Origin: Sedimentimonas flavescens
GTDB taxonomy: Bacteria > Pseudomonadota > Alphaproteobacteria > Rhodobacterales > Rhodobacteraceae
Assembly (NCBI RefSeq): GCF_019264375.1
Contig: NZ_JAHVAI010000001.1
Location: 248,001-312,000 of the forward strand
DNA: 64,000 nt
Direction of reading: 5' to 3'
A program made the translations under genes and the position numbers. This document shows, piece after piece, positions 1 through 64,000 of this stretch. Below the pieces are notes generated by a model, which was not told where the DNA came from, searched no databases, and worked only from the letters and a program-made list of their open reading frames with translations. How positions within the stretch are numbered: the stretch's first letter is position 1; each line of letters starts with the position of its first letter.

Positions 1-493
1 CAAGGAGGTCGCCCGTGACGGCCAGCACCTAGGTGAGATCGTGATCCGGGGCAACGCCACGATGAAGGGTTATTTCAAGAACCCCGAGGCCACCCGCGAG
101 GCCTTCAAGGACGGCTGGTTCCACTCGGGCGACATCGCCTTCATGCACCCGGATGGCTATATCAAGATCACCGACCGCGCCAAGGACATCATCATTTCGG
201 GCGGCGAGAACGTCTCCTCGGTCGAGGTCGAGGGTGTGATCGCGGCGCATCCGGCGGTGCTGCTGGCCTCGGTCGTGGCGAAGCCCGACGAGAAATGGGG
301 CGAGGTGCCCTGCGCCTTCATCGAGCTGAAGGAAGGCGCCAGCGTCACCGAGGAAGAGATCGTCAAGTTCTGCCGTGAACGACTGGCGGGCTTCAAGACG
401 CCCAAGCGTGTTATCTTCGCGGACCTGCCGAAAACCTCGACCGGCAAGATCCAGAAGTTCGAGCTGCGCGCCGTCGCCAAGCTGCTCGACTGA
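1..493 (+). CDS. Acyl-CoA ligase (AMP-binding family), C-terminal part, cut by window edge
   Basis: The gene enters from the left edge in frame 2 and only its last 163 codons are present. They form the C-terminal part of an acyl-activating enzyme that makes acyl-CoA from a carboxylic acid, ATP and CoA. Visible marks are the GWFHSGD segment, the hinge region DRAKDIIISGGENV and, near the end, PKTSTGKIQKFELR, whose first lysine after TG is the usual catalytic lysine of the adenylating half-reaction. The sequence resembles medium-chain or methylmercaptopropionate ligases (DmdB/FadD-like), but the substrate pocket lies outside the window, so the substrate is unknown. A strong hairpin terminator follows 23 bases after the stop. 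Family is confident, substrate is not. Confidence 0.9.
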   Translation, partial: KEVARDGQHLGEIVIRGNATMKGYFKNPEATREAFKDGWFHSGDIAFMHPDGYIKITDRAKDIIISGGENVSSVEVEGVIAAHPAVLLASVVAKPDEKWGEVPCAFIELKEGASVTEEEIVKFCRERLAGFKTPKRVIFADLPKTSTGKIQKFELRAVAKLLD

Positions 494-516
494 GCCAAGG
501 ATCGGCACAAAGTTGC

Positions 517-542
517 AAAGGGGGGCCAAGCGCCCCCCTTTT
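517..542 (+). terminator. Rho-independent terminator after the acyl-CoA ligase gene
   Basis: A perfect 10-bp stem (517-526 AAAGGGGGGC with 532-541 GCCCCCCTTT), a 5-base loop and a T run form a textbook intrinsic terminator. Confidence 0.85.
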
Positions 543-617
543 CCCATCCCTTGCCGCAATTGACCCCGGGGCGCGTTAGGCTATCCTGCGCCAAACAAGA
601 GCAGTTCAAAGGTCCAA

Positions 618-1631
618 ATGACCGCACTCCCGCAATACGAGCGCCTCGAAGCGCCCGGCATCTGGCGTGAAAGCCCCGAGGCACAGCGCCAAGAGGTGAT
701 CGTGTCCTTTGGTGACGCGACGCTGGTGATTGCGGATGACCGCTCGGTCAAGGCGCTGGCGCATTGGTCGCTGCCCGCACTGGTGCGGCGCAACCCCGGC
801 AAGCTGCCCGCAATCTACGCCCCCTCGGACGAGCCGGGCGAAGAGTTGGAGATCGACGACGAGACCATGGTCGAGGCGATCGAGCGGGTGCACTCGATCC
901 TCGAGTCGCGCCGCCCGCATCCGGGGCGCCTGCGCGGCTGGCTGACAGGGGGCACGCTGGCCTTGGCGGGTTTGCTGGCGGTGTTCTGGCTACCCGGCGC
1001 GCTGATTGCACAGGCCGCGCGGGTCGCCCCGCAGGCCAAACGCGTCGAGATCGGGCATCAGGTGCTGGCCGAGCTGACCACGCTAACCGGAATGCCCTGC
1101 TCAACCGGGCAAGGACGACGAGCGTTGAATGCCCTGAGAACGCGGCTTGCAGGCCCCGAAGAGATCGTGGTTTTGCCGCAGGCCCTGAAAGGTGCGCGGC
1201 GTCTGCCGGGCAAGGTCGTGGCAATCGGGCGCGATACGATCTCGGGCCTCGATACGCCCGAGGTCGCCGCAGGGCATATCATCGCGGCAGAACTGGCCAG
1301 TGCTGGCGAGGATCCGCTGCTGACACTGCTCGAATGGGCCGGGGCGAGCGCGGCCTTTCGCCTGCTGACCACGGGCGATCTGCCCGATTCAGCGCTGCGC
1401 GGCTATGGTCAGGTGTTGCTGGCAAACCCGCCCGCGATGCCGGATACCGACAGCTTGCTTGCGGCCTTCGCACAGGCAGGCGTTTCCTCAACCCCCTATG
1501 CCTATTCGCTCGATCCCTCGGGCGAAAGCGTGCTGTCGGTGATCGAGGCCGACCCGTTCAAGGGCGCCCCCGCCCCGCGCCCGGTTCTGGATGACGCGCA
1601 ATGGATCGCGTTGCGCGAGATTTGCGACTGA
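618..1631 (+). CDS. Membrane-anchored protein of unknown function, possibly a degenerate M48-like peptidase
   Basis: A 337-residue protein I cannot assign to a named family. The first 105 residues are soluble and acidic, followed by one clear membrane segment (about 109-129: LTGGTLALAGLLAVFWLPGA), then a soluble C-terminal domain of about 200 residues. The segment GKVVAIGRDTISGLDTPEVAAGHIIAAELA has the layout of the active-site region of M48 metallopeptidases, with a hydrophobic strand, a short loop and a helix beginning with H, but the HExxH zinc motif reads HIIAA, so catalysis would be lost. That similarity is my inference from pattern only. The start ATG at 618 has a weak upstream AAAGG. 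The gene stands alone and converges with the SPOR gene, one base apart. Confidence 0.7.
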   Translation: MTALPQYERLEAPGIWRESPEAQRQEVIVSFGDATLVIADDRSVKALAHWSLPALVRRNPGKLPAIYAPSDEPGEELEIDDETMVEAIERVHSILESRRPHPGRLRGWLTGGTLALAGLLAVFWLPGALIAQAARVAPQAKRVEIGHQVLAELTTLTGMPCSTGQGRRALNALRTRLAGPEEIVVLPQALKGARRLPGKVVAIGRDTISGLDTPEVAAGHIIAAELASAGEDPLLTLLEWAGASAAFRLLTTGDLPDSALRGYGQVLLANPPAMPDTDSLLAAFAQAGVSSTPYAYSLDPSGESVLSVIEADPFKGAPAPRPVLDDAQWIALREICD

Positions 1632-1632
1632 T

Positions 1633-2295
1633 CTAGCGGAGATAAGCGTCCGAGAAGCCGGCACGGCGCACGGCGCGCAGGGCCTCTTGCAGCTCCACCG
1701 GCGCCAGCGGACCGGCAAAGACGATCGTCAGCCCGCTGACCTGCTGGGTCGAGACCGGCAGACCGAGGGCGTGCAGCCGCGCCTTGGCACGCTCGGCGTT
1801 CTGGGCAATTCCAAAGGCCCCGACCTGCACATATTTGCCAGCCAGCGGGTCTTTGCGCACAGGGGTCTTCTTCTTGGCGGGCTTGGCGGGGCGCGGTGCT
1901 TCGATCACCGGCTCGGCGGTCTTCACAGGCGCGGGCTTGGCGACCTCGACGGGCGCGGGTTCCGCCAACACCGGCGGGGCCGCGGGCAGCGTCAGTTCCT
2001 GCTCGGGCAAGGCCGCGGGCGGCACAGCCTGAACGGGCGGTTCGGCGATCTCCACGACCTTGGGGCTCGGCGGATAGCCGCAAAGCGGCAACCCGTCGCG
2101 CGTCACGCGCGCCACCCATTTCGCCTCGCCCCCCGCGCCTTCCAGCAGAAAGACGCAGCCCATGGAGTCGACATATTGGCGCCCGACGAAACCCGGTGGC
2201 GGCAGTTCGGCCGGACCGATGGTTTCGGCCCAAGCCGCTGGACTGCAGAAAAATGCCGCCATCGCCGCCGATGCAATCCCGCGCCCAAGCCTCAT
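1633..2295 (-). CDS. Secreted SPOR-domain protein
   Basis: A 220-residue protein with a typical signal peptide (MRLGRGIASAAMAAFFCSPAAWA, probable cleavage after AWA), a short N-terminal domain with two cysteines, a long Pro/Ala/Val/Lys-rich linker (about residues 75-145) and a C-terminal SPOR domain beginning KYVQVGAFG. SPOR domains bind denuded glycan strands of peptidoglycan, so the protein probably sits at the septum or wall in the periplasm. The ATG at 2295 is chosen because the signal peptide begins there; the reading frame stays open further upstream without signal-like sequence. The gene follows upp on the same strand with a 64-base gap and may be read through from it. Confidence 0.8.
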   Translation of the reverse strand: MRLGRGIASAAMAAFFCSPAAWAETIGPAELPPPGFVGRQYVDSMGCVFLLEGAGGEAKWVARVTRDGLPLCGYPPSPKVVEIAEPPVQAVPPAALPEQELTLPAAPPVLAEPAPVEVAKPAPVKTAEPVIEAPRPAKPAKKKTPVRKDPLAGKYVQVGAFGIAQNAERAKARLHALGLPVSTQQVSGLTIVFAGPLAPVELQEALRAVRRAGFSDAYLR

Positions 2296-2359
2296 CTCTG
2301 CCCCCTTATGGTTTCCCCGGAAGATGCCGCAGCTTGGCCGGACAGTAAAGCCGCCCGGA

Positions 2360-2992
2360 CTACTTGGTGCCGAACATCCGGTCGCCTGCATCGCCCAGAC
2401 CCGGCACGATATAGCCGTGATCGTTCAGCCGCTCGTCGAGCGCCGCAGTGACAATCGGCACATCGGGATGGGCCTCTTTCATGCGGGCAACGCCCTCGGG
2501 CGCGGCCAGCAAGCACAGGAAGCGGATGTTCTTGGCGCCCTTCTCCTTGAGCAGATCAATCGCCGCGACCGAGCTGTTGCCCGTGGCCAGCATCGGATCG
2601 ACCACGATCACCAGTCGGTCCTCGATCTCGGCGGGCACCTTGCAGTAATACTGCACGGGCTTGAGCGTCTCGGGGTCGCGGTAAAGCCCGATGAACCCCA
2701 CGCGCGCGGCCGGGATCAGTTCCAGAATACCGTCGAGCAGCCCGTTGCCCGCCCGCAGGATCGACACCAGCGCCAGTTTCTTGCCCTCAAGGATCGGGGC
2801 CTTCATCTCTTGCAGCGGCGTCTCGATCCATTTCGAGGTCAGCTCCATCTCGCGCGTGATCTCATAGGCCAGAAGCAGGCTGATCTCGCGCAGCAGGCGG
2901 CGGAAGGACGCGGTCGAGGTATCCTTCTCGCGCATGAGGGTCAGTTTGTGCTGCACCAGCGGATGTGTGACGACGGTCAGATGGTCGGTCAT
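2360..2992 (-). CDS. upp: Uracil phosphoribosyltransferase
   Basis: Converts uracil and PRPP to UMP in pyrimidine salvage. The 210-residue length is standard. The PRPP-binding loop [11 protein letters not shown] lies at 131-141, the flexible region [12 protein letters not shown] at about 78-89, and the C-terminal uracil-contacting segment [16 protein letters not shown] is intact. It is the last gene of a minus-strand salvage run (cdd, deoA, deoB, upp), 16 bases after the deoB stop, so uracil released by thymidine/uridine phosphorolysis can be recaptured by the product of the same transcript. Confidence 0.97.
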
Positions 2993-3008
2993 GTCCCTTG
3001 TTCCATTC

Positions 3009-4232
3009 TCATTCGGTCAGAAAGCTGTGGCCTGCTCCGCGTTCGGTCAGGCCAAGATGATGGGCAAGCGTGGCGCCCAGATCGGCAAACCCGACCTGCC
3101 CGACGCAGCGCGGCGCAAGGTCGGGGCCGAAGGCCAGCACGGGCACACGTTCGCGCGTGTGGTCGGTGCCGGTCCAACTGGGGTCGTTGCCATGGTCGGC
3201 GGTGAAGATCGCCAGATCACCCGGGCGCAGCCGCGCCATGAAGCGCGCAGCCCCCGCGTCGAACCACTCCAGCGCGCGGGCGTATCCGGCAATGTCGCGG
3301 CGGTGGCCATAGAGGCTGTCGAACTCGACGAAATTGGCGAAGGTCAGGCTGCCCTCCTCGGCCTCGTCGGCCAGGCGGATCAGATGCTCCATCAGGTCGG
3401 CGTCGCCCTTGCCCTTGTGCAGATGGCTGACCCCGCGATGCGAGAAGATATCGCCGATCTTGCCGATCGCATGGGTCACTCGCCCGGCACCATAGGCCCA
3501 GTCGAGCAGCGTCGGCGCGGGCGGCGCTATGGCAAAGTCACGCCGGTTGGGCGTGCGAGTGAAATGCCCCGGCGCTCCCACGAAGGGCCGCGCGATGACT
3601 CTGCCCACCTTCATCGCGTGCAAGGTGGGCGCGAGTTCCTTGCACAGCGTCAGCAGTCGCTCAAGGCCGAAGGTCTCTTCATGCGCGGCGATCTGGAACA
3701 CGCTGTCGGCCGAGGTATAGCAGATCGGCCAGCCCGAGCGCATATGCTCGGCCCCGAGGCGCTCAATGATCGCGGTGCCGGGGGCGTGGCAATTGCCCAG
3801 GATCCCCTCGGTTCCGGCCGCGCGGGCCACCTGCGCGATCAGATCGGGGGGAAAGCTGTTCTCCATCTCGGTGAAATAGTGCCAATCCCACGGCACCGGA
3901 ACGCCCGCCAGTTCCCAATGCCCCGAGGGGGTATCCTTGCCCTTCGACACCTCGGTCGCGGCGCCCCAGATGCCCTTGGGCAGCGCACCAAGCCCCGGCG
4001 CCTTGAGGCCCGAGGCAAGCTCGACCGCCGCCCCGAGGCCAAGCGTATCGAGCGCGGGAAGGCTCAGCGGCCCGGTGCGCCCCAGATCGGCACGCCCCGC
4101 AGCACAGGCCTGCGCGATATGGCCCACGGTGTTGGCGCCGGTATCGGGGCGGCCCTCGTTGAAGAAACCCGCAGCATCGCGCGCCCCACCGATACCCACG
4201 CTGTCCATTACGATCAGGAAAGCGCGCGTCAT
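3009..4232 (-). CDS. deoB: Phosphopentomutase
   Basis: Interconverts (deoxy)ribose 1-phosphate and 5-phosphate. The 407-residue protein shows the alkaline-phosphatase-superfamily metal sites: an N-terminal MDSVGIGGA with the metal-binding Asp, the phosphorylated-Thr region [13 protein letters not shown], and a C-terminal [10 protein letters not shown] followed by [10 protein letters not shown]. The ATG overlaps the deoA stop by four bases (ATGA), indicating translational coupling. It links deoA (which yields deoxyribose 1-phosphate) to deoC, which is encoded 36 kb away in this window. Confidence 0.97.
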
Positions 4233-5551
4233 GCCACATCCTCCGGGCCGATGCGTTCGTGGATCAGCGGCGGCTCGTCCGGCATCTTGCCGGTCAGCTC
4301 ATAGGCGGCCAGAACGGCCTGCACAGCGGCGTCCGCCTTGTCGTCAGTGCTGGCGTGAACCATTGCGATAGGTTCGCCGTGCTGCATCTCCTCGCCGATG
4401 ACGGCAAGACCCGACAGCCCGACCGAGGGGTTCACGCGATCAGTGCCCACCAGCCGCCCACCACCCAGATGCACGACGGCCTCCCCCAGTGCCCGCGCAT
4501 TGACGCGGGCGACGTAGCCGTCACGCGGGCTGGGAACGATACGGAACACCGGGGCCGAAGGCAGCCGGTCGGGGTAACGTTCGACGAAATCCATCGGCCC
4601 ACCAAGCGCGCCAACCATACGCCCGAAGATCTCGGCCGCGCGACCCGATTCCAGCGCATGGTCGATCAGCGCCGCGCCCTCGTCGAGATTGGCGGCCTTG
4701 CCCGCCAGCGTCAGCACCTCGCCGCCAAGCGCCGAGGTCACATCCCACAGCGCCTCGTTCACCGAGGTTCCCGTCAGCGTCTCCATCACCTCGATCACCT
4801 CCAGCGCGTTGCCGGCGGAATGGCCGAGGCTCTGGCTCATGTCGGTGATCAGCGCCGAGGTATGGCAGCCCGCGTCATTCGCCGTCCGCACAAGGCTTTG
4901 CGCCAGCGCGCGGGCATCCTCGATATCCTCCATGAACGCGCCCGAACCCACCTTGACGTCAAGCACCAGCGCACCAAGCCCGGCCGCGAGCTTCTTCGAC
5001 AGGATCGAGGCGGTGATCAGATCGATCGACTCGACGGTGCCCGAAATGTCGCGAATGCCATAAAGGCGGCGGTCGGCGGGGGCGATTTCGTCCGTCGCGC
5101 CAACGATGGCGCAGCCCACGTCCTTGACCACCTGGCGCAGGGCCTCGATGCCCGGCAGCGCGCGATAGCCCGGGATCGCCTCCATCTTGTCGAGCGTTCC
5201 GCCGGTGTGCCCCAGCCCGCGCCCCGAGATCATCGGCACATAGACCCCGCAGGCCGCCAGCGCCGGCGCCAGCAGCAGCGAGACGGAATCGCCGATCCCT
5301 CCGGTCGAATGCTTGTCCACCACCGGGCCGGGCAGATCCCAGGTCATGACTTGCCCCGAGTCGCGCATCGCCTCGGTCAGCGCCACCCGGCCATCGGTGC
5401 CGATCCCGCGCAGCAGCACGGCCATGGCGAAGGCCCCGGCCTGCGCATCCGAGACCGACCCATCCGCCAGCCCACGCGCAAACCAGCCCGCCGCCTCGGG
5501 CGCGAGGCCCTTGCCATCGCGCACCGCCAAGATGACCGAACGCGCGTCCAT
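4229..5551 (-). CDS. deoA: Thymidine phosphorylase
   Basis: Phosphorolysis of thymidine and deoxyuridine to base and deoxyribose 1-phosphate. The 440-residue protein carries the pyrimidine-phosphorylase signature: KHSTGGIGDSVSLLLAPALAACG (phosphate and metal binding) and GRGLGHTGGTLDKMEAIPGY. I chose ATG at 5551 because it overlaps the cdd stop by one base (TGATG); a GTG two codons earlier (5557) is an alternative. Second gene of the cdd-deoA-deoB-upp operon. Confidence 0.96.
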   Translation of the reverse strand: MDARSVILAVRDGKGLAPEAAGWFARGLADGSVSDAQAGAFAMAVLLRGIGTDGRVALTEAMRDSGQVMTWDLPGPVVDKHSTGGIGDSVSLLLAPALAACGVYVPMISGRGLGHTGGTLDKMEAIPGYRALPGIEALRQVVKDVGCAIVGATDEIAPADRRLYGIRDISGTVESIDLITASILSKKLAAGLGALVLDVKVGSGAFMEDIEDARALAQSLVRTANDAGCHTSALITDMSQSLGHSAGNALEVIEVMETLTGTSVNEALWDVTSALGGEVLTLAGKAANLDEGAALIDHALESGRAAEIFGRMVGALGGPMDFVERYPDRLPSAPVFRIVPSPRDGYVARVNARALGEAVVHLGGGRLVGTDRVNPSVGLSGLAVIGEEMQHGEPIAMVHASTDDKADAAVQAVLAAYELTGKMPDEPPLIHERIGPEDVA

Positions 5552-5943
5552 CAGCACCTGTCCATATGGCTCACATCGAAGCGACCGGGCAGCAATTCGC
5601 CGATCGTGGTATCGAGCCGTGCGCCATCGGTGGTGGCCAGCGTCACCGGCACGTCGGAACGTCCGAACTCGGCCAGTTTCTGACGGCAGCCGCCACAGGG
5701 CGGCACCGGCGCGGGGCTGTCTGCGATGACGGCAACTTCGATCAGTTCGGTCTCGCCCGCCGCAATCATCGCGGCAATCGCGCCGGCCTCGGCGCAGGTG
5801 CCTTCGGGATAGGCCACGTTCTCGACGTTCACGCCCTTGTAGATCGTGCCCGAGCGCCCGCGCACCGCCGCACCGACCTTGAAGCGCGAATAGGGCGCGT
5901 AGGCGTTCTCGCGCACTTCGCGCGCGGCCTCCAGAAGCGACAT
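5551..5943 (-). CDS. cdd: Cytidine deaminase
   Basis: Hydrolytic deamination of (deoxy)cytidine to (deoxy)uridine. A 130-residue, homotetramer-type enzyme with NVENVAYPEGTCAEAGAI (zinc-ligand Cys and proton-shuttle Glu in CAE) and PPCGGCRQKLAEF (the other two zinc cysteines). The start at 5943 is fixed by a strong GGAGGG ribosome site 7 bases upstream; in-frame sequence farther upstream covers that site and is not protein-like. First gene of the nucleoside-salvage operon; its promoter should lie in 5944-6124, shared with the divergent malic enzyme gene. Confidence 0.96.
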   Translation of the reverse strand: MSLLEAAREVRENAYAPYSRFKVGAAVRGRSGTIYKGVNVENVAYPEGTCAEAGAIAAMIAAGETELIEVAVIADSPAPVPPCGGCRQKLAEFGRSDVPVTLATTDGARLDTTIGELLPGRFDVSHMDRC

Positions 5944-6124
5944 CGGCCTTCCCTCCTGCATGATTTGTCCAAGCGGTTCAGTTTTCCCGATCCTGCGCCC
6001 TGCGCGGGCGCGATGCAAGCGGGATACAGCCCACACAGCCACACGCCATGGTGATGGCGCTACCAGCCTATTCCCCTACGTCAAAAAATAGTTTAAGGCT
6101 AAACCAATTCCATGGGAGGCTTTG

Positions 6125-8401
6125 ATGACCGACGCAAGACACGAAGCGGGACGCCATCCCGCGCTGGACTACCACGAGTACCCCAAACCCGGAAAACTGG
6201 AAATCCGGGCGACCAAGCCGCTGGCCAACGGCCGCGACCTGAGTCTTGCCTACTCTCCGGGCGTGGCCGAGGCCTGCCTTGAGATCAAGGCCGATCCGGC
6301 CACGGCGGCCCGCTACACCGCACGCGGAAACCTTGTTGCCGTGGTCACCAACGGCACCGCCGTACTGGGCCTTGGCAATATCGGCGCGCTGGCCTCAAAG
6401 CCCGTCATGGAGGGCAAGGCCGTCCTGTTCAAGAAGTTCGCCAATATCGACTGCTTCGATATCGAACTGGACCAGCCCGATCCCGAAAAGCTGGCCGAGA
6501 TCGTCTGCGCGATGGAACCCTCCTTCGGCGCGATCAACCTTGAGGACATCAAGGCCCCCGACTGCTTCATCGTCGAAAAGATCTGCCGCGAGCGGATGAA
6601 TATTCCGGTCTTCCACGACGACCAGCACGGCACCGCCATCGTGGTGGGCGCGGCGGCGACCAACGCGCTGCGGATCGCGGGCAAGAAGTTCGACGAGATC
6701 AAGATTGTCTCGACCGGCGGCGGCGCGGCTGGCATCGCCTGCCTCAACATGCTGCTCAAGCTGGGCGTCAAGCGCGAGAACGTCTGGCTGTGCGACATCC
6801 ACGGCCTCGTGTACGAAGGCCGCGAAGTGGACATGAACCCGCAAAAGGCCGCCTATGCCCAGGCGACCGATCTGCGCACGCTCGACCAGGTAGCCGAGGG
6901 CGCGGATATGTTCCTGGGCCTCTCCGGCCCCGGCGTGCTGACCAAGGAAATGGTCGCCAAGATGAGCGATCGCCCGATCATCTTCGCGCTGGCCAACCCC
7001 ACCCCCGAGATCCTGCCCGACCAGGTGCGCGAAGTTGCCCCCGAGGCGATCATCGCCACGGGGCGTTCGGACTTCCCCAACCAGGTCAATAACGTGCTGT
7101 GCTTCCCCTTCATCTTCCGGGGCGCATTGGACGTGGGCGCGACGACCATCAACGACGAGATGCAGCTGGCCTGTATCGAGGGGATCGCGGCGCTTGCCCG
7201 CGCCACCACCTCGGCCGAAGCCGCCGCTGCCTATCGCGGCGAAAAGCTGACCTTCGGTGCGGATTACCTGATCCCGAAGCCGTTCGACCCTCGCCTGATC
7301 GGCGTCGTGGCCTCGGCCGTGGCCAAGGCCGCGATGGAGACCGGCGTCGCCACCCGCCCGATCGAGGATCTGTCGGCCTACAAGCGCAAGCTCGATGGTT
7401 CGGTCTTCAAGTCGGCCCTGCTCATGCGCCCGGTCTTCGAGGCCGCTGCCACGGCGACGCGCCGCATCCTCTTCACCGAGGGCGAGGACGAACGCGTCCT
7501 GCGCGCCGCGAATGCGATGATGGAGGAAACCACCGACCGCCCGATCCTGATCGGTCGCCCGGAGGTCATCGAGCGCCGCTGCGAACGCGCCGGCCTGCCG
7601 CTCAAGCTCTCGGAGCTTGAGATCGTGAACCCCGAGAACGATCCGCGCTACCGCGATTACTGGGAAACCTACCACCATCTGATGGCGCGGCGCGGCGTGA
7701 CCCCCGATCTGGCGCGCGCGATCATGCGCACCAACACCACCGCCATCGGCGCGGTCGCAGTCCATCGCGGCGACGCCGACAGCATGATCTGTGGCACCTT
7801 CGGGCAGTATCTGTGGCACCTCAACTACATCAGCCAGGTGCTGGCGCATGACGGGCTGCACCCGGTCGGCGCGCTCAGCCTGATGATCCTTGAGGACGGG
7901 CCGCTGTTCATCGCCGACACCCATGTGCACCACGAGCCGACCCCGGCGGAGATCACCGAAACCGTGATGGGCGCCGCGCGTCATGTGCGCCGCTTCGGCC
8001 TGACGCCCAAGATCGCGCTATGCTCGCACAGCCAGTTCGGCAACCTCGACACCGACTCGGCCCGCCGGATGCGCGCCGCGCTTGAGATGCTCGACACAGC
8101 CGAGCCCGATTTCATCTATGAGGGCGAAATGCACCTGGACGCCGCACTCGATCCCGCCATTCGGGGTCGCCTGCTGCCCGACAGCCGCCTGCAAGGCACC
8201 GCCAATGTTCTGGTCTTCGCCAATACCGACGCTGCCTCTGGCGTGCGCAACATCCTCAAGGCCAAGGCCGGCGGCCTTGAGGTTGGCCCGCTTCTGATGG
8301 GCATGGGCAACAAAGCGCATATCGTCACGCCTTCGATCACCGCGCGCGGCCTGCTGAACATGTCCGCCATCGCCGGTACACCGGTCGCGCATTACAGCTG
8401 A
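6125..8401 (+). CDS. maeB: NADP-dependent malic enzyme with C-terminal phosphotransacetylase-like domain
   Basis: Oxidative decarboxylation of malate to pyruvate with NAD(P)+. The 758-residue protein has an N-terminal malic enzyme half (to about residue 430) with [42 protein letters not shown] and the Rossmann segment [13 protein letters not shown]. The C-terminal half (about 430-758) is a PTA/PTB domain ([17 protein letters not shown] and later [15 protein letters not shown]), which in MaeB proteins is regulatory, sensing acetyl-CoA, rather than catalytic. ATG at 6125 follows GGGAGG (6114-6119). A perfect 10-bp hairpin follows the stop. The protein balances C4 and C3 pools, relevant next to prpE because propionate enters as succinyl-CoA. 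Confidence 0.95.
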
Positions 8402-8407
8402 CACAGG

Positions 8408-8431
8408 GGCGGGCGGAGACATCCGCCCGCC
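8408..8431 (+). terminator. GC hairpin after maeB
   Basis: A perfect 10-bp stem (8408-8417 GGCGGGCGGA with 8422-8431 TCCGCCCGCC) and a 4-base loop lies 6 bases after the maeB stop. There is no T run, so it may act as a 3' stabiliser or a factor-assisted terminator. Confidence 0.6.
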
Positions 8432-8537
8432 TTGCAAACTTCGCAAATTTGCAAAGCCTCCACCAGACACACACACGTCTGCATAGATAAAACGGCTTTG
8501 CAAAAATTTGCCACCTGAATCGGCACGATTCTGCAAA
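8431..8537 (+). promoter_or_regulatory. Array of TTTGCAAA-type operator half-sites before prpE (ScfR/PccR-like)
   Basis: Six copies or near copies of TTTGCAAA lie in about 107 bases: CTTGCAAA 8431-8438, TTCGCAAA 8440-8447, TTTGCAAA 8448-8455, TTTGCAAA 8497-8504, TTTGCCAC 8507-8514 and TCTGCAAA 8530-8537. Known biology: PccR, a short-chain fatty acyl-CoA regulator in Rhodobacter sphaeroides, controls propionyl-CoA genes through paired TTTGCAAA sites. Inference: a homologue encoded elsewhere binds here and ties prpE expression to propionyl-CoA. Half-site spacings here (0, 1, 2 bases and longer) differ from the four-base spacing I recall for PccR. The region is otherwise AT-rich and without a gene. 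Confidence 0.7.
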
Positions 8538-8630
8538 TTTTTTTCACCTTCACATTATGACGGGCGGTAACATTCTTGCTCGAATCTTTCAGGCTGCCTA
8601 ACAAGCTCTCAAGCTTGGAGGAGGCATACT

Positions 8631-10526
8631 ATGGGATACAAAGAGATCTACTCTGCCTGGAAGGCCGACCCGAACGGGTTCTGGATGCAGGCAGCCGAGG
8701 GCATCGACTGGGTCGAGCAACCCTCGAAGGCACTGTTCGCCGAGAACGCTCCGCTCTACGAGTGGTTCTCAGACGGCATGGTCAACACCTGCTGGAACGC
8801 GGTTGACCGCCATGTGCTGGCGGGTCGCGGCGATCAGATCGCCATCCAGCACGAAAGCCCGATCACCCATTCGACCAAGGGCATCACCTACAAGGAACTG
8901 CAAACCCGCGTGGCCTCGCTGGCAGGCGCGCTGCGGATGCGCGGCGTCGAGAAGGGTGACCGCGTCATCATCTACATGCCGATGATCCCCGAAGCGCTGG
9001 AAGCGATGCTGGCCTGTGCCCGCCTTGGCGCGATCCACTCGGTCGTGTTTGGCGGCTTTGCCGCGAACGAACTTGCGGTGCGTATCGACGACTGCGAACC
9101 CAAGGCAATCATCGCAGCTTCCTGCGGGCTCGAGCCGAACCGCGTGGTGCACTACAAGCCGCTGCTCGACTCGGCGATCGAACAGGCCCAGCACAAGCCC
9201 GAGTTCTGCGTCATCTTCCAGCGCGAGCAGGAAGTGGCCAAGCTGATCGAGGGCCGCGACTTCAACTGGCACGGCTTCCAGTATGGCGTGAAGCCCGCCG
9301 ACTGCGTTCCGGTCGAGGGCAACCACCCCGCCTATATCCTCTACACCTCGGGCACCACGGGCCAGCCCAAGGGCGTCGTGCGCCACACCGGCGGGCACCT
9401 TGTCGCGCTGAACTGGACGATGAAGGCGATCTACAACATCGAGGCGGGCGACCGCTTCTGGGCGGCCTCGGACGTGGGTTGGGTCGTGGGTCACTCCTAC
9501 ATCTGCTACGGCCCGCTGATCGCCGGTGCGACCACCGTCGTCTTCGAAGGCAAACCGGTCGGCACGCCGCACCCGGGCGTCTTCTGGCGCATCATCCAGA
9601 ACCACCGCATCAAGTCGTTCTTCACCGCCCCCACCGCGCTGCGCGCGATCAAGCGCGAAGACCCGACCGGCGAGTGGATCAAGCGCTACAAGCTGCATGA
9701 CCTTCAGGCCCTGTTCCTGGCCGGCGAGCGCGCCGACCCCGACACCGTGAAATGGGCGCAGCAGCACCTCGGCGTGCCGGTGGTCGACCACTGGTGGCAG
9801 ACCGAAACCGGCTGGGCTATCGCTGCGAACCCGATCGGACTTGAAGTGCTGCCGACCAAGGTGGGTTCGCCCTCGGTGCCGATGCCGGGCTATGACGTGC
9901 AGGTCCTCGACGAGGGCGGCCATCCGCTCAAGGCGGGCGAGCTGGGCGCCATCGCGATCAAGCTGCCGCTGCCTCCGGGCACGCTGCCCACGCTGTGGAA
10001 CGCCGAGCCGCGCTTCAAGAAGAGCTACCTCGAGCATTTCCCCGGTTACTACGAGACGGGCGACGCGGGCTACATGGACGAGGACGGCTACCTCTACATC
10101 ATGGCGCGCACCGATGACGTCATCAACGTCGCGGGCCACCGCCTCTCGACCGGCGCGATGGAAGAGGTTCTGGCCTCGCACCCCGATGTCGCCGAATGCG
10201 CGGTGATCGGTATTGCCGACGACCTCAAGGGACAGCAGCCGCTTGGCTTCCTGTGCCTCAACAAGGGCTGCGATCGCGACCACAAGACCATCGTCAAGGA
10301 ATGCGTGGGCCTCGTGCGTGACCAGATCGGCCCGGTTGCGGCCTTCAAGCTGGCCAGCGTTGTGGATCGCCTGCCCAAGACCCGCTCGGGCAAGATCCTG
10401 CGCGCGACCATGGTCAAGATCGCCGATGGCGAAGACTACAAGATGCCCGCGACGATCGACGATCCGGCGATCCTCGACGAGATCACCGAGGCGCTGAAAG
10501 CCCTCGGCTTCCCGGCAGCGAAGTAA
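8631..10526 (+). CDS. prpE: Propionyl-CoA synthetase
   Basis: Makes propionyl-CoA from propionate, ATP and CoA through propionyl-AMP. The 631-residue protein has the ATP-binding P-loop-like TSGTTGQPKG (about residue 238), WWQTETGWAI, the YYETGDAGYMDEDGY hinge region and the C-terminal PKTRSGKILR with the catalytic lysine (about 587), the site of regulatory acetylation in this family. The N-terminus (GYKEIYSAWKADPNGFW) and the HYKPLLDSAIEQAQHKP segment favour PrpE over acetyl-CoA synthetase. ATG at 8631 follows GGAGGAGG. The upstream TTTGCAAA array supports a propionate role. A strong terminator follows. Confidence 0.93.
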   Translation: MGYKEIYSAWKADPNGFWMQAAEGIDWVEQPSKALFAENAPLYEWFSDGMVNTCWNAVDRHVLAGRGDQIAIQHESPITHSTKGITYKELQTRVASLAGALRMRGVEKGDRVIIYMPMIPEALEAMLACARLGAIHSVVFGGFAANELAVRIDDCEPKAIIAASCGLEPNRVVHYKPLLDSAIEQAQHKPEFCVIFQREQEVAKLIEGRDFNWHGFQYGVKPADCVPVEGNHPAYILYTSGTTGQPKGVVRHTGGHLVALNWTMKAIYNIEAGDRFWAASDVGWVVGHSYICYGPLIAGATTVVFEGKPVGTPHPGVFWRIIQNHRIKSFFTAPTALRAIKREDPTGEWIKRYKLHDLQALFLAGERADPDTVKWAQQHLGVPVVDHWWQTETGWAIAANPIGLEVLPTKVGSPSVPMPGYDVQVLDEGGHPLKAGELGAIAIKLPLPPGTLPTLWNAEPRFKKSYLEHFPGYYETGDAGYMDEDGYLYIMARTDDVINVAGHRLSTGAMEEVLASHPDVAECAVIGIADDLKGQQPLGFLCLNKGCDRDHKTIVKECVGLVRDQIGPVAAFKLASVVDRLPKTRSGKILRATMVKIADGEDYKMPATIDDPAILDEITEALKALGFPAAK

Positions 10527-10532
10527 GACGAC

Positions 10533-10559
10533 AAAGGGGGCCGATCATCGGCCCCCTTT
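10533..10559 (+). terminator. Bidirectional terminator between prpE and NAD kinase gene
   Basis: A perfect 12-bp stem (10533-10544 AAAGGGGGCCGA with 10548-10559 TCGGCCCCCTTT) with a 3-base loop lies between convergent genes. A-flank and T-flank let it serve both strands. Confidence 0.85.
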
Positions 10560-10575
10560 GCATTTGCCTGGACTG

Positions 10576-11337
10576 TCAGGCGAATTGTTCGCGCATCAGG
10601 CGCTCTTCCAGCCCATGCCCCGGATCGAACAGGATGCGGTGGGCGACCTTGGGTTCGGAACGGATCTCGACCGATTTCACCGGCTTGACCGAACGCGAAT
10701 CCGCATCCGCCATCACCGGGCGCTTGTCGGGCTCAAGCACATCGAACCGCACCACCGCCGAGGCGGGCAGGATCGCGCCGCGCCAGCGCCGTGGCCGGAA
10801 CGAGGCGATGCCGGTCAGTGCAAGCACTTCGGAGCCGATGGGCAGGATCGGACCATAGGCCGAGTAGTTGTAAGCCGTGGACCCGGCGGGGGTCGATAGG
10901 ATCGCACCATCGCAAACCAGTTCGTCCATCCGCACCTTGCCGTTGATCGAGATCTTCAGCTTGGCCGCCTGCGGGCCCGCACGCAGCAGCGCAACCTCAT
11001 TGATCGCCAGTTCCTCATGCACGACGCCGTCAACCGTGACCGCGCGCATGGCGAGCGGATGGATCACCGCCTCTTCGGCGGCGGCCAGCCGGTCAGGCAG
11101 CTCATCAGGGGCGTAATCGTTCATCAGAAAGCCCACGGTGCCACGGTTCATCCCGTAAACCGGCAGCCCCGTGCCCGCATGCAGGGTCTGGAGCATGAAC
11201 CCGTCGCCGCCCAAAGCCACGATCACATCGGCCGCGTAGCGCGGCACCTGCCCGTAGCGCCCAGTCAGTTCGACCAGCGCCTCTTGCGCAATCTCGCTGT
11301 TCGATGCGGCGAAATGGATGTGGTTGGGCCTGTTCAC
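10576..11337 (-). CDS. nadK: NAD kinase
   Basis: Phosphorylates NAD+ to NADP+. A 253-residue enzyme with the GGDG motif at 43-46 (VIVALGGDGFML), the NE motif in ELAINEVALLR, and STPAGSTAYNYSAYGPILP near the substrate site. I start at GTG 11337, the codon that begins the family-like N-terminus NRPNHIHFAAS and has a GGGA 8-11 bases upstream; the frame stays open much farther upstream, but that sequence is antisense to glyA. Divergent from glyA across 168 bases. Confidence 0.93.
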   Translation of the reverse strand: MNRPNHIHFAASNSEIAQEALVELTGRYGQVPRYAADVIVALGGDGFMLQTLHAGTGLPVYGMNRGTVGFLMNDYAPDELPDRLAAAEEAVIHPLAMRAVTVDGVVHEELAINEVALLRAGPQAAKLKISINGKVRMDELVCDGAILSTPAGSTAYNYSAYGPILPIGSEVLALTGIASFRPRRWRGAILPASAVVRFDVLEPDKRPVMADADSRSVKPVKSVEIRSEPKVAHRILFDPGHGLEERLMREQFA

Positions 11338-11505
11338 GCGCGTTTTCCCTGTTTCTGGAAAAGGTGTGACAAGCGACGATCGGAAACACAAGCACCAATG
11401 CCGCCCCAAATTGCCGCGCCAAAATGGCTTTTGGTCGCTTTGGACGCTTCCGAAGCCTTTCTTTCTGCGATAAACGACCGGCAAACTTCCCCATAGGAGA
11501 CGTCC

Positions 11506-12798
11506 ATGACCGATCAACGCGATGCCGGCTTCTTCACCGAAAGCCTCGCCACCCGTGACCCGGAGCTGTTCAACTCGATCACCGACGAGCTTGGCCGCCA
11601 GCGCGACGAGATCGAGCTGATCGCTTCCGAAAACATCGTCTCGAAGGCGGTGATGGAGGCCCAGGGCTCGGTGATGACCAACAAATACGCCGAGGGCTAT
11701 CCGGGCAAGCGTTACTATGGCGGCTGCCAGTTCGTGGACGTGGCGGAAAACCTGGCTATCGACCGCGCGAAGGCGCTGTTCGGCTGTGAATTCGCCAACG
11801 TGCAGCCGAACTCGGGCTCGCAGGCGAACCAGGGCGTGTTCAACGCGCTTCTGAAGCCCGGCGACACCATTCTGGGCATGAACCTCGCCTCGGGCGGTCA
11901 CCTGACCCACGGCGCGGCCCCGAACCAGTCGGGCAAGTGGTTCAACGCGGTGCAATACGGCGTGCGCCAGCAAGACAACCGCATCGACTACGACGAGGTC
12001 GCTGCCCTCGCCAAGGAACACCAGCCCAAGCTGATCATCGCTGGCGGCTCGGCCATTCCGCGCCAGATCGACTTCGCCAAGTTCCGTGAAATCGCGGATT
12101 CGGTCGGCGCCTTCCTGATGGTGGACATGGCGCACTTTGCGGGCCTCGTGGCTGGCGGCGCGCATCCCTCGCCCTTCCCCTATGCGGATGTGGCCACCAC
12201 CACCACCCACAAGACCCTGCGCGGCCCGCGCGGCGGCATGATCCTGACCAACAGCGAAGAGATCGCGAAGAAGGTCAACTCGGCCATTTTCCCGGGCATC
12301 CAGGGCGGTCCGCTGATGCATGTCATCGCCGCCAAGGCGGTTGCCTTCGGCGAGGCCCTGCGCCCCGAGTTCAAGGTCTACGCCAAGCAGGTCATCGCCA
12401 ACGCTCAGGCGCTGGCGGATGAGCTGATGAAGGGTGGCCTCGACATCGTCACCGGCGGCACCGACACCCATGTGATGCTGGTGGACCTGCGCCCGAAAGG
12501 CGTGAAGGGCAACGCGACCGACAAGGCGCTTGGCCGCGCGCATATCACCTGCAACAAGAACGGCATCCCGTTCGACCCGGAAAAGCCGACCGTGACCTCG
12601 GGCATCCGTCTGGGCACCCCGGCGGGCACCACCCGCGGCTTCGGCGAGGCCGAGTTCCGCCAGATCGGCCGCATGATCATCAAGGTCGTGGATGGTCTCG
12701 CCGCCAATGGCGAAGAGAACAACGACGCGGTCGAGGCCGAGGTCCGCAAGGAAGTGGCCGAACTCTGCGCCAAGTTCCCGCTCTATCCGGGCATGTGA
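11506..12798 (+). CDS. glyA: Serine hydroxymethyltransferase
   Basis: PLP enzyme that interconverts serine and glycine with tetrahydrofolate, the main one-carbon source. The 430-residue length is standard. The PLP lysine is in [14 protein letters not shown] (about residue 235), and the tetrahydrofolate/PLP segments [11 protein letters not shown] and [13 protein letters not shown] are intact. ATG follows AGGAGA at good spacing. A strong terminator sits 17 bases after the stop, so it is probably monocistronic. Confidence 0.97.
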
Positions 12799-12815
12799 TC
12801 CGATCGGATCCTTTC

Positions 12816-12840
12816 GGGGCCGGCTCGTCCGGCCCCTTTT
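12816..12840 (+). terminator. Rho-independent terminator after glyA
   Basis: Stem GGGGCCGG (12816-12823) with CCGGCCCC (12829-12836), 5-base loop, followed by TTTTCTTTT. Confidence 0.85.
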
Positions 12841-12868
12841 CTTTTCGGCATTTTCACGAGTTTTTCTC

Positions 12869-13714
12869 TTGTCCCTGCACGCCCCCGCCAGCACCCGCCT
12901 TGAGCGCAGGCTCGGCGATTGGGCACGTGCGCGGCTTCCCTTCGCCCTGGCCGAGTTCGTCATGTTCGTGCTCAAGCAAGGTTGGGCAAGCCTGTTCGGC
13001 GGCCTGCTTCTGGGCGCGATCCTGCTGACCCGCGCGATCTGGTCGCCGGACTGGCCGATTGCGCGCTATGACGCGCTCTTTCTCTTCGCGCTTCTGGTTC
13101 AGGCGGTGTTCCTGTGGAAGGGGCTGGAAACCTGGGAAGAGGCGCGGGTCATCGTGCTCTTCCATCTCACCGGCACCGCGATGGAGTGGTTCAAGGTCCA
13201 TGCCGGATCGTGGGACTACCCCGAGCCAGGGCTGTTCAAGATACTGTCCGTGCCGCTGTTTTCCGGCTTCATGTATGCCTCGGTCGGCAGCTATATCGCC
13301 CGGGTGATCCGCATCTTCGACATGCGCTTTGCGCCCTACCCGCCGCTCTGGCTCACCTTTGCCTTCGCGACCGCGATCTATGTGAACTTCTTCTCGCATC
13401 ACTTCCTGCCCGATATCCGCATCGCGCTTTTCGCACTGTCGGTGCTGATCTTCGGGCGCACCCGTGTCAGTTTCTGCATCTCGGAGCGGCGCTGGTGGAT
13501 GCCGATGCCGCTTTCCGCGCTACTGGCCAGCTTCGCGCTCTCGGTTGCCGAGAATGTCGGCACGCTGAGCGGAACCTGGCTCTACGCCGGGAACACCGGG
13601 CGCCATGTGGTGAACTGGGGCAAGCTTGGTTCGTGGTATCTGCTGCTCTACGTCGCCTTCGTCACGGTGACAGTGGTCAGCCGCTCGGCGCTCGAACGCC
13701 GACCGCGGCGCTGA
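12869..13714 (+). CDS. DUF817-family integral membrane protein
   Basis: A 281-residue polytopic protein with about seven hydrophobic helices, starting with QGWASLFGGLLLGAILL. It matches my recollection of the DUF817 family, conserved membrane proteins of unknown role, through the WFKVHAGSWDYPEPG and FSGFMYASVGSYI segments and a late WLYAGNTGRHVVNWGKLGSW. The start is uncertain: no good ribosome site precedes any candidate. I take TTG 12869, just after the glyA terminator; the ATG at 12963 would remove the first 31 residues but keep all helices. The stop is 5 bases from the convergent gene's stop. Confidence 0.75.
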   Translation: MSLHAPASTRLERRLGDWARARLPFALAEFVMFVLKQGWASLFGGLLLGAILLTRAIWSPDWPIARYDALFLFALLVQAVFLWKGLETWEEARVIVLFHLTGTAMEWFKVHAGSWDYPEPGLFKILSVPLFSGFMYASVGSYIARVIRIFDMRFAPYPPLWLTFAFATAIYVNFFSHHFLPDIRIALFALSVLIFGRTRVSFCISERRWWMPMPLSALLASFALSVAENVGTLSGTWLYAGNTGRHVVNWGKLGSWYLLLYVAFVTVTVVSRSALERRPRR

Positions 13715-13719
13715 GGCGC

Positions 13720-14085
13720 TCAGTTCAGCCACAGCGCCAGCGCACCAAGCGCCGCCGCCATCAGCGCAACCCCAAAAACTGTCGAGGTGATCGCATCGCG
13801 CGCCCGCCCCCAGAAACGCCGCCCGGCGTTCAGATGCTCCAGATAATGCGCGCTGGTGTCATAGGCGGCCTGAAGCGCATCGAGGTCGAGATGGCGCACC
13901 ATCTTGGGCGAGGCCGCCACCCCCTCGGCCGTCGCCAGAACACGCACCGCCTGCCGGATACGGCGCGGCAGCGCCCGTGCACGGCTGTCGAGCCGCTGCG
14001 ACAGGCTATGCCCCGTCGCCCCCAGCCGGTCGGCCAGAAGCTCGGAGATATGCGCGATCATGGTCTGGACCTGTGCTGGCGTCAT
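13720..14085 (-). CDS. Small protein with C-terminal membrane anchor, function unknown
   Basis: A 121-residue protein whose first 95 residues are an Arg/Ala-rich helical soluble region and whose last 22 residues (STVFGVALMAAALGALALW) form a single membrane helix ending LN, a tail-anchored layout. I do not recognise the family. It converges with the DUF817 gene and diverges from the hydrolase gene at 14163, with 77 bases between the starts. Confidence 0.65.
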   Translation of the reverse strand: MTPAQVQTMIAHISELLADRLGATGHSLSQRLDSRARALPRRIRQAVRVLATAEGVAASPKMVRHLDLDALQAAYDTSAHYLEHLNAGRRFWGRARDAITSTVFGVALMAAALGALALWLN

Positions 14086-14162
14086 CTGATCCCCTTCCCG
14101 CTCAGGCTAACCGCGCGACAAGACCTCTGGAAGAGGCCACGCGTTCGGGTTAGCAAAGACAC

Positions 14163-14930
14163 ATGTTGAACCTGCAGATTCATGGCTCGCCGACCGAGCA
14201 CCCGCCGCTTCTGATCGTGCATGGGCTTTACGGCTCGGCGCGCAACTGGGGCGTGATCGCCAAGCATCTCTCGGCGGACCGCGAAGTTATCGCCGTGGAT
14301 CAACGTAACCATGGCGACAGCTACTGGACGGAAAGCCATACCTACGAGGACATGGCCGCCGACCTCGCGCATGTGATCGACGAGCACGGCGGGCGCGCCG
14401 ATGTGCTTGGGCATTCGATGGGCGGCAAGGCCGCGATGCAACTGGCGCTGACCCGGCCCGAGATGGTGCGCAAACTGGTCGTTGCCGATATGGCGCCGGT
14501 CAACTACAGCCACGGCCCCGCGCATCTGGCGCTGCAACAGGCGATGAAGGTTCTGCATGTCGAGGATCTTACGCTACGCTCCGAGGCCGACAAGCGGCTG
14601 GCCCAGGCGATCCCCGATCCCGCGACCCGTGCCTTCCTGCTGCAATCGCTCGACCTAAAGGCGACGCCGCCACGCTGGAAGCTGAACCTCGATATTCTGG
14701 GCGCCGAGATGGACACGATCCTCGGCTGGCCGGGCACCTCGGGTATCTTCGAAGGCCCGGCACTGTTCGTGTCTGGGGCCTTGTCGAATTACGTCAAGCC
14801 CGAGTATCAACCCGCCATTCTGGCGCAATTCCCGCAGGCCGAGTTCGCGCAGGTCGAAAACGCGGGGCATTGGCTGCACGCCGAACAACCCCGCGCCTTT
14901 GAAGCCGTCGTGGCCGCCTTCCTCGGTTGA
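14163..14930 (+). CDS. Alpha/beta hydrolase, YbfF-like esterase
   Basis: A 255-residue single-domain alpha/beta-hydrolase. The nucleophile elbow GHSMGGKAAM holds the serine at about residue 87; an oxyanion-hole HGLYGSARNWG lies near residue 21 and the catalytic histidine is in AGHWLHAEQP near the C-terminus. The pattern (HGLYGSARNW, QRNHGDS) is that of YbfF-type acyl-CoA or ester hydrolases. No signal peptide, so cytoplasmic. The natural substrate cannot be read from the sequence. Confidence 0.88.
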   Translation: MLNLQIHGSPTEHPPLLIVHGLYGSARNWGVIAKHLSADREVIAVDQRNHGDSYWTESHTYEDMAADLAHVIDEHGGRADVLGHSMGGKAAMQLALTRPEMVRKLVVADMAPVNYSHGPAHLALQQAMKVLHVEDLTLRSEADKRLAQAIPDPATRAFLLQSLDLKATPPRWKLNLDILGAEMDTILGWPGTSGIFEGPALFVSGALSNYVKPEYQPAILAQFPQAEFAQVENAGHWLHAEQPRAFEAVVAAFLG

Positions 14931-14933
14931 GGA

Positions 14934-15425
14934 TCAGACCTCCGGACGCTTCATCCGCTCCATCAGGTTCGTCTTGAGGACGAACTGATGATAAAGCGCG
15001 CCGACCACATGCAGGCCGATCAGCACGAACAGAACGCCGGTCAGCGCCTCATGCACTTCGGCCGCGCCGCGGCTGCCAAGAAACCAGGCCGCGCCGCCTG
15101 CGGGCACAAGAACGATCATCAGCAGATAAAGCCCGCCATGCGTCAGCTTCGCCAGCAGTTGAAGCGGCGGCGCCTCTTCGGCGGGCGGCAGTGGTGCGCC
15201 ACGGGTCTTGCGCAGCCCAAGCCGCCACAGAACCAGAACAAAGATCGCGATGCCGCCAAAGACATGCGCCGCGACAAGCGGATTGAAGCCCACTTCCTCG
15301 CCGCGTGTGGCCGCGCGGAATGCGTCGCCAATCGCGTCATTCAGCAGGAACTGCGCCGCGATCAGCAGCGCTACGATCCAATGCAACGCGATCTGCGTCG
15401 CGGAATAGCCTTTTACCTCAGCCAT
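14934..15425 (-). CDS. Cytochrome b561 family protein
   Basis: A 163-residue four-helix membrane protein of the bacterial cytochrome b561 family, which moves electrons between quinone pools or periplasmic acceptors through two b hemes. Candidate heme-ligand histidines are in QIALHWIVALL (helix 1), VAAHVFGGIAI (helix 2), KLTHGGLYLL (helix 3) and GLHVVGALYHQF (helix 4). ATG at 15425 has GGAGG 10 bases upstream, which rules out the ATG five codons earlier. Its stop lies 3 bases from the stop of the convergent hydrolase gene. Confidence 0.88.
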   Translation of the reverse strand: MAEVKGYSATQIALHWIVALLIAAQFLLNDAIGDAFRAATRGEEVGFNPLVAAHVFGGIAIFVLVLWRLGLRKTRGAPLPPAEEAPPLQLLAKLTHGGLYLLMIVLVPAGGAAWFLGSRGAAEVHEALTGVLFVLIGLHVVGALYHQFVLKTNLMERMKRPEV

Positions 15426-15498
15426 TTGAGTCGCCTCCATTCACGGGCATAATGCCGGTCGATCATTGAACGGAGCAGGCCGGGAGTTCCGGCGCTGG

Positions 15499-15684
15499 TC
15501 AAGCGTTCTCGTTGATCTGCTTCGCGATGATCCATGCGATGGGAACGGCAACGACAAAGCCGATCGCGGCCGAATAGATCATCGTCATCGTGTCGAACTT
15601 GTTCATCGTCAGCGCGGCGGTGATGATGATGCCGGCAAGCGTGGGTCCGGCGAGAGCATAGATAATGCCGAAAAGACGGAACAT
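15499..15684 (-). CDS. 61-residue membrane protein
   Basis: A very small protein with two hydrophobic helices: FGIIYALAGPTLAGIIITAAL and AAIGFVVAVPIAWIIAKQI, ending NENA. ATG 15684 has a clear GGAGG 8 bases upstream; sequence in frame before it is not needed. Similar small proteins in Rhodobacteraceae are, as I recall, often labelled CTP synthetase, which cannot be right for 61 residues with two membrane helices. Function unknown. Confidence 0.75.
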   Translation of the reverse strand: MFRLFGIIYALAGPTLAGIIITAALTMNKFDTMTMIYSAAIGFVVAVPIAWIIAKQINENA

Positions 15685-15815
15685 AAGAGCCTCCATTAGC
15701 GCGCGTTTCATATATTGATGAATCACGTTTCATGCATGCGAACTTTGATCTGAGTCAGTTGCACTGACTGGTCGTCCGCGGCAGTCGGTCGCAGGCGCAC
15801 CGCGATATCAAGTGC

Positions 15816-16139
15816 TTAACAATCCATCAGGTAGCGCGCCTCGCCGCTGTCCCCGGGCAGAGAGGGCGAACGCGCATATCCGCCAAGCGGCCCCGCGACC
15901 CGGCAGCCGGTGACCGATTCCGCTGCTTCGATCAGCCCTGCCCGTGCCCGGTCGTGATGCTGCCGTTTGATGGTATCCAGGCGGATCACCTCGACCGCGT
16001 CACCCTTGACGAAGACCGCGTAGCGTAGCCCCTGCGCCATCACGTCGTGGCGCGCGGCGCCAAAGAACCGCGGCGCGGGCGAGGCTCCGCAGCCCCCCAC
16101 AAGCACCATGGCCAGGATCCAGATAGACACGCGCCGCAT
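15816..16139 (-). CDS. Small lipoprotein of unknown function
   Basis: A 107-residue protein with a signal peptide and lipobox (LVGGC, Cys17), followed by a short mature domain with two further cysteines (GCRV and the C-terminal DC), suggesting a disulfide in the periplasm. I recognise no family. Stands alone; its promoter would fall in 16140-16197, before the neighbouring same-strand gene's stop. Confidence 0.7.
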   Translation of the reverse strand: MRRVSIWILAMVLVGGCGASPAPRFFGAARHDVMAQGLRYAVFVKGDAVEVIRLDTIKRQHHDRARAGLIEAAESVTGCRVAGPLGGYARSPSLPGDSGEARYLMDC

Positions 16140-16197
16140 AAGCCCTCCGTTTGGGGTATGCTGCCGGATCGAGGTTAATGAAGCCTTAACCGGAATG

Positions 16198-16518
16198 CTA
16201 ATCGCGGTCAGGCGCGAAAGCCGGACCCATCTCGCTCAACCGGGCGAGGTTGCTAGAGGTGTAACGGCCGATTTCGCGCATTCCGGCCTGCATCGCCTTG
16301 CCCGCCCCTTCGCCGCGCAGCACCGCGCAGGTTGCCGCCTCGACGGCCTCGACGGTGGCTTGCGGCTTTTCGGCGATCATCCGCAGCACTTCGGAATTGG
16401 GCGTTCCCCAGAGCCCTGCCATCCCCGCCAGTCGCAGCGCGATGATGGTCTGCGCCTCCACTCCGATGCGGGCGGCCTGAAGGGTCAGCGAGAACGGGGA
16501 GAGTGGGTCAAAGAACAT
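16198..16518 (-). CDS. Conserved small helical protein (often labelled antifreeze protein)
   Basis: A 106-residue, probably all-helical protein starting MFFDPLSPFSLTLQAARIGVEAQTIIALRLAGMAGLWG. The layout (short DPLS N-terminus, an Ala/Met-rich helix, Glu-Lys-rich second helix) matches a family common in Rhodobacteraceae that is annotated antifreeze protein without evidence; it looks more like a phasin-type helix pair. I chose ATG 16518 because upstream in-frame codons lack this character. No operon partner. Confidence 0.65.
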   Translation of the reverse strand: MFFDPLSPFSLTLQAARIGVEAQTIIALRLAGMAGLWGTPNSEVLRMIAEKPQATVEAVEAATCAVLRGEGAGKAMQAGMREIGRYTSSNLARLSEMGPAFAPDRD

Positions 16519-16865
16519 CCGAAGCTTTCTGTTGTACCGGTGCGAACCGGCCATTTCGCGCCCCGAAACAAGATCAGATCGCATTCCCAAGCGTTTATGG
16601 GTGCATTCCGGCGCCGCAGGAAGGGCGAAAAACGCATGGCTCCCTTGCTTCGACCGCTCGATGGTGTTGCAAAAACCTCAGTCGCCAATCCCCTTTGTGC
16701 GCTCAGGCACAGACCGTGCTGGCTATCGTGCTTGATTTCCGATCTCTCTCCACCAAATCTTGACCTAATGGTAATTGACTTTTAAGCCCCATTCTGAACT
16801 CACTCGTTCAGAAATTTTCCTGCCCTTACGGCAAGCCAATAGACACTGCGCGTTCCGGAGTTCTC
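16519..16865. other. 347-base gap before the efflux operon
   Basis: No convincing gene; open frames here lack ribosome sites. It holds the promoter region of the RND efflux operon, including the palindrome at 16792-16813 and TTGACC (16760-16765) and TTGACT (16775-16780) boxes that could serve as -35 elements. Confidence 0.6.
16792..16813 (+). promoter_or_regulatory. Perfect palindrome upstream of RND efflux operon, likely repressor operator
   Basis: TTCTGAAC (16792-16799), six-base spacer, GTTCAGAA (16806-16813): a perfect 8-bp inverted repeat 52 bases before the adaptor start. The shape suits a TetR-family dimer, the usual controller of such pumps. No TetR gene is adjacent, so the regulator would act in trans. 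Confidence 0.6.
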
Positions 16866-17960
16866 ATGATCAAGCGCCTTATCATCGCCATTTTGCTGCT
16901 TGGTCTCGTCGGTGGCGGGATCGTCGGTTTCAACCTTTTCCGCTCGAAAATGATCGCGCAGTTCTTTGCCACCATGGCGCCGGCGCCGCTGCCGGTGACC
17001 GTGACCGAGGTTGTGCCGATAAACTGGATGCCTGGGATCGCAGCCATCGGCACCGCCAATGCCGCGCAGGGCACCGATCTGGCCGTGGAAGCCGCGGGCG
17101 TGGTGCGTGAGGTTCGGTTTGCCGCCAACGATCGGGTCGAGAAGGGGCAGGTTCTGGTTCAGATCGATGACCGAGAGGAGCGCGCAGATCTGGACGCCGC
17201 CAAGGCCGCGCTGAATCTGGCCGAGATCACGCTCAAGCGCGCGCAGGAACTGCTAGAGCGCGGCGTTTCGGCCACGACGACGCTCGACACTGCCGAGGCC
17301 GAGGCAATCGCGGCCCGCTCCAACGTCGCCAAGCTGGCGGCCGCACTTGAGACCAAGCAGCTGACCGCCCCGTTCGGCGGCACCATCGGCATCCCGCAGA
17401 TCGAGATCGGCCAGTTCGTCACCGCCGGAACCACCTATGCGACCTTGCAGGATCGTAGCCATATGCGTGTCGATTTCTCGCTGTCTGAGCAGCAGGCCGG
17501 GATGGTCAAGGCCGGGCTTCCGGTCACCGTAACCTCGGAAGTCGGCGATCTGACCCTGACCGGCTCTGTCGTCGGAATCGAGCCCAAGATCGACCCGAAC
17601 TCGCGCCTCGTGACGATCCGCGCGGACGTGCCCAACGCAGCCGATCAGCTGACGCCGGGCCAGTTCCTTCAGGTGCTTGTCGATCTTCCGGCCGAGGATG
17701 GCGTGATCGCCCTGCCGCAGACGGTGGTTTCCTCGACCCTCTACGGCGATTCCGTCTTCGTCGTGCGCGAGGAGCAGACCGAGGGTGCCGAGCCGTCGCT
17801 GGTCGTGCGTCAGGTCTTCGTAAAACTGGGTCGGCGCAGTGCCGATCTGGTCGAGATCTCGGAGGGGCTTGCCGTCGGCGACAAGGTCGTCAACGCCGGG
17901 CAGAACCGCCTCAGCTCGGGCGCGCCGGTCACGCTGGCCGACGCCCCGGCCGGCAACTGA
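16866..17960 (+). CDS. RND efflux pump periplasmic adaptor subunit (HlyD/AcrA family)
   Basis: A 364-residue membrane fusion protein. N-terminal membrane anchor (residues 3-23, IKRLIIAILLLGLVGGGIVG), a lipoyl-like barrel-sandwich domain split around a helical hairpin (DLDAAKAALNLAEITLKRAQELLERGVSATTTLDTAEAEA, about 100-140), then beta-barrel and membrane-proximal domains. No lipobox, so held by an uncleaved helix. It bridges the inner-membrane pump to an outer-membrane channel; no channel gene follows, so a shared TolC-type protein is expected. Ten bases separate its stop from the pump gene. Confidence 0.93.
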   Translation: MIKRLIIAILLLGLVGGGIVGFNLFRSKMIAQFFATMAPAPLPVTVTEVVPINWMPGIAAIGTANAAQGTDLAVEAAGVVREVRFAANDRVEKGQVLVQIDDREERADLDAAKAALNLAEITLKRAQELLERGVSATTTLDTAEAEAIAARSNVAKLAAALETKQLTAPFGGTIGIPQIEIGQFVTAGTTYATLQDRSHMRVDFSLSEQQAGMVKAGLPVTVTSEVGDLTLTGSVVGIEPKIDPNSRLVTIRADVPNAADQLTPGQFLQVLVDLPAEDGVIALPQTVVSSTLYGDSVFVVREEQTEGAEPSLVVRQVFVKLGRRSADLVEISEGLAVGDKVVNAGQNRLSSGAPVTLADAPAGN

Positions 17961-17970
17961 GAGGCGCACG

Positions 17971-20900
17971 ATGCATTTCACCGAGATCTTCATTCGCCGG
18001 CCCGTGCTTTCGACCGTGGTCGGCGCCTTCATGCTGCTGTTGGGCATTCAGGCGTTCTTCACCCTGCCCGTGCGTCAATACCCCGAGGTGGACGAAACCG
18101 TGGTGACGATCACCACCGTCTACCCCGGCGCCGCGCCCGAGCTTATCCAGGGCTTCATCACCGCACCCATCGCGGCTGCGGTCGCGACGACCGAAAATAT
18201 CGACTATGTGACCTCGTCTTCGCGCCCTTCAGCATCGGTCGTGTCGGTGAACATGAAGCTGGGCGCCAATCCTGACGTGGCCTTGACCGAGGTTCTGGCC
18301 AAGGTGCAGCAGGTGCGCAGCGTGCTGCCCTCGGATGCCGAGGATCCGGTCATCGTCAAGGGCACGGGCCAGGCCTTCGCGCTGATGTATCTTGCGGCGA
18401 TCAACCCGAACATGACCGCCGAGCAGTTGACCGAGTACCTCGAACGCGTCATCCGGCCGCAGATGTCCACCATCCCCGGCGTGGCCGAAATCGAGGTGAT
18501 CGGCGCCTCGAACTACGCCATGCGGGTCTGGATCGACCCCAACAAGCTGGCCGCGCGCGGCGTGACCGCCGCCGAGGTTCTGGGCGCGATCCAGGCGTCG
18601 AACTTCCTTTCGGCACCGGGCAAGACCGAGAATGAATACTTCACGCAGTCGATCACGCTGAAATCGACCCTGCAAACCCCCGAGGCCTTCGGCGCCCTGC
18701 CGATCCGCGCCGATGGCGATGCGGTCGTGCGACTGCGCGATGTGGCGCAGGTCGAACTGGCCTCGGATGGCGAGGGCGAAATCGTGACCTTCGACGGTCA
18801 GGGCGGCACCTTCATCGGCATCTACCCGACGCCCTCGGCCAACCCGCTCGATACGGCCGCCGCCGTCGTGGCCGAACTGCCCGCGATCAACGACACCCTG
18901 CCCGAGGGGATGGAGATCGAGCTGGTCTACGACTCGACCGAGACCATCTCGGCCTCGATCGAGGAAGTGTTCAAGACCATCGGCGAGGCCGTCGTGATCG
19001 TGGTCATCGTGATCTTGCTGTTCCTCGGCTCGGTGCGCTCGGTGCTGATGCCGCTGGTCACCATTCCGCTGTCGCTGATCGGTGTGATGGCCGTGCTGCT
19101 GGCGCTTGGCTATTCAATCAACCTGCTGACGCTGCTGGCCATGGTGCTGGCCATCGGGCTTGTGGTCGACGACGCCATCGTCGTGGTCGAGAACATCCAC
19201 CGCCACATCGAGGACGGCATGAAGCCGATCCCCGCCGCCGTGCAGGGGATGAAGGAAATCACCGGCCCCGTGATCGCCATGACCATCACGCTGGCCGCCG
19301 TGCTTTCTCCGTTAGCCTTTACCGGCGGGCTGACCGGGGCGCTGTTCAAGGAATTCGCCTTCACCCTCGCCGGATCGGTGATCCTGTCGGGTGTGATCGC
19401 GCTGACCATCACGCCGATGATGTCGGGCCGCATCCTGACCTCGGGGCACGCCAAGGGCTTTCAAGCCTGGGTGGATCGCACTTTCGAGCGCATCGCCGGC
19501 TGGTACGAGCGCCGCGTGGACGGCTCGCTCAGCTATCGCTCGATCACCGTGCTGGTGGTCAGCGTTCTTGTCGGCGTGATGGGTTTCATGTTCATCAACA
19601 CCTCGACCGAGCTTGCCCCGGACGAGGATCAGGGCGCGCTTTTCGCGATCCTGAACGGGCCGCGCTACGCGACCTCGGATTACACCTCGAAATATATCGA
19701 GGAGGTTGGCGCGCTGACCGACAATATCCCCGAGGTGCGCACAAAATTCTCGGTCGCCGGCTTCGGCGGGGACGATGCGCAGGGGATCTATATCTGGGCG
19801 CTCAAGGACTGGTCCGAGCGTGACCGCTCGCAGGCCGAGATTCAGGCGGAGATTCAGGCAGCGCTGGATCAATCGACCGGGTTGCAGGGCTTTGCCTTCG
19901 CCCCGCCCACCCTGCCCGGCTCGGGCGGCGGGTTGCCGATTTCGGTCGTGCTTCAATCGATCCATCCGGCGGACCGCGTGGCCGAGGTGGCCGAGGAAAT
20001 CCGCCTCAAGGCGCAAGCCAGCGGAAAGTTCATCGTCGTGCAAAACTCGCTCAGCTTCGACGCCCCCGAGGTGCGCGTGACGATCGACCGCGACCGCGCG
20101 GCCTCGCTCAACGTTTCGGTCTCGGATATCGGCACCACGCTCGGGCTGCTTGTCGGTGGCGGCTCGGTCGCGCAGTTCGACCGCGATTCGAACAGCTATG
20201 ACATCATCACCCAGGTCCCGCAGGAGTTCCGCTCCAACCCCGAACAGCTTGGCAGCTACTTCGTGCGCGCCTCAACGGGCGACATGGTGCCGCTATCCTC
20301 GGTGGTCACGATTGAGACCGGCGTGCGTGCCGCGGCGATCGAGCAGTTCAACCAGCTCAACTCTGCCACGCTTTCGGCACTGCCGCTGCCCGGTGTCTCA
20401 ACCGGCGACGGTCTGGCCGAGATCGTCGGCATCGCCAACGAGGCCATGCCCGAGGGCTTCTTCCTCGACTATTCGGGCCAGTCACGGCTTGAGGTCACGC
20501 AGGGCAACACGATCTTGCTGGCCTTCGGCGCGGCGGTGCTGGTGATCTACCTAGTGCTGGCGGCCCAGTTCGAGAGCCTGCGCGACCCGTTCATCATCAT
20601 GATGTCGGTGCCGCTGACCATTTTCGGAGCGGTTCTGCCGCTCAACCTCGGGCTTGGCACGCTGAACATCTACAGCCAAGTGGGTCTGATCACGCTGGTC
20701 GGGCTGATCACCAAGCACGGCATCCTGATGGTCGAATTCGCCAACCAGCAGCGCGAGGAGCACGGCGCCACCCGCCGCGCGGCGATCGTTGCCGCCGCGC
20801 GCACCCGACTGCGCCCGATCCTGATGACCACCGCCGCGATGGCGCTTGCGGTGATCCCGCTGGTGATCGCCGAGGGGGCAGGCGCCGCGGCGCGTCAGGC

Positions 20901-21039
20901 GATGGGGATCGTTATGTTCTCCGGGCTGATCATCGGCACGATGTTCACGCTGTTCGTGGTGCCGATGTTTTACAGCTTCATCGCGCCCTCCGACAAAGCC
21001 ATGCGCACGGCGCGCGAAAAGCGCATCGCGGCCGGATAA
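17971..21039 (+). CDS. RND family multidrug efflux transporter
   Basis: A 1022-residue inner-membrane proton-driven pump. N-terminus MHFTEIFIRRPVLSTVVGAF is typical; TM4 carries GLVVDDAIVVVENIHRH with the paired Asp residues of the proton relay, and TM10-12 include LITKHGILMVEFANQQ and LRPILMTTAAMALAVIPL. Two large periplasmic loops of about 300 residues follow TM1 and TM7, as in AcrB/MexB-type pumps. ATG 17971 is used because the family N-terminus begins there; the long open frame upstream overlaps the adaptor gene. Substrates cannot be told from sequence; the adaptor-pump pair resembles VexAB/MdtBC-like hydrophobe pumps. Confidence 0.95.
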   Translation: MHFTEIFIRRPVLSTVVGAFMLLLGIQAFFTLPVRQYPEVDETVVTITTVYPGAAPELIQGFITAPIAAAVATTENIDYVTSSSRPSASVVSVNMKLGANPDVALTEVLAKVQQVRSVLPSDAEDPVIVKGTGQAFALMYLAAINPNMTAEQLTEYLERVIRPQMSTIPGVAEIEVIGASNYAMRVWIDPNKLAARGVTAAEVLGAIQASNFLSAPGKTENEYFTQSITLKSTLQTPEAFGALPIRADGDAVVRLRDVAQVELASDGEGEIVTFDGQGGTFIGIYPTPSANPLDTAAAVVAELPAINDTLPEGMEIELVYDSTETISASIEEVFKTIGEAVVIVVIVILLFLGSVRSVLMPLVTIPLSLIGVMAVLLALGYSINLLTLLAMVLAIGLVVDDAIVVVENIHRHIEDGMKPIPAAVQGMKEITGPVIAMTITLAAVLSPLAFTGGLTGALFKEFAFTLAGSVILSGVIALTITPMMSGRILTSGHAKGFQAWVDRTFERIAGWYERRVDGSLSYRSITVLVVSVLVGVMGFMFINTSTELAPDEDQGALFAILNGPRYATSDYTSKYIEEVGALTDNIPEVRTKFSVAGFGGDDAQGIYIWALKDWSERDRSQAEIQAEIQAALDQSTGLQGFAFAPPTLPGSGGGLPISVVLQSIHPADRVAEVAEEIRLKAQASGKFIVVQNSLSFDAPEVRVTIDRDRAASLNVSVSDIGTTLGLLVGGGSVAQFDRDSNSYDIITQVPQEFRSNPEQLGSYFVRASTGDMVPLSSVVTIETGVRAAAIEQFNQLNSATLSALPLPGVSTGDGLAEIVGIANEAMPEGFFLDYSGQSRLEVTQGNTILLAFGAAVLVIYLVLAAQFESLRDPFIIMMSVPLTIFGAVLPLNLGLGTLNIYSQVGLITLVGLITKHGILMVEFANQQREEHGATRRAAIVAAARTRLRPILMTTAAMALAVIPLVIAEGAGAAARQAMGIVMFSGLIIGTMFTLFVVPMFYSFIAPSDKAMRTAREKRIAAG

Positions 21040-21044
21040 GGACG

Positions 21045-21070
21045 AAGGGCGGGGAACTCCCCGCCCTTTT
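21045..21070 (+). terminator. Terminator between RND pump and GMC oxidoreductase genes
   Basis: AAGGGCGGGG (21045-21054) pairs with CCCCGCCCTT (21059-21068) across a 4-base loop, followed by more T. Sits between convergent genes. Confidence 0.8.
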
Positions 21071-21074
21071 CCTT

Positions 21075-22670
21075 TCAGCCTTTCGCGTCCTCAAGCATCA
21101 TCTGCGCGGCCTTCTCGGCGATCATCATCACGGGCGCATTGGTGTTGCCCGAGGTGATCGTGGGCATCACCGAGGCATCGGCGATGCGCAGCCCCCGCAG
21201 TGCCTTCAGCCGCAGGCGCGGATCGACCACCGCACCCGTGTCCGAGCCCATGCGACAGGTGCCGACCGGGTGGAAGATGGTCGTGCCGATCTCTCCCGCC
21301 GCGCGCACAAGGTCTTCCTCGGTGCGGTAGTCGGGACCGGGCTTGTATTCCTCGGGCGAGAACCGGGCAAATGCGGGCTGCATTGCAATCTCGCGCGTCA
21401 GGCTGATTGCGCGGGCAGCGACGCGGCGGTCGCCCTCGGTGCTCAGGTAGTTCGGCGCAATCACAGGCGCCGTGCGGAAATCCGGGCCGCGCAGATGGAC
21501 ATGGCCACGGCTTTCGGGGCGCAGGTTGCACACGCTGGCGGTCATCGCCGGGAAGGGGTGCACCGCATCGCCAAACTTATCCAGACTGACCGGCTGGAGG
21601 TGGTATTCCAGATCCGCCGTCTCCTTCTCAGGGAAGGAGCGGGTAAAGATCCCCGCCTGGCTCGGCGACATCGACATCGGGCCCGAGCGAAAGAGCGCAT
21701 ATTCCGCCCCGATCATCGCCTTGCCGAACAGCGAATTCGCCATGGTATTGAGCGTCTTGACCCCGTTCACCTTGAAGATCAGGCGCAGTTGCAGATGGTC
21801 TTGCAGGTTCTCGCCCACACCCTCGACCTCGGCCACTGGCGCGATACCGTTCGCTGCCAGCACATCGCCGCGCCCGATACCGGACAGCTCAAGGATCTGC
21901 GGCGAGCCGATGGCGCCTGCCGCCAGCACAACCTCGCCTGCCTCAACCTCATAAGGCGCGTTGTCACGCTGGTAGCGCACGCCCGTCACGCGTCCCTCGC
22001 TGATCAGCAGGCGTTCGACCTGCGCCTCGGTGATGACGCGCAGGTTCGGGCGGCCAAGCGCGGGCTTGAGAAACGCGCTTGAGGCCGACCAGCGCCAGCC
22101 GCGCCGCTGCGTGACATGGAAATACCCGCCGCCCTCATTATCACCCCGGTTGAAATCGTCGGTGCGCGGAATGCCGGCCTGCTCGGCCGCCGCAAGAAAG
22201 GCGTCGAGCACATCCCACCGCACGCGCGCCTCCTCAACCCGGATCGCGCCGCCCGCGCCATGCAGATCCGACGCGCCGCGGTAGAAATCCTCCTGTGCGC
22301 GAAACAGCGGCAGGATGTCGTCCCAGCCCCAGCCGCTGCATCCAAGCTGCGCCCAATGATCATAGTCGCGGGCCTGCCCGCGCATGTAGATCATGCCATT
22401 GATCGACGAGCACCCGCCCAAGATCCGCCCGCGCGGATAGATCAGCGAACGGCCGTTCAGGCCCGGGTCTGCCTCGGTCTTGAAACCCCAGTCGGTGCGC
22501 GGATTGCCGATGCAGTAAAGATAGCCCACCGGGATGTGCACCCAATGGTAATTGTCCTTGCCGCCAGCCTCGAGCAGCAGGACGCGGTTGCGCGGATCCT
22601 CGGACAGGCGATTTGCCAGCACGCAACCCGCGCTGCCGGCCCCTACGACGATGTAATCGTAACGCTCCAT
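21075..22670 (-). CDS. GMC-family FAD-dependent alcohol/choline dehydrogenase
   Basis: A 531-residue flavoprotein. FAD-binding GAGSAGCVLANRL at residues 9-21, the GMC signature GRILGGCSSINGMIYMRG (about 80-97) and GAIGSPQILELSGIG, and the C-terminal active-site pair HPVGTCRMG (His) and TSGNTNAP (Asn). It oxidises a primary alcohol and passes electrons on; choline dehydrogenase, polyethylene-glycol dehydrogenase and AlkJ share this form. BetA is possible, but no betB, betI or transporter gene is near, so I leave the substrate open. ATG 22670 follows a GGGGGA site. Confidence 0.9.
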   Translation of the reverse strand: MERYDYIVVGAGSAGCVLANRLSEDPRNRVLLLEAGGKDNYHWVHIPVGYLYCIGNPRTDWGFKTEADPGLNGRSLIYPRGRILGGCSSINGMIYMRGQARDYDHWAQLGCSGWGWDDILPLFRAQEDFYRGASDLHGAGGAIRVEEARVRWDVLDAFLAAAEQAGIPRTDDFNRGDNEGGGYFHVTQRRGWRWSASSAFLKPALGRPNLRVITEAQVERLLISEGRVTGVRYQRDNAPYEVEAGEVVLAAGAIGSPQILELSGIGRGDVLAANGIAPVAEVEGVGENLQDHLQLRLIFKVNGVKTLNTMANSLFGKAMIGAEYALFRSGPMSMSPSQAGIFTRSFPEKETADLEYHLQPVSLDKFGDAVHPFPAMTASVCNLRPESRGHVHLRGPDFRTAPVIAPNYLSTEGDRRVAARAISLTREIAMQPAFARFSPEEYKPGPDYRTEEDLVRAAGEIGTTIFHPVGTCRMGSDTGAVVDPRLRLKALRGLRIADASVMPTITSGNTNAPVMMIAEKAAQMMLEDAKG

Positions 22671-22870
22671 CGCTTCCCCCGCTCGCATCTGTTAAACGAC
22701 GACGCTTTGACTTTTACAATGGATAACGCGTTGGCAACCGCACCCCATACACACAATAATGCAAAACACCCATTGCAGAACCGGGCGAATGCAGGCGCAG
22801 CATGGGCCGCGCCCCCTTGCATCCCCCCCGCCCCCTCGCATTATGGCGCGACCCAAAGGCCCCGGACCCG

Positions 22871-24103
22871 ATGTTTCTGTATCGCTTGCTTCTTGCCCTT
22901 GCCCTGCCGCTGCTGCTGACGCGGCTGGCGTGGCGCGTGCTGCGCGGTCAGGAAAGCCTGTCGGACCTAAACGAGCGTCTGGGGGGCGGGCCGGATGGCC
23001 CCGCGCGGGCGATCTGGCTGCACGCCGCCTCGAACGGAGAGCTAGCCTCGGCCAAGCCGCTGATCGAGGCAATGCTGGCGCAGTCGCACAGCGCGATCCT
23101 GATCACCACGAACACCGTCACCGCGCGGGCGCTGGCACAGGGCTGGGGGTTGCCGCGCGTCTCGGCACGGCTTGCACCGCTGGATGCGCGCTGGATGTTG
23201 CGGCGGTTTCTCGGTCGCTTCCAGCCCGAGGCGCTGATCATCGTCGAGAATGAACTGTGGCCGAACCGCCTGACCCTAACGGCTGAGCGCGGCGTGCCGA
23301 TCATTGCCGTGGGCGCGCGCATCTCGGCCCGCTCGGCACGGCGTTGGCGCAAGATCGGGCTCGGGCCGCGCCTGATGAAGTCGCTGACCGCGCTTTCAGC
23401 GCAGGACGCCGCGAGCGAGGCCGAGTTCCGCGCGCTTGGTCTTGCGGCCCGCAACACGCTGGCGCGGCTGAATCTGAAAACCGCCGTGGCGGCCCCTCCC
23501 CCGCGCGAGCGCCTCGATTGGCCGCGTGCAGCGACCGTGCTGGCGGCCTCAACCCACGAGGAAGAGGAAGAGATCGCCCTGGCCGCCTTCGCCAAGGCGC
23601 GCGCGCTGAACCCTGTGCTGCGCCTGATCATCGCGCCGCGCCATCCCCGCCGCGCCCCCGAGGTAGCCCGCGCGATCGAGGCCGCCGGGCAGCCCTACGC
23701 GCAACGCTCGAAAGGCGAGGCGCCACTGCAGCCGGTCTATTTGGCCGATACCATGGGCGAGATGGCCAATTGGTATGCCAGCGCGGGCATCTGCCTGATC
23801 GGCGGCACGCTGGCCCCCAAGGGCGGCCATACCCCGTTCGAGCCCGCGGCCTATGGCTGCGCCTTGCTGCACGGCCCCGATATCGCGAACCATGCGGAGG
23901 CCTTCGCGGCGCTCGATACCGCAGGCGCTGCCATCCTGATCACGCCCGACACCCTTGCCGATACGCTGGTCAGCCTGGATGCCGCACGACAAGCCCAGAT
24001 GGCGCAGGCCGCCACCCTTGCGCTTGGCGCGCTAAGCACGACCGACGGCGCCACGCGGCTGGCGCAAAGCGTGCTCGGGCGGATCGGCTCGGCGCAGGGC
24101 TAG
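22871..24103 (+). CDS. waaA: 3-deoxy-D-manno-octulosonic acid transferase
   Basis: Adds Kdo to lipid A in lipopolysaccharide synthesis, at the cytoplasmic face of the inner membrane. The 410-residue GT-B protein starts with a membrane anchor (FLYRLLLALALPLLLTRLAW), then IWLHAASNGELAS with the catalytic-base Glu, IVENELWPN, and the C-terminal donor-site region GGTLAPKGGHTPFEPAAYGCALLHGPD. ATG 22871 begins the anchor; upstream in-frame sequence is Pro-rich and unlike protein. The next gene follows after 53 bases. Confidence 0.93.
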   Translation: MFLYRLLLALALPLLLTRLAWRVLRGQESLSDLNERLGGGPDGPARAIWLHAASNGELASAKPLIEAMLAQSHSAILITTNTVTARALAQGWGLPRVSARLAPLDARWMLRRFLGRFQPEALIIVENELWPNRLTLTAERGVPIIAVGARISARSARRWRKIGLGPRLMKSLTALSAQDAASEAEFRALGLAARNTLARLNLKTAVAAPPPRERLDWPRAATVLAASTHEEEEEIALAAFAKARALNPVLRLIIAPRHPRRAPEVARAIEAAGQPYAQRSKGEAPLQPVYLADTMGEMANWYASAGICLIGGTLAPKGGHTPFEPAAYGCALLHGPDIANHAEAFAALDTAGAAILITPDTLADTLVSLDAARQAQMAQAATLALGALSTTDGATRLAQSVLGRIGSAQG

Positions 24104-24156
24104 CTTGCATTCGTGCCCCCATCCCTTATGTGGTAGCCTATAGCGATAGGTGCCCA

Positions 24157-24588
24157 ATGATCCGCTACACGCTGAAATGCGAGTCCGATCACAGCTTTGA
24201 CAGCTGGTTCCAGTCGGCCGAGGCTTTCGACAAGCTTCTGGCCGCGGGCATGGTTGCGTGCTCGGTCTGCGGATCTTCCAAGGTCTCCAAGGCGCTGATG
24301 GCCCCCTCGGTTCAGCCGGCCCGCAAAGCCGGCGAAAAGCCCGAGGCGCCACTATCCGCGCCGCAGGGCGAGGTCGAGCAGGCACTGGCCGCCATGCGCC
24401 GCCATGTCGAGGAAAACTCGGACTATGTCGGGATGAACTTCGCCGCCGAGGCGCGCGCGATGCATGACGGCGACGCGCCCGAGCGCGCCATCCATGGCGA
24501 GGCAAAGCTGGAAGAGGCCAAGGCCCTGCTGGAGGACGGCATCCCCGTTGCGCCCCTGCCCTTCCTGCCACGCCGCAAGACGAACTGA
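24157..24588 (+). CDS. DUF1178 family protein
   Basis: A 143-residue soluble protein. The N-terminus MIRYTLKCESDHSFDSWF and a CSVCGSSKV knuckle at about residue 32 form the cysteine pattern of the DUF1178 family, perhaps a zinc ribbon. The C-terminal part has RHVEENSDYVGMNFAAEARAMHDGDAPERAIHGEA, the family's conserved block. Function unknown. The start is placed at 24157, where the family N-terminus begins; the frame is open upstream but overlaps waaA. Confidence 0.88.
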   Translation: MIRYTLKCESDHSFDSWFQSAEAFDKLLAAGMVACSVCGSSKVSKALMAPSVQPARKAGEKPEAPLSAPQGEVEQALAAMRRHVEENSDYVGMNFAAEARAMHDGDAPERAIHGEAKLEEAKALLEDGIPVAPLPFLPRRKTN

Positions 24589-24679
24589 CCTGCAACCCTA
24601 TGATTTGACTTGAACCTCCGAGCGATTGCGTCATCTTCGGAGGAAATCACCATGCGGCCGGCACAGGGGAGCAACTGTA

Positions 24680-25324
24680 ATGAGCGTTCTGATCACCGGA
24701 GCAAGCCGCGGCATCGGCGCCGCGCTGCTGGAGCATTACCGCGATATCGGAAAGGCTGCCTTCGGCACCGCGCGCAATCCCTCGGGCGATTTGTTGCCGC
24801 TGGATGTCACGCTTCCCCAAAGCCATCAGGCGCTTGCGCTGCGGCTGAACGGGCTGCCGATCGATCTGCTCGTGTGCAACGCCGGGATCTACTCCGACAA
24901 GGGCCAGACGCTGGACACGGGCTATCGCACCGCGCTCTGGTCGCAGTCCTTCGCGACCAATGTCACCGGCGTCTTCCTGACGATCCAGAGCCTGCTGCCC
25001 AATCTGCGCGCCGCCAAGGGCAAGATCGCGATCATCTCCTCGGCGATGGGTTCGGATGAGCGTGCGCCGGGCGGCAGCTATATCTACCGCGCCTCGAAGG
25101 CCGCCGCGCTCAACCTCGGGCGCAACCTGGCCACCGATCTGCGCGCCGAGGGCATCGCGGTCGGCATCTATCACCCTGGCTGGGTCAAGACCGACATGGG
25201 CGGCCCCGGCGCCGAGATCAGCCTGGCACAATCCGTGAGCGGCCTTGCGGCGCGCCTCGCCGCCCTCGACATTTCCACGACGGGATGCTTCGAGAGCTAC
25301 GACGGAACCCAGATTCCGTTCTGA
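24680..25324 (+). CDS. Short-chain dehydrogenase/reductase
   Basis: A 214-residue NAD(P)-dependent oxidoreductase of the C-factor-like SDR subgroup. Rossmann motif TGASRGIGAAL at residues 6-16, NAG in CNAGIYSD, and the catalytic YRASKAA (Tyr-x3-Lys) after ISSAMGS with its serine. ATG 24680 follows GGGGAG. An earlier ATG in another frame at 24651 has an even better ribosome site (GGAGGA) but encodes only an Arg-rich overlapping frame, which I do not accept as a gene. Substrate unknown. Confidence 0.88.
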   Translation: MSVLITGASRGIGAALLEHYRDIGKAAFGTARNPSGDLLPLDVTLPQSHQALALRLNGLPIDLLVCNAGIYSDKGQTLDTGYRTALWSQSFATNVTGVFLTIQSLLPNLRAAKGKIAIISSAMGSDERAPGGSYIYRASKAAALNLGRNLATDLRAEGIAVGIYHPGWVKTDMGGPGAEISLAQSVSGLAARLAALDISTTGCFESYDGTQIPF

Positions 25325-25398
25325 GCGGGCCGTGAAGCCTCTGGCCTTGGCCGCCCAAGCGCGCTAAACCCCCGCAAAACCGGTAAAAGGACGGGAAA

Positions 25399-27108
25399 AT
25401 GGCGCGCCATCTGATCACCTCGGCAATTCCCTATATCAACGGCATCAAACACCTGGGCAACCTTGTGGGCTCGCAGCTGCCGGCCGACCTGTTCGCGCGC
25501 TATCTGCGCGGGCGTGGGCATGAGGTGATGTACATCTGCGCCACCGACGAGCACGGCACCCCGGCCGAGCTGGCCGCAGCAAAAGCGGGCAAGGATGTCG
25601 CCGACTATTGCGCCGAGATGCATGACGTTCAGGCCGAGATCGCGCGCGGCTTCCGCCTGTCCTTCGATCACTTCGGGCGCTCGTCCAGCGCGCAGAACCG
25701 CGCGCTGACCCAGCATTTCGCCCGCGTCCTGGCCGAGAACGGGCTGATCCGCGAAGTCACCGAAAAGCAGATGTATTCGGTGGCCGATGGCCGCTTCCTG
25801 CCCGACCGCTATATCGAGGGCACCTGCCCGAACTGCGGCTATGAAAGCGCGCGCGGCGATCAGTGCGACAACTGCACCAAGCAGCTTGACCCGGTTGATC
25901 TGATCAACCCGCATTCGGTGATCTCGGGCTCGACCGAGCTTGAAATGCGCGAGACGAAGCACCTGTTCCTGCGCCAGTCGGCGATGAAGGACAAGCTTTC
26001 CGAATGGATCGACAGCAAGGCCGACTGGCCGGTGCTAACGACCTCGATCGCCAAGAAATGGCTCAATGACGGTGACGGGCTGCAAGACCGCGGCATCACC
26101 CGCGACCTCAGCTGGGGCGTGCCCGCGCAATTCGACGGCGCACCGTGGCAAGGCATGGAGGGCAAGGTCTTCTACGTCTGGTTTGACGCCCCCATCGAAT
26201 ATATCGCGGCAACGCAGGAATGGGCTGACAAGACCGGCGGTGACTGGGCGCGCTGGTGGCGCACCGACAAGGGCGCCGAGGACGTCACCTACACCCAGTT
26301 CATGGGCAAGGATAACGTGCCCTTCCACACGCTCTCGTTCCCGGCGACGATCCTTGGCTCAGACGAGCCCTGGAAGCTGGTCGATTACATCAAGTCGTTC
26401 AACTACCTGAACTATGACGGCGGCCAGTTCTCGACCTCGCGCGGGCGCGGCGTGTTCATGGATCAGGCGCTCGAGATCCTGCCCTCGGACTACTGGCGCT
26501 GGTGGCTGCTGAGCCACGCCCCCGAAAGCGCCGACAGCGAATTCACCTGGGAGAACTTCCAGACCTCGGTGAACAAGGATCTGGCGGACGTTCTGGGCAA
26601 CTTCGTCAGCCGCATCACCAAGTTCACCCGCTCGAAATTCGGCGAGGCCCTGCCCGAGGGCGGCACCTGGGGCGAACGCGAAGAGGCGCTGATCGCGGAA
26701 CTCACCACCCGCGTGCGTGAGTATGAGCGCCACATGGACGACAAGGAGGTCCGCAAGGCCGCGACCGAATTGCGCGCGATCTGGGTGGCCGGCAACGAAT
26801 ACCTGCAATCGGCCGCGCCCTGGACCGTCTTCAAGACCGAGCCCGAGCAGGCCGCAGCGCAGGCGCGCCTCGCGCTGAACCTGATCCGGCTTTACGCGGT
26901 GCTTTCCGCGCCCTTCATCCCGGACGCGACCGACACGATGCTTGCTGCCATGCAGACCGAGGATCGCTGCTGGCCCACCGATGTGCGCGCCGCGCTTGAG
27001 GCCCTGCCCGCAGGCCATGCCTTCACCACGCCCGAGGTTCTCTTCCGCAAGATCACGGATGAGGAACGCGAGGACTGGCAGGTCCGTTTCGCCGGCAAGC
27101 GCGAGTGA
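25399..27108 (+). CDS. metG: Methionyl-tRNA synthetase
   Basis: Charges tRNA-Met. The 569-residue class I enzyme has the HIGH-equivalent near [16 protein letters not shown] (here IKHLGN) and a zinc knuckle [17 protein letters not shown]. The KMSKS loop reads [11 protein letters not shown], close to the KFSKSRGxGVF form of eukaryotic-type enzymes, with Q and T in place of the two lysines. The C-terminal anticodon-binding helical domain is present; there is no C-terminal EMAP-like domain. I believe this loop form is usual in Rhodobacterales. A strong terminator follows. Confidence 0.96.
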
Positions 27109-27112
27109 TCAA

Positions 27113-27134
27113 AAGGGGGCCACGCGGCCCCCTT
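27113..27134 (+). terminator. Rho-independent terminator after metG
   Basis: AAGGGGGCC (27113-27121) pairs with GGCCCCCTT (27126-27134), 4-base loop, followed by GCTTTT. Confidence 0.8.
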
Positions 27135-27203
27135 GCTTTTCGCCGCTACCCCCTTTTGCATCGCCGGTCCCTTTGCCCCATCATCGGGAAAACGGAGGCG
27201 TAG

Positions 27204-28124
27204 ATGACGCATTGCATCCTGATCGGGGCCCCGGTGGACAGCGGCCAGAAACGCGCAGGCTGCCTGATGGGCCCGGCGGCCTATCGCGTTGCCGGGCTGG
27301 CGCAGACGTTGGTGGCGCTAGGCCACGGGGTCGAGGACCGGGGCGATGTGAGCCCCGCTCCGCGTGATCCGGTGCCCCATGCCAACCCGGCGGTGCATCA
27401 TCTGGCCGAGACCATCGGCTGGACCGAGGCGCTGAGCGAGGCTGGCTCGGACGCCATGGCCAACGGGTTTCCGATCTTCATGGGGGGCGATCATTCGCTC
27501 TCGCTCGGCTCGGTTGCCGGGGTAGCGCGTCACGCAGTGCGCGTGGGGCGGCCGCTGTTCGTTCTGTGGCTCGATGCCCATACCGATTTCCACACGCCTG
27601 AAACGACGCAAAGCGGCAATCTGCACGGCACGCCCGTCGCCTATATCGCCGGGCGCCTGGGGTTTGACGATTTCCCACCCTTCCCCGCCCCGGTGCCGCC
27701 CGCCAATATCTGCATGTTCGGCATTCGCTCGGTCGATGAGGCGGAGCAATCGGCACTGATGCCCGAAGAGGTCGAGATCAACGACATGCGCGTGCTGGAC
27801 GAACGCGGCATCGGCGCGCCGCTGCGCGAGTTCCTGGCCCGCGTTGAGGCCGCGAACGGGTTGCTGCATGTCTCGCTCGACGTCGATTTCCTCGACCCGA
27901 CCATCGCGCCCGCCGTGGGCACCACCGTCCCCGGCGGCACGACCTTCCGCGAGGCGCATCTGGTGATGGAACTGCTGCATGAATCGGGGCTGGTGACCTC
28001 GCTCGACCTGGTCGAGCTGAACCCCTTCCTCGACGATCGTGGGCGCACCGCGCGGCTGATGGTCGATCTGGTCGGCTCGCTGATGGGCCGGAAGGTCTTC
28101 GACCGGCCCACCCGCAGTTTCTAA
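27204..28124 (+). CDS. rocF: Arginase
   Basis: Hydrolyses arginine to ornithine and urea. The 306-residue ureohydrolase has all three binuclear manganese motifs: GGDHSLSLGSV (about 95-105), WLDAHTDFHTPETT (about 120-133) and SLDVDFLDPTIAP (about 228-240). The GNLHGTPVAYI segment separates it from agmatinases. ATG follows GGAGGCGTAG. Its stop is 3 bases from the convergent holin stop. Confidence 0.94.
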   Translation: MTHCILIGAPVDSGQKRAGCLMGPAAYRVAGLAQTLVALGHGVEDRGDVSPAPRDPVPHANPAVHHLAETIGWTEALSEAGSDAMANGFPIFMGGDHSLSLGSVAGVARHAVRVGRPLFVLWLDAHTDFHTPETTQSGNLHGTPVAYIAGRLGFDDFPPFPAPVPPANICMFGIRSVDEAEQSALMPEEVEINDMRVLDERGIGAPLREFLARVEAANGLLHVSLDVDFLDPTIAPAVGTTVPGGTTFREAHLVMELLHESGLVTSLDLVELNPFLDDRGRTARLMVDLVGSLMGRKVFDRPTRSF

Positions 28125-28127
28125 GGC

Positions 28128-28604
28128 TCAGGCGCCCGCGCGGCGGGCCTCGATCTCGCTCAGCGCCGGGTTGTCATCCATGGGCGCCGGGGCAGCCGCC
28201 ACAACGGGTTTGGTGCGAAAGTAGTAAGCCTCGCGCGCACCGAAATAGAAGCTGACGATGGCGCCCAACAGCCACCAGAGCGGCTCGGGCACGTGGTTGA
28301 GGCCCATCATCCGGCGCGAGAACCCCTCGGGGTCGATCATCGCATAGACGAAAAGCCCAAGCGTGCCGAGCGCGAGCATCGGCCGGGGCATCCGGTTTAA
28401 CCCATTGACGAAACGATCAAACAGGCCCGGGCGGACGTATTGGAACTCGGCCCCGTGCTCATCCAGCGCGGCGCGGTAGGCATCATGCGCCGCTTCCATC
28501 TTCTTGGTGGCATTGGGCACGAAGACCTCGGCCACGGTCGCGGCGGCATTGCCAAGCGCGGTGGTGGTGGCCGAGCCACCTACGACTTTCTCGATCAGGC
28601 CCAT
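28128..28604 (-). CDS. Holin-like membrane protein (3TM type)
   Basis: A 158-residue protein of the 3TM phage-holin family pattern: an N-terminal amphipathic region (MGLIEKVVGG... with repeated Ala/Thr and VAEVFVPNATKK), then hydrophobic helices (MLALGTLGLFVYAMI, LWWLLGAIVSFYFGAREAYYF) and a charged tail. Its start overlaps the stop of the upstream endolysin gene by 10 bases, so the two form a lysis cassette. No phage structural genes are near. In Rhodobacter capsulatus the gene transfer agent uses an unlinked endolysin-holin pair of this kind; I infer a similar role. Confidence 0.8.
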   Translation of the reverse strand: MGLIEKVVGGSATTTALGNAAATVAEVFVPNATKKMEAAHDAYRAALDEHGAEFQYVRPGLFDRFVNGLNRMPRPMLALGTLGLFVYAMIDPEGFSRRMMGLNHVPEPLWWLLGAIVSFYFGAREAYYFRTKPVVAAAPAPMDDNPALSEIEARRAGA

Positions 28605-29206
28605 TTCGCCACCCGTGCCTTGTGATCCGCGTCGCTCAGGTGAAAGCGCGGCGAGATGAACTCTTCCACGCGCAGGATCCAGCCGCCCTTGGCGCCTTTG
28701 CGAGTGGTAGCGTATTTGCGCGACGCCGGACGGCGGTCAGCCAGTTGGTAGTAGTAATTGCGCCGCGCGATGCCGTAGGCATCCGCGATCAGGCCGGGCG
28801 CACTGTCGGCCGCCGCCTGCGCCGCGGCCAGCGTCTGCGGCCCCAGCACCCCATCTACTGCCACGGCATGGCCCATGCGGGTCAGCAGGCCTTGCAGCAC
28901 GCGGATCGCATTGGCCCCGGCGTTGACATACATGTCGAAGACGCTGGCGCGCAGCACCTCGGGCAGGCGCGCAAGGCCCGGCCCCTCGTAGTAATGCTGC
29001 ACAAAGATCTCGACCGCCTTCTCGCGGCTCAGCGCACGAACATCGGCTCCGGTCACCCGGCCATCTCCGGTCAGGTCGATCCCGAGGCGCTGCATCGTGC
29101 CGATTGTCACGCCGTATTTCGTGGCCCCGCCGGGGTCGTCGGGGTCATTCACATAGCCGCCCTCGCGGGCGACGATCTCGGTAGCGATTTCGGTGACTGA
29201 TTTCAT
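28595..29206 (-). CDS. GH108 N-acetylmuramidase (endolysin)
   Basis: A 203-residue peptidoglycan hydrolase of the glycosyl hydrolase 108 / DUF847 family. The signature EGGYVNDPDDPGGATKYGVT (about residues 15-34) contains the catalytic glutamate; the C-terminal PG_binding_3-like region (GLLTRMGHAVAVDGVLGPQTLAAAQ) follows. No signal peptide, so release needs the downstream holin. I choose ATG 29206, because the GGGGGA ribosome site has better spacing to it than to the ATG two codons earlier (29212). That ribosome site lies inside an 8-bp hairpin (29210-29235). Confidence 0.9.
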   Translation of the reverse strand: MKSVTEIATEIVAREGGYVNDPDDPGGATKYGVTIGTMQRLGIDLTGDGRVTGADVRALSREKAVEIFVQHYYEGPGLARLPEVLRASVFDMYVNAGANAIRVLQGLLTRMGHAVAVDGVLGPQTLAAAQAAADSAPGLIADAYGIARRNYYYQLADRRPASRKYATTRKGAKGGWILRVEEFISPRFHLSDADHKARVAKWA

Positions 29207-29209
29207 GGA

Positions 29210-29235
29210 CATCCCCCAGACTTGGCCGGGGGATG
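29210..29235 (-). promoter_or_regulatory. Hairpin sequestering the endolysin ribosome binding site
   Basis: CATCCCCC (29210-29217) is a perfect inverted repeat of GGGGGATG (29228-29235) with a 10-base loop. In the minus-strand mRNA one arm is the GGGGGATG that holds the Shine-Dalgarno sequence, 4 bases before the ATG at 29206. The structure would hold translation low. Confidence 0.55.
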
Positions 29236-29276
29236 GTCACGCGATCAGGTTAACGCCGCGCCGAGGCAGCGCGCGC

Positions 29277-29720
29277 TCAGGAACTGGGTTCCTGATAGAC
29301 GCCCTGTTCTTTCAGCGCGTCCACGACTTCCTTGGGCATGTAGGTTTCGTCGTGCTTGGCAAGGATCTCGCTGGCGACGAAGACATCGCCCTCCATCGTG
29401 CCGGTGCCGATCATGCCCTGGTTCTCACCGAACAGATCCGGCAGAACGCCGGTGAACCGCACCGGAACGCTCGCACCGCCATCGGTGACGCTGAAGGTGA
29501 CGGTCTCGCCCTCGCCGCGTCTGATGGTGCCCGCCTCGACCAGACCGCCCAGACGGAACACCTCGCCCGGTTCGGGCGGGTTCTCGGCCAGCTGCGCCGG
29601 GGCGCGGAAGAAGTTGATCCCGTCGCGCATCGCATAGCCGATCATCGCGGTCGAAACCGCCAGCGCCACAGCGGCCACCAGCAGCACCTGGATGCGGCGC
29701 TTTTTCTTGAGGCTCTTCAT
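29277..29720 (-). CDS. ccmE: Cytochrome c maturation heme chaperone CcmE
   Basis: Periplasmic heme chaperone that receives heme from CcmABCD and passes it to the CcmF/H ligase. The 147-residue protein has a basic N-terminus (KKKRR), a membrane anchor (about 11-30), an OB-fold and the heme-binding LAKHDETYMPKE with covalent-attachment His123 and the conserved Tyr four residues later. ATG has GGAGG at good spacing. It follows argC (67-base gap with a GC hairpin). The usual partner ccmF is not next to it; lysis genes follow instead. Confidence 0.96.
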   Translation of the reverse strand: MKSLKKKRRIQVLLVAAVALAVSTAMIGYAMRDGINFFRAPAQLAENPPEPGEVFRLGGLVEAGTIRRGEGETVTFSVTDGGASVPVRFTGVLPDLFGENQGMIGTGTMEGDVFVASEILAKHDETYMPKEVVDALKEQGVYQEPSS

Positions 29721-29743
29721 TCGCGTTTCCTCCTCAATCTGCT

Positions 29744-29762
29744 GGCGGCCTTATCGGCCGCC
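29744..29762 (-). terminator. GC hairpin between argC and ccmE
   Basis: GGCGGCC (29744-29750) pairs with GGCCGCC (29756-29762) over 5 bases. No T run, so it may attenuate or process the transcript rather than end it. Confidence 0.45.
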
Positions 29763-29787
29763 CGCCGTTCCTGTTCCCTGACTTAAA

Positions 29788-30816
29788 TCAAGGGAAGACC
29801 GGCGCAAGCATCAGGCCCGCCGTCTCCTCAAGACCCAGCATCAGGTTGGCGTTCTGGATCGCCTGTCCCGACGAACCCTTGGTCAGGTTGTCCAGCGCCA
29901 CCATCACCACAGCCCGGCCCGGGATACGGTCACCGATCACGCCGACATGGACGAAATTGGAGCCTGCGATCGACCGCGTCGAGGGGAGTGCGCCGAAAGG
30001 TAGCACCTCGAGGAAGGTCTCATCGGCGTAACGTGCGGCCAATGCTGCATGAATCGCCTCCGGCTCGCCGCGGACATAGGCGTCCACAAGGATACCGCGG
30101 TTGAACGGCATCAGGTGCGGCGTGAACTGGATACGCACGGGGCGGCCCGCCAAGAGGCTGAACTCCTGATCGAATTCGCCCAGGTGACGGTGCTTGCCGC
30201 CCGCCGAATAGGGCATGGTGCCGCCCGCCAGTTCGGCATGCAGCAGGTTCTCCTTAAGCGACCGACCCGCCCCCGAGACGCCCGCCTTGAGGTCGATCAC
30301 AATCTCGTCAAGGTCGATCACACCCGCCTCGATCAGCGGCCGGATGGCGTATTGGCCCGCGGCGGCGTTGCAGCCCGTGCCCGCGCACAGCCGCGCTCCG
30401 CGAATCTCGTCGCGGTAAAACTCGGTCAGGCCATAGACGGCCTCTTTCTGCAAATCGACCGCCGAATGCGCCTTGCCATACCACTTTTCATACTCGGCCG
30501 GGTCGCGCAGACGGAAGTCGGCGGACAGATCGACGACCTTCAGATCGCGCGGCAACTCGGCGATCACCGCCTGCGAGGTCGCGTGCGGCAAAGCGCAAAA
30601 GGCCAGATCGACCTGAGAAAAGTCGATCTCCTCGATCTTTTGCAGATCCGGTAAGCCAAGATGGCGCAGGTGCGGGAAGACCTCCCCCATGCTCATGCCG
30701 GCCTTGCGGTCGCCCGACAGCGCGGTGATCTTCATCGAGGGGTGAGTGGCGATGATCCGGGCCAGTTCGGCGCCGGTATATCCCGAGGCGCCAAGGATCG
30801 CGATGTTCTGCGTCAT
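29788..30816 (-). CDS. argC: N-acetyl-gamma-glutamyl-phosphate reductase
   Basis: NADPH-dependent third step of ornithine/arginine synthesis. The 342-residue protein has the Rossmann [10 protein letters not shown] (9-18), [10 protein letters not shown], and the catalytic Cys149 in [12 protein letters not shown]. The usual motif around this cysteine is NPGCYPT; here it is replaced, which I recall as normal for Rhodobacteraceae Arg[22 protein letters not shown] and the C-terminal [13 protein letters not shown] are intact. It lies 27 bases after murI. Confidence 0.94.
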
Positions 30817-30843
30817 GGGAATCTCCCTGCAAATCGAATGAGT

Positions 30844-31656
30844 TCAGGCGGCTTCGAAAGTGATCCGGCGTCGCAGGAACTGCGTCGCGTGGGTCGAGAC
30901 CGAGGCCGGTTTGCCCGTGGTCAGGAACTTTGATACCTTGCCCGCACCCTCGAATTCGGGGTGGCGGGTGAGGTAGTCGGTCAGGCTTTCCGCCACGAGG
31001 TTCGCCTGGCTATAAACGGTCACGTCGGGGCCCAATGCCTCCTGGAAAACCGTTTGCATCAGCGGGTAATGGGTGCAGCCCAGAATGGCGGCCTCGGGGT
31101 GCGGCATCCGGCGCTTGAGCGCCTCGACATGGCTGCGCACCAGCGCCTCGGCGAGGATCTCGTCACCCATTTCGATTGCATCGACCACGCCGCCGCAGGG
31201 CTGCGCCTCGACATCCACACCGATCGCGCGATAGGCCAACTCGCGCTGGAAGGCGCGGCTTGCAACGGTCGCGGGGGTGGCAAACAGCGCCACATGCTTG
31301 ACGGCAACCTCACGCGGGGGGCTGTTGTCGCCCCATTTGCGCTCGGTCAGCGCCTCGATCATCGGCACGAAGACGCCCAGAGCCCGCTTGTCCTTGGGCA
31401 CCCAGCTTTCCTGCATCCGCTTCAGCGCGGCGGCCGAGGCGGTGTTACAGGCCAGGATCACCAGATCGCAGCCTTCGTCCCAAAGGCGTTCCACGCCCCG
31501 GCAGGTCAGGTTGAAGATGTCATCGGCATCGCGCACGCCGTAGGGGGCGTGGGCATTGTCACCGTAATAGACGAAGGCCACATCGGGCAGCCGCTTGGAG
31601 ACGGCATCATACACCGTCAACCCGCCGAGCCCGCTATCGAAAACCCCAACAGCCAT
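30844..31656 (-). CDS. murI: Glutamate racemase
   Basis: Makes D-glutamate for peptidoglycan. The 270-residue enzyme has the DSGLGGLT N-terminal motif, [11 protein letters not shown], and the two catalytic cysteines in [10 protein letters not shown] and [11 protein letters not shown] 31656 follows GGGAGG at 8 bases; the open frame continues upstream but is not protein-like. First gene of the murI-argC-ccmE run. A cell-wall precursor enzyme, a wall hydrolase and its holin thus share the same strand, though co-transcription across 29.2-29.3 kb is not shown. Confidence 0.95.
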
Positions 31657-31744
31657 GCCTGCCTCCCGCCCCTCAGGGTGCCCCGCGCGCGGCGGGGAAT
31701 TGGCCCCTAATAAGCCCCCCGCGCGCGGAAATAAACGCCTGAAA

Positions 31745-34700
31745 TCATTCCGCCGCGAGTTGTGACGGCGGAGCGCCCTGATCGAAGGCCGCCAGAAGCT
31801 CGGCCCGGCGCTTGGCAGCACGCGCCACCGCTTCGACCTTGACCGGGCCGAAACCCCGGATCGAAAGCGGCAGCTCGGCCAATTCGCGCGCGATCTCGAG
31901 CGTCTCGGGGCGCACCAGAGGCAAAATCCGCGCCATATCGGCCTCGTATTCGGCGATCAGTGCGCGCTCGGTGCGGCGTTCCTCGGACCGCCCAAACGGG
32001 TCGAGTGCCGTGCCGCGCAGCCCTTTCATCCGTGCCAGCAGCCGGAAGGCGGGAATCATCCAGGCGCCAAAGCTGCGCTTGATCGGGCGCCCGTTCGGCC
32101 CCTCGCCGGCCAAGAAGGGCGGCGCGAGATGGAAGGTGGGTTTCAGATCGCCCTCGAATTCCTCGCGCGCCTTTTCCAGCGTTTCCAGATGCAGCCGCGC
32201 GACCTCGTACTCGTCCTTGTAGGCCAAGAGCTTATGGTAGCCCTTGGCAACGGACAGGCGCAGCTCTTGCGGAGCGCGGGCAACAAGCGCCGAGAAGCGC
32301 GTCGCAAGCGCGGCACCCTGATAAGTGGTCAGATGCGCTGCGCGGAAGGCGATCGGATCGGCTTCCGCCGCGGGTTCTTCATGCGCGATAAGCTTCGCGG
32401 CCGCTTCGGGATGCGCCTTGGCCCAACGGCCAAGCTCGAAGGCGCGCTTGTTCGCGTCGACGGCGGTTTCGTTCAACTCGATCGCGCGATGGATGGCGGC
32501 GTGGCTGAGCGGCAGATAACCCGCCTGCCAGGCCGCCCCAAGGACAACCATGTTCGAGTAGATCGAATCCCCAAGCGCGCGGCGGGCCAGTTCGGAGGCG
32601 TCGAAGAAGCTCACCCGGTCGTGCAGCCGTGCTTCCAGCGCCAGCCGGAGTTGCCCCACCGGCAGTTGGAAATCGCGGTTGCGGGTGAACTCGCCGGTCA
32701 CGATCTCATGCGCGTTGACGATGGCCCCGGTGCGCCCGGCGGTCATCAGACCCAGGGTCTTGGCCCCGGCGCTGACCACAAGATCGCCGCCGATAACGCA
32801 ATCGGCCTCGCCCACCGCCACGCGAATGGCCGAAATATCCTGCGGCCGGTTCGCCAGTCGCAGGTGGATATGCACCGCCCCACCCTTTTGTGCGAGGCCG
32901 GCCATCTCCATCATGCCCGCACCCTTGCCATCGACATGCGCGGCCATGGCCAGCACCGCACCCACGGTGACAACGCCAGTGCCGCCGACGCCGGTGATCA
33001 CGACGTTATGGGTGCCCCGGATCGCAGGCAGCGTGGGCTCGGGCAGGTCCGGCAGATCCAGCGCCTTGGGCTGGACCTTGCGCAGCTTCGCTCCCGAGAG
33101 CGTCACGAAAGACGGACAAAACCCGTTCAGGCAGGAGAAGTCCTTGTTGCAGCTCGACTGGTCAATGGCACGCTTGGTGCCAAGCTCGGTCTCGACCGGC
33201 ACGATAGAGACGCAGTTCGACTGCACGCCGCAATCGCCGCAGCCCTCGCAGACATCGGTATTGATGAAGACGCGCTTGTCGGGATCGGGGAAAGAGCCGC
33301 GCTTGCGGCGGCGGCGCTTTTCGGCGGCGCAGGTCTGGATATAGACGATGGCCGAGACGCCCTTGGTTTGCTCAAGGCGCTTTTGCACCACCATCAGCCC
33401 CGCGCGTTCGACTTTCTCGACCTCGGGCGGGAAGCTGGACAGATCCAGATCCTCTTTCGCGTCATAAACCACGACGACCGGCTTCACGCCCATGGCAAGG
33501 ATCTCGCGCACGATCTGCTGCGCGGTCAGCCCACCCTCGTTCGGCTGCCCGCCGGTCATGGCGACAGCATCATTGAAGAGGATCTTGTAGGTGATGTTCA
33601 CGTCCGCCGCCAAGGCCGCCCGGATCGCAAGGCTGCCCGAGTGGTTATACGTCCCGTCGCCGAGATTCTGGAACACATGCGGGCGGGTCGAGAACGGCGC
33701 CTCGCCGACCCAGTTGGCGCCCTCGCCGCCCATCTGGGTGAAGCCGGTGGTCTCGCGCCCCATCCATTGCACCATGTAATGGCAGCCGATCCCGGCATAG
33801 GCCCGCGCGCCTTCAGGCAGGCGGGTCGAGCTGTTATGCGGACAGCCCGAGCAGAACCACGGCACGCGGGTCGCGATCTCGGGGGCGTTGTCGGCGCGCC
33901 GAGCCTGCTCGATCCGCGCCAACCCGGCCTTGACTCCCTCGGTCGCGCGGCCTTCCTCGGAGAGTATCCCGGCGATACGCTCGGCAATGGTCATCGGATC
34001 GAGGGCAAAGCGGGTCGGGAACAGCTCGGCCCCGGTGCGGTCATGGTGCCAGCCCAGAACGCGCCGCCCCTTGCGGTTGTCAAAGATCGCCTCCTTGACC
34101 TGCACTTCGATCAGCTTGCGCTTTTCCTCGACCACGACGATCAGTTCGAGCCCCTCGGCCCATTCGTTGAACGAGCGCATGTCCATCGGGAAGGTCTGCG
34201 CGACTTTCCAGGTGGTGATGCCGAGGCGCTCGCATTCGGCTTCGGTCAGGCCAAGCAGGCTGAAGGCATGCACGAGGTCGAGCCAGTTCTTGCCCGCCGC
34301 GACAAAGCCGATCTTGGCGCCAGCGCGGCCATGCATCCGCTTGTCCATCCGGTTGGCGCGGGCGAAGGCCTCGGCGGCGAAACGCTTGTAGTCGATCATC
34401 CGCGCTTCCTGCGCGACGGGCGTGTCGCCCAGACGGATGTTCAATCCACCCGGCGGCATCCTGAAATCGGGGGTGACAAAGCTCAGCCGGAGGGGGTCGC
34501 CGTCGACGACTGCCGTCGCCTCGACCGTGTCCTTCATCGTCTTGAGCCCCACCCAGACCCCGGCGAAGCGGCTCAGCGCCCAGCCATAGAGCCCGAAATC
34601 GAGGATTTCCTGCACGCCTGCGGGGCTGAGCACCGGCATATAGGCATCGACCAGCGCCCAGTCGGACTGGTGCAGCACGGTCGAGCTTTCGCCCGTGTGG

Positions 34701-35140
34701 TCATCGCCCATCGCCATCAGCACGCCGCCAAGCCGCGAGGTGCCCGCCATATTGGCGTGGCGCATCACATCGCCCGAGCGATCCACGCCCGGCCCCTTGC
34801 CGTACCACAGGCCGAAAACGCCATCATAGGCGCCCTCACCGCGCAACTCGGCCTGCTGCGTGCCCCAAAGGGCTGTCGCGGCCAGGTCTTCGTTCAGACC
34901 GGGCTGAAAGCGGACCTGCGCGGCCTCCAGCTCGCGCCGCGCACGGCTCATCTGGATATCCACCGCGCCAAGCGGCGAGCCGCGATAGCCCGTCACATAG
35001 CCCGCCGTATTGAAACCCGCCGCGCGGTCGCGCGCGGCCTGCATCAGGACCAGCCGCACCAACGCCTGCGTCCCGTTCAACAGAACTGGATTCTTGGATA
35101 GGTCGAAACGATCCCTAAGGGACACTTCCTGCCCGCCCAT
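31745..35140 (-). CDS. iorAB: Indolepyruvate ferredoxin oxidoreductase, alpha-beta fusion
   Basis: Oxidatively decarboxylates aryl pyruvates to aryl-acetyl-CoA, with TPP and iron-sulfur clusters. The 1131-residue protein fuses what archaea encode as IorA and IorB: N-terminal pyrimidine-binding domains ([12 protein letters not shown]), the TPP-diphosphate site ([16 protein letters not shown]), a cysteine-rich cluster region ([17 protein letters not shown], then [13 protein letters not shown]) at about 645-700, then the gamma-like domain beginning [15 protein letters not shown]. Start ATG 35140 follows GGAGG. It diverges from a LysR gene with a palindromic operator between, suggesting that regulator controls it. 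Confidence 0.92.
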
Positions 35141-35178
35141 TGTGCACCTCCCCTTGCGCCAAAGGCCTAAGGGAATGA

Positions 35179-35199
35179 TAGGTCGGAAAAGCTGACCTA
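35179..35199. promoter_or_regulatory. LysR-type operator between iorAB and the LysR gene
   Basis: TAGGTC (35179-35184), 9 bases, GACCTA (35194-35199): a perfect inverted repeat that satisfies the T-N11-A LysR box. It lies 39 bases before the iorAB start and 89 before the regulator start, the usual place for divergent control. Confidence 0.6.
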
Positions 35200-35287
35200 C
35201 CAAGTCAATTTTGGGGCAAAGTCGTTTGTTAAATTCGGCGAATGAATATAAGTGTAGAAGGCTTACAGTGATCAGAAAGTGACCCCG

Positions 35288-36196
35288 ATGGACTGGGACA
35301 AGTTGCGAATCTTTCATGCGGTGGCCGATGCAGGCTCCCTCACCCATGCGGGGGACGCGCTGCATTTGTCCCAATCGGCGGTCAGCCGGCAGATCCGAGC
35401 CCTAGAAGAGTCGCTCGGAACGACGCTGTTCCACCGCCATGCGCGGGGGCTGATTCTCACCGAGCAGGGAGAGCTTCTGTTCGACGCCACCTCGACCATG
35501 GCGAAGAAGCTCGACTCCGCCGCCGCGCGTATCCGCGACAGTGAAGAAGAGGTGTTCGGCGAGTTGCGCGTGACCACGACCGTGGGCTTCGGCACGCTCT
35601 GGCTCGCGCCGCGTCTGGTCAAACTTTACGAACGCTACCCCGAGCTGAAGATCGACCTGCTATTGGAAGAGCGCGTTCTGGACCTGCCGATGCGCGAGGC
35701 CGACGTCGCCATCCGCATGAAGGAACCCGCCCAGGCCGACCTGATCCGCAAGCGGCTGCTCAATATCCGGATGCGGCTCTATGCAACCTCGGAATACCTC
35801 GCACGCTGCGGCCGCCCCGAAAGCCTGGCCGATCTGCGCCAACATCGCCTGATCTGCCAAAACCCTGTGACGCCTCAGGTCTCGGCGGGCGCGCATCTCG
35901 TGCAGCAGATCCTGTCGCATGAGGTCCACTCGACGCTAACGGTGAACAACTATTTCGGCGTGCTTCAGGGTGTGCTGAATCACATCGGAATCGGGGTCTT
36001 GCCCGATTATCTGACGGTGGATTTCCCCGAACTCGAACGCGTCCTGCCCGATGTCGAGTCGGTCGAGGTGCCGGTCTTCCTGGCCTACCCCGAAGAGCTG
36101 CGCCAGTCGCGCCGCGTCACCGCGTTCAGGGACTTCGTTCAGGAAGAAATCCTGGCTTACCGCCGCCAGCAAATGGGCGACATGAGCGCCGAATAG
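35288..36196 (+). CDS. LysR-family transcriptional regulator
   Basis: A 302-residue DNA-binding regulator. The N-terminal winged HTH (LRIFHAVADAGSLTHAGDALHLSQSAVSRQIRALEE, residues 5-40) is canonical; the rest is the effector-binding domain (LRVTTTVGFGTLWLAPRLVKLYERYPEL). I choose ATG 35288 (MDWDKLRIF) over GTG 35279, since the family begins MDWDKL. No clear Shine-Dalgarno sequence. Divergent from iorAB with a T-N11-A palindrome between; the ligand is unknown, perhaps an aryl-pyruvate or related acid. Confidence 0.92.
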   Translation: MDWDKLRIFHAVADAGSLTHAGDALHLSQSAVSRQIRALEESLGTTLFHRHARGLILTEQGELLFDATSTMAKKLDSAAARIRDSEEEVFGELRVTTTVGFGTLWLAPRLVKLYERYPELKIDLLLEERVLDLPMREADVAIRMKEPAQADLIRKRLLNIRMRLYATSEYLARCGRPESLADLRQHRLICQNPVTPQVSAGAHLVQQILSHEVHSTLTVNNYFGVLQGVLNHIGIGVLPDYLTVDFPELERVLPDVESVEVPVFLAYPEELRQSRRVTAFRDFVQEEILAYRRQQMGDMSAE

Positions 36197-36250
36197 CAAG
36201 CTATTACCTGAGCGCATAGCGGGAATGCTGCACTTGCAGCATGATTCTCC

Positions 36251-36279
36251 TTGATCGATTCTAACTCTGCACATAAATC
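36251..36279 (+). promoter_or_regulatory. Sigma-70-like promoter of the putative small RNA
   Basis: TTGATC (36251-36256) and TAAATC (36274-36279) with 17-base spacing, predicting a start near 36286. Read by eye only. Confidence 0.45.
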
Positions 36280-36285
36280 GAGCTT

Positions 36286-36368
36286 CGAAGGCGATGATTT
36301 GAGGAAACTCTCATCACCTTTTACCTCCCTGTTGGACTACGGCCGAGCTTTTGCTCGGCCTTTTTTTT
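36286..36368 (+). ncRNA. Putative Hfq-type small RNA, resembling the alphaproteobacterial alpha-r8 / mmgR (suhB) family
   Basis: About 83 nucleotides. A first hairpin (GATGA 36293-36297 and GAG 36301-36303 with CTC 36308-36310 and TCATC 36311-36315, GAAA tetraloop, three-base bulge), a single-stranded stretch with ACCTCCCTGTTGGAC (CCTCCC at 36324-36329, able to pair with Shine-Dalgarno sequences), and a strong terminator with eight T. The order and the CCTCCCTGTTGGAC block match my memory of the alpha-r8/suhB RNA family; membership is not proved. Family members in rhizobia restrain polyhydroxybutyrate storage genes. Confidence 0.7.
36341..36368 (+). terminator. Rho-independent terminator of the small RNA
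   Basis: GGCCGAGC (36341-36348) pairs with GCTCGGCC (36353-36360), TTTT loop, then eight T (36361-36368). The most complete intrinsic terminator in the window. Confidence 0.9.
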
Positions 36369-36572
36369 CGCCCATCGCTTTCCTCGATCATTTGCGCGCG
36401 AAAACGGTGGGCCAGAGGGGCGGGCGGCGCAACGGATCGCACCGCACGGCGGTTTGATGCCATGCACCGCGCGCAAACCGTGTTTCCGCCCGCTTTTGCG
36501 CGCCATCGCCCCTTTTCCCGCAGGCCCACATGTCCTAAAGAACGCGCAAACCCGCGCCTTCGGAGGAGTTTC

Positions 36573-38735
36573 ATGAACGAGCCGCAGATCACCCCCGACC
36601 TCGTCGCTGCCCACGGCCTGAAACCCGACGAATACCAGAGCCTGCTGGACATCATGGGCCGCGAGCCCACCTTCACCGAACTCGGCATCTTCTCGGCCAT
36701 GTGGAACGAGCATTGCTCGTACAAATCCTCGAAGAAATGGCTGCGCACCCTGCACACCACCGGCGAGCAGGTCATCTGCGGTCCGGGCGAGAACGCGGGC
36801 GTCGTGGATATCGGCGACGGTCAGGCGGTCATCTTCAAGATGGAAAGCCACAACCACCCCTCCTACATCGAACCACATCAGGGTGCTGCGACCGGCGTCG
36901 GCGGCATCCTGCGCGACGTCTTCACCATGGGTGCGCGCCCGATCGCGGCGATGGACAGCCTGTCCTTCGGCCTGCCCTCGCATCCCAAGACCCCCCACCT
37001 CGTGAAGGGCGTGGTCGAGGGCGTGGGCTCCTACGGCAACTGTTTCGGCGTGCCCAACGTGGGCGGCGAGGTGCGCTTCCACGCGGCCTATAACGGCAAC
37101 TGCCTTGTGAACGCCTTCGCGGCGGGCCTCGCGGATACCGACAATATCTTCTACTGCGCCGCCTCGGGCGTGGGCATGCCGGTGGTTTACCTCGGCGCCA
37201 AGACCGGGCGCGACGGCGTCGGCGGTGCCACCATGGCCTCGGCCGAGTTCGACGACACCATCGAAGAGAAGCGCCCCACCGTTCAGGTCGGCGACCCCTT
37301 CGTCGAGAAATGCCTGATGGAAGCCTGCATGGAGCTGATGCGCACCGACGCAGTCATCTCGATCCAGGACATGGGCGCGGCGGGCCTGACCTGCTCGGCC
37401 GTCGAGATGGGCGACAAGGGCGGCTTGGGCATCAAGCTGCAGCTTGACGCCGTGCCGCAGCGCGAAGCCAACATGACCGCCTATGAGATGATGCTCTCGG
37501 AAAGCCAGGAGCGGATGCTCATGGTGCTCAAGCCCGAGAAAGAGGCCGAGGCCCGCGCCATCTTCGAGAAATGGGATCTCGACTTCGCCATCGTCGGCGA
37601 GACCATCGCCGAGGACCGCTTCCTGATCATCCATGGCAATGAGGTTAAGGCCGACATCCCGCTGTCTAAGCTTAGCTCGGCCGCGCCGGAATACGACCGC
37701 CCCTGGGTGCCGACCCCGGCCGCCAAGCCGCTGACCGAATTGCCCGCCATTGGCCCGATCGAGGCACTCAAGGCGCTGATCGGCTCGCCGAACTATGCCG
37801 CCAAGAACTGGGTATTCGAGCAGTATGACACGCAGGTCATGGCCGATACCGTGGTGCGCCCGGGCCTTGGCGCTGGCGTCGTGCGCGTGCATGGCACCGA
37901 CAAGGCCGTGGCCTTCACCTCGGACGTGACGCCGCGCTACGTGCGTGCCAACCCCTACGAGGGCGGCAAGCAGGCCGTGGCCGAAGCCTATCGCAACCTG
38001 TCTGCCGTGGGCGCCCTGCCGCTGGCCACGACCGACAACCTGAACTTCGGCAACCCCGAGAAGCCCGAGATCATGGGGCAGTTCGTCGGCGCGATCAAAG
38101 GTATCGGCGAGGCCTGCCTTGCGCTGAACTTCCCGATCGTCTCGGGGAACGTCTCGCTTTACAACGAGACCGACGGCAAGGGCATCCTGCCCACCCCGAC
38201 CATCGGCGCCGTGGGCCTGCTGAAATCGCTCGACGATCTGATCGGCGGCCAGCCTGCTGAGGGCGACATCGCGCTGGTGATCGGCGTGACGCATGGCCAC
38301 CTCGGCCAGTCGGCGCTGGCCTACGAGGCCTTCGGCATTGAGGAAGGCGGCGCTCCGTCGGTCGATCTCGATGACGAGCGCAAGCACGGCGAGTTTCTGC
38401 GCGCCAATGGCAAGCTGGTGAAAGCGGCCTCGGACCTGTCCGACGGCGGTCTGGCTCTGGCGGCCTTCGAGATGGCCGAGGGCGCCGGTCTGGGCGTTGC
38501 GCTCGATGCGCAGGCTATCGGCACGCTCTTTGGCGAAGACCAGGCGCGCTACCTTGTGGCTTGCGATGCCGAGGGCGCGAATGCGCTCGAAGCCGCTGCG
38601 AAGGCCGCCAATGTGCCGCTGGAGCGCGTCGGCGTCTTCGGGGGCAGCGATGTGGCCTTCGGCAGCGCCAAGGCGCCCTTGGCCGATCTGTCGGCGCTTT
38701 ACCGCTCGGCCTTCGCCGCCGCCGTGGAAGGCTGA
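36573..38735 (+). CDS. purL: Phosphoribosylformylglycinamidine synthase subunit PurL
   Basis: Fourth step of purine synthesis: FGAR to FGAM, using ammonia from PurQ. At 720 residues it is the small PurL type, which needs PurQ and PurS, neither of which is here. N-terminal motif [21 protein letters not shown]-site [20 protein letters not shown], and GGGL-like [12 protein letters not shown] near the C-terminus. ATG 36573 follows GGAGGAG; the frame is open upstream across the small RNA terminator, which is not coding. A GC-rich terminator follows. Confidence 0.96.
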
Positions 38736-38756
38736 GACAACCGCTTGAAAGCATAT

Positions 38757-38787
38757 GCGCGCGGGGCCACCCGCGCGCCTTTCTTTT
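38757..38787 (+). terminator. Rho-independent terminator after purL
   Basis: GCGCGCGGG (38757-38765) pairs with CCCGCGCGC (38770-38778), 4-base loop, then CTTTCTTTT. Confidence 0.8.
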
Positions 38788-38899
38788 GGGGCCATCGCCC
38801 GCCGGGGCAATTCGCCCCACGGCGCGGATGCGACCGGCGCGCCCCTTGCCGCCCCGCCGCAGTCAGCCTAGATTGACCGCAAAGCACGAGGAGATACCG

Positions 38900-39142
38900 A
38901 TGCCGATGGAAGCCCATGATATTGAAGCCCTGATCCGTGAGGGCTTTCCCGACGCGCAGATCACCATCACCGATCTTGCGGGCGACGGGAACCATTGGGC
39001 AGCCGAGGTGATCGACGCCTCGTTCAAGGGTCTCAACCGCGTCCAGCAGCAGCGCGCCGTCTTCGCCGCGCTGAAAGGCGCGATGGACGGGCCGAACGCG
39101 CCGCTGCATGCGCTCGCTCTTACGACCAAGGCCCCCGAGTGA
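38900..39142 (+). CDS. BolA family protein
   Basis: An 80-residue BolA/IbaG-like protein. The helix-turn segment AHDIEALIREGFPDAQITITDLAGDGNHWAAEVI has the conserved His expected to coordinate a shared [2Fe-2S] cluster with a CGFS glutaredoxin, which is the next gene but 90 bases on. Such pairs act in iron sensing and cluster delivery. ATG 38900 follows GAGGAGAT. The partner gene next door supports the assignment. Confidence 0.93.
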   Translation: MPMEAHDIEALIREGFPDAQITITDLAGDGNHWAAEVIDASFKGLNRVQQQRAVFAALKGAMDGPNAPLHALALTTKAPE

Positions 39143-39232
39143 TATCCGGCGGGCACCTGACTTCGGTCAAGGCGCCCGAACCGACCGACTGACAGAGCGT
39201 GTATCGCTCATGCGCGAACAAAGGACCTCTCC

Positions 39233-39592
39233 ATGACCGCTATCGACCAGATCAAGGCAGACATCGAAGCCAATGACGTGGTGCTCTACATGAAAGGCAC
39301 CAAGGAAATGCCGCAATGCGGGTTCTCCAGCCGCGTCGCGGGCGTGTTGAACTTCATGGGCGTCACCTACAAGGACGTCAACGTGCTGGCCGACGAAGGA
39401 ATCCGCCAGGGCATCAAGGATTTCTCGGAATGGCCGACCATCCCGCAGCTTTACGTCAAGGGCGAGTTCGTGGGCGGCTGCGATATCGTCACCGAAATGA
39501 CCCTGTCGGGCGAGCTTGACCAGCTCTTTGACGCCAAGGGCGTGAGCTACAACAAAGACGCCGCCGACCAGATCCGCGCCGCGAACGCCTGA
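39233..39592 (+). CDS. grxD: Monothiol glutaredoxin, Grx4 type
   Basis: A 119-residue CGFS glutaredoxin that carries a glutathione-bound [2Fe-2S] cluster as a homodimer or with BolA. KGTKEMPQCGFSSRV holds the active-site Cys (about residue 29-30); WPTIPQLYVKGEFVGGCDI holds the glutathione-binding cis-Pro and the GG-CD motif. 90 bases after bolA; ATG follows AAGGAC. A terminator follows. Confidence 0.96.
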   Translation: MTAIDQIKADIEANDVVLYMKGTKEMPQCGFSSRVAGVLNFMGVTYKDVNVLADEGIRQGIKDFSEWPTIPQLYVKGEFVGGCDIVTEMTLSGELDQLFDAKGVSYNKDAADQIRAANA

Positions 39593-39615
39593 TCGGGCCA
39601 CGCCAAGTATTCCAG

Positions 39616-39641
39616 ACCCCGCGCCCTCCGCGCGGGGTTTT
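39616..39641 (+). terminator. Rho-independent terminator after grxD
   Basis: ACCCCGCGC (39616-39624) pairs with GCGCGGGGT (39630-39638), 5-base loop, then TTTCTATT. Confidence 0.8.
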
Positions 39642-39765
39642 CTATTGGGCGCATCAAGTTTTTGGACCAAATGGTCATATTTCTTGCGCCATCCATGCAG
39701 CGCCCGTTGATGCAACCCCGATCTGGCGCTAGCCTGCGCGTAACCGGACCAGCTCAGGATCCATC

Positions 39766-40713
39766 ATGTCCACTGACCGCAATCCCGGCGTGCCGCTCGA
39801 CCTGTCCTGGTTCGACCGGATCGCCGTCAATACCCCCGCGACCGAGGCGCGCGCGGCGCAGCTGACCACGCGCCGCAGCCTGAAAAAGAACTATCAGGCC
39901 GCCTGGCTCGTGAACGCGATCCACTGCATGGACCTGACGACGCTGGCGGGCGACGATACCGAGGACCGCGTCGCACGGCTCTGCGCCAAGGCGCGTGCGC
40001 CGCTGGCCGATCATATCCTTGCCGGGCTTGGTCTTGATGGCGTGACGACCGGCGCGGTCTGCGTCTATCCGACCATGGTCGCCGCCGCCGTGCGCGCGCT
40101 GGAGGGCACTTCGATCCCCGTGGCCTCGGTCGCTACCGGTTTTCCCGCCGGGCTAATGCCGCTCGACCTGCGGCTGGCCGAAATCCGCTATGCCGTCGAT
40201 CAGGGCGCGCAGGAGATCGACATCGTCATCACCCGCGCCCATGTGCTACGCGCCGACTGGCAGGCGCTCTATGACGAAATCGCCGCCATGCGCGAGGCCT
40301 GCGGGGCCGCGCATATGAAGGCGATCCTTGCAACGGGCGATCTGAAGACGCTGCGCAATGTCTACAAGGCCTCGATGGTGGCGATGCAGGCGGGGGCGGA
40401 TTTCATCAAGACCTCGACCGGCAAGGAAGGCGTCAACGCCACCCTGCCCGTCAGCCTGACCATGGTGCGCGCGCTGCGCGACTATGGCGCGCGCACGGGC
40501 TACCGGATCGGCTTCAAGCCCGCAGGCGGCATGAAGACCGCCAAGGACGCGCTGGCCTGGCAGATCCTCATGAAAGAGGAGATGGGCACCGACTGGCTGC
40601 GCCCCGACCTCTTCCGCCTTGGTGCCTCGTCCATGCTGGCCGACATTGAACGCCAGCTCGAACACCATGTCACCGGGCGCTACGCGTCCTCGTCCCGCCA
40701 CGCGATCGCCTGA
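39766..40713 (+). CDS. deoC: Deoxyribose-phosphate aldolase
   Basis: Cleaves deoxyribose 5-phosphate to glyceraldehyde 3-phosphate and acetaldehyde. At 315 residues it is the longer DeoC type. Class I aldolase marks: the Schiff-base lysine in ADFIKTSTGKEG (about residue 227), the second lysine in RIGFKPAGGMKTA, and MKAILATGDL. It lies 7 bases before the aldehyde dehydrogenase gene, so acetaldehyde from the aldolase could pass to it. The rest of the deo pathway (cdd-deoA-deoB) is at 3-6 kb. Confidence 0.95.
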   Translation: MSTDRNPGVPLDLSWFDRIAVNTPATEARAAQLTTRRSLKKNYQAAWLVNAIHCMDLTTLAGDDTEDRVARLCAKARAPLADHILAGLGLDGVTTGAVCVYPTMVAAAVRALEGTSIPVASVATGFPAGLMPLDLRLAEIRYAVDQGAQEIDIVITRAHVLRADWQALYDEIAAMREACGAAHMKAILATGDLKTLRNVYKASMVAMQAGADFIKTSTGKEGVNATLPVSLTMVRALRDYGARTGYRIGFKPAGGMKTAKDALAWQILMKEEMGTDWLRPDLFRLGASSMLADIERQLEHHVTGRYASSSRHAIA

Positions 40714-40720
40714 GGGAAAG

Positions 40721-43060
40721 ATGCCGACCGTGAAAGAGATCCTCGAGACCATGGACTACGGCCCCGCCCCAGAAGCCAGCGGCGAAGTGACCGCCTGGCT
40801 GGCCGCGCGCGGGCGCTTTGGCCATTTCATCAACGGTGCCTTCACCAAGCCGGGCGAGACCTTCGCCGCCGACAATCCGGCGACGGGCGAGCCTTTGGCC
40901 GAGGTCACGCAGGGCACCGAGGATGACATCACCGCCGCCGTGAAAGCCGCGCGCAAGGCATTGCCGAAATGGGCGGGCCTGAGCGGGCATGAGCGCGCGC
41001 AGTGGCTTTACGCCATCGCCCGCCACCTGCAAAAGCGCGAGCGCTTCCTGTCGGTGCTCGAAACCCTCGACAACGGCAAGCCGATCCGCGAGAGCCGCGA
41101 TGTGGATGTGCCGCTGGCGATCCGCCACTTCTACCATCACGCCGGTTGGGCCGAACTGATCGAGGACGAGTTCCCCGGCCACGCCCCGCACGGCGTCTGC
41201 GGCCAGATCATCCCGTGGAACTTCCCGCTCTTGATGCTGGCCTGGAAGGTCGCGCCAGCGCTTGCCGCCGGGAATACGGTGGTGCTCAAACCCGCGGAGT
41301 ATACCCCCCTGACTGCGCTGGCCTTCGCCGAGATCTGCGCCGAGGTCGGCCTGCCCAAGGGCGTGGTGAATATCGTCACCGGAGACGGGCGCACAGGTGC
41401 GGCCCTGGTCGCGGCCGAAGTCGACAAGATCGCCTTCACCGGCTCGACCGAGGTTGGCCGCCTCATCCGCCGCGCCACGGCGGGCAGCGGTAAGGCGCTG
41501 ACACTGGAACTCGGCGGCAAGTCGCCCTTCATCGTCTTCGCCGACGCCGATCTGGATGCGGCGGTCGAGGGCGTGGTGGATGCGATCTGGTTCAACCAGG
41601 GCCAGGTCTGCTGCGCCGGGTCGCGCATTCTGGCCGCCGAATCTGTGGCTGAGGATTTCACCCGCCGCCTGACCGCGCGGCTGGCCAAGCTGCGCGTTGG
41701 CGAGCCACTCGACAAATGCACCGACATGGGCGCGATCGTGCATCCGGTGCAACTGGCCCGCATCCATGACCTCATCAGCGCGGGTGAGGCTGCAGGCGCG
41801 CGCCTGATCCAGGCCGAGTGCCAACTGCCCCCCAAGGGCAGCTTCTACGCGCCGGGCATCCTATTGGACGCGCACCCCGCCAACCCGGCGATGGTCGAGG
41901 AAATCTTCGGCCCGGTCGCCACGCTTTCGACCTTCCGCACGCCGGATGAGGCGGTGGAACTGGCCAATAACACGCGCTACGGCCTATCGGCCTCGATCTG
42001 GTCCGAGAACCTGACGCTGGCGATGGACATCGCCACCAAGGTCAAGGCCGGGGTCGTGTGGATCAACGCAACCAACGTCTTCGATGCCGCCGCAGGCTTT
42101 GGCGGGATGCGCGAGAGCGGCTTTGGCCGCGAAGGCGGGCGCGAGGGCATGGCCGCCTACCTGCGCCGCCCGGGCCCGAAGGCGCAGCCCGAGGCGGCTG
42201 CGGGGCGACTCGATGCCGCGCCGCAGACGGGTTCCCCCGCCGCCCCCGGCATCGACCGCACCGCCAAGCTCTATATCGGCGGCAAGCAAAGCCGCCCCGA
42301 CAGCGGCTATTCCTACGCCGTCACCTACAAGGGCCGCGAGATCGGCCTGGCCCCCCTTGGCAACCGCAAGGACATCCGCAACGCGGTCGAGGCTGCGCAT
42401 AAGGCCAGCGGCTGGGGCAAGGTGACCGGCCATAATCGGGCGCAGGTGCTGTATTACATCGCTGAAAACCTCGCCGCGCGTCAGGCCGAGTTCGAGGCCC
42501 GCCTGCACGACACTGGCCACAGCCCCAAGGAGGTCGCGGCCACGATCCGCCGCGCCTTCTATTACGCGGCCTGGGCGGACAAGTTCGACGGCGCGGTAAA
42601 ATCCACCAAGACGCGCAATGTGACCGTCGCCATGAACGAACCCTGGGGCGTCATCGGCATCGCCTGCCCGGATGCGGCGCCCCTCTTGGGCTTTGCCTCG
42701 CTGGTGCTGCCCGCCATCGCGATGGGCAACCGGGTGGTGGCGATCCCCGCCGCCTCAATGCCCTTCGCCGCGACCGATCTTTACCAGGTCTTCGACACTT
42801 CGGACCTGCCGGGCGGGGTCGTGAACATCGTCACCGGCCCGCGCGACGAGTTGGCAAAGACACTGGCGCAACACGATGACGTTGCCGCGATGTGGTATTG
42901 CGGCGGCAGCGAGGGCGCCGCGATGGTCGAGGCGGAAAGCGCGGCCAATCTCAAGGCCACCTGGACGCTACCCAACCGCGACTGGAGCGCCGCGCAGGGG
43001 CGAGAGTTCCTTGACCGCGCCAGTCAGATCAAGACGATCTGGGTGCCCTACGGCGAATGA
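40721..43060 (+). CDS. Double-domain aldehyde dehydrogenase, ALDH16-like
   Basis: A 779-residue protein made of two ALDH-like halves. The first (to about 490) is a full catalytic domain: NPATGEPLAEV, IPWNFPLLMLAWKVAPALAAGN, ELGGKSPFIVF with the general-base Glu (about 262), and FNQGQVCCAGSR with the catalytic Cys (about 297). The second (about 505-779) is a shortened, degenerate ALDH fold (NEPWGVIGIACPDAAPLL) without a cysteine loop, ending soon after its GG motif. That layout fits the ALDH16 family. Inference: it oxidises the acetaldehyde made by DeoC. ATG 40721 follows GAGGGAAAG. Confidence 0.9.
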   Translation: MPTVKEILETMDYGPAPEASGEVTAWLAARGRFGHFINGAFTKPGETFAADNPATGEPLAEVTQGTEDDITAAVKAARKALPKWAGLSGHERAQWLYAIARHLQKRERFLSVLETLDNGKPIRESRDVDVPLAIRHFYHHAGWAELIEDEFPGHAPHGVCGQIIPWNFPLLMLAWKVAPALAAGNTVVLKPAEYTPLTALAFAEICAEVGLPKGVVNIVTGDGRTGAALVAAEVDKIAFTGSTEVGRLIRRATAGSGKALTLELGGKSPFIVFADADLDAAVEGVVDAIWFNQGQVCCAGSRILAAESVAEDFTRRLTARLAKLRVGEPLDKCTDMGAIVHPVQLARIHDLISAGEAAGARLIQAECQLPPKGSFYAPGILLDAHPANPAMVEEIFGPVATLSTFRTPDEAVELANNTRYGLSASIWSENLTLAMDIATKVKAGVVWINATNVFDAAAGFGGMRESGFGREGGREGMAAYLRRPGPKAQPEAAAGRLDAAPQTGSPAAPGIDRTAKLYIGGKQSRPDSGYSYAVTYKGREIGLAPLGNRKDIRNAVEAAHKASGWGKVTGHNRAQVLYYIAENLAARQAEFEARLHDTGHSPKEVAATIRRAFYYAAWADKFDGAVKSTKTRNVTVAMNEPWGVIGIACPDAAPLLGFASLVLPAIAMGNRVVAIPAASMPFAATDLYQVFDTSDLPGGVVNIVTGPRDELAKTLAQHDDVAAMWYCGGSEGAAMVEAESAANLKATWTLPNRDWSAAQGREFLDRASQIKTIWVPYGE

Positions 43061-43064
43061 AAAC

Positions 43065-43086
43065 GGCGCGGGGTTTGCCCCGCGCC
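43065..43086. terminator. Hairpin between convergent ALDH16-like and DUF1523-like genes
   Basis: GGCGCGGGG (43065-43073) pairs with CCCCGCGCC (43078-43086), TTTG loop. No T run on either side, but its place between convergent genes fits a terminator. Confidence 0.6.
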
Positions 43087-43093
43087 GCCCAAT

Positions 43094-43768
43094 TCATTTC
43101 CGGGGTTTGCCCGACCAGGTTCGAAGCCAATCCATGAACCGGCCCCAGACGCCCCGCGCGCGGTCCCCCGCGGCATCGGCGCGTTCCTCGACCTCGTCCC
43201 AGGCCTCGCCCACATCCTCGACCAGCGGGTCAATCGAACGTTCGCGGAACTGCCGCCAGATGGCGCGGACAGTCAGCACGATGATCAGCAGAACCACCAG
43301 CAGGAAGATATTGACCCAGGGGATGATCCGCACATCAGGCCCGGCGACCGGCTTGATCCCGACCGCATTCGGGAAGATCGAGAACAGCTGGTTACGCCAG
43401 CCGTAATGGGTGATCACAGCCCATTTCGGGCTCTCTGGCGAGGATTTCAGGTCGTCCGCCTCGGTCTGAAGGCTGGCGGTATCGAACTTGAAATAGGGCG
43501 GCCAGTTCCAGCCGGTATCCTCGTTACGATACACCATCGGCTTACCATTGGCGCGAATGGTCGAGATGAACTGCACATCGCGATTGGTCAGCGTGCTGGA
43601 CTGGTCGTCTGGATCGGACCAGAAGATCCGCGTCCAGTCGCCCAGATCCTGCCGCTCCTGATAGGTATTCACCACGCGCACGATATCATGCTGCGGCAAG
43701 GTGTAGTGCAGAAAGCCCCCGACGATCAGCGCCAGAAGCGCCCAGAATGTCCATTTGACGTATTTCAT
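43094..43768 (-). CDS. DUF1523-like membrane protein, last gene of unknown seven-gene operon
   Basis: A 224-residue protein with an N-terminal membrane helix (KYVKWTFWALLALIVGGFLHYTL), a periplasmic domain of about 120 residues (HDIVRVVNTYQERQDLGDW, SDPDDQSSTLTNRDVQFISTI, NEDTGWNWPPYFKFD), a second membrane helix (IPWVNIFLLVVLLIIVLTVRAIW) and a charged cytoplasmic tail with EVEERADAAGDRARG. The NTYQER and RDVQFI blocks match my recollection of DUF1523, of unknown role. ATG 43768 is preferred to the adjacent GTG. It follows the upstream gene by 7 bases. The domain outside and tail inside suggest a link between envelope and the cytoplasmic AAA+ machinery of this operon. Confidence 0.8.
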   Translation of the reverse strand: MKYVKWTFWALLALIVGGFLHYTLPQHDIVRVVNTYQERQDLGDWTRIFWSDPDDQSSTLTNRDVQFISTIRANGKPMVYRNEDTGWNWPPYFKFDTASLQTEADDLKSSPESPKWAVITHYGWRNQLFSIFPNAVGIKPVAGPDVRIIPWVNIFLLVVLLIIVLTVRAIWRQFRERSIDPLVEDVGEAWDEVEERADAAGDRARGVWGRFMDWLRTWSGKPRK

Positions 43769-43775
43769 CACGGCC

Positions 43776-44054
43776 TCACGCGTAATTCACCAGATAGATC
43801 AGCACGCCCACGACCACCGCGGGCAGCACCAGCACCAGCCAGATCAGCTTGCGCCGCAGGCTGCGCTCATATTCGGCCATCCCCTCTTCGATAAAGAGAT
43901 CGCGGCCTTCGGGCGTGGCACCCACGGGCGGGTCCGCATCCCATTCCTTTTCCAGCGCCTCGCGGCGCAACGAGCGCGAATAGATCAGCAACACCCAATA
44001 GGCCACCGCCGCACCCACTGCCCCGAGAATTGCAAGCCTCAGAAAACCGATCAT
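43776..44054 (-). CDS. Small two-helix membrane protein of the unknown operon
   Basis: A 92-residue protein: helix 1 (FLRLAILGAVGAAVAYWVLLIYS), a charged loop of about 45 residues (SLRREALEKEWDADPPVGATPEGRDLFIEEGMAEYERSLRRK), helix 2 (LIWLVLVLPAVVVGVLIYLV) and the end NYA. Positive charges next to both helices place the loop in the cytoplasm. The ATG overlaps the upstream gene's stop by four bases (ATGA), implying translational coupling. I know no named family. Confidence 0.78.
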   Translation of the reverse strand: MIGFLRLAILGAVGAAVAYWVLLIYSRSLRREALEKEWDADPPVGATPEGRDLFIEEGMAEYERSLRRKLIWLVLVLPAVVVGVLIYLVNYA

Positions 44055-45442
44055 CGCCGACCTCGCAACACAGCGCCCCAGGGCCCGACCAGATCGACCG
44101 CGTCACGCGGGCTTGGCGCCTTGGGCGGCACGGGCGCGGCATCCCAGGGGCCGGGAGCAGGGAGATCCTCCATGCCCGGCTCCGCGCCGAAGAGCGCCCG
44201 GCGCGCGCCCGCCTTGTCGATCTGATACTCCCTTTCCAGAAAATCCGCCACATAGGCCTTCTTGGCCTCGGGCCAAGTCGCATAGAGACGGTAGAACAGC
44301 TCCTTGTGGCAGATGAACATCTGCCGCACGTCCAGCGGGCAAAGCTCGGCCAGCAACATGTTGACCAGATCACGTAGCGGTCCCTGCGCGGCGCGCAGTG
44401 TGTAGAAATAGGCCGGGTGGCGGCTGTCGATCCGGGGCCAGGGGCCGCCCGCCTCAAGCCAGCGCAAGATGGCGGCCAGCGCCTGAAATTCCTCGGGCAG
44501 GGCCGAGCCCAGATGCTGCGCGATCGCGCGCAACTCGCGGCGAGAGCCGCTGCCGGCATCAAGACCAAGGCGGCTGGCCGCCTCGACCAGAATGAAGTCC
44601 ATCTTCTGGCGCAGGATCGCCCCCGCATCCGCCCCGCGCGCCCGAACGATCGGCTCGACCAGCGCGTTCATTTCCAGGAACTTCGCGATCTCGTTGCGCT
44701 GCTCATGCGCGAAGACATAGTCGATGGGCAGCGCCCCAAGCGCGATCCGGTCGCCCATGGCAATCGCCGCCGGATGCGGAACCGAGCGAAAGATGTAGAG
44801 CCCGCCAAAATGCGCCGTCCAGAAATCGGGCGTCTCGAAACTTGTGGCGCGCAGCGCGACCGGATTGCGGGTGACATCGCCGGTCCGCTCGGCCAGCCCG
44901 ATCATCTCAGAGATCAGCGCATCGTCATACCAGCCCTCGGGATCCGTCCGAAACCGTGTGATCAGCCCCGAGAGTTTCTCGGATTCAGCCACATGATTGC
45001 CGGTGGTGTCGGCCACCACGGTAATGCGCTGAATGTCGAAGAGACGCACAGCCGAGCCAAGCTCATAGACCGTGTCCTCAAGCTCGCCCACCACCGCATC
45101 GCGGGCGGTCAGGCTGAACAGCTGCTCCTCGTTTTCTTCGATGAACCGGCGCAGGATGGAGCGCGACATCGAGAACTTGGCATTCAGCAACGGAGCCGAT
45201 TTCTGCTCGGTCGAGAGCAGGATGAACTGCCGGTTGCAACCGTTCGGGTTGAGATACAGGTGATCGCCAAGCTCTTCGCCGATCTCGGGCGAATAGCCCG
45301 ACAGGTCGATGTGAAACTCGGTCAGGGCGGTTTCCTTGCGCGCAAGCTGGCGCAGGCCGCGGTTATACCGCTCGACCAGCGCCGGGCTGTCCACCCGCAC
45401 CAGATTGCCGAACATCAGCCCCTTTTCGATCAGACGTTTCAT
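44051..45442 (-). CDS. Large soluble protein of the unknown operon (DUF6638-like)
   Basis: A 463-residue protein without signal peptide or membrane helix. N-terminus KRLIEKGLMFGNLVRVDSPALVERYNRGLRQLARKETALTEFHIDLSGYSPEIGEELGD; later LYLNPNGCNRQFILLS and an aromatic-rich C-terminal half (RHPAYFYTLRAAQGPLRDLVNMLLAELCPLDVRQMFICHKELFYRLYATWPEAKKAYVADFLEREYQIDKAGARRALFG). I recall this as DUF6638, but I am not certain. No enzyme motif is visible. ATG 45442 follows GGGAGCG. Its stop couples to the next gene by ATGA. Confidence 0.75.
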   Translation of the reverse strand: MKRLIEKGLMFGNLVRVDSPALVERYNRGLRQLARKETALTEFHIDLSGYSPEIGEELGDHLYLNPNGCNRQFILLSTEQKSAPLLNAKFSMSRSILRRFIEENEEQLFSLTARDAVVGELEDTVYELGSAVRLFDIQRITVVADTTGNHVAESEKLSGLITRFRTDPEGWYDDALISEMIGLAERTGDVTRNPVALRATSFETPDFWTAHFGGLYIFRSVPHPAAIAMGDRIALGALPIDYVFAHEQRNEIAKFLEMNALVEPIVRARGADAGAILRQKMDFILVEAASRLGLDAGSGSRRELRAIAQHLGSALPEEFQALAAILRWLEAGGPWPRIDSRHPAYFYTLRAAQGPLRDLVNMLLAELCPLDVRQMFICHKELFYRLYATWPEAKKAYVADFLEREYQIDKAGARRALFGAEPGMEDLPAPGPWDAAPVPPKAPSPRDAVDLVGPWGAVLRGRR

Positions 45443-45472
45443 CAACGCTCCCGATAGCTACTCAGCACCCGA

Positions 45473-45778
45473 TCACGCGCCGCGACCGGCCCAGATACCC
45501 CGACCGATCTTCGAGAGGACAGCAAAGACCACGACCGGCACAAAGCTCAGCACATACATGCCCGCGAACACCTGCTGCGGCGTGTTGCCGCTTTGGCACT
45601 GCCCGGCACCGAAGAATTCGGTCACGAACCCCAAGCCGCAATCCACCGCGGCACCGTAGAAGGCCGGAACCAGCATCCCCAGCGGCAGGATGGCCAGCAT
45701 TTTGCCCCAGGGATTGTTCGACAGCCAAAAGCCCATGGCGAGGCAGATGATCAGCCCGAAGGCCAGAAACTGGGTCAT
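45473..45778 (-). CDS. Small membrane protein of the unknown operon
   Basis: A 101-residue protein with three hydrophobic segments: FLAFGLIICLAMGFWL, MLAILPLGMLVPAFYGAAVDCG and VFAGMYVLSFVPVVVFAVLSKIG. Two cysteines (VDCG, GQC) flank a likely periplasmic loop and could form a disulfide. Its ATG overlaps the AAA+ gene's stop by four bases (ATGA), so the two are made together; a membrane anchor or substrate for the ATPase is a reasonable guess. No named family known to me. Confidence 0.75.
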   Translation of the reverse strand: MTQFLAFGLIICLAMGFWLSNNPWGKMLAILPLGMLVPAFYGAAVDCGLGFVTEFFGAGQCQSGNTPQQVFAGMYVLSFVPVVVFAVLSKIGRGIWAGRGA

Positions 45779-47709
45779 TCGCGTTCCTCCAAATAGCGCC
45801 GCTTGGCTTCCTCGGCGCGCTTCATGTCGCGCACCATGGCCTCGATCGCGACCTCGTCCGACTTGTCCGCATAGCGGAACTCGCTGTCGGCATAGCGGTT
45901 GATTTCCTGAATGACCATCTCGGCGGTAATCGGGCGGCGCAACGCTCCGATCATCGACACCTTCTCGTCATAGCTCTTGAAGAGGAAGAGATCGGGGCTC
46001 TCCATCCATTCATCGGGCAGCTCGAAATCCATCGCGCGCACTTTCACCGCATCGGTGATGTTCTTGATCGCACGCCCGGTAAAGCGCGGATCGGCCTCTT
46101 GGATCGCCTTGAGATAGGCCCCCAGTTTCTCGATCGTATCAAGCGCCCCCACCCGCGCGTTGACCTCGGCAAAGACCGCGCGCAGACCGGCCTCCTGCGG
46201 GGTGTTGTGATTGGCAAAGCTGTGGGCAACGGCCCGCTTGATCTCTTGCGCGGCGAAGAGGTCGTGATCGCCCAAGGGGATCTCGTGCCGCTTGCCCAGA
46301 AGCAGCGCGAGGATGTCGATGTAATCCGCGCGTGTCTGCGGCCCGTCCACCAGAAACCGCGCCCCGGCGCGCTGGCGCAGCGCATCGTCCACATTCTCGG
46401 GGTAGTTCGAGAACATACCGAAGGTGCAATTGCCGCGCACGACCGTGTTGGCGCCGGCAAAGGCCTCCATCAGAACGGCGGTGACCTCCTGTTGACCCGC
46501 GCTCGATTGCCGGTCGCCGCGCTTGCCCGCAATCTGGTCGATATCGTCCACCGTGCCGAAACCGATCACCGCCGGGTCCATGACATTCTGGATGAAGGCC
46601 TTGGCATTCTGCCCCGACTTGCCCTGATAGCTGTCTATATTGTCGATGCCGAAGTTCTGGTAGCGGAACGGATAGCCCGCCACCTTGCAGTAATCGTTCA
46701 GCAACCCTGCCATCATCTGGATGAGCGTGGTCTTGCCCGTGCCGGGTTTGCCATCCCCCATAAAGGTGAAGATGAAGCCCCCAAGCTCGGCGAAGGGGTT
46801 GAGCTTGCGCTCGAAATCATAGGCCATCAGCATCTTGGCCAGCCGCATCGCCTGATACTTGGCGATGTGGTTGCCGACGACCTCCTCGGGCTTCTTGAAC
46901 TGCATCACGAGGCTAGAGCCCCGCGCCTTGCGCGAAGGCGCAAAACCGGCAATCGGCAGATCGTCAGCCTCGACGCGCCAGGCCGCCCCGGTGAAGGCAC
47001 CGATCCGCGGCGCATTCTCGCCACGCAGTCGAACCTTGGCACTCAACGCCTCGACAAAGGCAAGAACTGTGGCGATCAGCGCGCCCTCGTCGGTTGCATG
47101 CAGGGCGATGTCCTGATCCAGTTCCCACAGCGCGCCATGCAGCGCAAGCGGAGCATTGTCGGTCAGCACCTCCTCAACCTCGCCGATCTCGACGGATTGC
47201 TCCCCGGCCTGCGGCCCCAACAGAAACCCGGTGGCATTGGCAAAGACCGACAGCACCGCCAGCGCCTCCGCCCCCAGCAACTCGGTAAATTCCGCGCGGC
47301 GTGCCTCGGGCAGTCGCCCCTCCAGATTGGCTTTCTTCAACTCGACAAGGCCGCTCACCTCCGAGACCGCCTCGCCCATGGCAAGCGCAATCGCCAGCCC
47401 TCGGCGCAACGCCTGCAAGACCGCCGCCTGCGCTGGCGTCGGCAGATCGTCGCCGCCGACCGCCTGCACCCGCTCGGTCAAGCGCACCCCTTCGGCCCGC
47501 ACGGTCGCGCGCGTCACCAATCCCGGCGTGGTCGAACGAAACCGCCGCCCCGTCCCCGTCACGCCGGGCGAGCGCTCAACCGGCGCCACCTCCCGCGCCT
47601 GAGCCAGGCGCGGCGCATGGTCAAGCCCCACCAGCAGCGCCGAGGCCGCCCCGTAATGCGCCCGGATCGCCTCTTCCCGAAGCTCCATCTCATCGCGCAT
47701 CCCGCTCAT
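45775..47709 (-). CDS. AAA+ ATPase, core of the unknown operon
   Basis: A 644-residue protein. Residues 1-300 form a non-catalytic, mostly helical domain with no motif I know; 301-560 is an AAA+ module: Walker A GKPGTGKT (320-327), Walker B-like VIGFGTVDDID (381-391), sensor 1 region FGMFSNYPENVDDALRQR (Asn435, arginine-finger candidates 445-451) and sensor 2 FTGRAIKNI (543-551). The C-terminal 80 residues end in a highly charged helix (MVRDMKRAEEAKRRYLEERE). All catalytic residues look intact. Order of motifs resembles classic AAA (CDC48/FtsH/Bcs1) more than MoxR. The gene before it ends 86 bases upstream, with a repeat element between. Presumably it remodels a partner encoded in the operon. 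Confidence 0.85.
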   Translation of the reverse strand: MSGMRDEMELREEAIRAHYGAASALLVGLDHAPRLAQAREVAPVERSPGVTGTGRRFRSTTPGLVTRATVRAEGVRLTERVQAVGGDDLPTPAQAAVLQALRRGLAIALAMGEAVSEVSGLVELKKANLEGRLPEARRAEFTELLGAEALAVLSVFANATGFLLGPQAGEQSVEIGEVEEVLTDNAPLALHGALWELDQDIALHATDEGALIATVLAFVEALSAKVRLRGENAPRIGAFTGAAWRVEADDLPIAGFAPSRKARGSSLVMQFKKPEEVVGNHIAKYQAMRLAKMLMAYDFERKLNPFAELGGFIFTFMGDGKPGTGKTTLIQMMAGLLNDYCKVAGYPFRYQNFGIDNIDSYQGKSGQNAKAFIQNVMDPAVIGFGTVDDIDQIAGKRGDRQSSAGQQEVTAVLMEAFAGANTVVRGNCTFGMFSNYPENVDDALRQRAGARFLVDGPQTRADYIDILALLLGKRHEIPLGDHDLFAAQEIKRAVAHSFANHNTPQEAGLRAVFAEVNARVGALDTIEKLGAYLKAIQEADPRFTGRAIKNITDAVKVRAMDFELPDEWMESPDLFLFKSYDEKVSMIGALRRPITAEMVIQEINRYADSEFRYADKSDEVAIEAMVRDMKRAEEAKRRYLEERE

Positions 47710-47724
47710 CCCACTCTATCCTTT

Positions 47725-47784
47725 CAACGTGGCCGAAATATCCCGGGGGTGAGGGCCGCGAGGCCCGAGGGGGCAGCGCCCCCT
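47725..47784 (+). repeat. Intergenic repeat, copy A
   Basis: Core AAATATCCCGGGGGTGA (47736-47752), then the hairpin AGGGGGC-AGC-GCCCCCT (47768-47784). The hairpin is identical to that of copy B at 51.4 kb. It fills the gap inside the unknown operon, between the AAA+ start and the preceding gene's stop. Confidence 0.75.
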
Positions 47785-47794
47785 TTCCCGGGCC

Positions 47795-48916
47795 TCAGCC
47801 GTAAACCATCACCCGGTCGCCCGCGCCGACCACGAACTTGCGCACATCCCGAAACCCCGGCGGATCTTTCTCGGCCAGCACCTGGAACGGCCGCTGTGGC
47901 AGGATCAGCGCACGGCGCAACCGCGTCGCCCCATGATCCTCCCCCACCCCCGAGAACGGATCGAGCCGGAACACCTGCCGCTCGGTCTCGCTGAACCAGC
48001 CCTTCTCGACCTCAACCCGCTCGGCCTCCAGCTCCTCGATGGCCCAGGCCAGCGCCCAGTCCTCGCCTGCGGGCGCGCGGGCATCTTCCAGCACCTCCCG
48101 GATCGGCCCGCTCTGCAAGGTATAGGCCGAGGAATACATCGGCCCCAGATGCATCCGGCGCAGCCCCTTGGGATGCAGATCGCCGAAATCGGCATCAAAG
48201 CCCTTGGCAATGGTGATCAGCTTCAACCCGCCCACCGACTGCGCCATCAGATGCGCGCGCACCTGCTCCCACCGGCCAATGTCCTTGGGCAGGGCGGTGC
48301 GGCCGCTATCCTCGACATCAAGAATATAGACCACCGGCACATTAAGCTGGCTGTCATAAACCGCCCAATGCAGCTTGTAGGCGCGCCGCCCGCGCGGCAG
48401 ATCGCCCCGCCACTCGGCCACCGGATGCATCTGCGCCCAGAACTGCCCCCTCGCTGCCAGCGCCTCGTAGTAAAGCCGCTGGCTCAGGGCGAATTGCAGA
48501 TCGGTCGGCACGGCGCGCTCACCCACGATGCGGCGCACCATGCGATCCTTCAGATCCTCGACCCCGGCCATACCCGTCAGCGTCCCGGCAGCCTGCGCTG
48601 CGTCATTGGCCATCGAGACCAGTTCCTGAAAGATCGGAAAGCCGCTCTCATGCAGGTCAATCGTCAGGTGCCGCCGCGCGGGCCCGACAATCCGGCCCGC
48701 GATCAGGTATTTCAGCGAAAGCGCCCGGAACGTCGCTGCCACCGCCTCGGCATAGCCCGCAAGGATCGCCGTATCCGAACCCGGCAACTCCCCCTCCATC
48801 TGCCGAGCCACACCCGACATGATCCGGGTGATCCGCTCGAACTTGGCAAAGTAGCGCCGGGCGGCGAATTCGTCCTTCAGGACGTGATGATCGTTGGTCA
48901 GATCGGTCTTGGGCAC
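47795..48916 (-). CDS. Soluble protein of the unknown operon, family not recognised
   Basis: A 373-residue protein, no signal peptide, no membrane helix. Starts KTDLTNDHHVLKDEFAARRYFAKFERITRIMSGVARQMEG; a helical first half, then a mixed alpha/beta part with AEWRGDLPRGRRAYKLHWAVYDSQLNVPVVYILDVEDSGR, possibly a beta-sandwich or PIN-like fold, and KGLRRMHLGPMYSSAYTLQ. I could not assign it; a DUF6384-type label is a guess. GTG 48916 directly abuts the TAA of the coiled-coil gene, so both are surely translated from the same message. Second gene of the operon. Confidence 0.72.
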   Translation of the reverse strand: MPKTDLTNDHHVLKDEFAARRYFAKFERITRIMSGVARQMEGELPGSDTAILAGYAEAVAATFRALSLKYLIAGRIVGPARRHLTIDLHESGFPIFQELVSMANDAAQAAGTLTGMAGVEDLKDRMVRRIVGERAVPTDLQFALSQRLYYEALAARGQFWAQMHPVAEWRGDLPRGRRAYKLHWAVYDSQLNVPVVYILDVEDSGRTALPKDIGRWEQVRAHLMAQSVGGLKLITIAKGFDADFGDLHPKGLRRMHLGPMYSSAYTLQSGPIREVLEDARAPAGEDWALAWAIEELEAERVEVEKGWFSETERQVFRLDPFSGVGEDHGATRLRRALILPQRPFQVLAEKDPPGFRDVRKFVVGAGDRVMVYG

Positions 48917-49993
48917 TTAGCCACCGTAGAGGTTCTTGTCGTGTTTCTCGACAATCTCGGCGAAACGACGGGCGAACCGCTCGTCTGCCTTCGCCTTCTG
49001 CTCCAGCACCTTTCGGGCAAAGACCATATGGCCCTCATGCGCCTCCAGCATCTCGGCCATCTTCGAATTGGTCGCGGCGCCAATCCCGGCCATGGCGGTC
49101 TGCGCCTCCTGATCGGTCTGCACACCGATCTCATTGATCCGGTGCGCGATGTCCTGCTGCTGCGCGGTCTTGAGCGACTTGGTCAGCGCATCGTACAGCA
49201 CCACGCGCTGCTGCGTGTCGGTGGCCAACTTGTTGATCAGCACCATCTGCGTGGCCGCCTGGTTGGTCAGGCTGTCCACCCAGGTCTTGCCCTTCTCGAT
49301 ATAGCGCTCCAGCGTCTGCGACTTGGCCAGTTTGACCTGCTCGTCCTGCACCATGGCATTGTAGCGCTGGTTCAAAGCAGCCAGCTCGGTCTCCAGCCGG
49401 GTGCGCGCCGCCGCGTCCTGCTCGACCGAGATCTTGTTCTCCAACTCGATGATTTTCGGGTCAATCGCCAGAATCTCGGCGCGCACGGTCTCCAGATCGG
49501 CCACGGTGGTTTCGCGATCCGCCAGCGTTGCCGACAGATTGGTCTCGACCTTGCCCTTCTGATCGTTCAGCACCGCCAGCTGCCCTTCAAGCAACTTGAC
49601 GATCGTGTCGGACTTGGCGATCAGGTCCTGCAGTTTCGCGTCGATCGAGGCCGCCCGCAAACGCTCTGCCCGCATCGCCTCGGATTTCTGCCGGGCGAAC
49701 ATACCGACAAAGCTCTCCCAGCCGGTCTTGGTGCGCAACTCCTCAAAATCGCGCGAGAAACCGGCCGTCACATCGTCGAGCCCCATGATCAGTTCGGCGA
49801 TATTGGCGTTCATCGCATCGGCATGGGCCTGCACATCCGCCAGCGTCGCGTTCTCGATATCCAGCGCAAACTGCTCACCCGCGTCGGCCTTGGCTTTCGC
49901 CGCCTCGATCCGCGTGGTCATCTCGGTAATGCGCGCCTGCGCCTCCGCCACCTGCTTCTGGCTTTGCTGAATCTGCGCGTCGAAACCGGCCAT
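48917..49993 (-). CDS. Coiled-coil protein, first gene of the unknown operon
   Basis: A 358-residue, almost entirely helical protein. Coiled coil is likely at about 5-40 (QIQQSQKQVAEAQARITEM) and again from about 115 to 235 (LLEGQLAVLNDQKGKVETNL, IELENKISVEQDAAARTRLETELAALNQRY). The SQTLERYIEKGKTWVDSL stretch has a faint likeness to TelA/KlaA toxic-anion-resistance proteins, and the general form also recalls PspA/ESCRT-III-like proteins; neither is established. ATG 49993 has a strong GGAGGG site. The promoter must lie in 49994-50141. AAA+ partners commonly remodel such filament formers, which is why the pairing is notable. Confidence 0.75.
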   Translation of the reverse strand: MAGFDAQIQQSQKQVAEAQARITEMTTRIEAAKAKADAGEQFALDIENATLADVQAHADAMNANIAELIMGLDDVTAGFSRDFEELRTKTGWESFVGMFARQKSEAMRAERLRAASIDAKLQDLIAKSDTIVKLLEGQLAVLNDQKGKVETNLSATLADRETTVADLETVRAEILAIDPKIIELENKISVEQDAAARTRLETELAALNQRYNAMVQDEQVKLAKSQTLERYIEKGKTWVDSLTNQAATQMVLINKLATDTQQRVVLYDALTKSLKTAQQQDIAHRINEIGVQTDQEAQTAMAGIGAATNSKMAEMLEAHEGHMVFARKVLEQKAKADERFARRFAEIVEKHDKNLYGG

Positions 49994-50141
49994 CGCACCC
50001 TCCGATGTTAATCACTTTCACAAATCTGGGGAGGCCTCGCCGCAATTTCCAGACCCCGCCACCGAAAGGCTACCGAAAACCGCTCCGCCCCGCCACAGCT
50101 TTCGGTTGCACCTCCGCCCTCATCGCAGCTAGCCTTGCGCC
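49994..50141. promoter_or_regulatory. Divergent region before the unknown operon, with ACCGAAA repeats
   Basis: 148 bases between the coiled-coil gene and the M20 gene. ACCGAAA occurs at 50061-50067 and 50072-50078 and its complement TTTCGGT at 50100-50106, 11 bases apart then 21. These could be regulator sites or part of a hairpin. Confidence 0.4.
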
Positions 50142-51422
50142 ATGGACCTGAACACCCTGATCAAACTGGAGATCGACTCGCGCCGCGACGAGCTGGTCGC
50201 GCTGACGCAAGACCTGATCCGCATTCCCACGCTCAACCCGCCGGGCCGGCATTACCGCGAGATCTGCGACTACCTCGCCGAGCGCCTCGCGCGGCAGGGC
50301 TTCCAGGTCGAGCTGATCCGCGCCCATGACGCGCCGGGCGACAGCGACACCTACCCGCGCTGGAACCTCGTCGCCCGCCGCGAAGGCGCGGCACCGGGCG
50401 ATTGCGTGCATTTCAACTCGCATCACGACGTGGTCGAACTCGGACACGGCTGGACCCGCGATCCCTTTGGCGGCGAGATCGAGGGCGACCGAATCTACGG
50501 CCGCGGCGCTTGCGACATGAAGGGGGGCCTCGCCGCCTCGGTCATAGCCGCAGAGGCCTTCATCGCCGCCTGCCCCGACTATCACGGCGCCATCGAGATC
50601 TCGGCCACCGCCGACGAGGAATCGGGCGGCTACGGCGGCGTAGCTTACCTCGCAACCAAAGGCTACTTCGCCCCCGAGCGCGTCCAGCACGTCATCATCC
50701 CCGAACCGCTGCACAAGGATCAGATCTGCCTCGGCCATCGCGGCGTCTGGTGGGCCGAGATCGAAACGCACGGTCGTATCGCCCATGGCTCGATGCCCTT
50801 CCTCGGCGACAGCGCCATCCGGCACATGAGCGCGGTTCTGACGGAAATGGAGGAAACGCTCTACCCGCTGCTCGCCTCCAAACGCACCGAAATGCCGGTG
50901 ATCCCGGAAGGCGCGCGCCAGTCCACGCTCAACGTCAACGCGATCCACGGCGGCGCGCCCGAGCAAGCGCCCGACTTCACCGGCCTTCCCGCCCCCTGCG
51001 TGGCCGACCGCTGCCGCATCGTCATCGACCGCCGCTTCCTGATCGAAGAACAGATCGACGAGGTGAAATCCGAGATCACCGCGATGATGGAGCATATTCG
51101 CGCCCGCCGCCCCGGCTTCAGCTACGAGATTCGCGACCTCTTCGAAGTGCAGCCCACCATGACTGACCGCGACGCCCCGGTCGTGCGCTCGACCGCCGCC
51201 GCGATCGAGGCCGTGCTGGGCCGCGAGGCTGCCTATGTCGTCAGCCCCGGCACCTATGACCAGAAGCATATCGACCGCATCGGCCGGCTGAAGAACTGTA
51301 TCGCCTACGGGCCCGGCCTGCTCGAGCTTGCGCACCAACCCGACGAATGGGTCGGCATTACCGATATGGCGGATTCGGCCAAGGTCATGGCGCTGGTTCT
51401 TGCCGAACTGCTCGCGCCCTGA
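50142..51422 (+). CDS. M20 family metallopeptidase (ArgE/DapE-like deacylase)
   Basis: A 426-residue zinc hydrolase of the acetylornithine deacetylase / succinyl-diaminopimelate desuccinylase group. Metal ligands are in FNSHHDVVELG, GRGACDMKGG and ADEESGGYGG (catalytic Glu pair), with further ligands in the C-terminal HP-like region (SPGTYDQKHID). The dimerisation lid domain lies at about 200-330. Length and motifs fit, but several M20 members (ArgE, DapE, N-formyl- or carbamoyl-type) look alike; no arginine or lysine gene is adjacent. A copy of the intergenic repeat follows. Confidence 0.9.
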   Translation: MDLNTLIKLEIDSRRDELVALTQDLIRIPTLNPPGRHYREICDYLAERLARQGFQVELIRAHDAPGDSDTYPRWNLVARREGAAPGDCVHFNSHHDVVELGHGWTRDPFGGEIEGDRIYGRGACDMKGGLAASVIAAEAFIAACPDYHGAIEISATADEESGGYGGVAYLATKGYFAPERVQHVIIPEPLHKDQICLGHRGVWWAEIETHGRIAHGSMPFLGDSAIRHMSAVLTEMEETLYPLLASKRTEMPVIPEGARQSTLNVNAIHGGAPEQAPDFTGLPAPCVADRCRIVIDRRFLIEEQIDEVKSEITAMMEHIRARRPGFSYEIRDLFEVQPTMTDRDAPVVRSTAAAIEAVLGREAAYVVSPGTYDQKHIDRIGRLKNCIAYGPGLLELAHQPDEWVGITDMADSAKVMALVLAELLAP

Positions 51423-51424
51423 CC

Positions 51425-51475
51425 CTTTCTTCTTGGCCCAAATACCTCGGGGGTGAGGGGGCAGCGCCCCCTCGT
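51425..51475 (+). repeat. Intergenic repeat, copy B
   Basis: Core AAATACCTCGGGGGTGA (51440-51456) and hairpin AGGGGGC-AGC-GCCCCCT (51456-51472), directly joined here. Lies between two convergent stops and could act as terminator for both. Confidence 0.75.
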
Positions 51476-51477
51476 CT

Positions 51478-52464
51478 TCAGATGAGGCCCTGATCGCGGA
51501 ACAGTGCCTTGATGTCGCTCTCGGGCCGTGCGCCGAAATGACTGATCACCTCGGCCGCCGCGATGCAGCCCATCCGCCCGGCGGTCTCCAGGCTCTGCCC
51601 CGTCGCGTAACCATAGAGGAACCCGGCCGCGAACTGATCGCCCGCCCCGGTCGTATCCACCGGGACCATGCGATGCACCGGCACCTCGACCCGCTCATCT
51701 CCGCGCAGGATCAGCACATCGGCGCCCGAGCGCGTGCAGACCACCAGCCCGCATTCCGAGGCTGCCTGCATCAGCGCACTCTCCAGATCGGTCTGGTAGA
51801 GCGAGGCCCATTCGTGCTCATTCCCGATCACGTAATCCATCTGCTCGCGCACAAGGCGACGGAAATCGGCGCGGTGCCGATCCACACAGAACGGGTCCGA
51901 CAGCGAAATCCCCGCCTTGCCGCCACCGCGGTGACACCCCTGCGCGGCCTTCAGGAACGCTGCCTTCCCGTGATCCTTGTCGAACAGATAGCCCTCAAGG
52001 AACAGAAGCTCGGCGTTCTCGACCACGTTCAGCGACACATCCTCGGTCGAGACCTCGGCAGAGATCCCCAGATAGGTATTCATCGACCGCTCGCCATCCG
52101 GCGTCACGAAGATCATCGAGCGCGAGGTGGGCAGATCGGCCTTGGGCACCGGGCGGTTCGGGAAATCCGTCCCCTCGCCATTCAGCGCAACCTCGTAGAA
52201 CCGACCCAGTGCATCGTCACGCACGCGGCCGATATAGGCAGCGCTCAGGCCCAGATTCCCCAGCCCCGCGATCGTGTTCCCGACCGAGCCGCCGGGCGCC
52301 TGCGTGCGATCCTTCATCGCGGCATAAAGCGTTTCGGCGCGCTCGCGCTCGATCAACTGCATGATGCCCTTCTCGATCCCCATCATCTCGAGAAAGCTGT
52401 CGTCGCATTGCGCGATCACATCGACGATGGCGTTGCCGATCCCGACAACCTGATACTTCTTCAC
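51478..52464 (-). CDS. PfkB-family sugar/nucleoside kinase, adenosine-kinase-like
   Basis: A 328-residue ribokinase-fold enzyme. N-terminal GIGNAIVDVIAQ, GGSVGNTIAGLGNLG near residue 50, and the C-terminal PfkB signature DTTGAGDQFAAGFLYG with the catalytic-base Asp. The layout is that of the adenosine kinase-like subgroup common in alphaproteobacteria. GTG 52464 follows AGGAG and overlaps the nth stop by four bases (GTGA), so it is coupled to nth. The substrate (adenosine, fructose, other) is not readable from the sequence. Confidence 0.9.
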   Translation of the reverse strand: MKKYQVVGIGNAIVDVIAQCDDSFLEMMGIEKGIMQLIERERAETLYAAMKDRTQAPGGSVGNTIAGLGNLGLSAAYIGRVRDDALGRFYEVALNGEGTDFPNRPVPKADLPTSRSMIFVTPDGERSMNTYLGISAEVSTEDVSLNVVENAELLFLEGYLFDKDHGKAAFLKAAQGCHRGGGKAGISLSDPFCVDRHRADFRRLVREQMDYVIGNEHEWASLYQTDLESALMQAASECGLVVCTRSGADVLILRGDERVEVPVHRMVPVDTTGAGDQFAAGFLYGYATGQSLETAGRMGCIAAAEVISHFGARPESDIKALFRDQGLI

Positions 52465-53105
52465 AGGGTCTTCTCCTCGAACTGGCACAGGTCACGAATG
52501 TGACAGGCACCGCATTTTGGCTTGCGCGCGACGCAGATATACCGGCCGTGCAGGATCAGCCAGTGATGCGCGTGGCGCTGGTATTCGACGGGCACGTTAT
52601 CCTCGATGGCGCGCTCGACCACATCGACATCCTTGCCCGGGCATATGCCCGAGCGATTGCCGACGCGAAAGATATGCGTGTCCACCGCCTGCGCCGGATG
52701 GCCCCACCACATGTTCAGCACGACATTCGCCGTCTTGCGCCCGACGCCCGGCAGGCTGACCAGCGCGGCGCGCGACGAAGGCACCTGACCATCGAACCGC
52801 TCGACCAGGATCCGGCTCAGCTTGATGACATTCTTGGCCTTCTGCCGAAAGAGGCCAATGGTCTTGATATGCTCGGTCAGGCCTTCCTCACCAAGCGCCA
52901 GCATCTTTTCGGGCGTATCGGCAATGGGCCACAACGCGCGGGTGGCCTTGTTCACGCCCACATCGGTGGCCTGCGCCGAAAGCGCAACGGCGACCAGAAG
53001 GGTGAAGGCATTGGTGTGCTCAAGCTCCCCTTTCGGGTGGGGCTCGCCCGCCTCGAACCGGCGGAACACCTCTTGCATGTCTCTATATTCAAGCTGTCTG
53101 ACCAT
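52461..53105 (-). CDS. nth: Endonuclease III
   Basis: DNA glycosylase/AP lyase for oxidised pyrimidines in base-excision repair. The 214-residue protein has the helix-hairpin-helix with catalytic lysine (LPGVGRKTANVVLNMW), the catalytic Asp in VDTHIFRVGNR, and the C-terminal [4Fe-4S] motif CVARKPKCGACHIRDLC (C-x6-C-x2-C-x5-C). Start could be ATG 53105 or a Met nine codons in; the family N-terminus fits either. The next gene, a PfkB kinase, overlaps by four bases. Confidence 0.95.
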   Translation of the reverse strand: MVRQLEYRDMQEVFRRFEAGEPHPKGELEHTNAFTLLVAVALSAQATDVGVNKATRALWPIADTPEKMLALGEEGLTEHIKTIGLFRQKAKNVIKLSRILVERFDGQVPSSRAALVSLPGVGRKTANVVLNMWWGHPAQAVDTHIFRVGNRSGICPGKDVDVVERAIEDNVPVEYQRHAHHWLILHGRYICVARKPKCGACHIRDLCQFEEKTL

Positions 53106-53218
53106 GGCCTTGCTATGCCCGCCCCGACCGTCTCGGGCAAGAGGTGGAGCGCGCGAAACCGCAGCTTTCGGGTCGCAAGGCGGCCACGCGCGCCCTAGAA
53201 TGGGAGCAAGGAGGCCCC

Positions 53219-54094
53219 ATGACCCACGCCCAGTCCGAAGAGCAAAGCTACCACTATCGCGTCATCGCTCGCGCGCTTGAGGCCATAGACAGCGCACAGG
53301 CGTCAGGCGAACCCCTGCCGCTGACGTCTCTGGCCGCCCGGCTGGGGATGAGCGAGGCGCATTTCCAGCGCCTCTTCTCGGCCTGGGTCGGGGTCTCGCC
53401 CAAGCGCTATCAGCAATACCTCAGCCTGTCGCTCGCGCGCGAGATGCTTGCCCGCCGGCTGCCCCTCGATCAGGTGGCCGAGGGCGCGGGCCTGTCGGGC
53501 ACCGGGCGACTGCATGACCTGATCCTGCGGTGGGAAGCGATGACACCGGGCGAGTTCGCGCGCGGTGCGGCGGGGCTGACGATCCGTTGGGGGCGCTTCC
53601 CATCGCCCTTCGGCGAAGCCATCGCCATGGCGACCGGGCGCGGCCTTTGCGGGATGGCCTTCACCGCCGAGATGGGGTTCAAGGGCGCCTTCGCCGATCT
53701 GGTCCAGCGCTGGCCCGGCGCCGATTTGCGCGAAGACCCCGAGGCGATCCGGCCCTGGGTCGAGGCAGCGCTTTCGGGGCGCGGCGACGCGCCGCTGACG
53801 CTGATCGGGGCGCCCTTCCAAATCAAGGTCTGGGAGGCGTTGCTCTCGATCCCCTCGGGGCAGGTGACCACCTATTCCGACATCGCCGAGGCGATCGGTT
53901 CCCCTCGCGCGGTGCGGGCCGTGGGCACGGCGGTCGGGCGTAATCCGATCTCGTTCCTGATCCCCTGCCACCGGGCCCTGCGCAAGTCGGGCGCCTTGGG
54001 CGGCTATCACTGGGGCCTGCCCGTCAAGCGCGCCATGCTGGCCTGGGAGGCCGCGCGCGCCGAGGCTGCGGAACCCGCACTCGCCCAGTTGTGA
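53219..54094 (+). CDS. Ada-like protein: AraC HTH plus O6-methylguanine-DNA methyltransferase, lacking the Ada zinc domain
   Basis: A 291-residue protein. An N-terminal AraC-type helix-turn-helix (LTSLAARLGMSEAHFQRLFSAWVGVSPKRYQQYL, about 38-72) is fused to a methyltransferase domain with the PCHR active-site cysteine in SFLIPCHRALRKSG and IPSGQVTTYSDIAEAIG. The N-terminal Cys-rich phosphotriester domain of E. coli Ada is missing, so methyl-phosphotriester sensing is lost; how it would regulate is open. ATG 53219 has a near-perfect AAGGAGG site 5 bases upstream. Divergent from nth, 113 bases away, so two DNA repair genes share a control region. Confidence 0.92.
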   Translation: MTHAQSEEQSYHYRVIARALEAIDSAQASGEPLPLTSLAARLGMSEAHFQRLFSAWVGVSPKRYQQYLSLSLAREMLARRLPLDQVAEGAGLSGTGRLHDLILRWEAMTPGEFARGAAGLTIRWGRFPSPFGEAIAMATGRGLCGMAFTAEMGFKGAFADLVQRWPGADLREDPEAIRPWVEAALSGRGDAPLTLIGAPFQIKVWEALLSIPSGQVTTYSDIAEAIGSPRAVRAVGTAVGRNPISFLIPCHRALRKSGALGGYHWGLPVKRAMLAWEAARAEAAEPALAQL

Positions 54095-54198
54095 TGCGCA
54101 GAATACCGCCGCTCGCGCAGATATTATGAAACAATCCTTCGCGCTTCGCGTAATAAGTCGAGGACGCCCCCATGCGGGGCCAAGACGAAGGCAGTTAC

Positions 54199-54852
54199 AT
54201 GAAAAAATCACACCTCCTGCTTCTCGGCGTTCCCGGCATCGCAGCCCTCAGCGCCTGTACGCCGACCGACGGCGCCTACAATCCCAACCAGAACCGCAAC
54301 ACCGGAGCGGTGACCGGCGCCCTGATCGGCGGCGTTCTCGGCGCAACGGCCGACGGTGACGAGCGCCTGACCAAGACTTTGGCAGGCGCGGCCGTGGGCG
54401 GCATGATCGGCGGCGTGATCGGCAACCAACTCGACAAGCAGGCACAGGAATTGCGCCGCGACCTCGACACCAACGGGGTTTCCGTCGTCAACACCGGCTC
54501 GGAGCTGGTCGTGACCATGCCGCAGGATGTGCTTTTCGCCATCGACAGCTCTGCCGTGCGCCCCGACCTGCAGCGCGACCTTTACACGCTCGCCGGCAGC
54601 CTGAACCGCTATCCCGACACCACCGTCGAGGTCATCGGCCACACCGACAACACGGGCGATGCGCGCTACAACCAGCGCCTGTCGCAGGATCGCGCCAACT
54701 CGGTCGCGAATATCCTGATCGGGGCCGGAGTGCCGCGCCACCGCGTCGTGGCCTATGGCCGTGGCGAGGATCAGCCCATCGCCTCGAACCTGACCCCCGA
54801 GGGCCGCGCCCAGAATCGTCGGGTCGAGTTCATCATCCGCCCGAACAGGTAA
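54199..54852 (+). CDS. OmpA-family lipoprotein with glycine-zipper domain
   Basis: A 217-residue outer-membrane lipoprotein. Signal peptide with lipobox LSAC (Cys at about residue 20), a glycine zipper (GAVTGALIGGVLGA, GAAVGGMIGGVIGNQ, about 35-80), and a C-terminal OmpA domain that binds peptidoglycan: GHTDNTGDARYNQRLSQDRANSVANIL and a late GRAQNRRVEF. The layout is that of YiaD-type proteins. It likely tethers outer membrane to wall. ATG 54199 starts the signal peptide. Terminator follows. Confidence 0.93.
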   Translation: MKKSHLLLLGVPGIAALSACTPTDGAYNPNQNRNTGAVTGALIGGVLGATADGDERLTKTLAGAAVGGMIGGVIGNQLDKQAQELRRDLDTNGVSVVNTGSELVVTMPQDVLFAIDSSAVRPDLQRDLYTLAGSLNRYPDTTVEVIGHTDNTGDARYNQRLSQDRANSVANILIGAGVPRHRVVAYGRGEDQPIASNLTPEGRAQNRRVEFIIRPNR

Positions 54853-54872
54853 GCGGCGGACCGACAACCTTG

Positions 54873-54895
54873 AAGGCCGGGCTTTGCCCGGCCTT
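54873..54895 (+). terminator. Rho-independent terminator after the OmpA lipoprotein gene
   Basis: AAGGCCGGGC (54873-54882) pairs with GCCCGGCCTT (54886-54895), 3-base loop, followed by ACTATTTT. Confidence 0.8.
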
Positions 54896-54933
54896 ACTAT
54901 TTTACCGATTTTCATTGCCCGCCCCGAAATGCG

Positions 54934-54950
54934 GTCATACATTTTGACCA
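54934..54950 (+). promoter_or_regulatory. Likely autoregulatory operator before the FadR-type gene
   Basis: GGTCA (54934-54938), 7 bases, TGACC (54946-54950), 13 bases before the start. The GGTC...GACC shape is usual for FadR-subfamily (PdhR, LldR) sites. Confidence 0.6.
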
Positions 54951-54962
54951 CAGGGGGGAAAG

Positions 54963-55733
54963 ATGCCATTTCAGAAAATCGAGTCCGAGAAGCTGGCCTC
55001 TGCCGTCGTCCGGCAGATCGAAGGCCTGATCTTGCAGGGTATCCTGCGCCCCGGCGAACGGCTGCCATCCGAGCGCGAACTGTCAGAGCGGCTGGACGTC
55101 TCACGCCCGTCGCTGCGCGAAGCCGTCGCGGAGTTGCAAGAGGTCGGGTTGCTGACCACGCGCGCCGGATCGGGGATTTTCGTGGCGGATGTCTTGGGGT
55201 CGGCCTTCTCCCCCGCGCTGATACGCCTGTTTGCCCAGAACGATCAGGCGGTTTTCGACTACCTCTCCTTCCGCAAGGATATCGAGGGCATGGCCGCCGA
55301 ACGCGCGGCGCGGCTCGGCTCCGACACCGATCTCGAAGTGATCGACACGCTGTTCCGGCGCATGGAGGCGGTGCATTCCAAGCGCAACCCCGCCGATGAA
55401 GCCGCGCTGGATGCGCTGTTCCACATGGCAATCGTCGAGGCCAGCCACAACGTCATCATGCTGCACATGATGCGCGCGATGTTCGATTTGCTGCAGGAGG
55501 GGGTGTTCTATAACCGCCAGGTCATGTTCCGCAATCGCCCGACGCGCGATGCGCTGCTGGAACAACACCGCGCCATCAACACGGCCATCCAGGCGCGCGA
55601 CGGCGCGGCCGCGCGGGCAGCGGTGGCAACCCATATGGAATTCGTCGAAACCGCGCTGCACGATCAGCGAAAGGCCGAACGCCACGAGGCGCTGGCGCAG
55701 TTGCGCCTAAGACATCAATCCGAAAAGACATAA
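54963..55733 (+). CDS. GntR/FadR-family transcriptional regulator, PdhR-like
   Basis: A 256-residue regulator. Winged HTH at residues 8-70 (RPGERLPSERELSERLDVSRPSLREAVAELQEVGLL) and an all-helical FCD effector domain with metal-binding histidines expected in LFHMAIVEASHN and EQHRAINTAI, AVATHMEFVE. PdhR and related members sense pyruvate, lactate or glycolate; the ligand here is unknown and no metabolic operon is adjacent. A GGTCA-N7-TGACC palindrome before the start suggests autoregulation. Confidence 0.9.
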   Translation: MPFQKIESEKLASAVVRQIEGLILQGILRPGERLPSERELSERLDVSRPSLREAVAELQEVGLLTTRAGSGIFVADVLGSAFSPALIRLFAQNDQAVFDYLSFRKDIEGMAAERAARLGSDTDLEVIDTLFRRMEAVHSKRNPADEAALDALFHMAIVEASHNVIMLHMMRAMFDLLQEGVFYNRQVMFRNRPTRDALLEQHRAINTAIQARDGAAARAAVATHMEFVETALHDQRKAERHEALAQLRLRHQSEKT

Positions 55734-55734
55734 A

Positions 55735-55760
55735 AAAACCCGGCCGCGAGGCCGGGTTTT
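55735..55760. terminator. Bidirectional terminator between the FadR-type gene and atpF
   Basis: AAAACCCGGCC (55735-55745) pairs with GGCCGGGTTTT (55750-55760), 4-base loop; A and T runs on both strands. It ends the F0 operon on the minus strand. Confidence 0.85.
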
Positions 55761-55779
55761 TCATTCATGTATCTGTCGC

Positions 55780-56337
55780 TCAGTGCATACGCGTTTCGAC
55801 ATCGGCGATGGCGGCGTCGATCATGCCAGCCTTGTCCTTCGCCGAGATCTGCTTGGCCATGACCTCGCCCGCAGCGGCGATCGCCACCAGCACGGCACGG
55901 TCCTTGACCTCTTTCAGCGCCGAAGCTTCGGCAGAGGCGATCTGATCCTCGGCCGCCTTCAGGCGACGCGCGATCGAGTTGCGCAGATCGGCCTTGGCCT
56001 GCTCGGCCGCAGCTTGGGCGTCACGCTTGGCGGCAACCACGATCTCGTCGGCCTGCGCCTGAACCTCACGGGCCTTGCGCTCATAGGTGGCCAGGATCGA
56101 CTGAGCCTCCTCACGCAGTTCCCGCGCGTCTTCGAGGTCGGCCTTGATGCCAGCGGCGCGCTTGTCGAGCAGCTTGCCCAGCATCCCCGGAACCTTGGCC
56201 TTCAGGACCACGGCAACAAAGATCAGAAACGCGATCGTGACGACGAAGTCGGTGTTGCGCAGCGAGAAGAACGGACCGGATGCGGCCAGAGCGGGCTGCG
56301 CGGCGAGAATGAGGAGGAACGAAAGTTTCTTCATCAT
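55780..56337 (-). CDS. atpF: ATP synthase F0 subunit b
   Basis: A 185-residue peripheral-stalk protein: N-terminal signal-like segment ([15 protein letters not shown]), a membrane helix ([16 protein letters not shown]), then a long charged helical stalk ([41 protein letters not shown]). It forms a heterodimer with b' encoded just upstream. Last gene of the operon; starts one base after the b' stop. F1 genes are not in the window, as usual where F0 and F1 loci are apart. Confidence 0.95.
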
Positions 56338-56338
56338 C

Positions 56339-56911
56339 TTACCCCTTCAGCCGTGCGCCGACAGCCTCGGCCAGAGCGGACGCGTCAGCCTTGCCACCCA
56401 GAGTCGACACGATCTCGGCAGCGGTGTCCCGGGCGACGGCTTCCACCGCCTCCAGCGCACCGGCGCGGATTTCGGTGATCCGGGCTTCGGATTCCGCAGC
56501 ACGCGCCGAGATTTCGGCATCTGCCTTGGCGGTCGCCACATCGAGTTCCTTCTGGATCTCGGCGCGGGCTTCCCCAACGATCTTCTGGGCCTGGGCGCGG
56601 GCATCGGCGAGCGCCTTTTCATAGGCTGCCTCGGCGTCCTTGGCCTTCAGCTTGTAGTCTTCCGCAGCCGCGAGATCACCGGCGATGGTCCCCTGACGAT
56701 CTGCCAGAACCGCAGCGATGCGCGGCAGGGCGATGCGCGACAGCACCCAATAGATCACGACCAGAGTCACCAGGAGCCAGAAGATCTGGTTCCCGAAGGT
56801 CGAGAAATCGAGTTGCGGCATGCCAGCGGACTCAGCGGCGTGACCCGCAGCTTCCGCTGCAACGGCACCCGCGTCATGCGCCATGTTGGCCGCTTCGTGT
56901 TCGTTAGCCAT
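56339..56911 (-). CDS. atpF': ATP synthase F0 subunit b'
   Basis: A 190-residue homologue of b. An extra Ala/His-rich cytoplasmic N-terminus of about 40 residues, one membrane helix ([20 protein letters not shown]), then a stalk helix ([43 protein letters not shown]). The b/b' pair is typical of photosynthetic and related alphaproteobacteria. Between atpE and atpF in the usual order. Confidence 0.95.
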
Positions 56912-56984
56912 GTCGTCCCCCTGGACCCTTCAATTACCGGATGGACCCATTAGGTCCATCCGACCGCAAGGATGCGAAAAGGGA

Positions 56985-57221
56985 TCAGACGGCGAACATG
57001 AGCAGAAGCGCGACGAGGAACGAGAAGATCCCCAGGGCTTCCGCGAACGCGATGCCGATGAACAGCGTGGCGGTCTGGCCAGCGGCGGCCGACGGGTTAC
57101 GCAGAGCGCCCGACAGGAAGTTGCCGGCAACGTTGCCCACACCGACAGCAGCCCCACCCATGCCCATGCAGGCCAGGCCAGCGCCGATGTAAGCACCCAT
57201 TTGAACGATATCGCCTTCCAT
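56985..57221 (-). CDS. atpE: ATP synthase F0 subunit c
   Basis: A 78-residue hairpin of two membrane helices forming the proton-driven ring. [35 protein letters not shown] (helix 1 with the polar-loop RNP) and [25 protein letters not shown] with the proton-carrying Glu in AFAEALG. No Na+-binding signature, so H+-driven is expected. Confidence 0.97.
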
Positions 57222-57276
57222 GTTCGTACTCCTTGAGGTTGGAATTGGCAGAATTGGTTTTCGAGGATCCCGGACC

Positions 57277-58044
57277 TTAGTGGTGCGGATGCAGAGCGTC
57301 GCGCAGGTAGACGCAGGTCAGGATCGTGAAGACATAGGCCTGGATGAAAGCCACCAGGATTTCGAGGCCGTACATCGCGGTGATCGCCAGGATCGACAGC
57401 GGGGTCACGACAATGCCGATACCCGACATGAGGATCAGCGGAGCGAAGGCCGCGAACACTTTGATAACGGCGTGGCCGGCCATCATGTTACCCGCAAGAC
57501 GGATGGAGTGGCTGACCGGACGCACGAAGTAGGAGATCACCTCAATCAGCGCGAGCACCGGGCGCAGCGCCAGCGGCGCCGAGCTGACCCAGAACAGGCT
57601 CAGGAAAGAAGCGCCGTTCTTCACGAAGCCCACCACGGTCACGGTCACGAAAACCAGAACCGCCAGCACGGCCGTCACGGCGATGTGCGAGGTGGGGGTG
57701 AAGGCCTTGGGCAGCAGCCCGAGGAAGTTCGAGAACACGATGAAGAGGAACAGCGTAAAGATGTAGGGGAAGAACTTCAGCCCGTCCTTGCCAGCCACGT
57801 CTTCTACCATCTTGTGGATGAAGCCATAGGCAAGCTCGGCGACCGATTGACCGCGCGAGGGCACGATGGCCCGGCCACGGGTGCCCACGACCAGCATCAG
57901 AATGATGCCGACAACACCCAGAACCATCCAAAGCGAAGCGTTGGTGGGGGTGTACCAGTGGACCGGCCCCTCACCGAAGAGAGGCTTCACGATGAACTGA
58001 TCCATCGGGTGGAACATCAGGCCTTCGCCGCTAGCTTCCGACAC
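57277..58044 (-). CDS. atpB: ATP synthase F0 subunit a
   Basis: A 255-residue, five- or six-helix stator protein that supplies the two proton half-channels. The essential arginine is in [15 protein letters not shown]. Start is GTG 58044 with an AGGGA site; two bases separate it from the atpI stop. Conserved order atpI-B-E-F'-F. Confidence 0.96.
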
Positions 58045-58046
58045 GT

Positions 58047-58388
58047 CTATCTTCCCTCTTCATCGGCTGCATTCGCAGCCGGGCGTTCCTTGTTCATCTC
58101 TTCGGCGGATCGCAGCATCACCCGCACCCCCGCCACGAGTCCAAGGATCGTAAACAGCAACATCATCCAGGGCTGCGTGCCGATCAGCACATCAAGCCCG
58201 TATCCGATGCCGAAGCCGATCCCCAGCCCCGAAACCATCTCGATCACCATTCGCCAGGCAAGGTTCGCCTGCGCGGCTTTGGTATCGACCCGCGGCTTGG
58301 GCGCCCGCGCCGCTTTCGCCTCTGCCAGCCGTTTCTCCAGCGCCTCAAGGCGGTCGGGATCAGGCTCGTCAGAGGGACGATCGGACAT
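58047..58388 (-). CDS. atpI: ATP synthase assembly protein AtpI
   Basis: A 113-residue protein with a charged N-terminus ([29 protein letters not shown]) and two membrane helices ([42 protein letters not shown]). AtpI helps c-ring assembly. First gene of the F0 operon; ATG 58388 starts the hydrophilic N-terminus. Promoter expected in 58389-58603, shared with the divergent ArsR gene. Confidence 0.9.
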
Positions 58389-58556
58389 GGGCGGCCCCCG
58401 CTTAAACTCTCGAGCTTGATAGACGTCACACCCGCGTGAGTCAACGCCGTTAGCGCCAGCGCGAAACCTATCCAACGCACTGATATTAAAAGAGTTTCAA
58501 AATGCCTTCATCGCGCAGCTGCCGGCCGCCAAGCAAATCCGGCCGAAATCGCACAT

Positions 58557-58572
58557 TCAACCGATTGGTTGA
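58557..58572 (+). promoter_or_regulatory. Palindromic operator before the ArsR-family gene
   Basis: TCAACC (58557-58562), GATT, GGTTGA (58567-58572): a perfect 6-bp inverted repeat 31 bases before the start. The CAACC-N4-GGTTG shape is common for ArsR-type repressors controlling themselves. Confidence 0.65.
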
Positions 58573-58603
58573 CGTTTTTTCGAGCCTGCCCCATGACTTG
58601 TGC

Positions 58604-58951
58604 ATGACCAGCGCCGCCGCCTCCCCGCTCGATGCCATTTTCGCCGCCCTTGCGGACCCGACACGGCGCGCCATCCTGACCATGCTGCTCGAAGACGACA
58701 TGGCCGTCACCGACGTGGCCGAGCCCTTCTCGATGTCGCTCGCCGCGATCTCCAAGCACCTCTCGATCCTGGCCGACGCCGGTCTGATCACCCAGGAAAA
58801 GCGCGGGCGGGTGAAATGGTGCAAGCTAGAGCCCCACGCCCTGCGCGACGCGACTATCTGGATCCAAGGCTTTGGTCAGTTCGAACCCATCGACCTCGAC
58901 GCGTTCGAGCGGTTCCTCGAAGCCGAACTGGGCAGTCCCGATAGCCCCTGA
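58604..58951 (+). CDS. ArsR-family transcriptional regulator
   Basis: A 115-residue winged-HTH repressor: ADPTRRAILTMLLEDDMAVTDVAEPFSMSLAAISKHLSILADAGLITQEKRGRVKWCKLEP. The family form that normally sits next to an AHSA1/SRPBCC gene; none follows here. The usual metal-binding ELCVCDL motif is absent (EPFSMSL), so metal sensing is unlikely. A palindrome precedes the gene. The target beyond itself is unknown. Confidence 0.9.
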   Translation: MTSAAASPLDAIFAALADPTRRAILTMLLEDDMAVTDVAEPFSMSLAAISKHLSILADAGLITQEKRGRVKWCKLEPHALRDATIWIQGFGQFEPIDLDAFERFLEAELGSPDSP

Positions 58952-58953
58952 CC

Positions 58954-59024
58954 CTTCAATGTGGGTAAAATATCCTCGGGGGTGAATTCGGCGCAGCCGA
59001 AGAGGGGGCAGACAGCCCCCTGCC
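58954..59024 (+). repeat. Intergenic repeat, copy C
   Basis: Core AAATATCCTCGGGGGTGA (58968-58985), then a hairpin AGGGGGC-AGACA-GCCCCCT (59003-59021), 18 bases on. Lies between convergent ArsR and DUF1989 genes. Confidence 0.75.
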
Positions 59025-59028
59025 CCGC

Positions 59029-59889
59029 TTACCGCCCGTGGCTACGGTCATATCCGCTCGTCGCTGGCCGCGCCCAACCTGCTGGCGGTGCTGATGGCCG
59101 AAACACTTCAACCAGCAGTGGATAGCAGTGCGCCGTGTCCGAGGAGTGCTCGGCCGAGCAATCCCCGCCCGGGCAAGCCGACAGCGCGCCGAGCAGGTCG
59201 ATCTCAGCGAAGAACTCCAGATAATCCCCAGGGCGCACTGGAGAGGCCTTCATGAAGTACTGCCCGGTCTCACGTGTGAAGCCCGTGCACATGAAGACGT
59301 TGAGCACGTCATGCACGTGGCGCTCGGCCTCGGGCAAGGACAGCCCACGCGCATCGGCCAGCGCCCGAGTAAGGTTCGAATGGCAGCAATGATGATACTG
59401 CCCGCCGTCCGACAGCAGGCAATGCGTATAGGGATCGCAGCGCGTCCCGATCACGTCATGGACCGAGCCGCCGAAAGCATCGAAACCATACCAATCCAGC
59501 GTGTCCTCGGTGATCGTCGCCATCGGCCGCAGGGTCGGAAAGGACGACCAGAGCCGATCCCCGGTGCTCAGATGCGTGCCATGCAGCGCCCGCGTTTTGC
59601 CCGAATAGAACCGCTCGGACAGATCCGCCGACCAAAGGTTCAGATCGCCGACCTGCGGCCCCTCGACGGAAACGATACGAAAGAAATGCCCGGCGGGAAC
59701 CTCGAAACAGCTTGCCTCGCGCGGCGGAACGATCACCTCGGACGTCTTCTCCCAACCCGCCCGCGCGGCGCGATAGGCGGCAAGATCGGAGCCGGGCAGC
59801 GCATCCACCGGATAACAGATCACCGGGGCGATGGCACGGCGCGCCTCGGCATCGGCGGGCGGAGCATGTTCGGGATGGACAAGTTTCAT
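59029..59889 (-). CDS. DUF1989 family protein (urea carboxylase-associated type)
   Basis: A 286-residue soluble protein of the DUF1989 family. Marks: ASCFEVPAGHFFRIVSVEGPQVGDLNLW, GTRCDPYTHCLLSDGGQYHHCCHSNL with several His/Cys that may bind metal, and FMCTGFTRETGQYFMKASPVRPGDYLEFFAEIDLLGALSACPGGD. Family members often sit beside urea-amidolyase or guanidine genes, none of which is here. Function here is open. Confidence 0.88.
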   Translation of the reverse strand: MKLVHPEHAPPADAEARRAIAPVICYPVDALPGSDLAAYRAARAGWEKTSEVIVPPREASCFEVPAGHFFRIVSVEGPQVGDLNLWSADLSERFYSGKTRALHGTHLSTGDRLWSSFPTLRPMATITEDTLDWYGFDAFGGSVHDVIGTRCDPYTHCLLSDGGQYHHCCHSNLTRALADARGLSLPEAERHVHDVLNVFMCTGFTRETGQYFMKASPVRPGDYLEFFAEIDLLGALSACPGGDCSAEHSSDTAHCYPLLVEVFRPSAPPAGWARPATSGYDRSHGR

Positions 59890-59932
59890 GGCGATTCCTT
59901 TTGCGCCATCGTGCCCGCCGCCTCGGAAAAGA

Positions 59933-59962
59933 AAAGCCCCGGAACCGAGGCTCCGGGGCTTT
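59933..59962 (-). terminator. Terminator after the 58-residue gene
   Basis: AAAGCCCCGGA (59933-59943) pairs with TCCGGGGCTTT (59952-59962), 8-base loop; the minus strand continues in T-rich CTTTTC. Confidence 0.8.
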
Positions 59963-59982
59963 CCGTGAATTTCGTTCAGGGC

Positions 59983-60159
59983 TCAAGCTGCCGAATAATA
60001 GCCATACATCTGCTCAAGCGGGGTTTCGCTGGGCAGATCGGAACCGGCGCTCACCGGTTTGGCCTCGGGGGTGTAATACGCGTAGGCTTCTTCGAGGACC
60101 TGCAGGGCTTCCTGTGCGAGGTCACGCTCCGACTTCTTCACGAACTTAAGGACAGTCAT
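59983..60159 (-). CDS. 58-residue acidic small protein
   Basis: A short gene (58 codons) with AAGGAG ribosome site 7 bases before ATG 60159 and a strong terminator 21 bases after its stop. Product: MTVLKFVKKSERDLAQEALQ, then a helix with VLEEAYAYYTPEAKP, a linker and the end QMYGYYSAA; acidic, Tyr-rich, no cysteine and no membrane helix. The codon use matches its neighbours. I recall similar short proteins in Rhodobacteraceae but cannot name a role. Lies 181 bases downstream of the sdh operon end and has its own promoter region. Confidence 0.8.
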   Translation of the reverse strand: MTVLKFVKKSERDLAQEALQVLEEAYAYYTPEAKPVSAGSDLPSETPLEQMYGYYSAA

Positions 60160-60292
60160 CTTGGAACTCCTTGCTGCACGAGTTCCTCCCTACCGCCCAT
60201 TTAGGACCGCTTGACGCGAGAGGAAAGCCCTGATGCCGCAAGCGTGATATGATTTTTCTGCAATGCAGCATTAAAGCCATAACGCAACAAAA

Positions 60293-60317
60293 AGGCCCCG
60301 GAGACGCTCCGGGGCCT
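60293..60317 (-). terminator. Terminator of the sdh operon
   Basis: AGGCCCCGGA (60293-60302) pairs with TCCGGGGCCT (60308-60317), 5-base loop; on the minus strand TTTTTGTT follows. Confidence 0.85.
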
Positions 60318-60340
60318 AAATATTGTGTCCAAGCGCCAGA

Positions 60341-61117
60341 TCAGACGTGGCGGTTGATCATCATGCGCTTGATTTCGGCAATCGCCTTGGCGGGGTTCAG
60401 ACCCTTCGGGCAGGTCTTCGCGCAGTTCATGATGGTGTGGCAGCGATACAGCTTGAAGGGGTCTTCAAGGTTGTCCAGACGCTCGCCGGTGGCTTCGTCG
60501 CGGCTGTCGATGATCCAGCGATAGGCGTGCAGCAGAGCCGCCGGCCCAAGGTATTTGTCGCCGTTCCACCAGTAGCTCGGGCACGAGGTCGAGCACGAGG
60601 CACACATAACGCATTCATAAAGACCGTCGAGCTTCTTGCGGTCTTCGATCGACTGGCGCCATTCCTTGGCCGGACGGTTCGTCTTGGTCTCAAGCCAGGG
60701 CATGATCGAGGCGTGCTGCGCGTAGAAGTGGGTCAGGTCCGGGATCAGGTCCTTGACCACCGGCATATGCGGCAGCGGGTAGATCTTGACGTCGCCCTTG
60801 ATCTCGTCGAGGCCGTAGATACAGGCCAGCGTGTTGATCCCGTCGATGTTCATCGCGCAGGACCCGCAGATCCCCTCGCGGCACGAGCGGCGGAAGGTCA
60901 GGGTAGGATCGACCTCGTTCTTGATCTTGATGAGCGCGTCCAGAACCATCGGGCCGCACTTGTCCATATCGAGGAAATAGGTGTCGACCCGCGGGTTTTC
61001 ACCGGTGTCCGGATCCCAGCGGTAGATCTGGAACTTGCGGACATTCTTGCCTTCCGGCTTCGGCCAGGTCTTGCCGACGCGGATTTTCGAGTTCTTGGGA
61101 AGCGTGAACTGAACCAT
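60341..61117 (-). CDS. sdhB: Succinate dehydrogenase iron-sulfur subunit
   Basis: A 258-residue subunit of complex II carrying three iron-sulfur clusters. Ferredoxin-like N-terminal half with [16 protein letters not shown] ([2Fe-2S]) and C-terminal [31 protein letters not shown] ([4Fe-4S] and [3Fe-4S]). Last gene of the operon, 18 bases after the lipoprotein gene. Terminator follows. Confidence 0.97.
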
Positions 61118-61135
61118 TTTCGATCCCTTCGTATC

Positions 61136-61417
61136 CTAGCGGGAATAATACGGCCGCGTCGGGAACTGGCCGGATTTGTTATATACGCAGCGGTTATAGG
61201 CGTTGGACGGATCGCCGCCCATCATCGTCGAGACCTGCAGCTTCATGTCGATGTCGTAGACCGCGCGGTCCTGGTTGACACCGATCTTGGCCTCGCCGCT
61301 GACCGGGCGGAGCATGTCGCGGCACTGTGCCTCGGCCTGATCCACCGGGATCGGCCCACAGGCCGCGAGCGCAAGCGCCCCCGCGGCCAAAAGCCCATAT
61401 GCCAGCCCTTTCGCCAT
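61136..61417 (-). CDS. Small lipoprotein embedded between sdhA and sdhB
   Basis: A 93-residue lipoprotein: signal peptide [20 protein letters not shown] (lipobox LAAC, Cys20), then a short periplasmic domain with two cysteines (QCRDML, NRCVYNKS), probably a disulfide. Its ATG overlaps the sdhA stop by one base (TGATG), so it is translationally coupled inside the complex II operon. Similar genes occur at this place in related bacteria as I recall. Function unknown; assembly or quality control of the membrane subunits is one guess. Confidence 0.85.
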   Translation of the reverse strand: MAKGLAYGLLAAGALALAACGPIPVDQAEAQCRDMLRPVSGEAKIGVNQDRAVYDIDMKLQVSTMMGGDPSNAYNRCVYNKSGQFPTRPYYSR

Positions 61418-63222
61418 CAGAAGGTACGCGCCTTGGGCGCGATCTTCGCGAGGCTGATGCCGCCTTCGGCTTCGGTGGTCAGCGGATCGACGATGACCGG
61501 ACGGTAGGTCAGGTCGACCTTGTTGCCGTCCACGCGCATCACCGAGTGCACACGCCAGTTCTCGTCGTCGCGGGTCGAATGATCTTCCGAAGCGTGGGCG
61601 CCGCGCGATTCCTTACGGGCCTCGGCGCCGACGATAGTCGCCAGCGCGTTCGGCATCAGGTTCGTCAGCTCCAGCGTCTCCATCAGGTCCGAGTTCCAGA
61701 TCAGCGAACGGTCGGTGACCTTCAGATCCGAGAGCTTGGCGGCGATGGCGGTCATCTTCTCGACGCCTTCGGCCAGGGTCTTGTCGGTGCGGAACACGGC
61801 GGCGTCAGCCTGCATGGTCTTCTGCATCTCAAGGCGCAGATCGGCCGTCGGGATCGAACCCGTGGCGTTGCGCAGACCGTCGAAGCGATCGAAGGCCTTA
61901 TCCACCGACGCCTGGTTGAGCGCGCCGTTGCGGGCCTTGGGATCGACAACCTGACCGGCGCGGATCGCGGCGGCGCGGCCGAAGACCACGAGGTCGATCA
62001 GCGAGTTCGAGCCGAGACGGTTCGCACCGTGCACCGAGGCGCAACCGGCTTCACCCACGGCCATCAGGCCCGGAACGACGGCGGTCGGGTTCGCTGCGGT
62101 CGGGTTCAGCACCTCGCCCCAGTAGTTGGTCGGGATACCGCCCATGTTGTAGTGCACGGTCGGCAGAACCGGGATCGGCTCTTTGGTGACGTCCACACCG
62201 GCGAAAATCTTCGCCGATTCCGAGATGCCCGGCAGACGCTCGGCCAGTGCTTCGGCCGGCAGGTGCGACAGGTTCAGGTGGATATGGTCGCCATGCTCGC
62301 CCACGCCGCGGCCTTCGCGGATTTCCATGGTCATGCAGCGCGAGACATAGTCACGCGGCGCCAGATCCTTGTAGTGGGGAGCGTAACGCTCCATGAAGCG
62401 CTCGCCCTGGCTGTTGGTCAGGTAACCGCCCTCGCCGCGCGCGCCCTCGGTGATGAGGCAGCCCGAGCCGTAGATGCCGGTCGGGTGGAACTGCACGAAT
62501 TCCATGTCCTGCAGCGCAAGGCCCGCACGGGCCACCATGCCGCCACCGTCGCCGGTGCAGGTATGCGCCGAGGTCGCCGAGAAATAGGCGCGGCCGTAAC
62601 CGCCGGTGGCCAGAACGACCATCTTGGCGTTGAAGACGTGGAAGGTACCGTCGTCGAGCTTCCAGCAGACCACGCCCTGGCACACGCCGTCATCCGACAT
62701 GATCAGGTCGATGGCGAAATACTCGATGAAGAACTCGGCGTTGTTCTTGAGCGACTGGCCGTAGAGCGTGTGCAGGATCGCGTGACCGGTGCGGTCGGCC
62801 GCGGCGCAGGTACGCTGCACGGGCGGGCCGTCGCCGAATTCGGTGGTGTGGCCGCCGAACGGACGCTGGTAGATCTTGCCTTCTTCGGTGCGCGAGAACG
62901 GCACGCCGTAGTGCTCAAGCTCGTAAACCGCCTTGGGGGCTTCGCGCGCGAGGTATTCCATCGCGTCGGTATCGCCCAGCCAGTCCGACCCCTTGACGGT
63001 GTCGAACATGTGCCACTGCCAGCTGTCCGGGCCCATGTTGCCAAGCGAGGCGGCGATGCCGCCCTGCGCCGCCACGGTGTGCGAGCGGGTCGGGAAGACC
63101 TTGGTCACACAGGCCGTGCGCAGGCCCTGTTCCGCCATGCCGAGGGTAGCGCGCAGACCCGCGCCGCCCGCGCCCACGACCACGACGTCATATTCATGCG
63201 TCTCGTAAGTGTAAGCTGCCAT
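61417..63222 (-). CDS. sdhA: Succinate dehydrogenase flavoprotein subunit
   Basis: A 601-residue subunit oxidising succinate to fumarate with covalent FAD. FAD-binding [12 protein letters not shown], the flavinylation histidine in [17 protein letters not shown], and the active-site [21 protein letters not shown] with the conserved Arg. N-terminus [20 protein letters not shown]. Upstream is sdhD (15-base gap); a small lipoprotein gene overlaps its stop. Confidence 0.97.
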
Positions 63223-63237
63223 CTGTCTGGTCCTGTC

Positions 63238-63636
63238 TCAGTGCATGGCTTCGAAGAGGAAGCCGACCATCGTCAGCTTGGCCAGCGCGTAGAGCGCGAC
63301 AGCGATGACGATGTAGGAAATGGAAGAAGCGAGGATGATCAGCGCCTTGCGGGTGGGGCCCTGGGCGTAGTCCTCGATCATCATCTGCGCACCCTTGGCG
63401 AAGTGGCGCATGCCGACGAACACGGTCAGCGCGGTCAGGATCGCCGGGAAGGGATGCGAGAAAGTGGCGATCACGCCTTCGGCCGGCTGGCCGAGCGCGC
63501 GCCCGAACACGATGACGAAAACCGGGATCAGGAAAGCGAGCGCGACCGAGGTCACGGTCATGAACCAGTGGTGCTCGGTTCCGGTGTGGGCCGCGCCCTT
63601 GCCTTCGGCGCGCTTGCGGGCGGTCAGGTAACGCAT
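63238..63636 (-). CDS. sdhD: Succinate dehydrogenase membrane anchor subunit
   Basis: A 132-residue membrane anchor of complex II. Three helices: WFMTVTSVALAFLIPVFVIVF, FPAILTALTVFVGMRHFAKGAQMMIEDYAQG (a heme-ligand or quinone-site His and the conserved D-Y) and ALIILASSISYIVIAVALYALAKL. ATG 63636 follows GGAGC; in-frame sequence upstream overlaps sdhC and is not used. Confidence 0.93.
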   Translation of the reverse strand: MRYLTARKRAEGKGAAHTGTEHHWFMTVTSVALAFLIPVFVIVFGRALGQPAEGVIATFSHPFPAILTALTVFVGMRHFAKGAQMMIEDYAQGPTRKALIILASSISYIVIAVALYALAKLTMVGFLFEAMH

Positions 63637-63647
63637 GGGGATGCTCC

Positions 63648-64000
63648 TCAGACCAGAATGAGAGTGATGATGGTCAGAACGACCGAACCGACGATCATGC
63701 CCATGCCGAGCTTCTCGGCCGTCTCGATGTCGAGGCCCTTGCCGGCGTCGAAATACAGGTGACGCAGGCCGGCGAGGTAGTGATACCACAGCGCCCAGGC
63801 CGACAGGGTGAAGATCAGGTCGCCGAACCACGAGGTGGCCACGGCATTCGCCATTTCGAAATATGCAGGGCTCGTCGCCGCCGCGAGCAGCCACCACACT
63901 GCCAGCAGAACGCCCACGATGAGCGCATTGCCGGTGATCCGCGTCAGGATCGAGGTGAAAGACGTCAACTGCGGGCGGTAGATCTGCAGATGGGGGGAAA
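63648..64000 (-). CDS. sdhC: Succinate dehydrogenase cytochrome b556 subunit, N-terminus cut by window edge
   Basis: About 117 codons are present up to the right edge. The reading frame runs off with SPHLQIYRPQLTSFTSILTRITG, the classic SdhC N-terminal signature, so the start lies a few codons beyond 64000. Three helices follow; the heme b ligand His is in WYHYLAGLRHLYFD (RH). Upstream of sdhD with a 11-base gap; the operon promoter lies outside the window. Confidence 0.95.
   Translation of the reverse strand, partial: SPHLQIYRPQLTSFTSILTRITGNALIVGVLLAVWWLLAAATSPAYFEMANAVATSWFGDLIFTLSAWALWYHYLAGLRHLYFDAGKGLDIETAEKLGMGMIVGSVVLTIITLILV

Follow-up and report, generated by a model that had tools for sequence, protein, structure and literature searches.

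A conserved AAA ATPase operon with two gene-exchange slots: a putative modular conflict system

Four genes, encoding a coiled-coil protein (g1), a protein without known family (g2), an AAA ATPase (g3) and a DUF6638 protein (g5), form a fixed genetic unit, and two of its junctions, g1|g2 (slot A) and g3|g5 (slot B), hold unrelated genes in close relatives. We tentatively read the operon as a modular conflict system of putative defence type, an ATPase core with exchangeable effectors in two slots, and hold this reading at close to even probability.

A fixed core and two exchange slots

The operon was found in a 64,000-nt stretch of the Sedimentimonas flavescens genome (hereafter the window). All seven minus-strand ORFs that a sequence-only reading had placed there are present, in the order given:

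g1, 48917–49993, minus strand: 358-aa coiled-coil protein that opens the conserved core; no Pfam family over cut-off
Slot A (g1|g2 junction), 48916–48917, minus strand: vacant in the window, the g1 stop abutting the g2 start
g2, 47795–48916, minus strand: 373-aa core protein without known family
g3, 45775–47709, minus strand: 644-aa AAA ATPase of the conserved core
Slot B, left border, 45775–45778, minus strand: ATGA shared by the g3 stop and g4 start; 31 of 61 loci have this −4 offset at slot B
g4, 45473–45778, minus strand: 101-aa membrane protein with three hydrophobic stretches by eye; slot B occupant in the window
g5, 44051–45442, minus strand: 463-aa DUF6638 protein of the conserved core
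g6, 43776–44054, minus strand: 92-aa small membrane protein; ATGA overlap with g5
g7, 43094–43768, minus strand: 224-aa DUF1523 membrane protein

The junctions are likewise as first described: the g1 TAA immediately adjoins the g2 GTG, and g3/g4 and g5/g6 overlap as ATGA. We took ATG as the start of both g5 and g7; the ORF list begins each 3 bases upstream, at TTG and GTG, respectively. Pfam-type family scans bore out the DUF6638-like and DUF1523-like calls (704 bits for g5 and 247 bits for g7). Across Pfam, NCBIfam, PADLOC and PHROGs, the seven proteins returned only these two families, the AAA domain and weak sub-threshold matches, with no family over cut-off for g2 or g4. Promoter and terminator scans gave chance-level results.

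The core order g1-g2-g3-g5 is complete in 75 of 80 loci of a scan with one genome per species; four of the five incomplete loci are cut at contig ends and one is a real exception. These loci are the top 80 among at least 520 relatives when ordered by likeness to a Vibrio g3, which makes the sample biased, and their lineages follow record titles and customary genus placement. The order is also complete in all 14 loci of a phylum sample, and Vibrio megaplasmids carry it as well. Its recurrence in many Alphaproteobacteria and in Vibrio records is far beyond chance. The expectation that the genes would keep company in the same order held for g1, g2, g3 and g5, with two real exceptions overall (L058 and L115), but failed for g4. 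Both g6 and g7 occur in 26 of 26 complete family operons, and g7 was not found in the Rhizobiaceae loci of the 14-locus phylum sample. The operon is patchy in the family (29 of 61 genomes) and in the window's genus (8 of 18). Two origins were considered and rejected: phage, as g3 matched no record of the phage collection, and plasmid, as the 10 matching plasmid records (0.88 to 4.6 Mb) were every one typed non-mobilizable.

Slot B holds unrelated genes even in close relatives. Among 90 locus pairs whose g3 is at least 90% identical, drawn from the 59 loci having a slot ORF, 80 have no slot B ORF in common. In 78 pairs from 13 Ruegeria-type loci, slot B DNA is alike over half its length in a single pair. 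By the same criterion all 78 pairs match in a downstream control, 63 at the g2|g3 junction and 45 in an upstream control. Cargo is packed tightly between its neighbours, often through RTGA overlaps: 31 of 61 slot loci show an overlap of exactly 4 nt between cargo stop and g5 start, as do 15 of 32 in a second set sharing three genomes with the first. Part of the −4 signal at the left border follows from the sequence itself, as g3 frequently ends in GGG-TGA and thereby supplies a GTG; no such bias affects the right border. At slot A, where the g1|g2 gap reaches 180 nt or more, 39 of 40 loci contain an ORF of at least 60 aa.

The window's g4 is an occupant of this exchangeable slot and not a constant part of the operon, and the earlier description of a seven-gene operon is not supported as it stood. 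A g4 profile built from two sequences matched nothing in the 80 loci of the one-genome-per-species scan. Among the 8 loci of the window's genus with g3 and g5, six have a g4-type gene, one has another gene and one is vacant. Within this genus g4 is mostly inherited, not swapped, which counts against the conflict reading; with vacant, g4-type and replaced slots in one genus, the relation of core to cargo is directly testable there.

Recombination at the slots in Ruegeria

Neither the two exchange slots nor the signature described here is visible from a single genome. In the Ruegeria set, identity at fourfold sites of g3 and g5 is 73–89% adjoining slot B, against 45–67% farther off. In g3, g5 and g2, every one of the 78 pairs shows greater likeness in the codons nearer the slot, as do 74 of 78 in g1, and synonymous identity is highest adjoining both slots, a mark of homologous recombination. 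On this pattern of silent sites, slot exchange in Ruegeria is shown to run through homologous recombination in the flanking core genes.

Control windows with full coverage in flanking genes read 31–58, with one at 67. Three higher control values (95 and 68 in c16 and 93 in c20) were set aside because their windows either precede the first Met, entirely or for the most part, or are covered by few loci; the first coding windows of c20, at 67 and 52, were retained. The last window of Ruegeria g3, which is partial, reads only 56. A high window at around codons 560–600 of g3 recurs in Tateyamaria (86), Sulfitobacter (79), Marivita (100) and Roseovarius (71), with 65 in Mesorhizobium. The full gradient was not seen in these five genera, so that the recombination claim rests on the Ruegeria set.

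Core proteins, cargo and the readings they allow

The AAA domain of g3 matches PF00004 at 48.8 bits against a cut-off of 21.2 (E 1.2e-12). Its motifs are a Walker A GDGKPGTGKT, a Walker B with D for E, a pore-loop-like SYQGKS, a sensor-1 N and SRH-like arginines. The sequence-only reading had called the motifs intact; the domain assignment stands, but Walker B reads DDID, not DEID. The usual catalytic glutamate position is Asp in 12 of 12 aligned g3 members, and in alignments to i-AAA and 26S subunit 10B chains this Asp faces the E of their DE. g3 shares Walker A, sensor 1, SRH arginines and an aromatic pore loop with classical AAA ATPases (the katanin/Vps4/proteasomal/i-AAA group), but lacks their Walker B glutamate.

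The predicted structure of g1 is all-helical, with long helices at residues 117–190 and 194–292; that of g2 has an alpha/beta domain in blocks of mostly pLDDT 80–96, and that of g5 has a mean pLDDT of 85.9 and no confident PDB match. Foldseek against the PDB returned nothing at E ≤0.001 for g5 or g1-g2. A VIA fold search gave a best Z of only 5.2 for g5 and, with g1-g2, a tied list of coiled coils for g1 that barely probed g2.

Could g1 belong to a characterised system? If it were a distant TelA-family protein, the operon would be a TelA/Ter-like stress system with an added AAA ATPase. Profile alignment of g1 to a broad TelA set is co-linear over 145 columns and scores 32.3, against 15.4 for the reversed set, a score reached by 1 of 180 block-shuffled sets. 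hhalign probabilities are just 11.7 and 16.7%, however, the latter for this 145-column alignment, and 0.3% with a narrow TelA set; g1 has no match to Pfam TelA (PF05816) up to E 1, a canonical TelA gene sits elsewhere in the same genome and the operon encodes no Ter-domain protein. A distant TelA relationship of g1 is hinted at by these alignments and unproven, and we consider the TelA-type system very unlikely.

Still less probable, and in our view barely credible, is an ESCRT-III-like arrangement in which g3 would act as a Vps4 that disassembles membrane polymers of a PspA-like g1. Fidgetin, katanin and Vps4 are among the nearest PDB sequences to g3, but the best match is an i-AAA protease. 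The helical hairpin of g1 aligns to PspA 1-144 (Z 11.1, rmsd 2.1, 132 residues), a match tied with many unrelated coiled coils; a Pfam scan found no PspA_IM30 or Snf7 domain in g1, and profile comparison with PspA gave 0.7% probability.

The cargo is diverse. The 118 slot ORFs fall into 62 families, 46 of them confined to one locus, and the largest spans 17 loci. Small multi-helix membrane proteins are common. Recognisable domains include PIN, Phd, Mrr, DUF2971, DUF559 and AbiJ-type, and most cargo has none; among 85 slot ORFs scanned, conflict-type Pfam domains account for eleven assignments.

The conflict reading would work as follows. The core, joined in Rhodobacteraceae by the membrane proteins g6 and g7, would pair with cargo at g1|g2 and chiefly at g3|g5. 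g3 would form an AAA ring, probably slow because its Walker B carries Asp, and would act at the membrane on the long helical g1, remodelling or threading it, while g1, g2 and g5 would provide sensing and a scaffold. On invasion or disturbance of the envelope the complex would change, and the cargo effector, be it a membrane protein, nuclease or RNase, would then be released or activated. Shifting phage pressure would favour effector swapping while the core is retained. That the operon represents an undescribed class of modular immune system, with an AAA ATPase/coiled-coil/DUF6638 sensor core, two slots and tightly coupled effectors that species exchange through homologous recombination in the flanking core, seems possible, at somewhat below even probability.

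In favour of the conflict reading stand the fixed core, the turnover and tight setting of cargo, the silent-site pattern, the conflict-type domains, the effector classes shared with BREX core operons, the g3|g5 location of the strongest matches to one cargo family and the patchy presence of the operon. Several results weigh against it, among them that the full gradient was seen in Ruegeria alone. At least 58 of the 85 scanned slot ORFs have no Pfam match at E 0.01. In PADLOC, defence-family matches of the core proteins are limited to the AAA fold and weak coiled-coil hits, and the slot set yields 22 families against 13 among 82 flank control ORFs, a poor separation. PADLOC on 75 ORFs around seven off-slot cargo copies gave ten single-member matches, which are not decisive for a defence-island context.

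Other results bear on whether core and cargo are coupled at all. The core may instead be a housekeeping envelope machine for remodelling or stress, much as the sequence-only reading proposed, whose two junctions are passive docks, giving mobile defence genes or morons nothing but co-expression, an alternative of real weight that we nonetheless find rather doubtful. In 15 of 76 loci slot B measures less than 220 nt, so cargo at this site is not needed for the core to be present, and Vibrio records have g1-g2-g3-g5 with just 48 nt separating g3 and g5. Some cargo (a Phd antitoxin, DUF433 with PIN_10, an Mrr enzyme) is seemingly self-sufficient and would not need the core. For three cargo families, relatives occur off the slot in 4 of 10, 2 of 6 and 2 of 2 genomes; in the third family, one of the two copies lies on a 4.6-kb contig. 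The envelope idea builds on the helices of the membrane proteins g6 and g7, and membrane remodelling has been proposed for PspA or Snf7 proteins with AAA ATPases, in the portion of PMC11237479 drawn on here. By contrast, exchange is focused on two junctions, with g2|g3 and the downstream flank common to most or all of the Ruegeria pairs given above; across 198 genomes, each of the six strongest matches to a 2TM coiled-coil cargo family sits in the g3|g5 slot; and the patchy core is unlike a housekeeping machine.

The frequency of small multi-helix membrane proteins in the slots, g4 among them, the spread of the largest cargo family and the tight setting of cargo between g3 and g5 would also suit an AAA chaperone or assembly line whose slot genes are lineage-specific small membrane clients or adaptors, with nuclease-type cargo incidental. 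We judge this improbable: so many families, most of them single-locus, exceed the diversity of one client type; neither soluble nucleases nor PIN and HEPN-like proteins suit it; and the fast swapping in Ruegeria is unexpected of a client.

If the conflict reading is right, with the core as sensor and the slots as its effectors, the operon is a natural library of effectors on a standard mount, and its two slots are defined sites at which to seek new toxins, membrane effectors and nucleases. DUF6638 would also gain a function; among the papers searched none was on it, and none on a variable-effector anti-phage AAA ATPase operon in Rhodobacteraceae. Should the slots prove to be no more than a dock, the operon, with its two exchange sites driven by recombination, would still be a clear case of a trade in accessory genes possibly without mobile elements.

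Comparison with known systems

CBASS has swappable effectors, and the PADLOC TRIP13 model of CBASS with TRIP13 touches the g3 AAA domain (E 4e-5), but no nucleotide cyclase or HORMA protein is among the seven. The initial judgement that the operon fits neither MoxR-VWA, Psp nor Ter systems agrees with the scans, in which no Pfam, NCBIfam or PADLOC family of those systems occurs among the seven proteins: g3 matches PF00004 with no MoxR or VWA family beside it, and no TerB, TerC or TerD domain protein is present. TelA (PF05816) resembles g1 as a long helical protein of similar size with a weak co-linear profile signal, but its family model does not recognise g1.

Operons of PspA or Snf7 with an AAA ATPase likewise combine a helical coiled-coil protein and membrane proteins with the ATPase (PMC11237479); they differ in that g1 is not recognised as PspA or Snf7 and in that g2, DUF6638 and exchange slots go without mention in the excerpts of that paper used here. 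In the corresponding excerpts of PMC5183652, the type I restriction-modification loci of Campylobacter jejuni with rlo/mlo have intervening ORFs between fixed core genes and recombination in the locus. The core here is instead an AAA ATPase and a coiled coil, with no hsdR, hsdM or hsdS among the seven.

BREX differs in its parts: none of the seven was recognised by Pfam or PADLOC as PglZ, BrxC, a methyltransferase or any other BREX protein, and the slot cargo here is mostly without known domain, with small membrane proteins common. BREX and BREX-related operons have an ATPase-containing conserved core in which auxiliary or backup effectors are embedded, often flanked by core genes, and PD-(D/E)XK, PIN and HEPN effector classes are reported within BREX core operons, in the parts of PMC12839542 consulted. 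Such embedding between core genes, here of putative effectors, is a feature of this operon too.

A conserved core and its spread

The operon occupies 43094–49993 and holds seven open reading frames (ORFs) in the arrangement that the sequence-only reading had described, all on the minus strand and listed here in operon order:

g1, coiled-coil protein, 358 aa
g2, protein of 373 aa
g3, AAA ATPase, 644 aa
g4, membrane protein, 101 aa, occupying the g3|g5 junction (slot B)
g5, DUF6638 protein, 463 aa
g6, small membrane protein, 92 aa
g7, DUF1523 membrane protein, 224 aa

Three products score over their own family cut-offs, g3 (AAA domain), g5 and g7, which bears out the earlier DUF6638-like and DUF1523-like assignments; no family passes its cut-off for g1, g2, g4 or g6. 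The closest sequences to g3 with known structure are the i-AAA protease, fidgetin, katanin, Vps4 and proteasomal ATPases, and g3 has one match in the window's genome at E 0.001. In alignments to sequences of known structure, g3 retains Walker A, the sensor-1 Asn and an aromatic residue resembling that of a pore loop, and the Walker B Glu is replaced by Asp, as in 12/12 aligned members; the earlier description of these residues as intact needs this qualification.

A predicted model of g5 (mean pLDDT 85.9) has no confident match in the PDB. The g1–g2 chain model (mean pLDDT 72.4) has long helices in g1 and a well-folded domain in g2; its fold search returned no informative match, in a list that hardly covers g2. 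A relationship of g1 to TelA is suggestive only. A canonical TelA gene lies elsewhere in the same genome, outside the window (G000:C1:145036–146028). At 39766–43060, two genes named by eye face the downstream end of the operon: one resembles deoxyribose-phosphate aldolase, and the other is a long ORF resembling aldehyde dehydrogenase.

DUF6638 is patchily distributed, being present in 29/61 genomes sampled from the window's family, 26/398 from its phylum and 2/142 in an evenly drawn sample of its class. Among the first 29 neighbourhoods (28 genomes of the family sample and one of the class sample), 26 have g1–g2–g3–g5–g6–g7 in order and two others are cut by contig ends; in one, the sole such case (L058, G163:C369), g5–g6–g7 stand without g1–g3 in ~8.9 kb upstream. 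Further loci were taken from 14 of the 26 DUF6638 genomes in the phylum sample, and a one-genome-per-species scan gave at least 520 g3 relatives, of which 80 were kept for locus analysis (Alphaproteobacteria by the genera in their titles). The proposed co-occurrence of all seven genes in order stands for the core, g1–g2–g3–g5 (14/14 and 75/80 loci, the latter with four contig-end cuts), and falls for g4, which a two-sequence profile found in 0/80. Four Rhizobiaceae-type loci of the 14 lack g7, and in the set of 80, Roseovarius sp. ZX-A-9 (L115, 7583–11920) has g1–g2–g3 truly without g5–g7 in ~10 kb downstream. In that locus, flanking gene clusters c9 and c6 directly follow g3.

Three Vibrio megaplasmids (L005, L101 and L102; 0.88–0.94 Mb) carry the core with an mfd-annotated gene after it. 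Their g3|g5 junctions are without slot cargo. In a Sinorhizobium record (L004, 2653–11517), the core is followed by DUF2333 as the last gene, and the g3|g5 junction contains an IS and a gene with an endonuclease domain. This operon is bordered by thymidine kinase and formate-THF ligase genes. Its g3 would presumably be SMc02733, going by locus tags. That tag is listed with intragenic ChvI-bound fragments in a table of PMC3687685.

Two slots and their turnover

The g3–g5 distance ranges from overlap up to 2.4 kb, and slot B spans at least 220 nt in 61/76 loci. No slot ORF is held in common in 80 of the 90 locus pairs with g3 at least 90% identical (BLASTP E 1e-4). In a Ruegeria-type set of 13 loci (12 carrying the label Ruegeria, plus the MAG L177; g3 94–97% identical), slot B DNA matches over half of the shorter slot in 1/78 pairs; by the same criterion, the g2|g3 junction, extended by 100 nt in both directions, matches in 63/78, the downstream stretch in 78/78 and the upstream stretch in 45/78. 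Homology ends at about the last g3 codons and restarts at the g5 start codon. Cargo, as we call the exchangeable slot genes, starts at −4 relative to the g3 stop in 31/61 slot loci and stops at −4 relative to the g5 start in 31/61. A second set of 40 operons (32 slots), with three genomes in common with the first, has the 4-nt overlap at the g3 stop in 13 and at the g5 start in 15.

The g1|g2 junction forms another slot: its gap is at least 180 nt in 40 loci, 39 of which contain an ORF there, and homologous ORFs occupy it in 8/78 Ruegeria pairs.

Within the window's genus, g3 is present in 8/18 genomes, and 6/8 loci with both g3 and g5 have a g4-type gene. Slot B of L280 holds a different membrane protein (122 aa), and that of L278 is empty, the g3 stop overlapping the g5 start directly as GTGA; g3 is 94% identical across this empty/occupied pair. 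As g4 is mostly inherited within the genus, fast swapping is demonstrated for Ruegeria and not for the window's genus. One genome (G580, contamination 5) has two g3 copies, L280 and L282, with g5 visible on one contig only, the other being too short.

Recombination around the slots

Across the 13 Ruegeria-type loci, fourfold-degenerate-site identity runs from 51 to 80 along g1, 83 to 52 along g2, 50 to 86 along g3 (56 in its final, partial window) and 89 to 45 along g5, and is thus highest at both slots and lower between them. It is 41–56 in g6 (12 loci) and g7 (9 loci), and 31–58 in fully covered windows of flanking genes, plus one 67 at the start of flanking cluster c20. The first coding windows of c20 give 67 and 52 vs 31–47 beyond, perhaps a further exchange point. 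Codons near a slot are more alike than far ones in 78/78 pairs for g2, g3 and g5 and in 74/78 for g1, the pairs being mutually non-independent. By estimate, GC3 shifts along the genes are too small to account for the gradient. Recurrent homologous recombination in slot-flanking core genes leaves such a pattern behind.

In other genera, identity is raised in a window close to the end of g3, but the full gradient is missing. At g3 codons ~560–600, identity is 86 in Ruegeria, 86 in Tateyamaria, 79 in Sulfitobacter, 100 in Marivita and 71 in Roseovarius. A nucleic-acid-level element might explain this window, as might a recombination point.

Cargo and a possible conflict system

The 118 slot ORFs represent 62 families, of which 46 are confined to one locus; part of the called ORFs will be spurious. 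A Pfam scan of 85 ORFs (84 slot ORFs and g4) gave 11 conflict-type assignments: DUF559, PIN and DUF2971 (2 each) and Mrr, PIN_10, Phd, AbiJ_NTD4 and DUF433 (1 each), domain types that belong to conflict systems. Many of the remaining slot ORFs are orphans or encode 2TM coiled-coil proteins or small membrane proteins with several helices. Such cargo was singly verified in L117, L120, L121, L140, L142 and L150, and L170 has a sub-threshold HEPN match. In a flank control of 82 roughly length-matched ORFs, at least 25 of the 74 Pfam families belong to ordinary metabolism or housekeeping.

Among 198 family genomes, a 2TM coiled-coil cargo family is matched ten times, with the six best matches between g3 and g5 and four weak ones at other sites. 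For a second family there are six matches, of which three are slot genes, one belongs to a broken operon and two lie outside; a 3TM family has two, neither observed in a slot and one on a 4.6-kb contig. Cargo is therefore concentrated at the slot and not exclusive to it. The broken operon (L259, G652:C173, 3304–6782; genome completeness 76) comprises a g1 fragment, A12-family cargo, a g5 fragment, g6 and g7; g2 and g3 were not found there, and the cargo gene is retained.

The slots and the exchange of their genes are demonstrated. The main rival reading, a somewhat doubtful one, is that the slot is a passive dock within an envelope machine. The operon pairs a conserved ATPase core of patchy distribution with embedded nuclease, RNase and membrane cargo, which is tightly coupled and is swapped by recombination. 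On the strength of this combination, which resembles BREX and rlo/mlo loci, we read the operon, tentatively and at close to even chances, as a modular conflict system. In such a conflict system the core would sense and would act on g1, and the cargo may serve as effectors. The likeness is to the BREX backup effectors of PMC12839542 and to the rlo/mlo ORFs in R-M loci of Campylobacter (PMC5183652); in both comparisons the core differs from the one described here.
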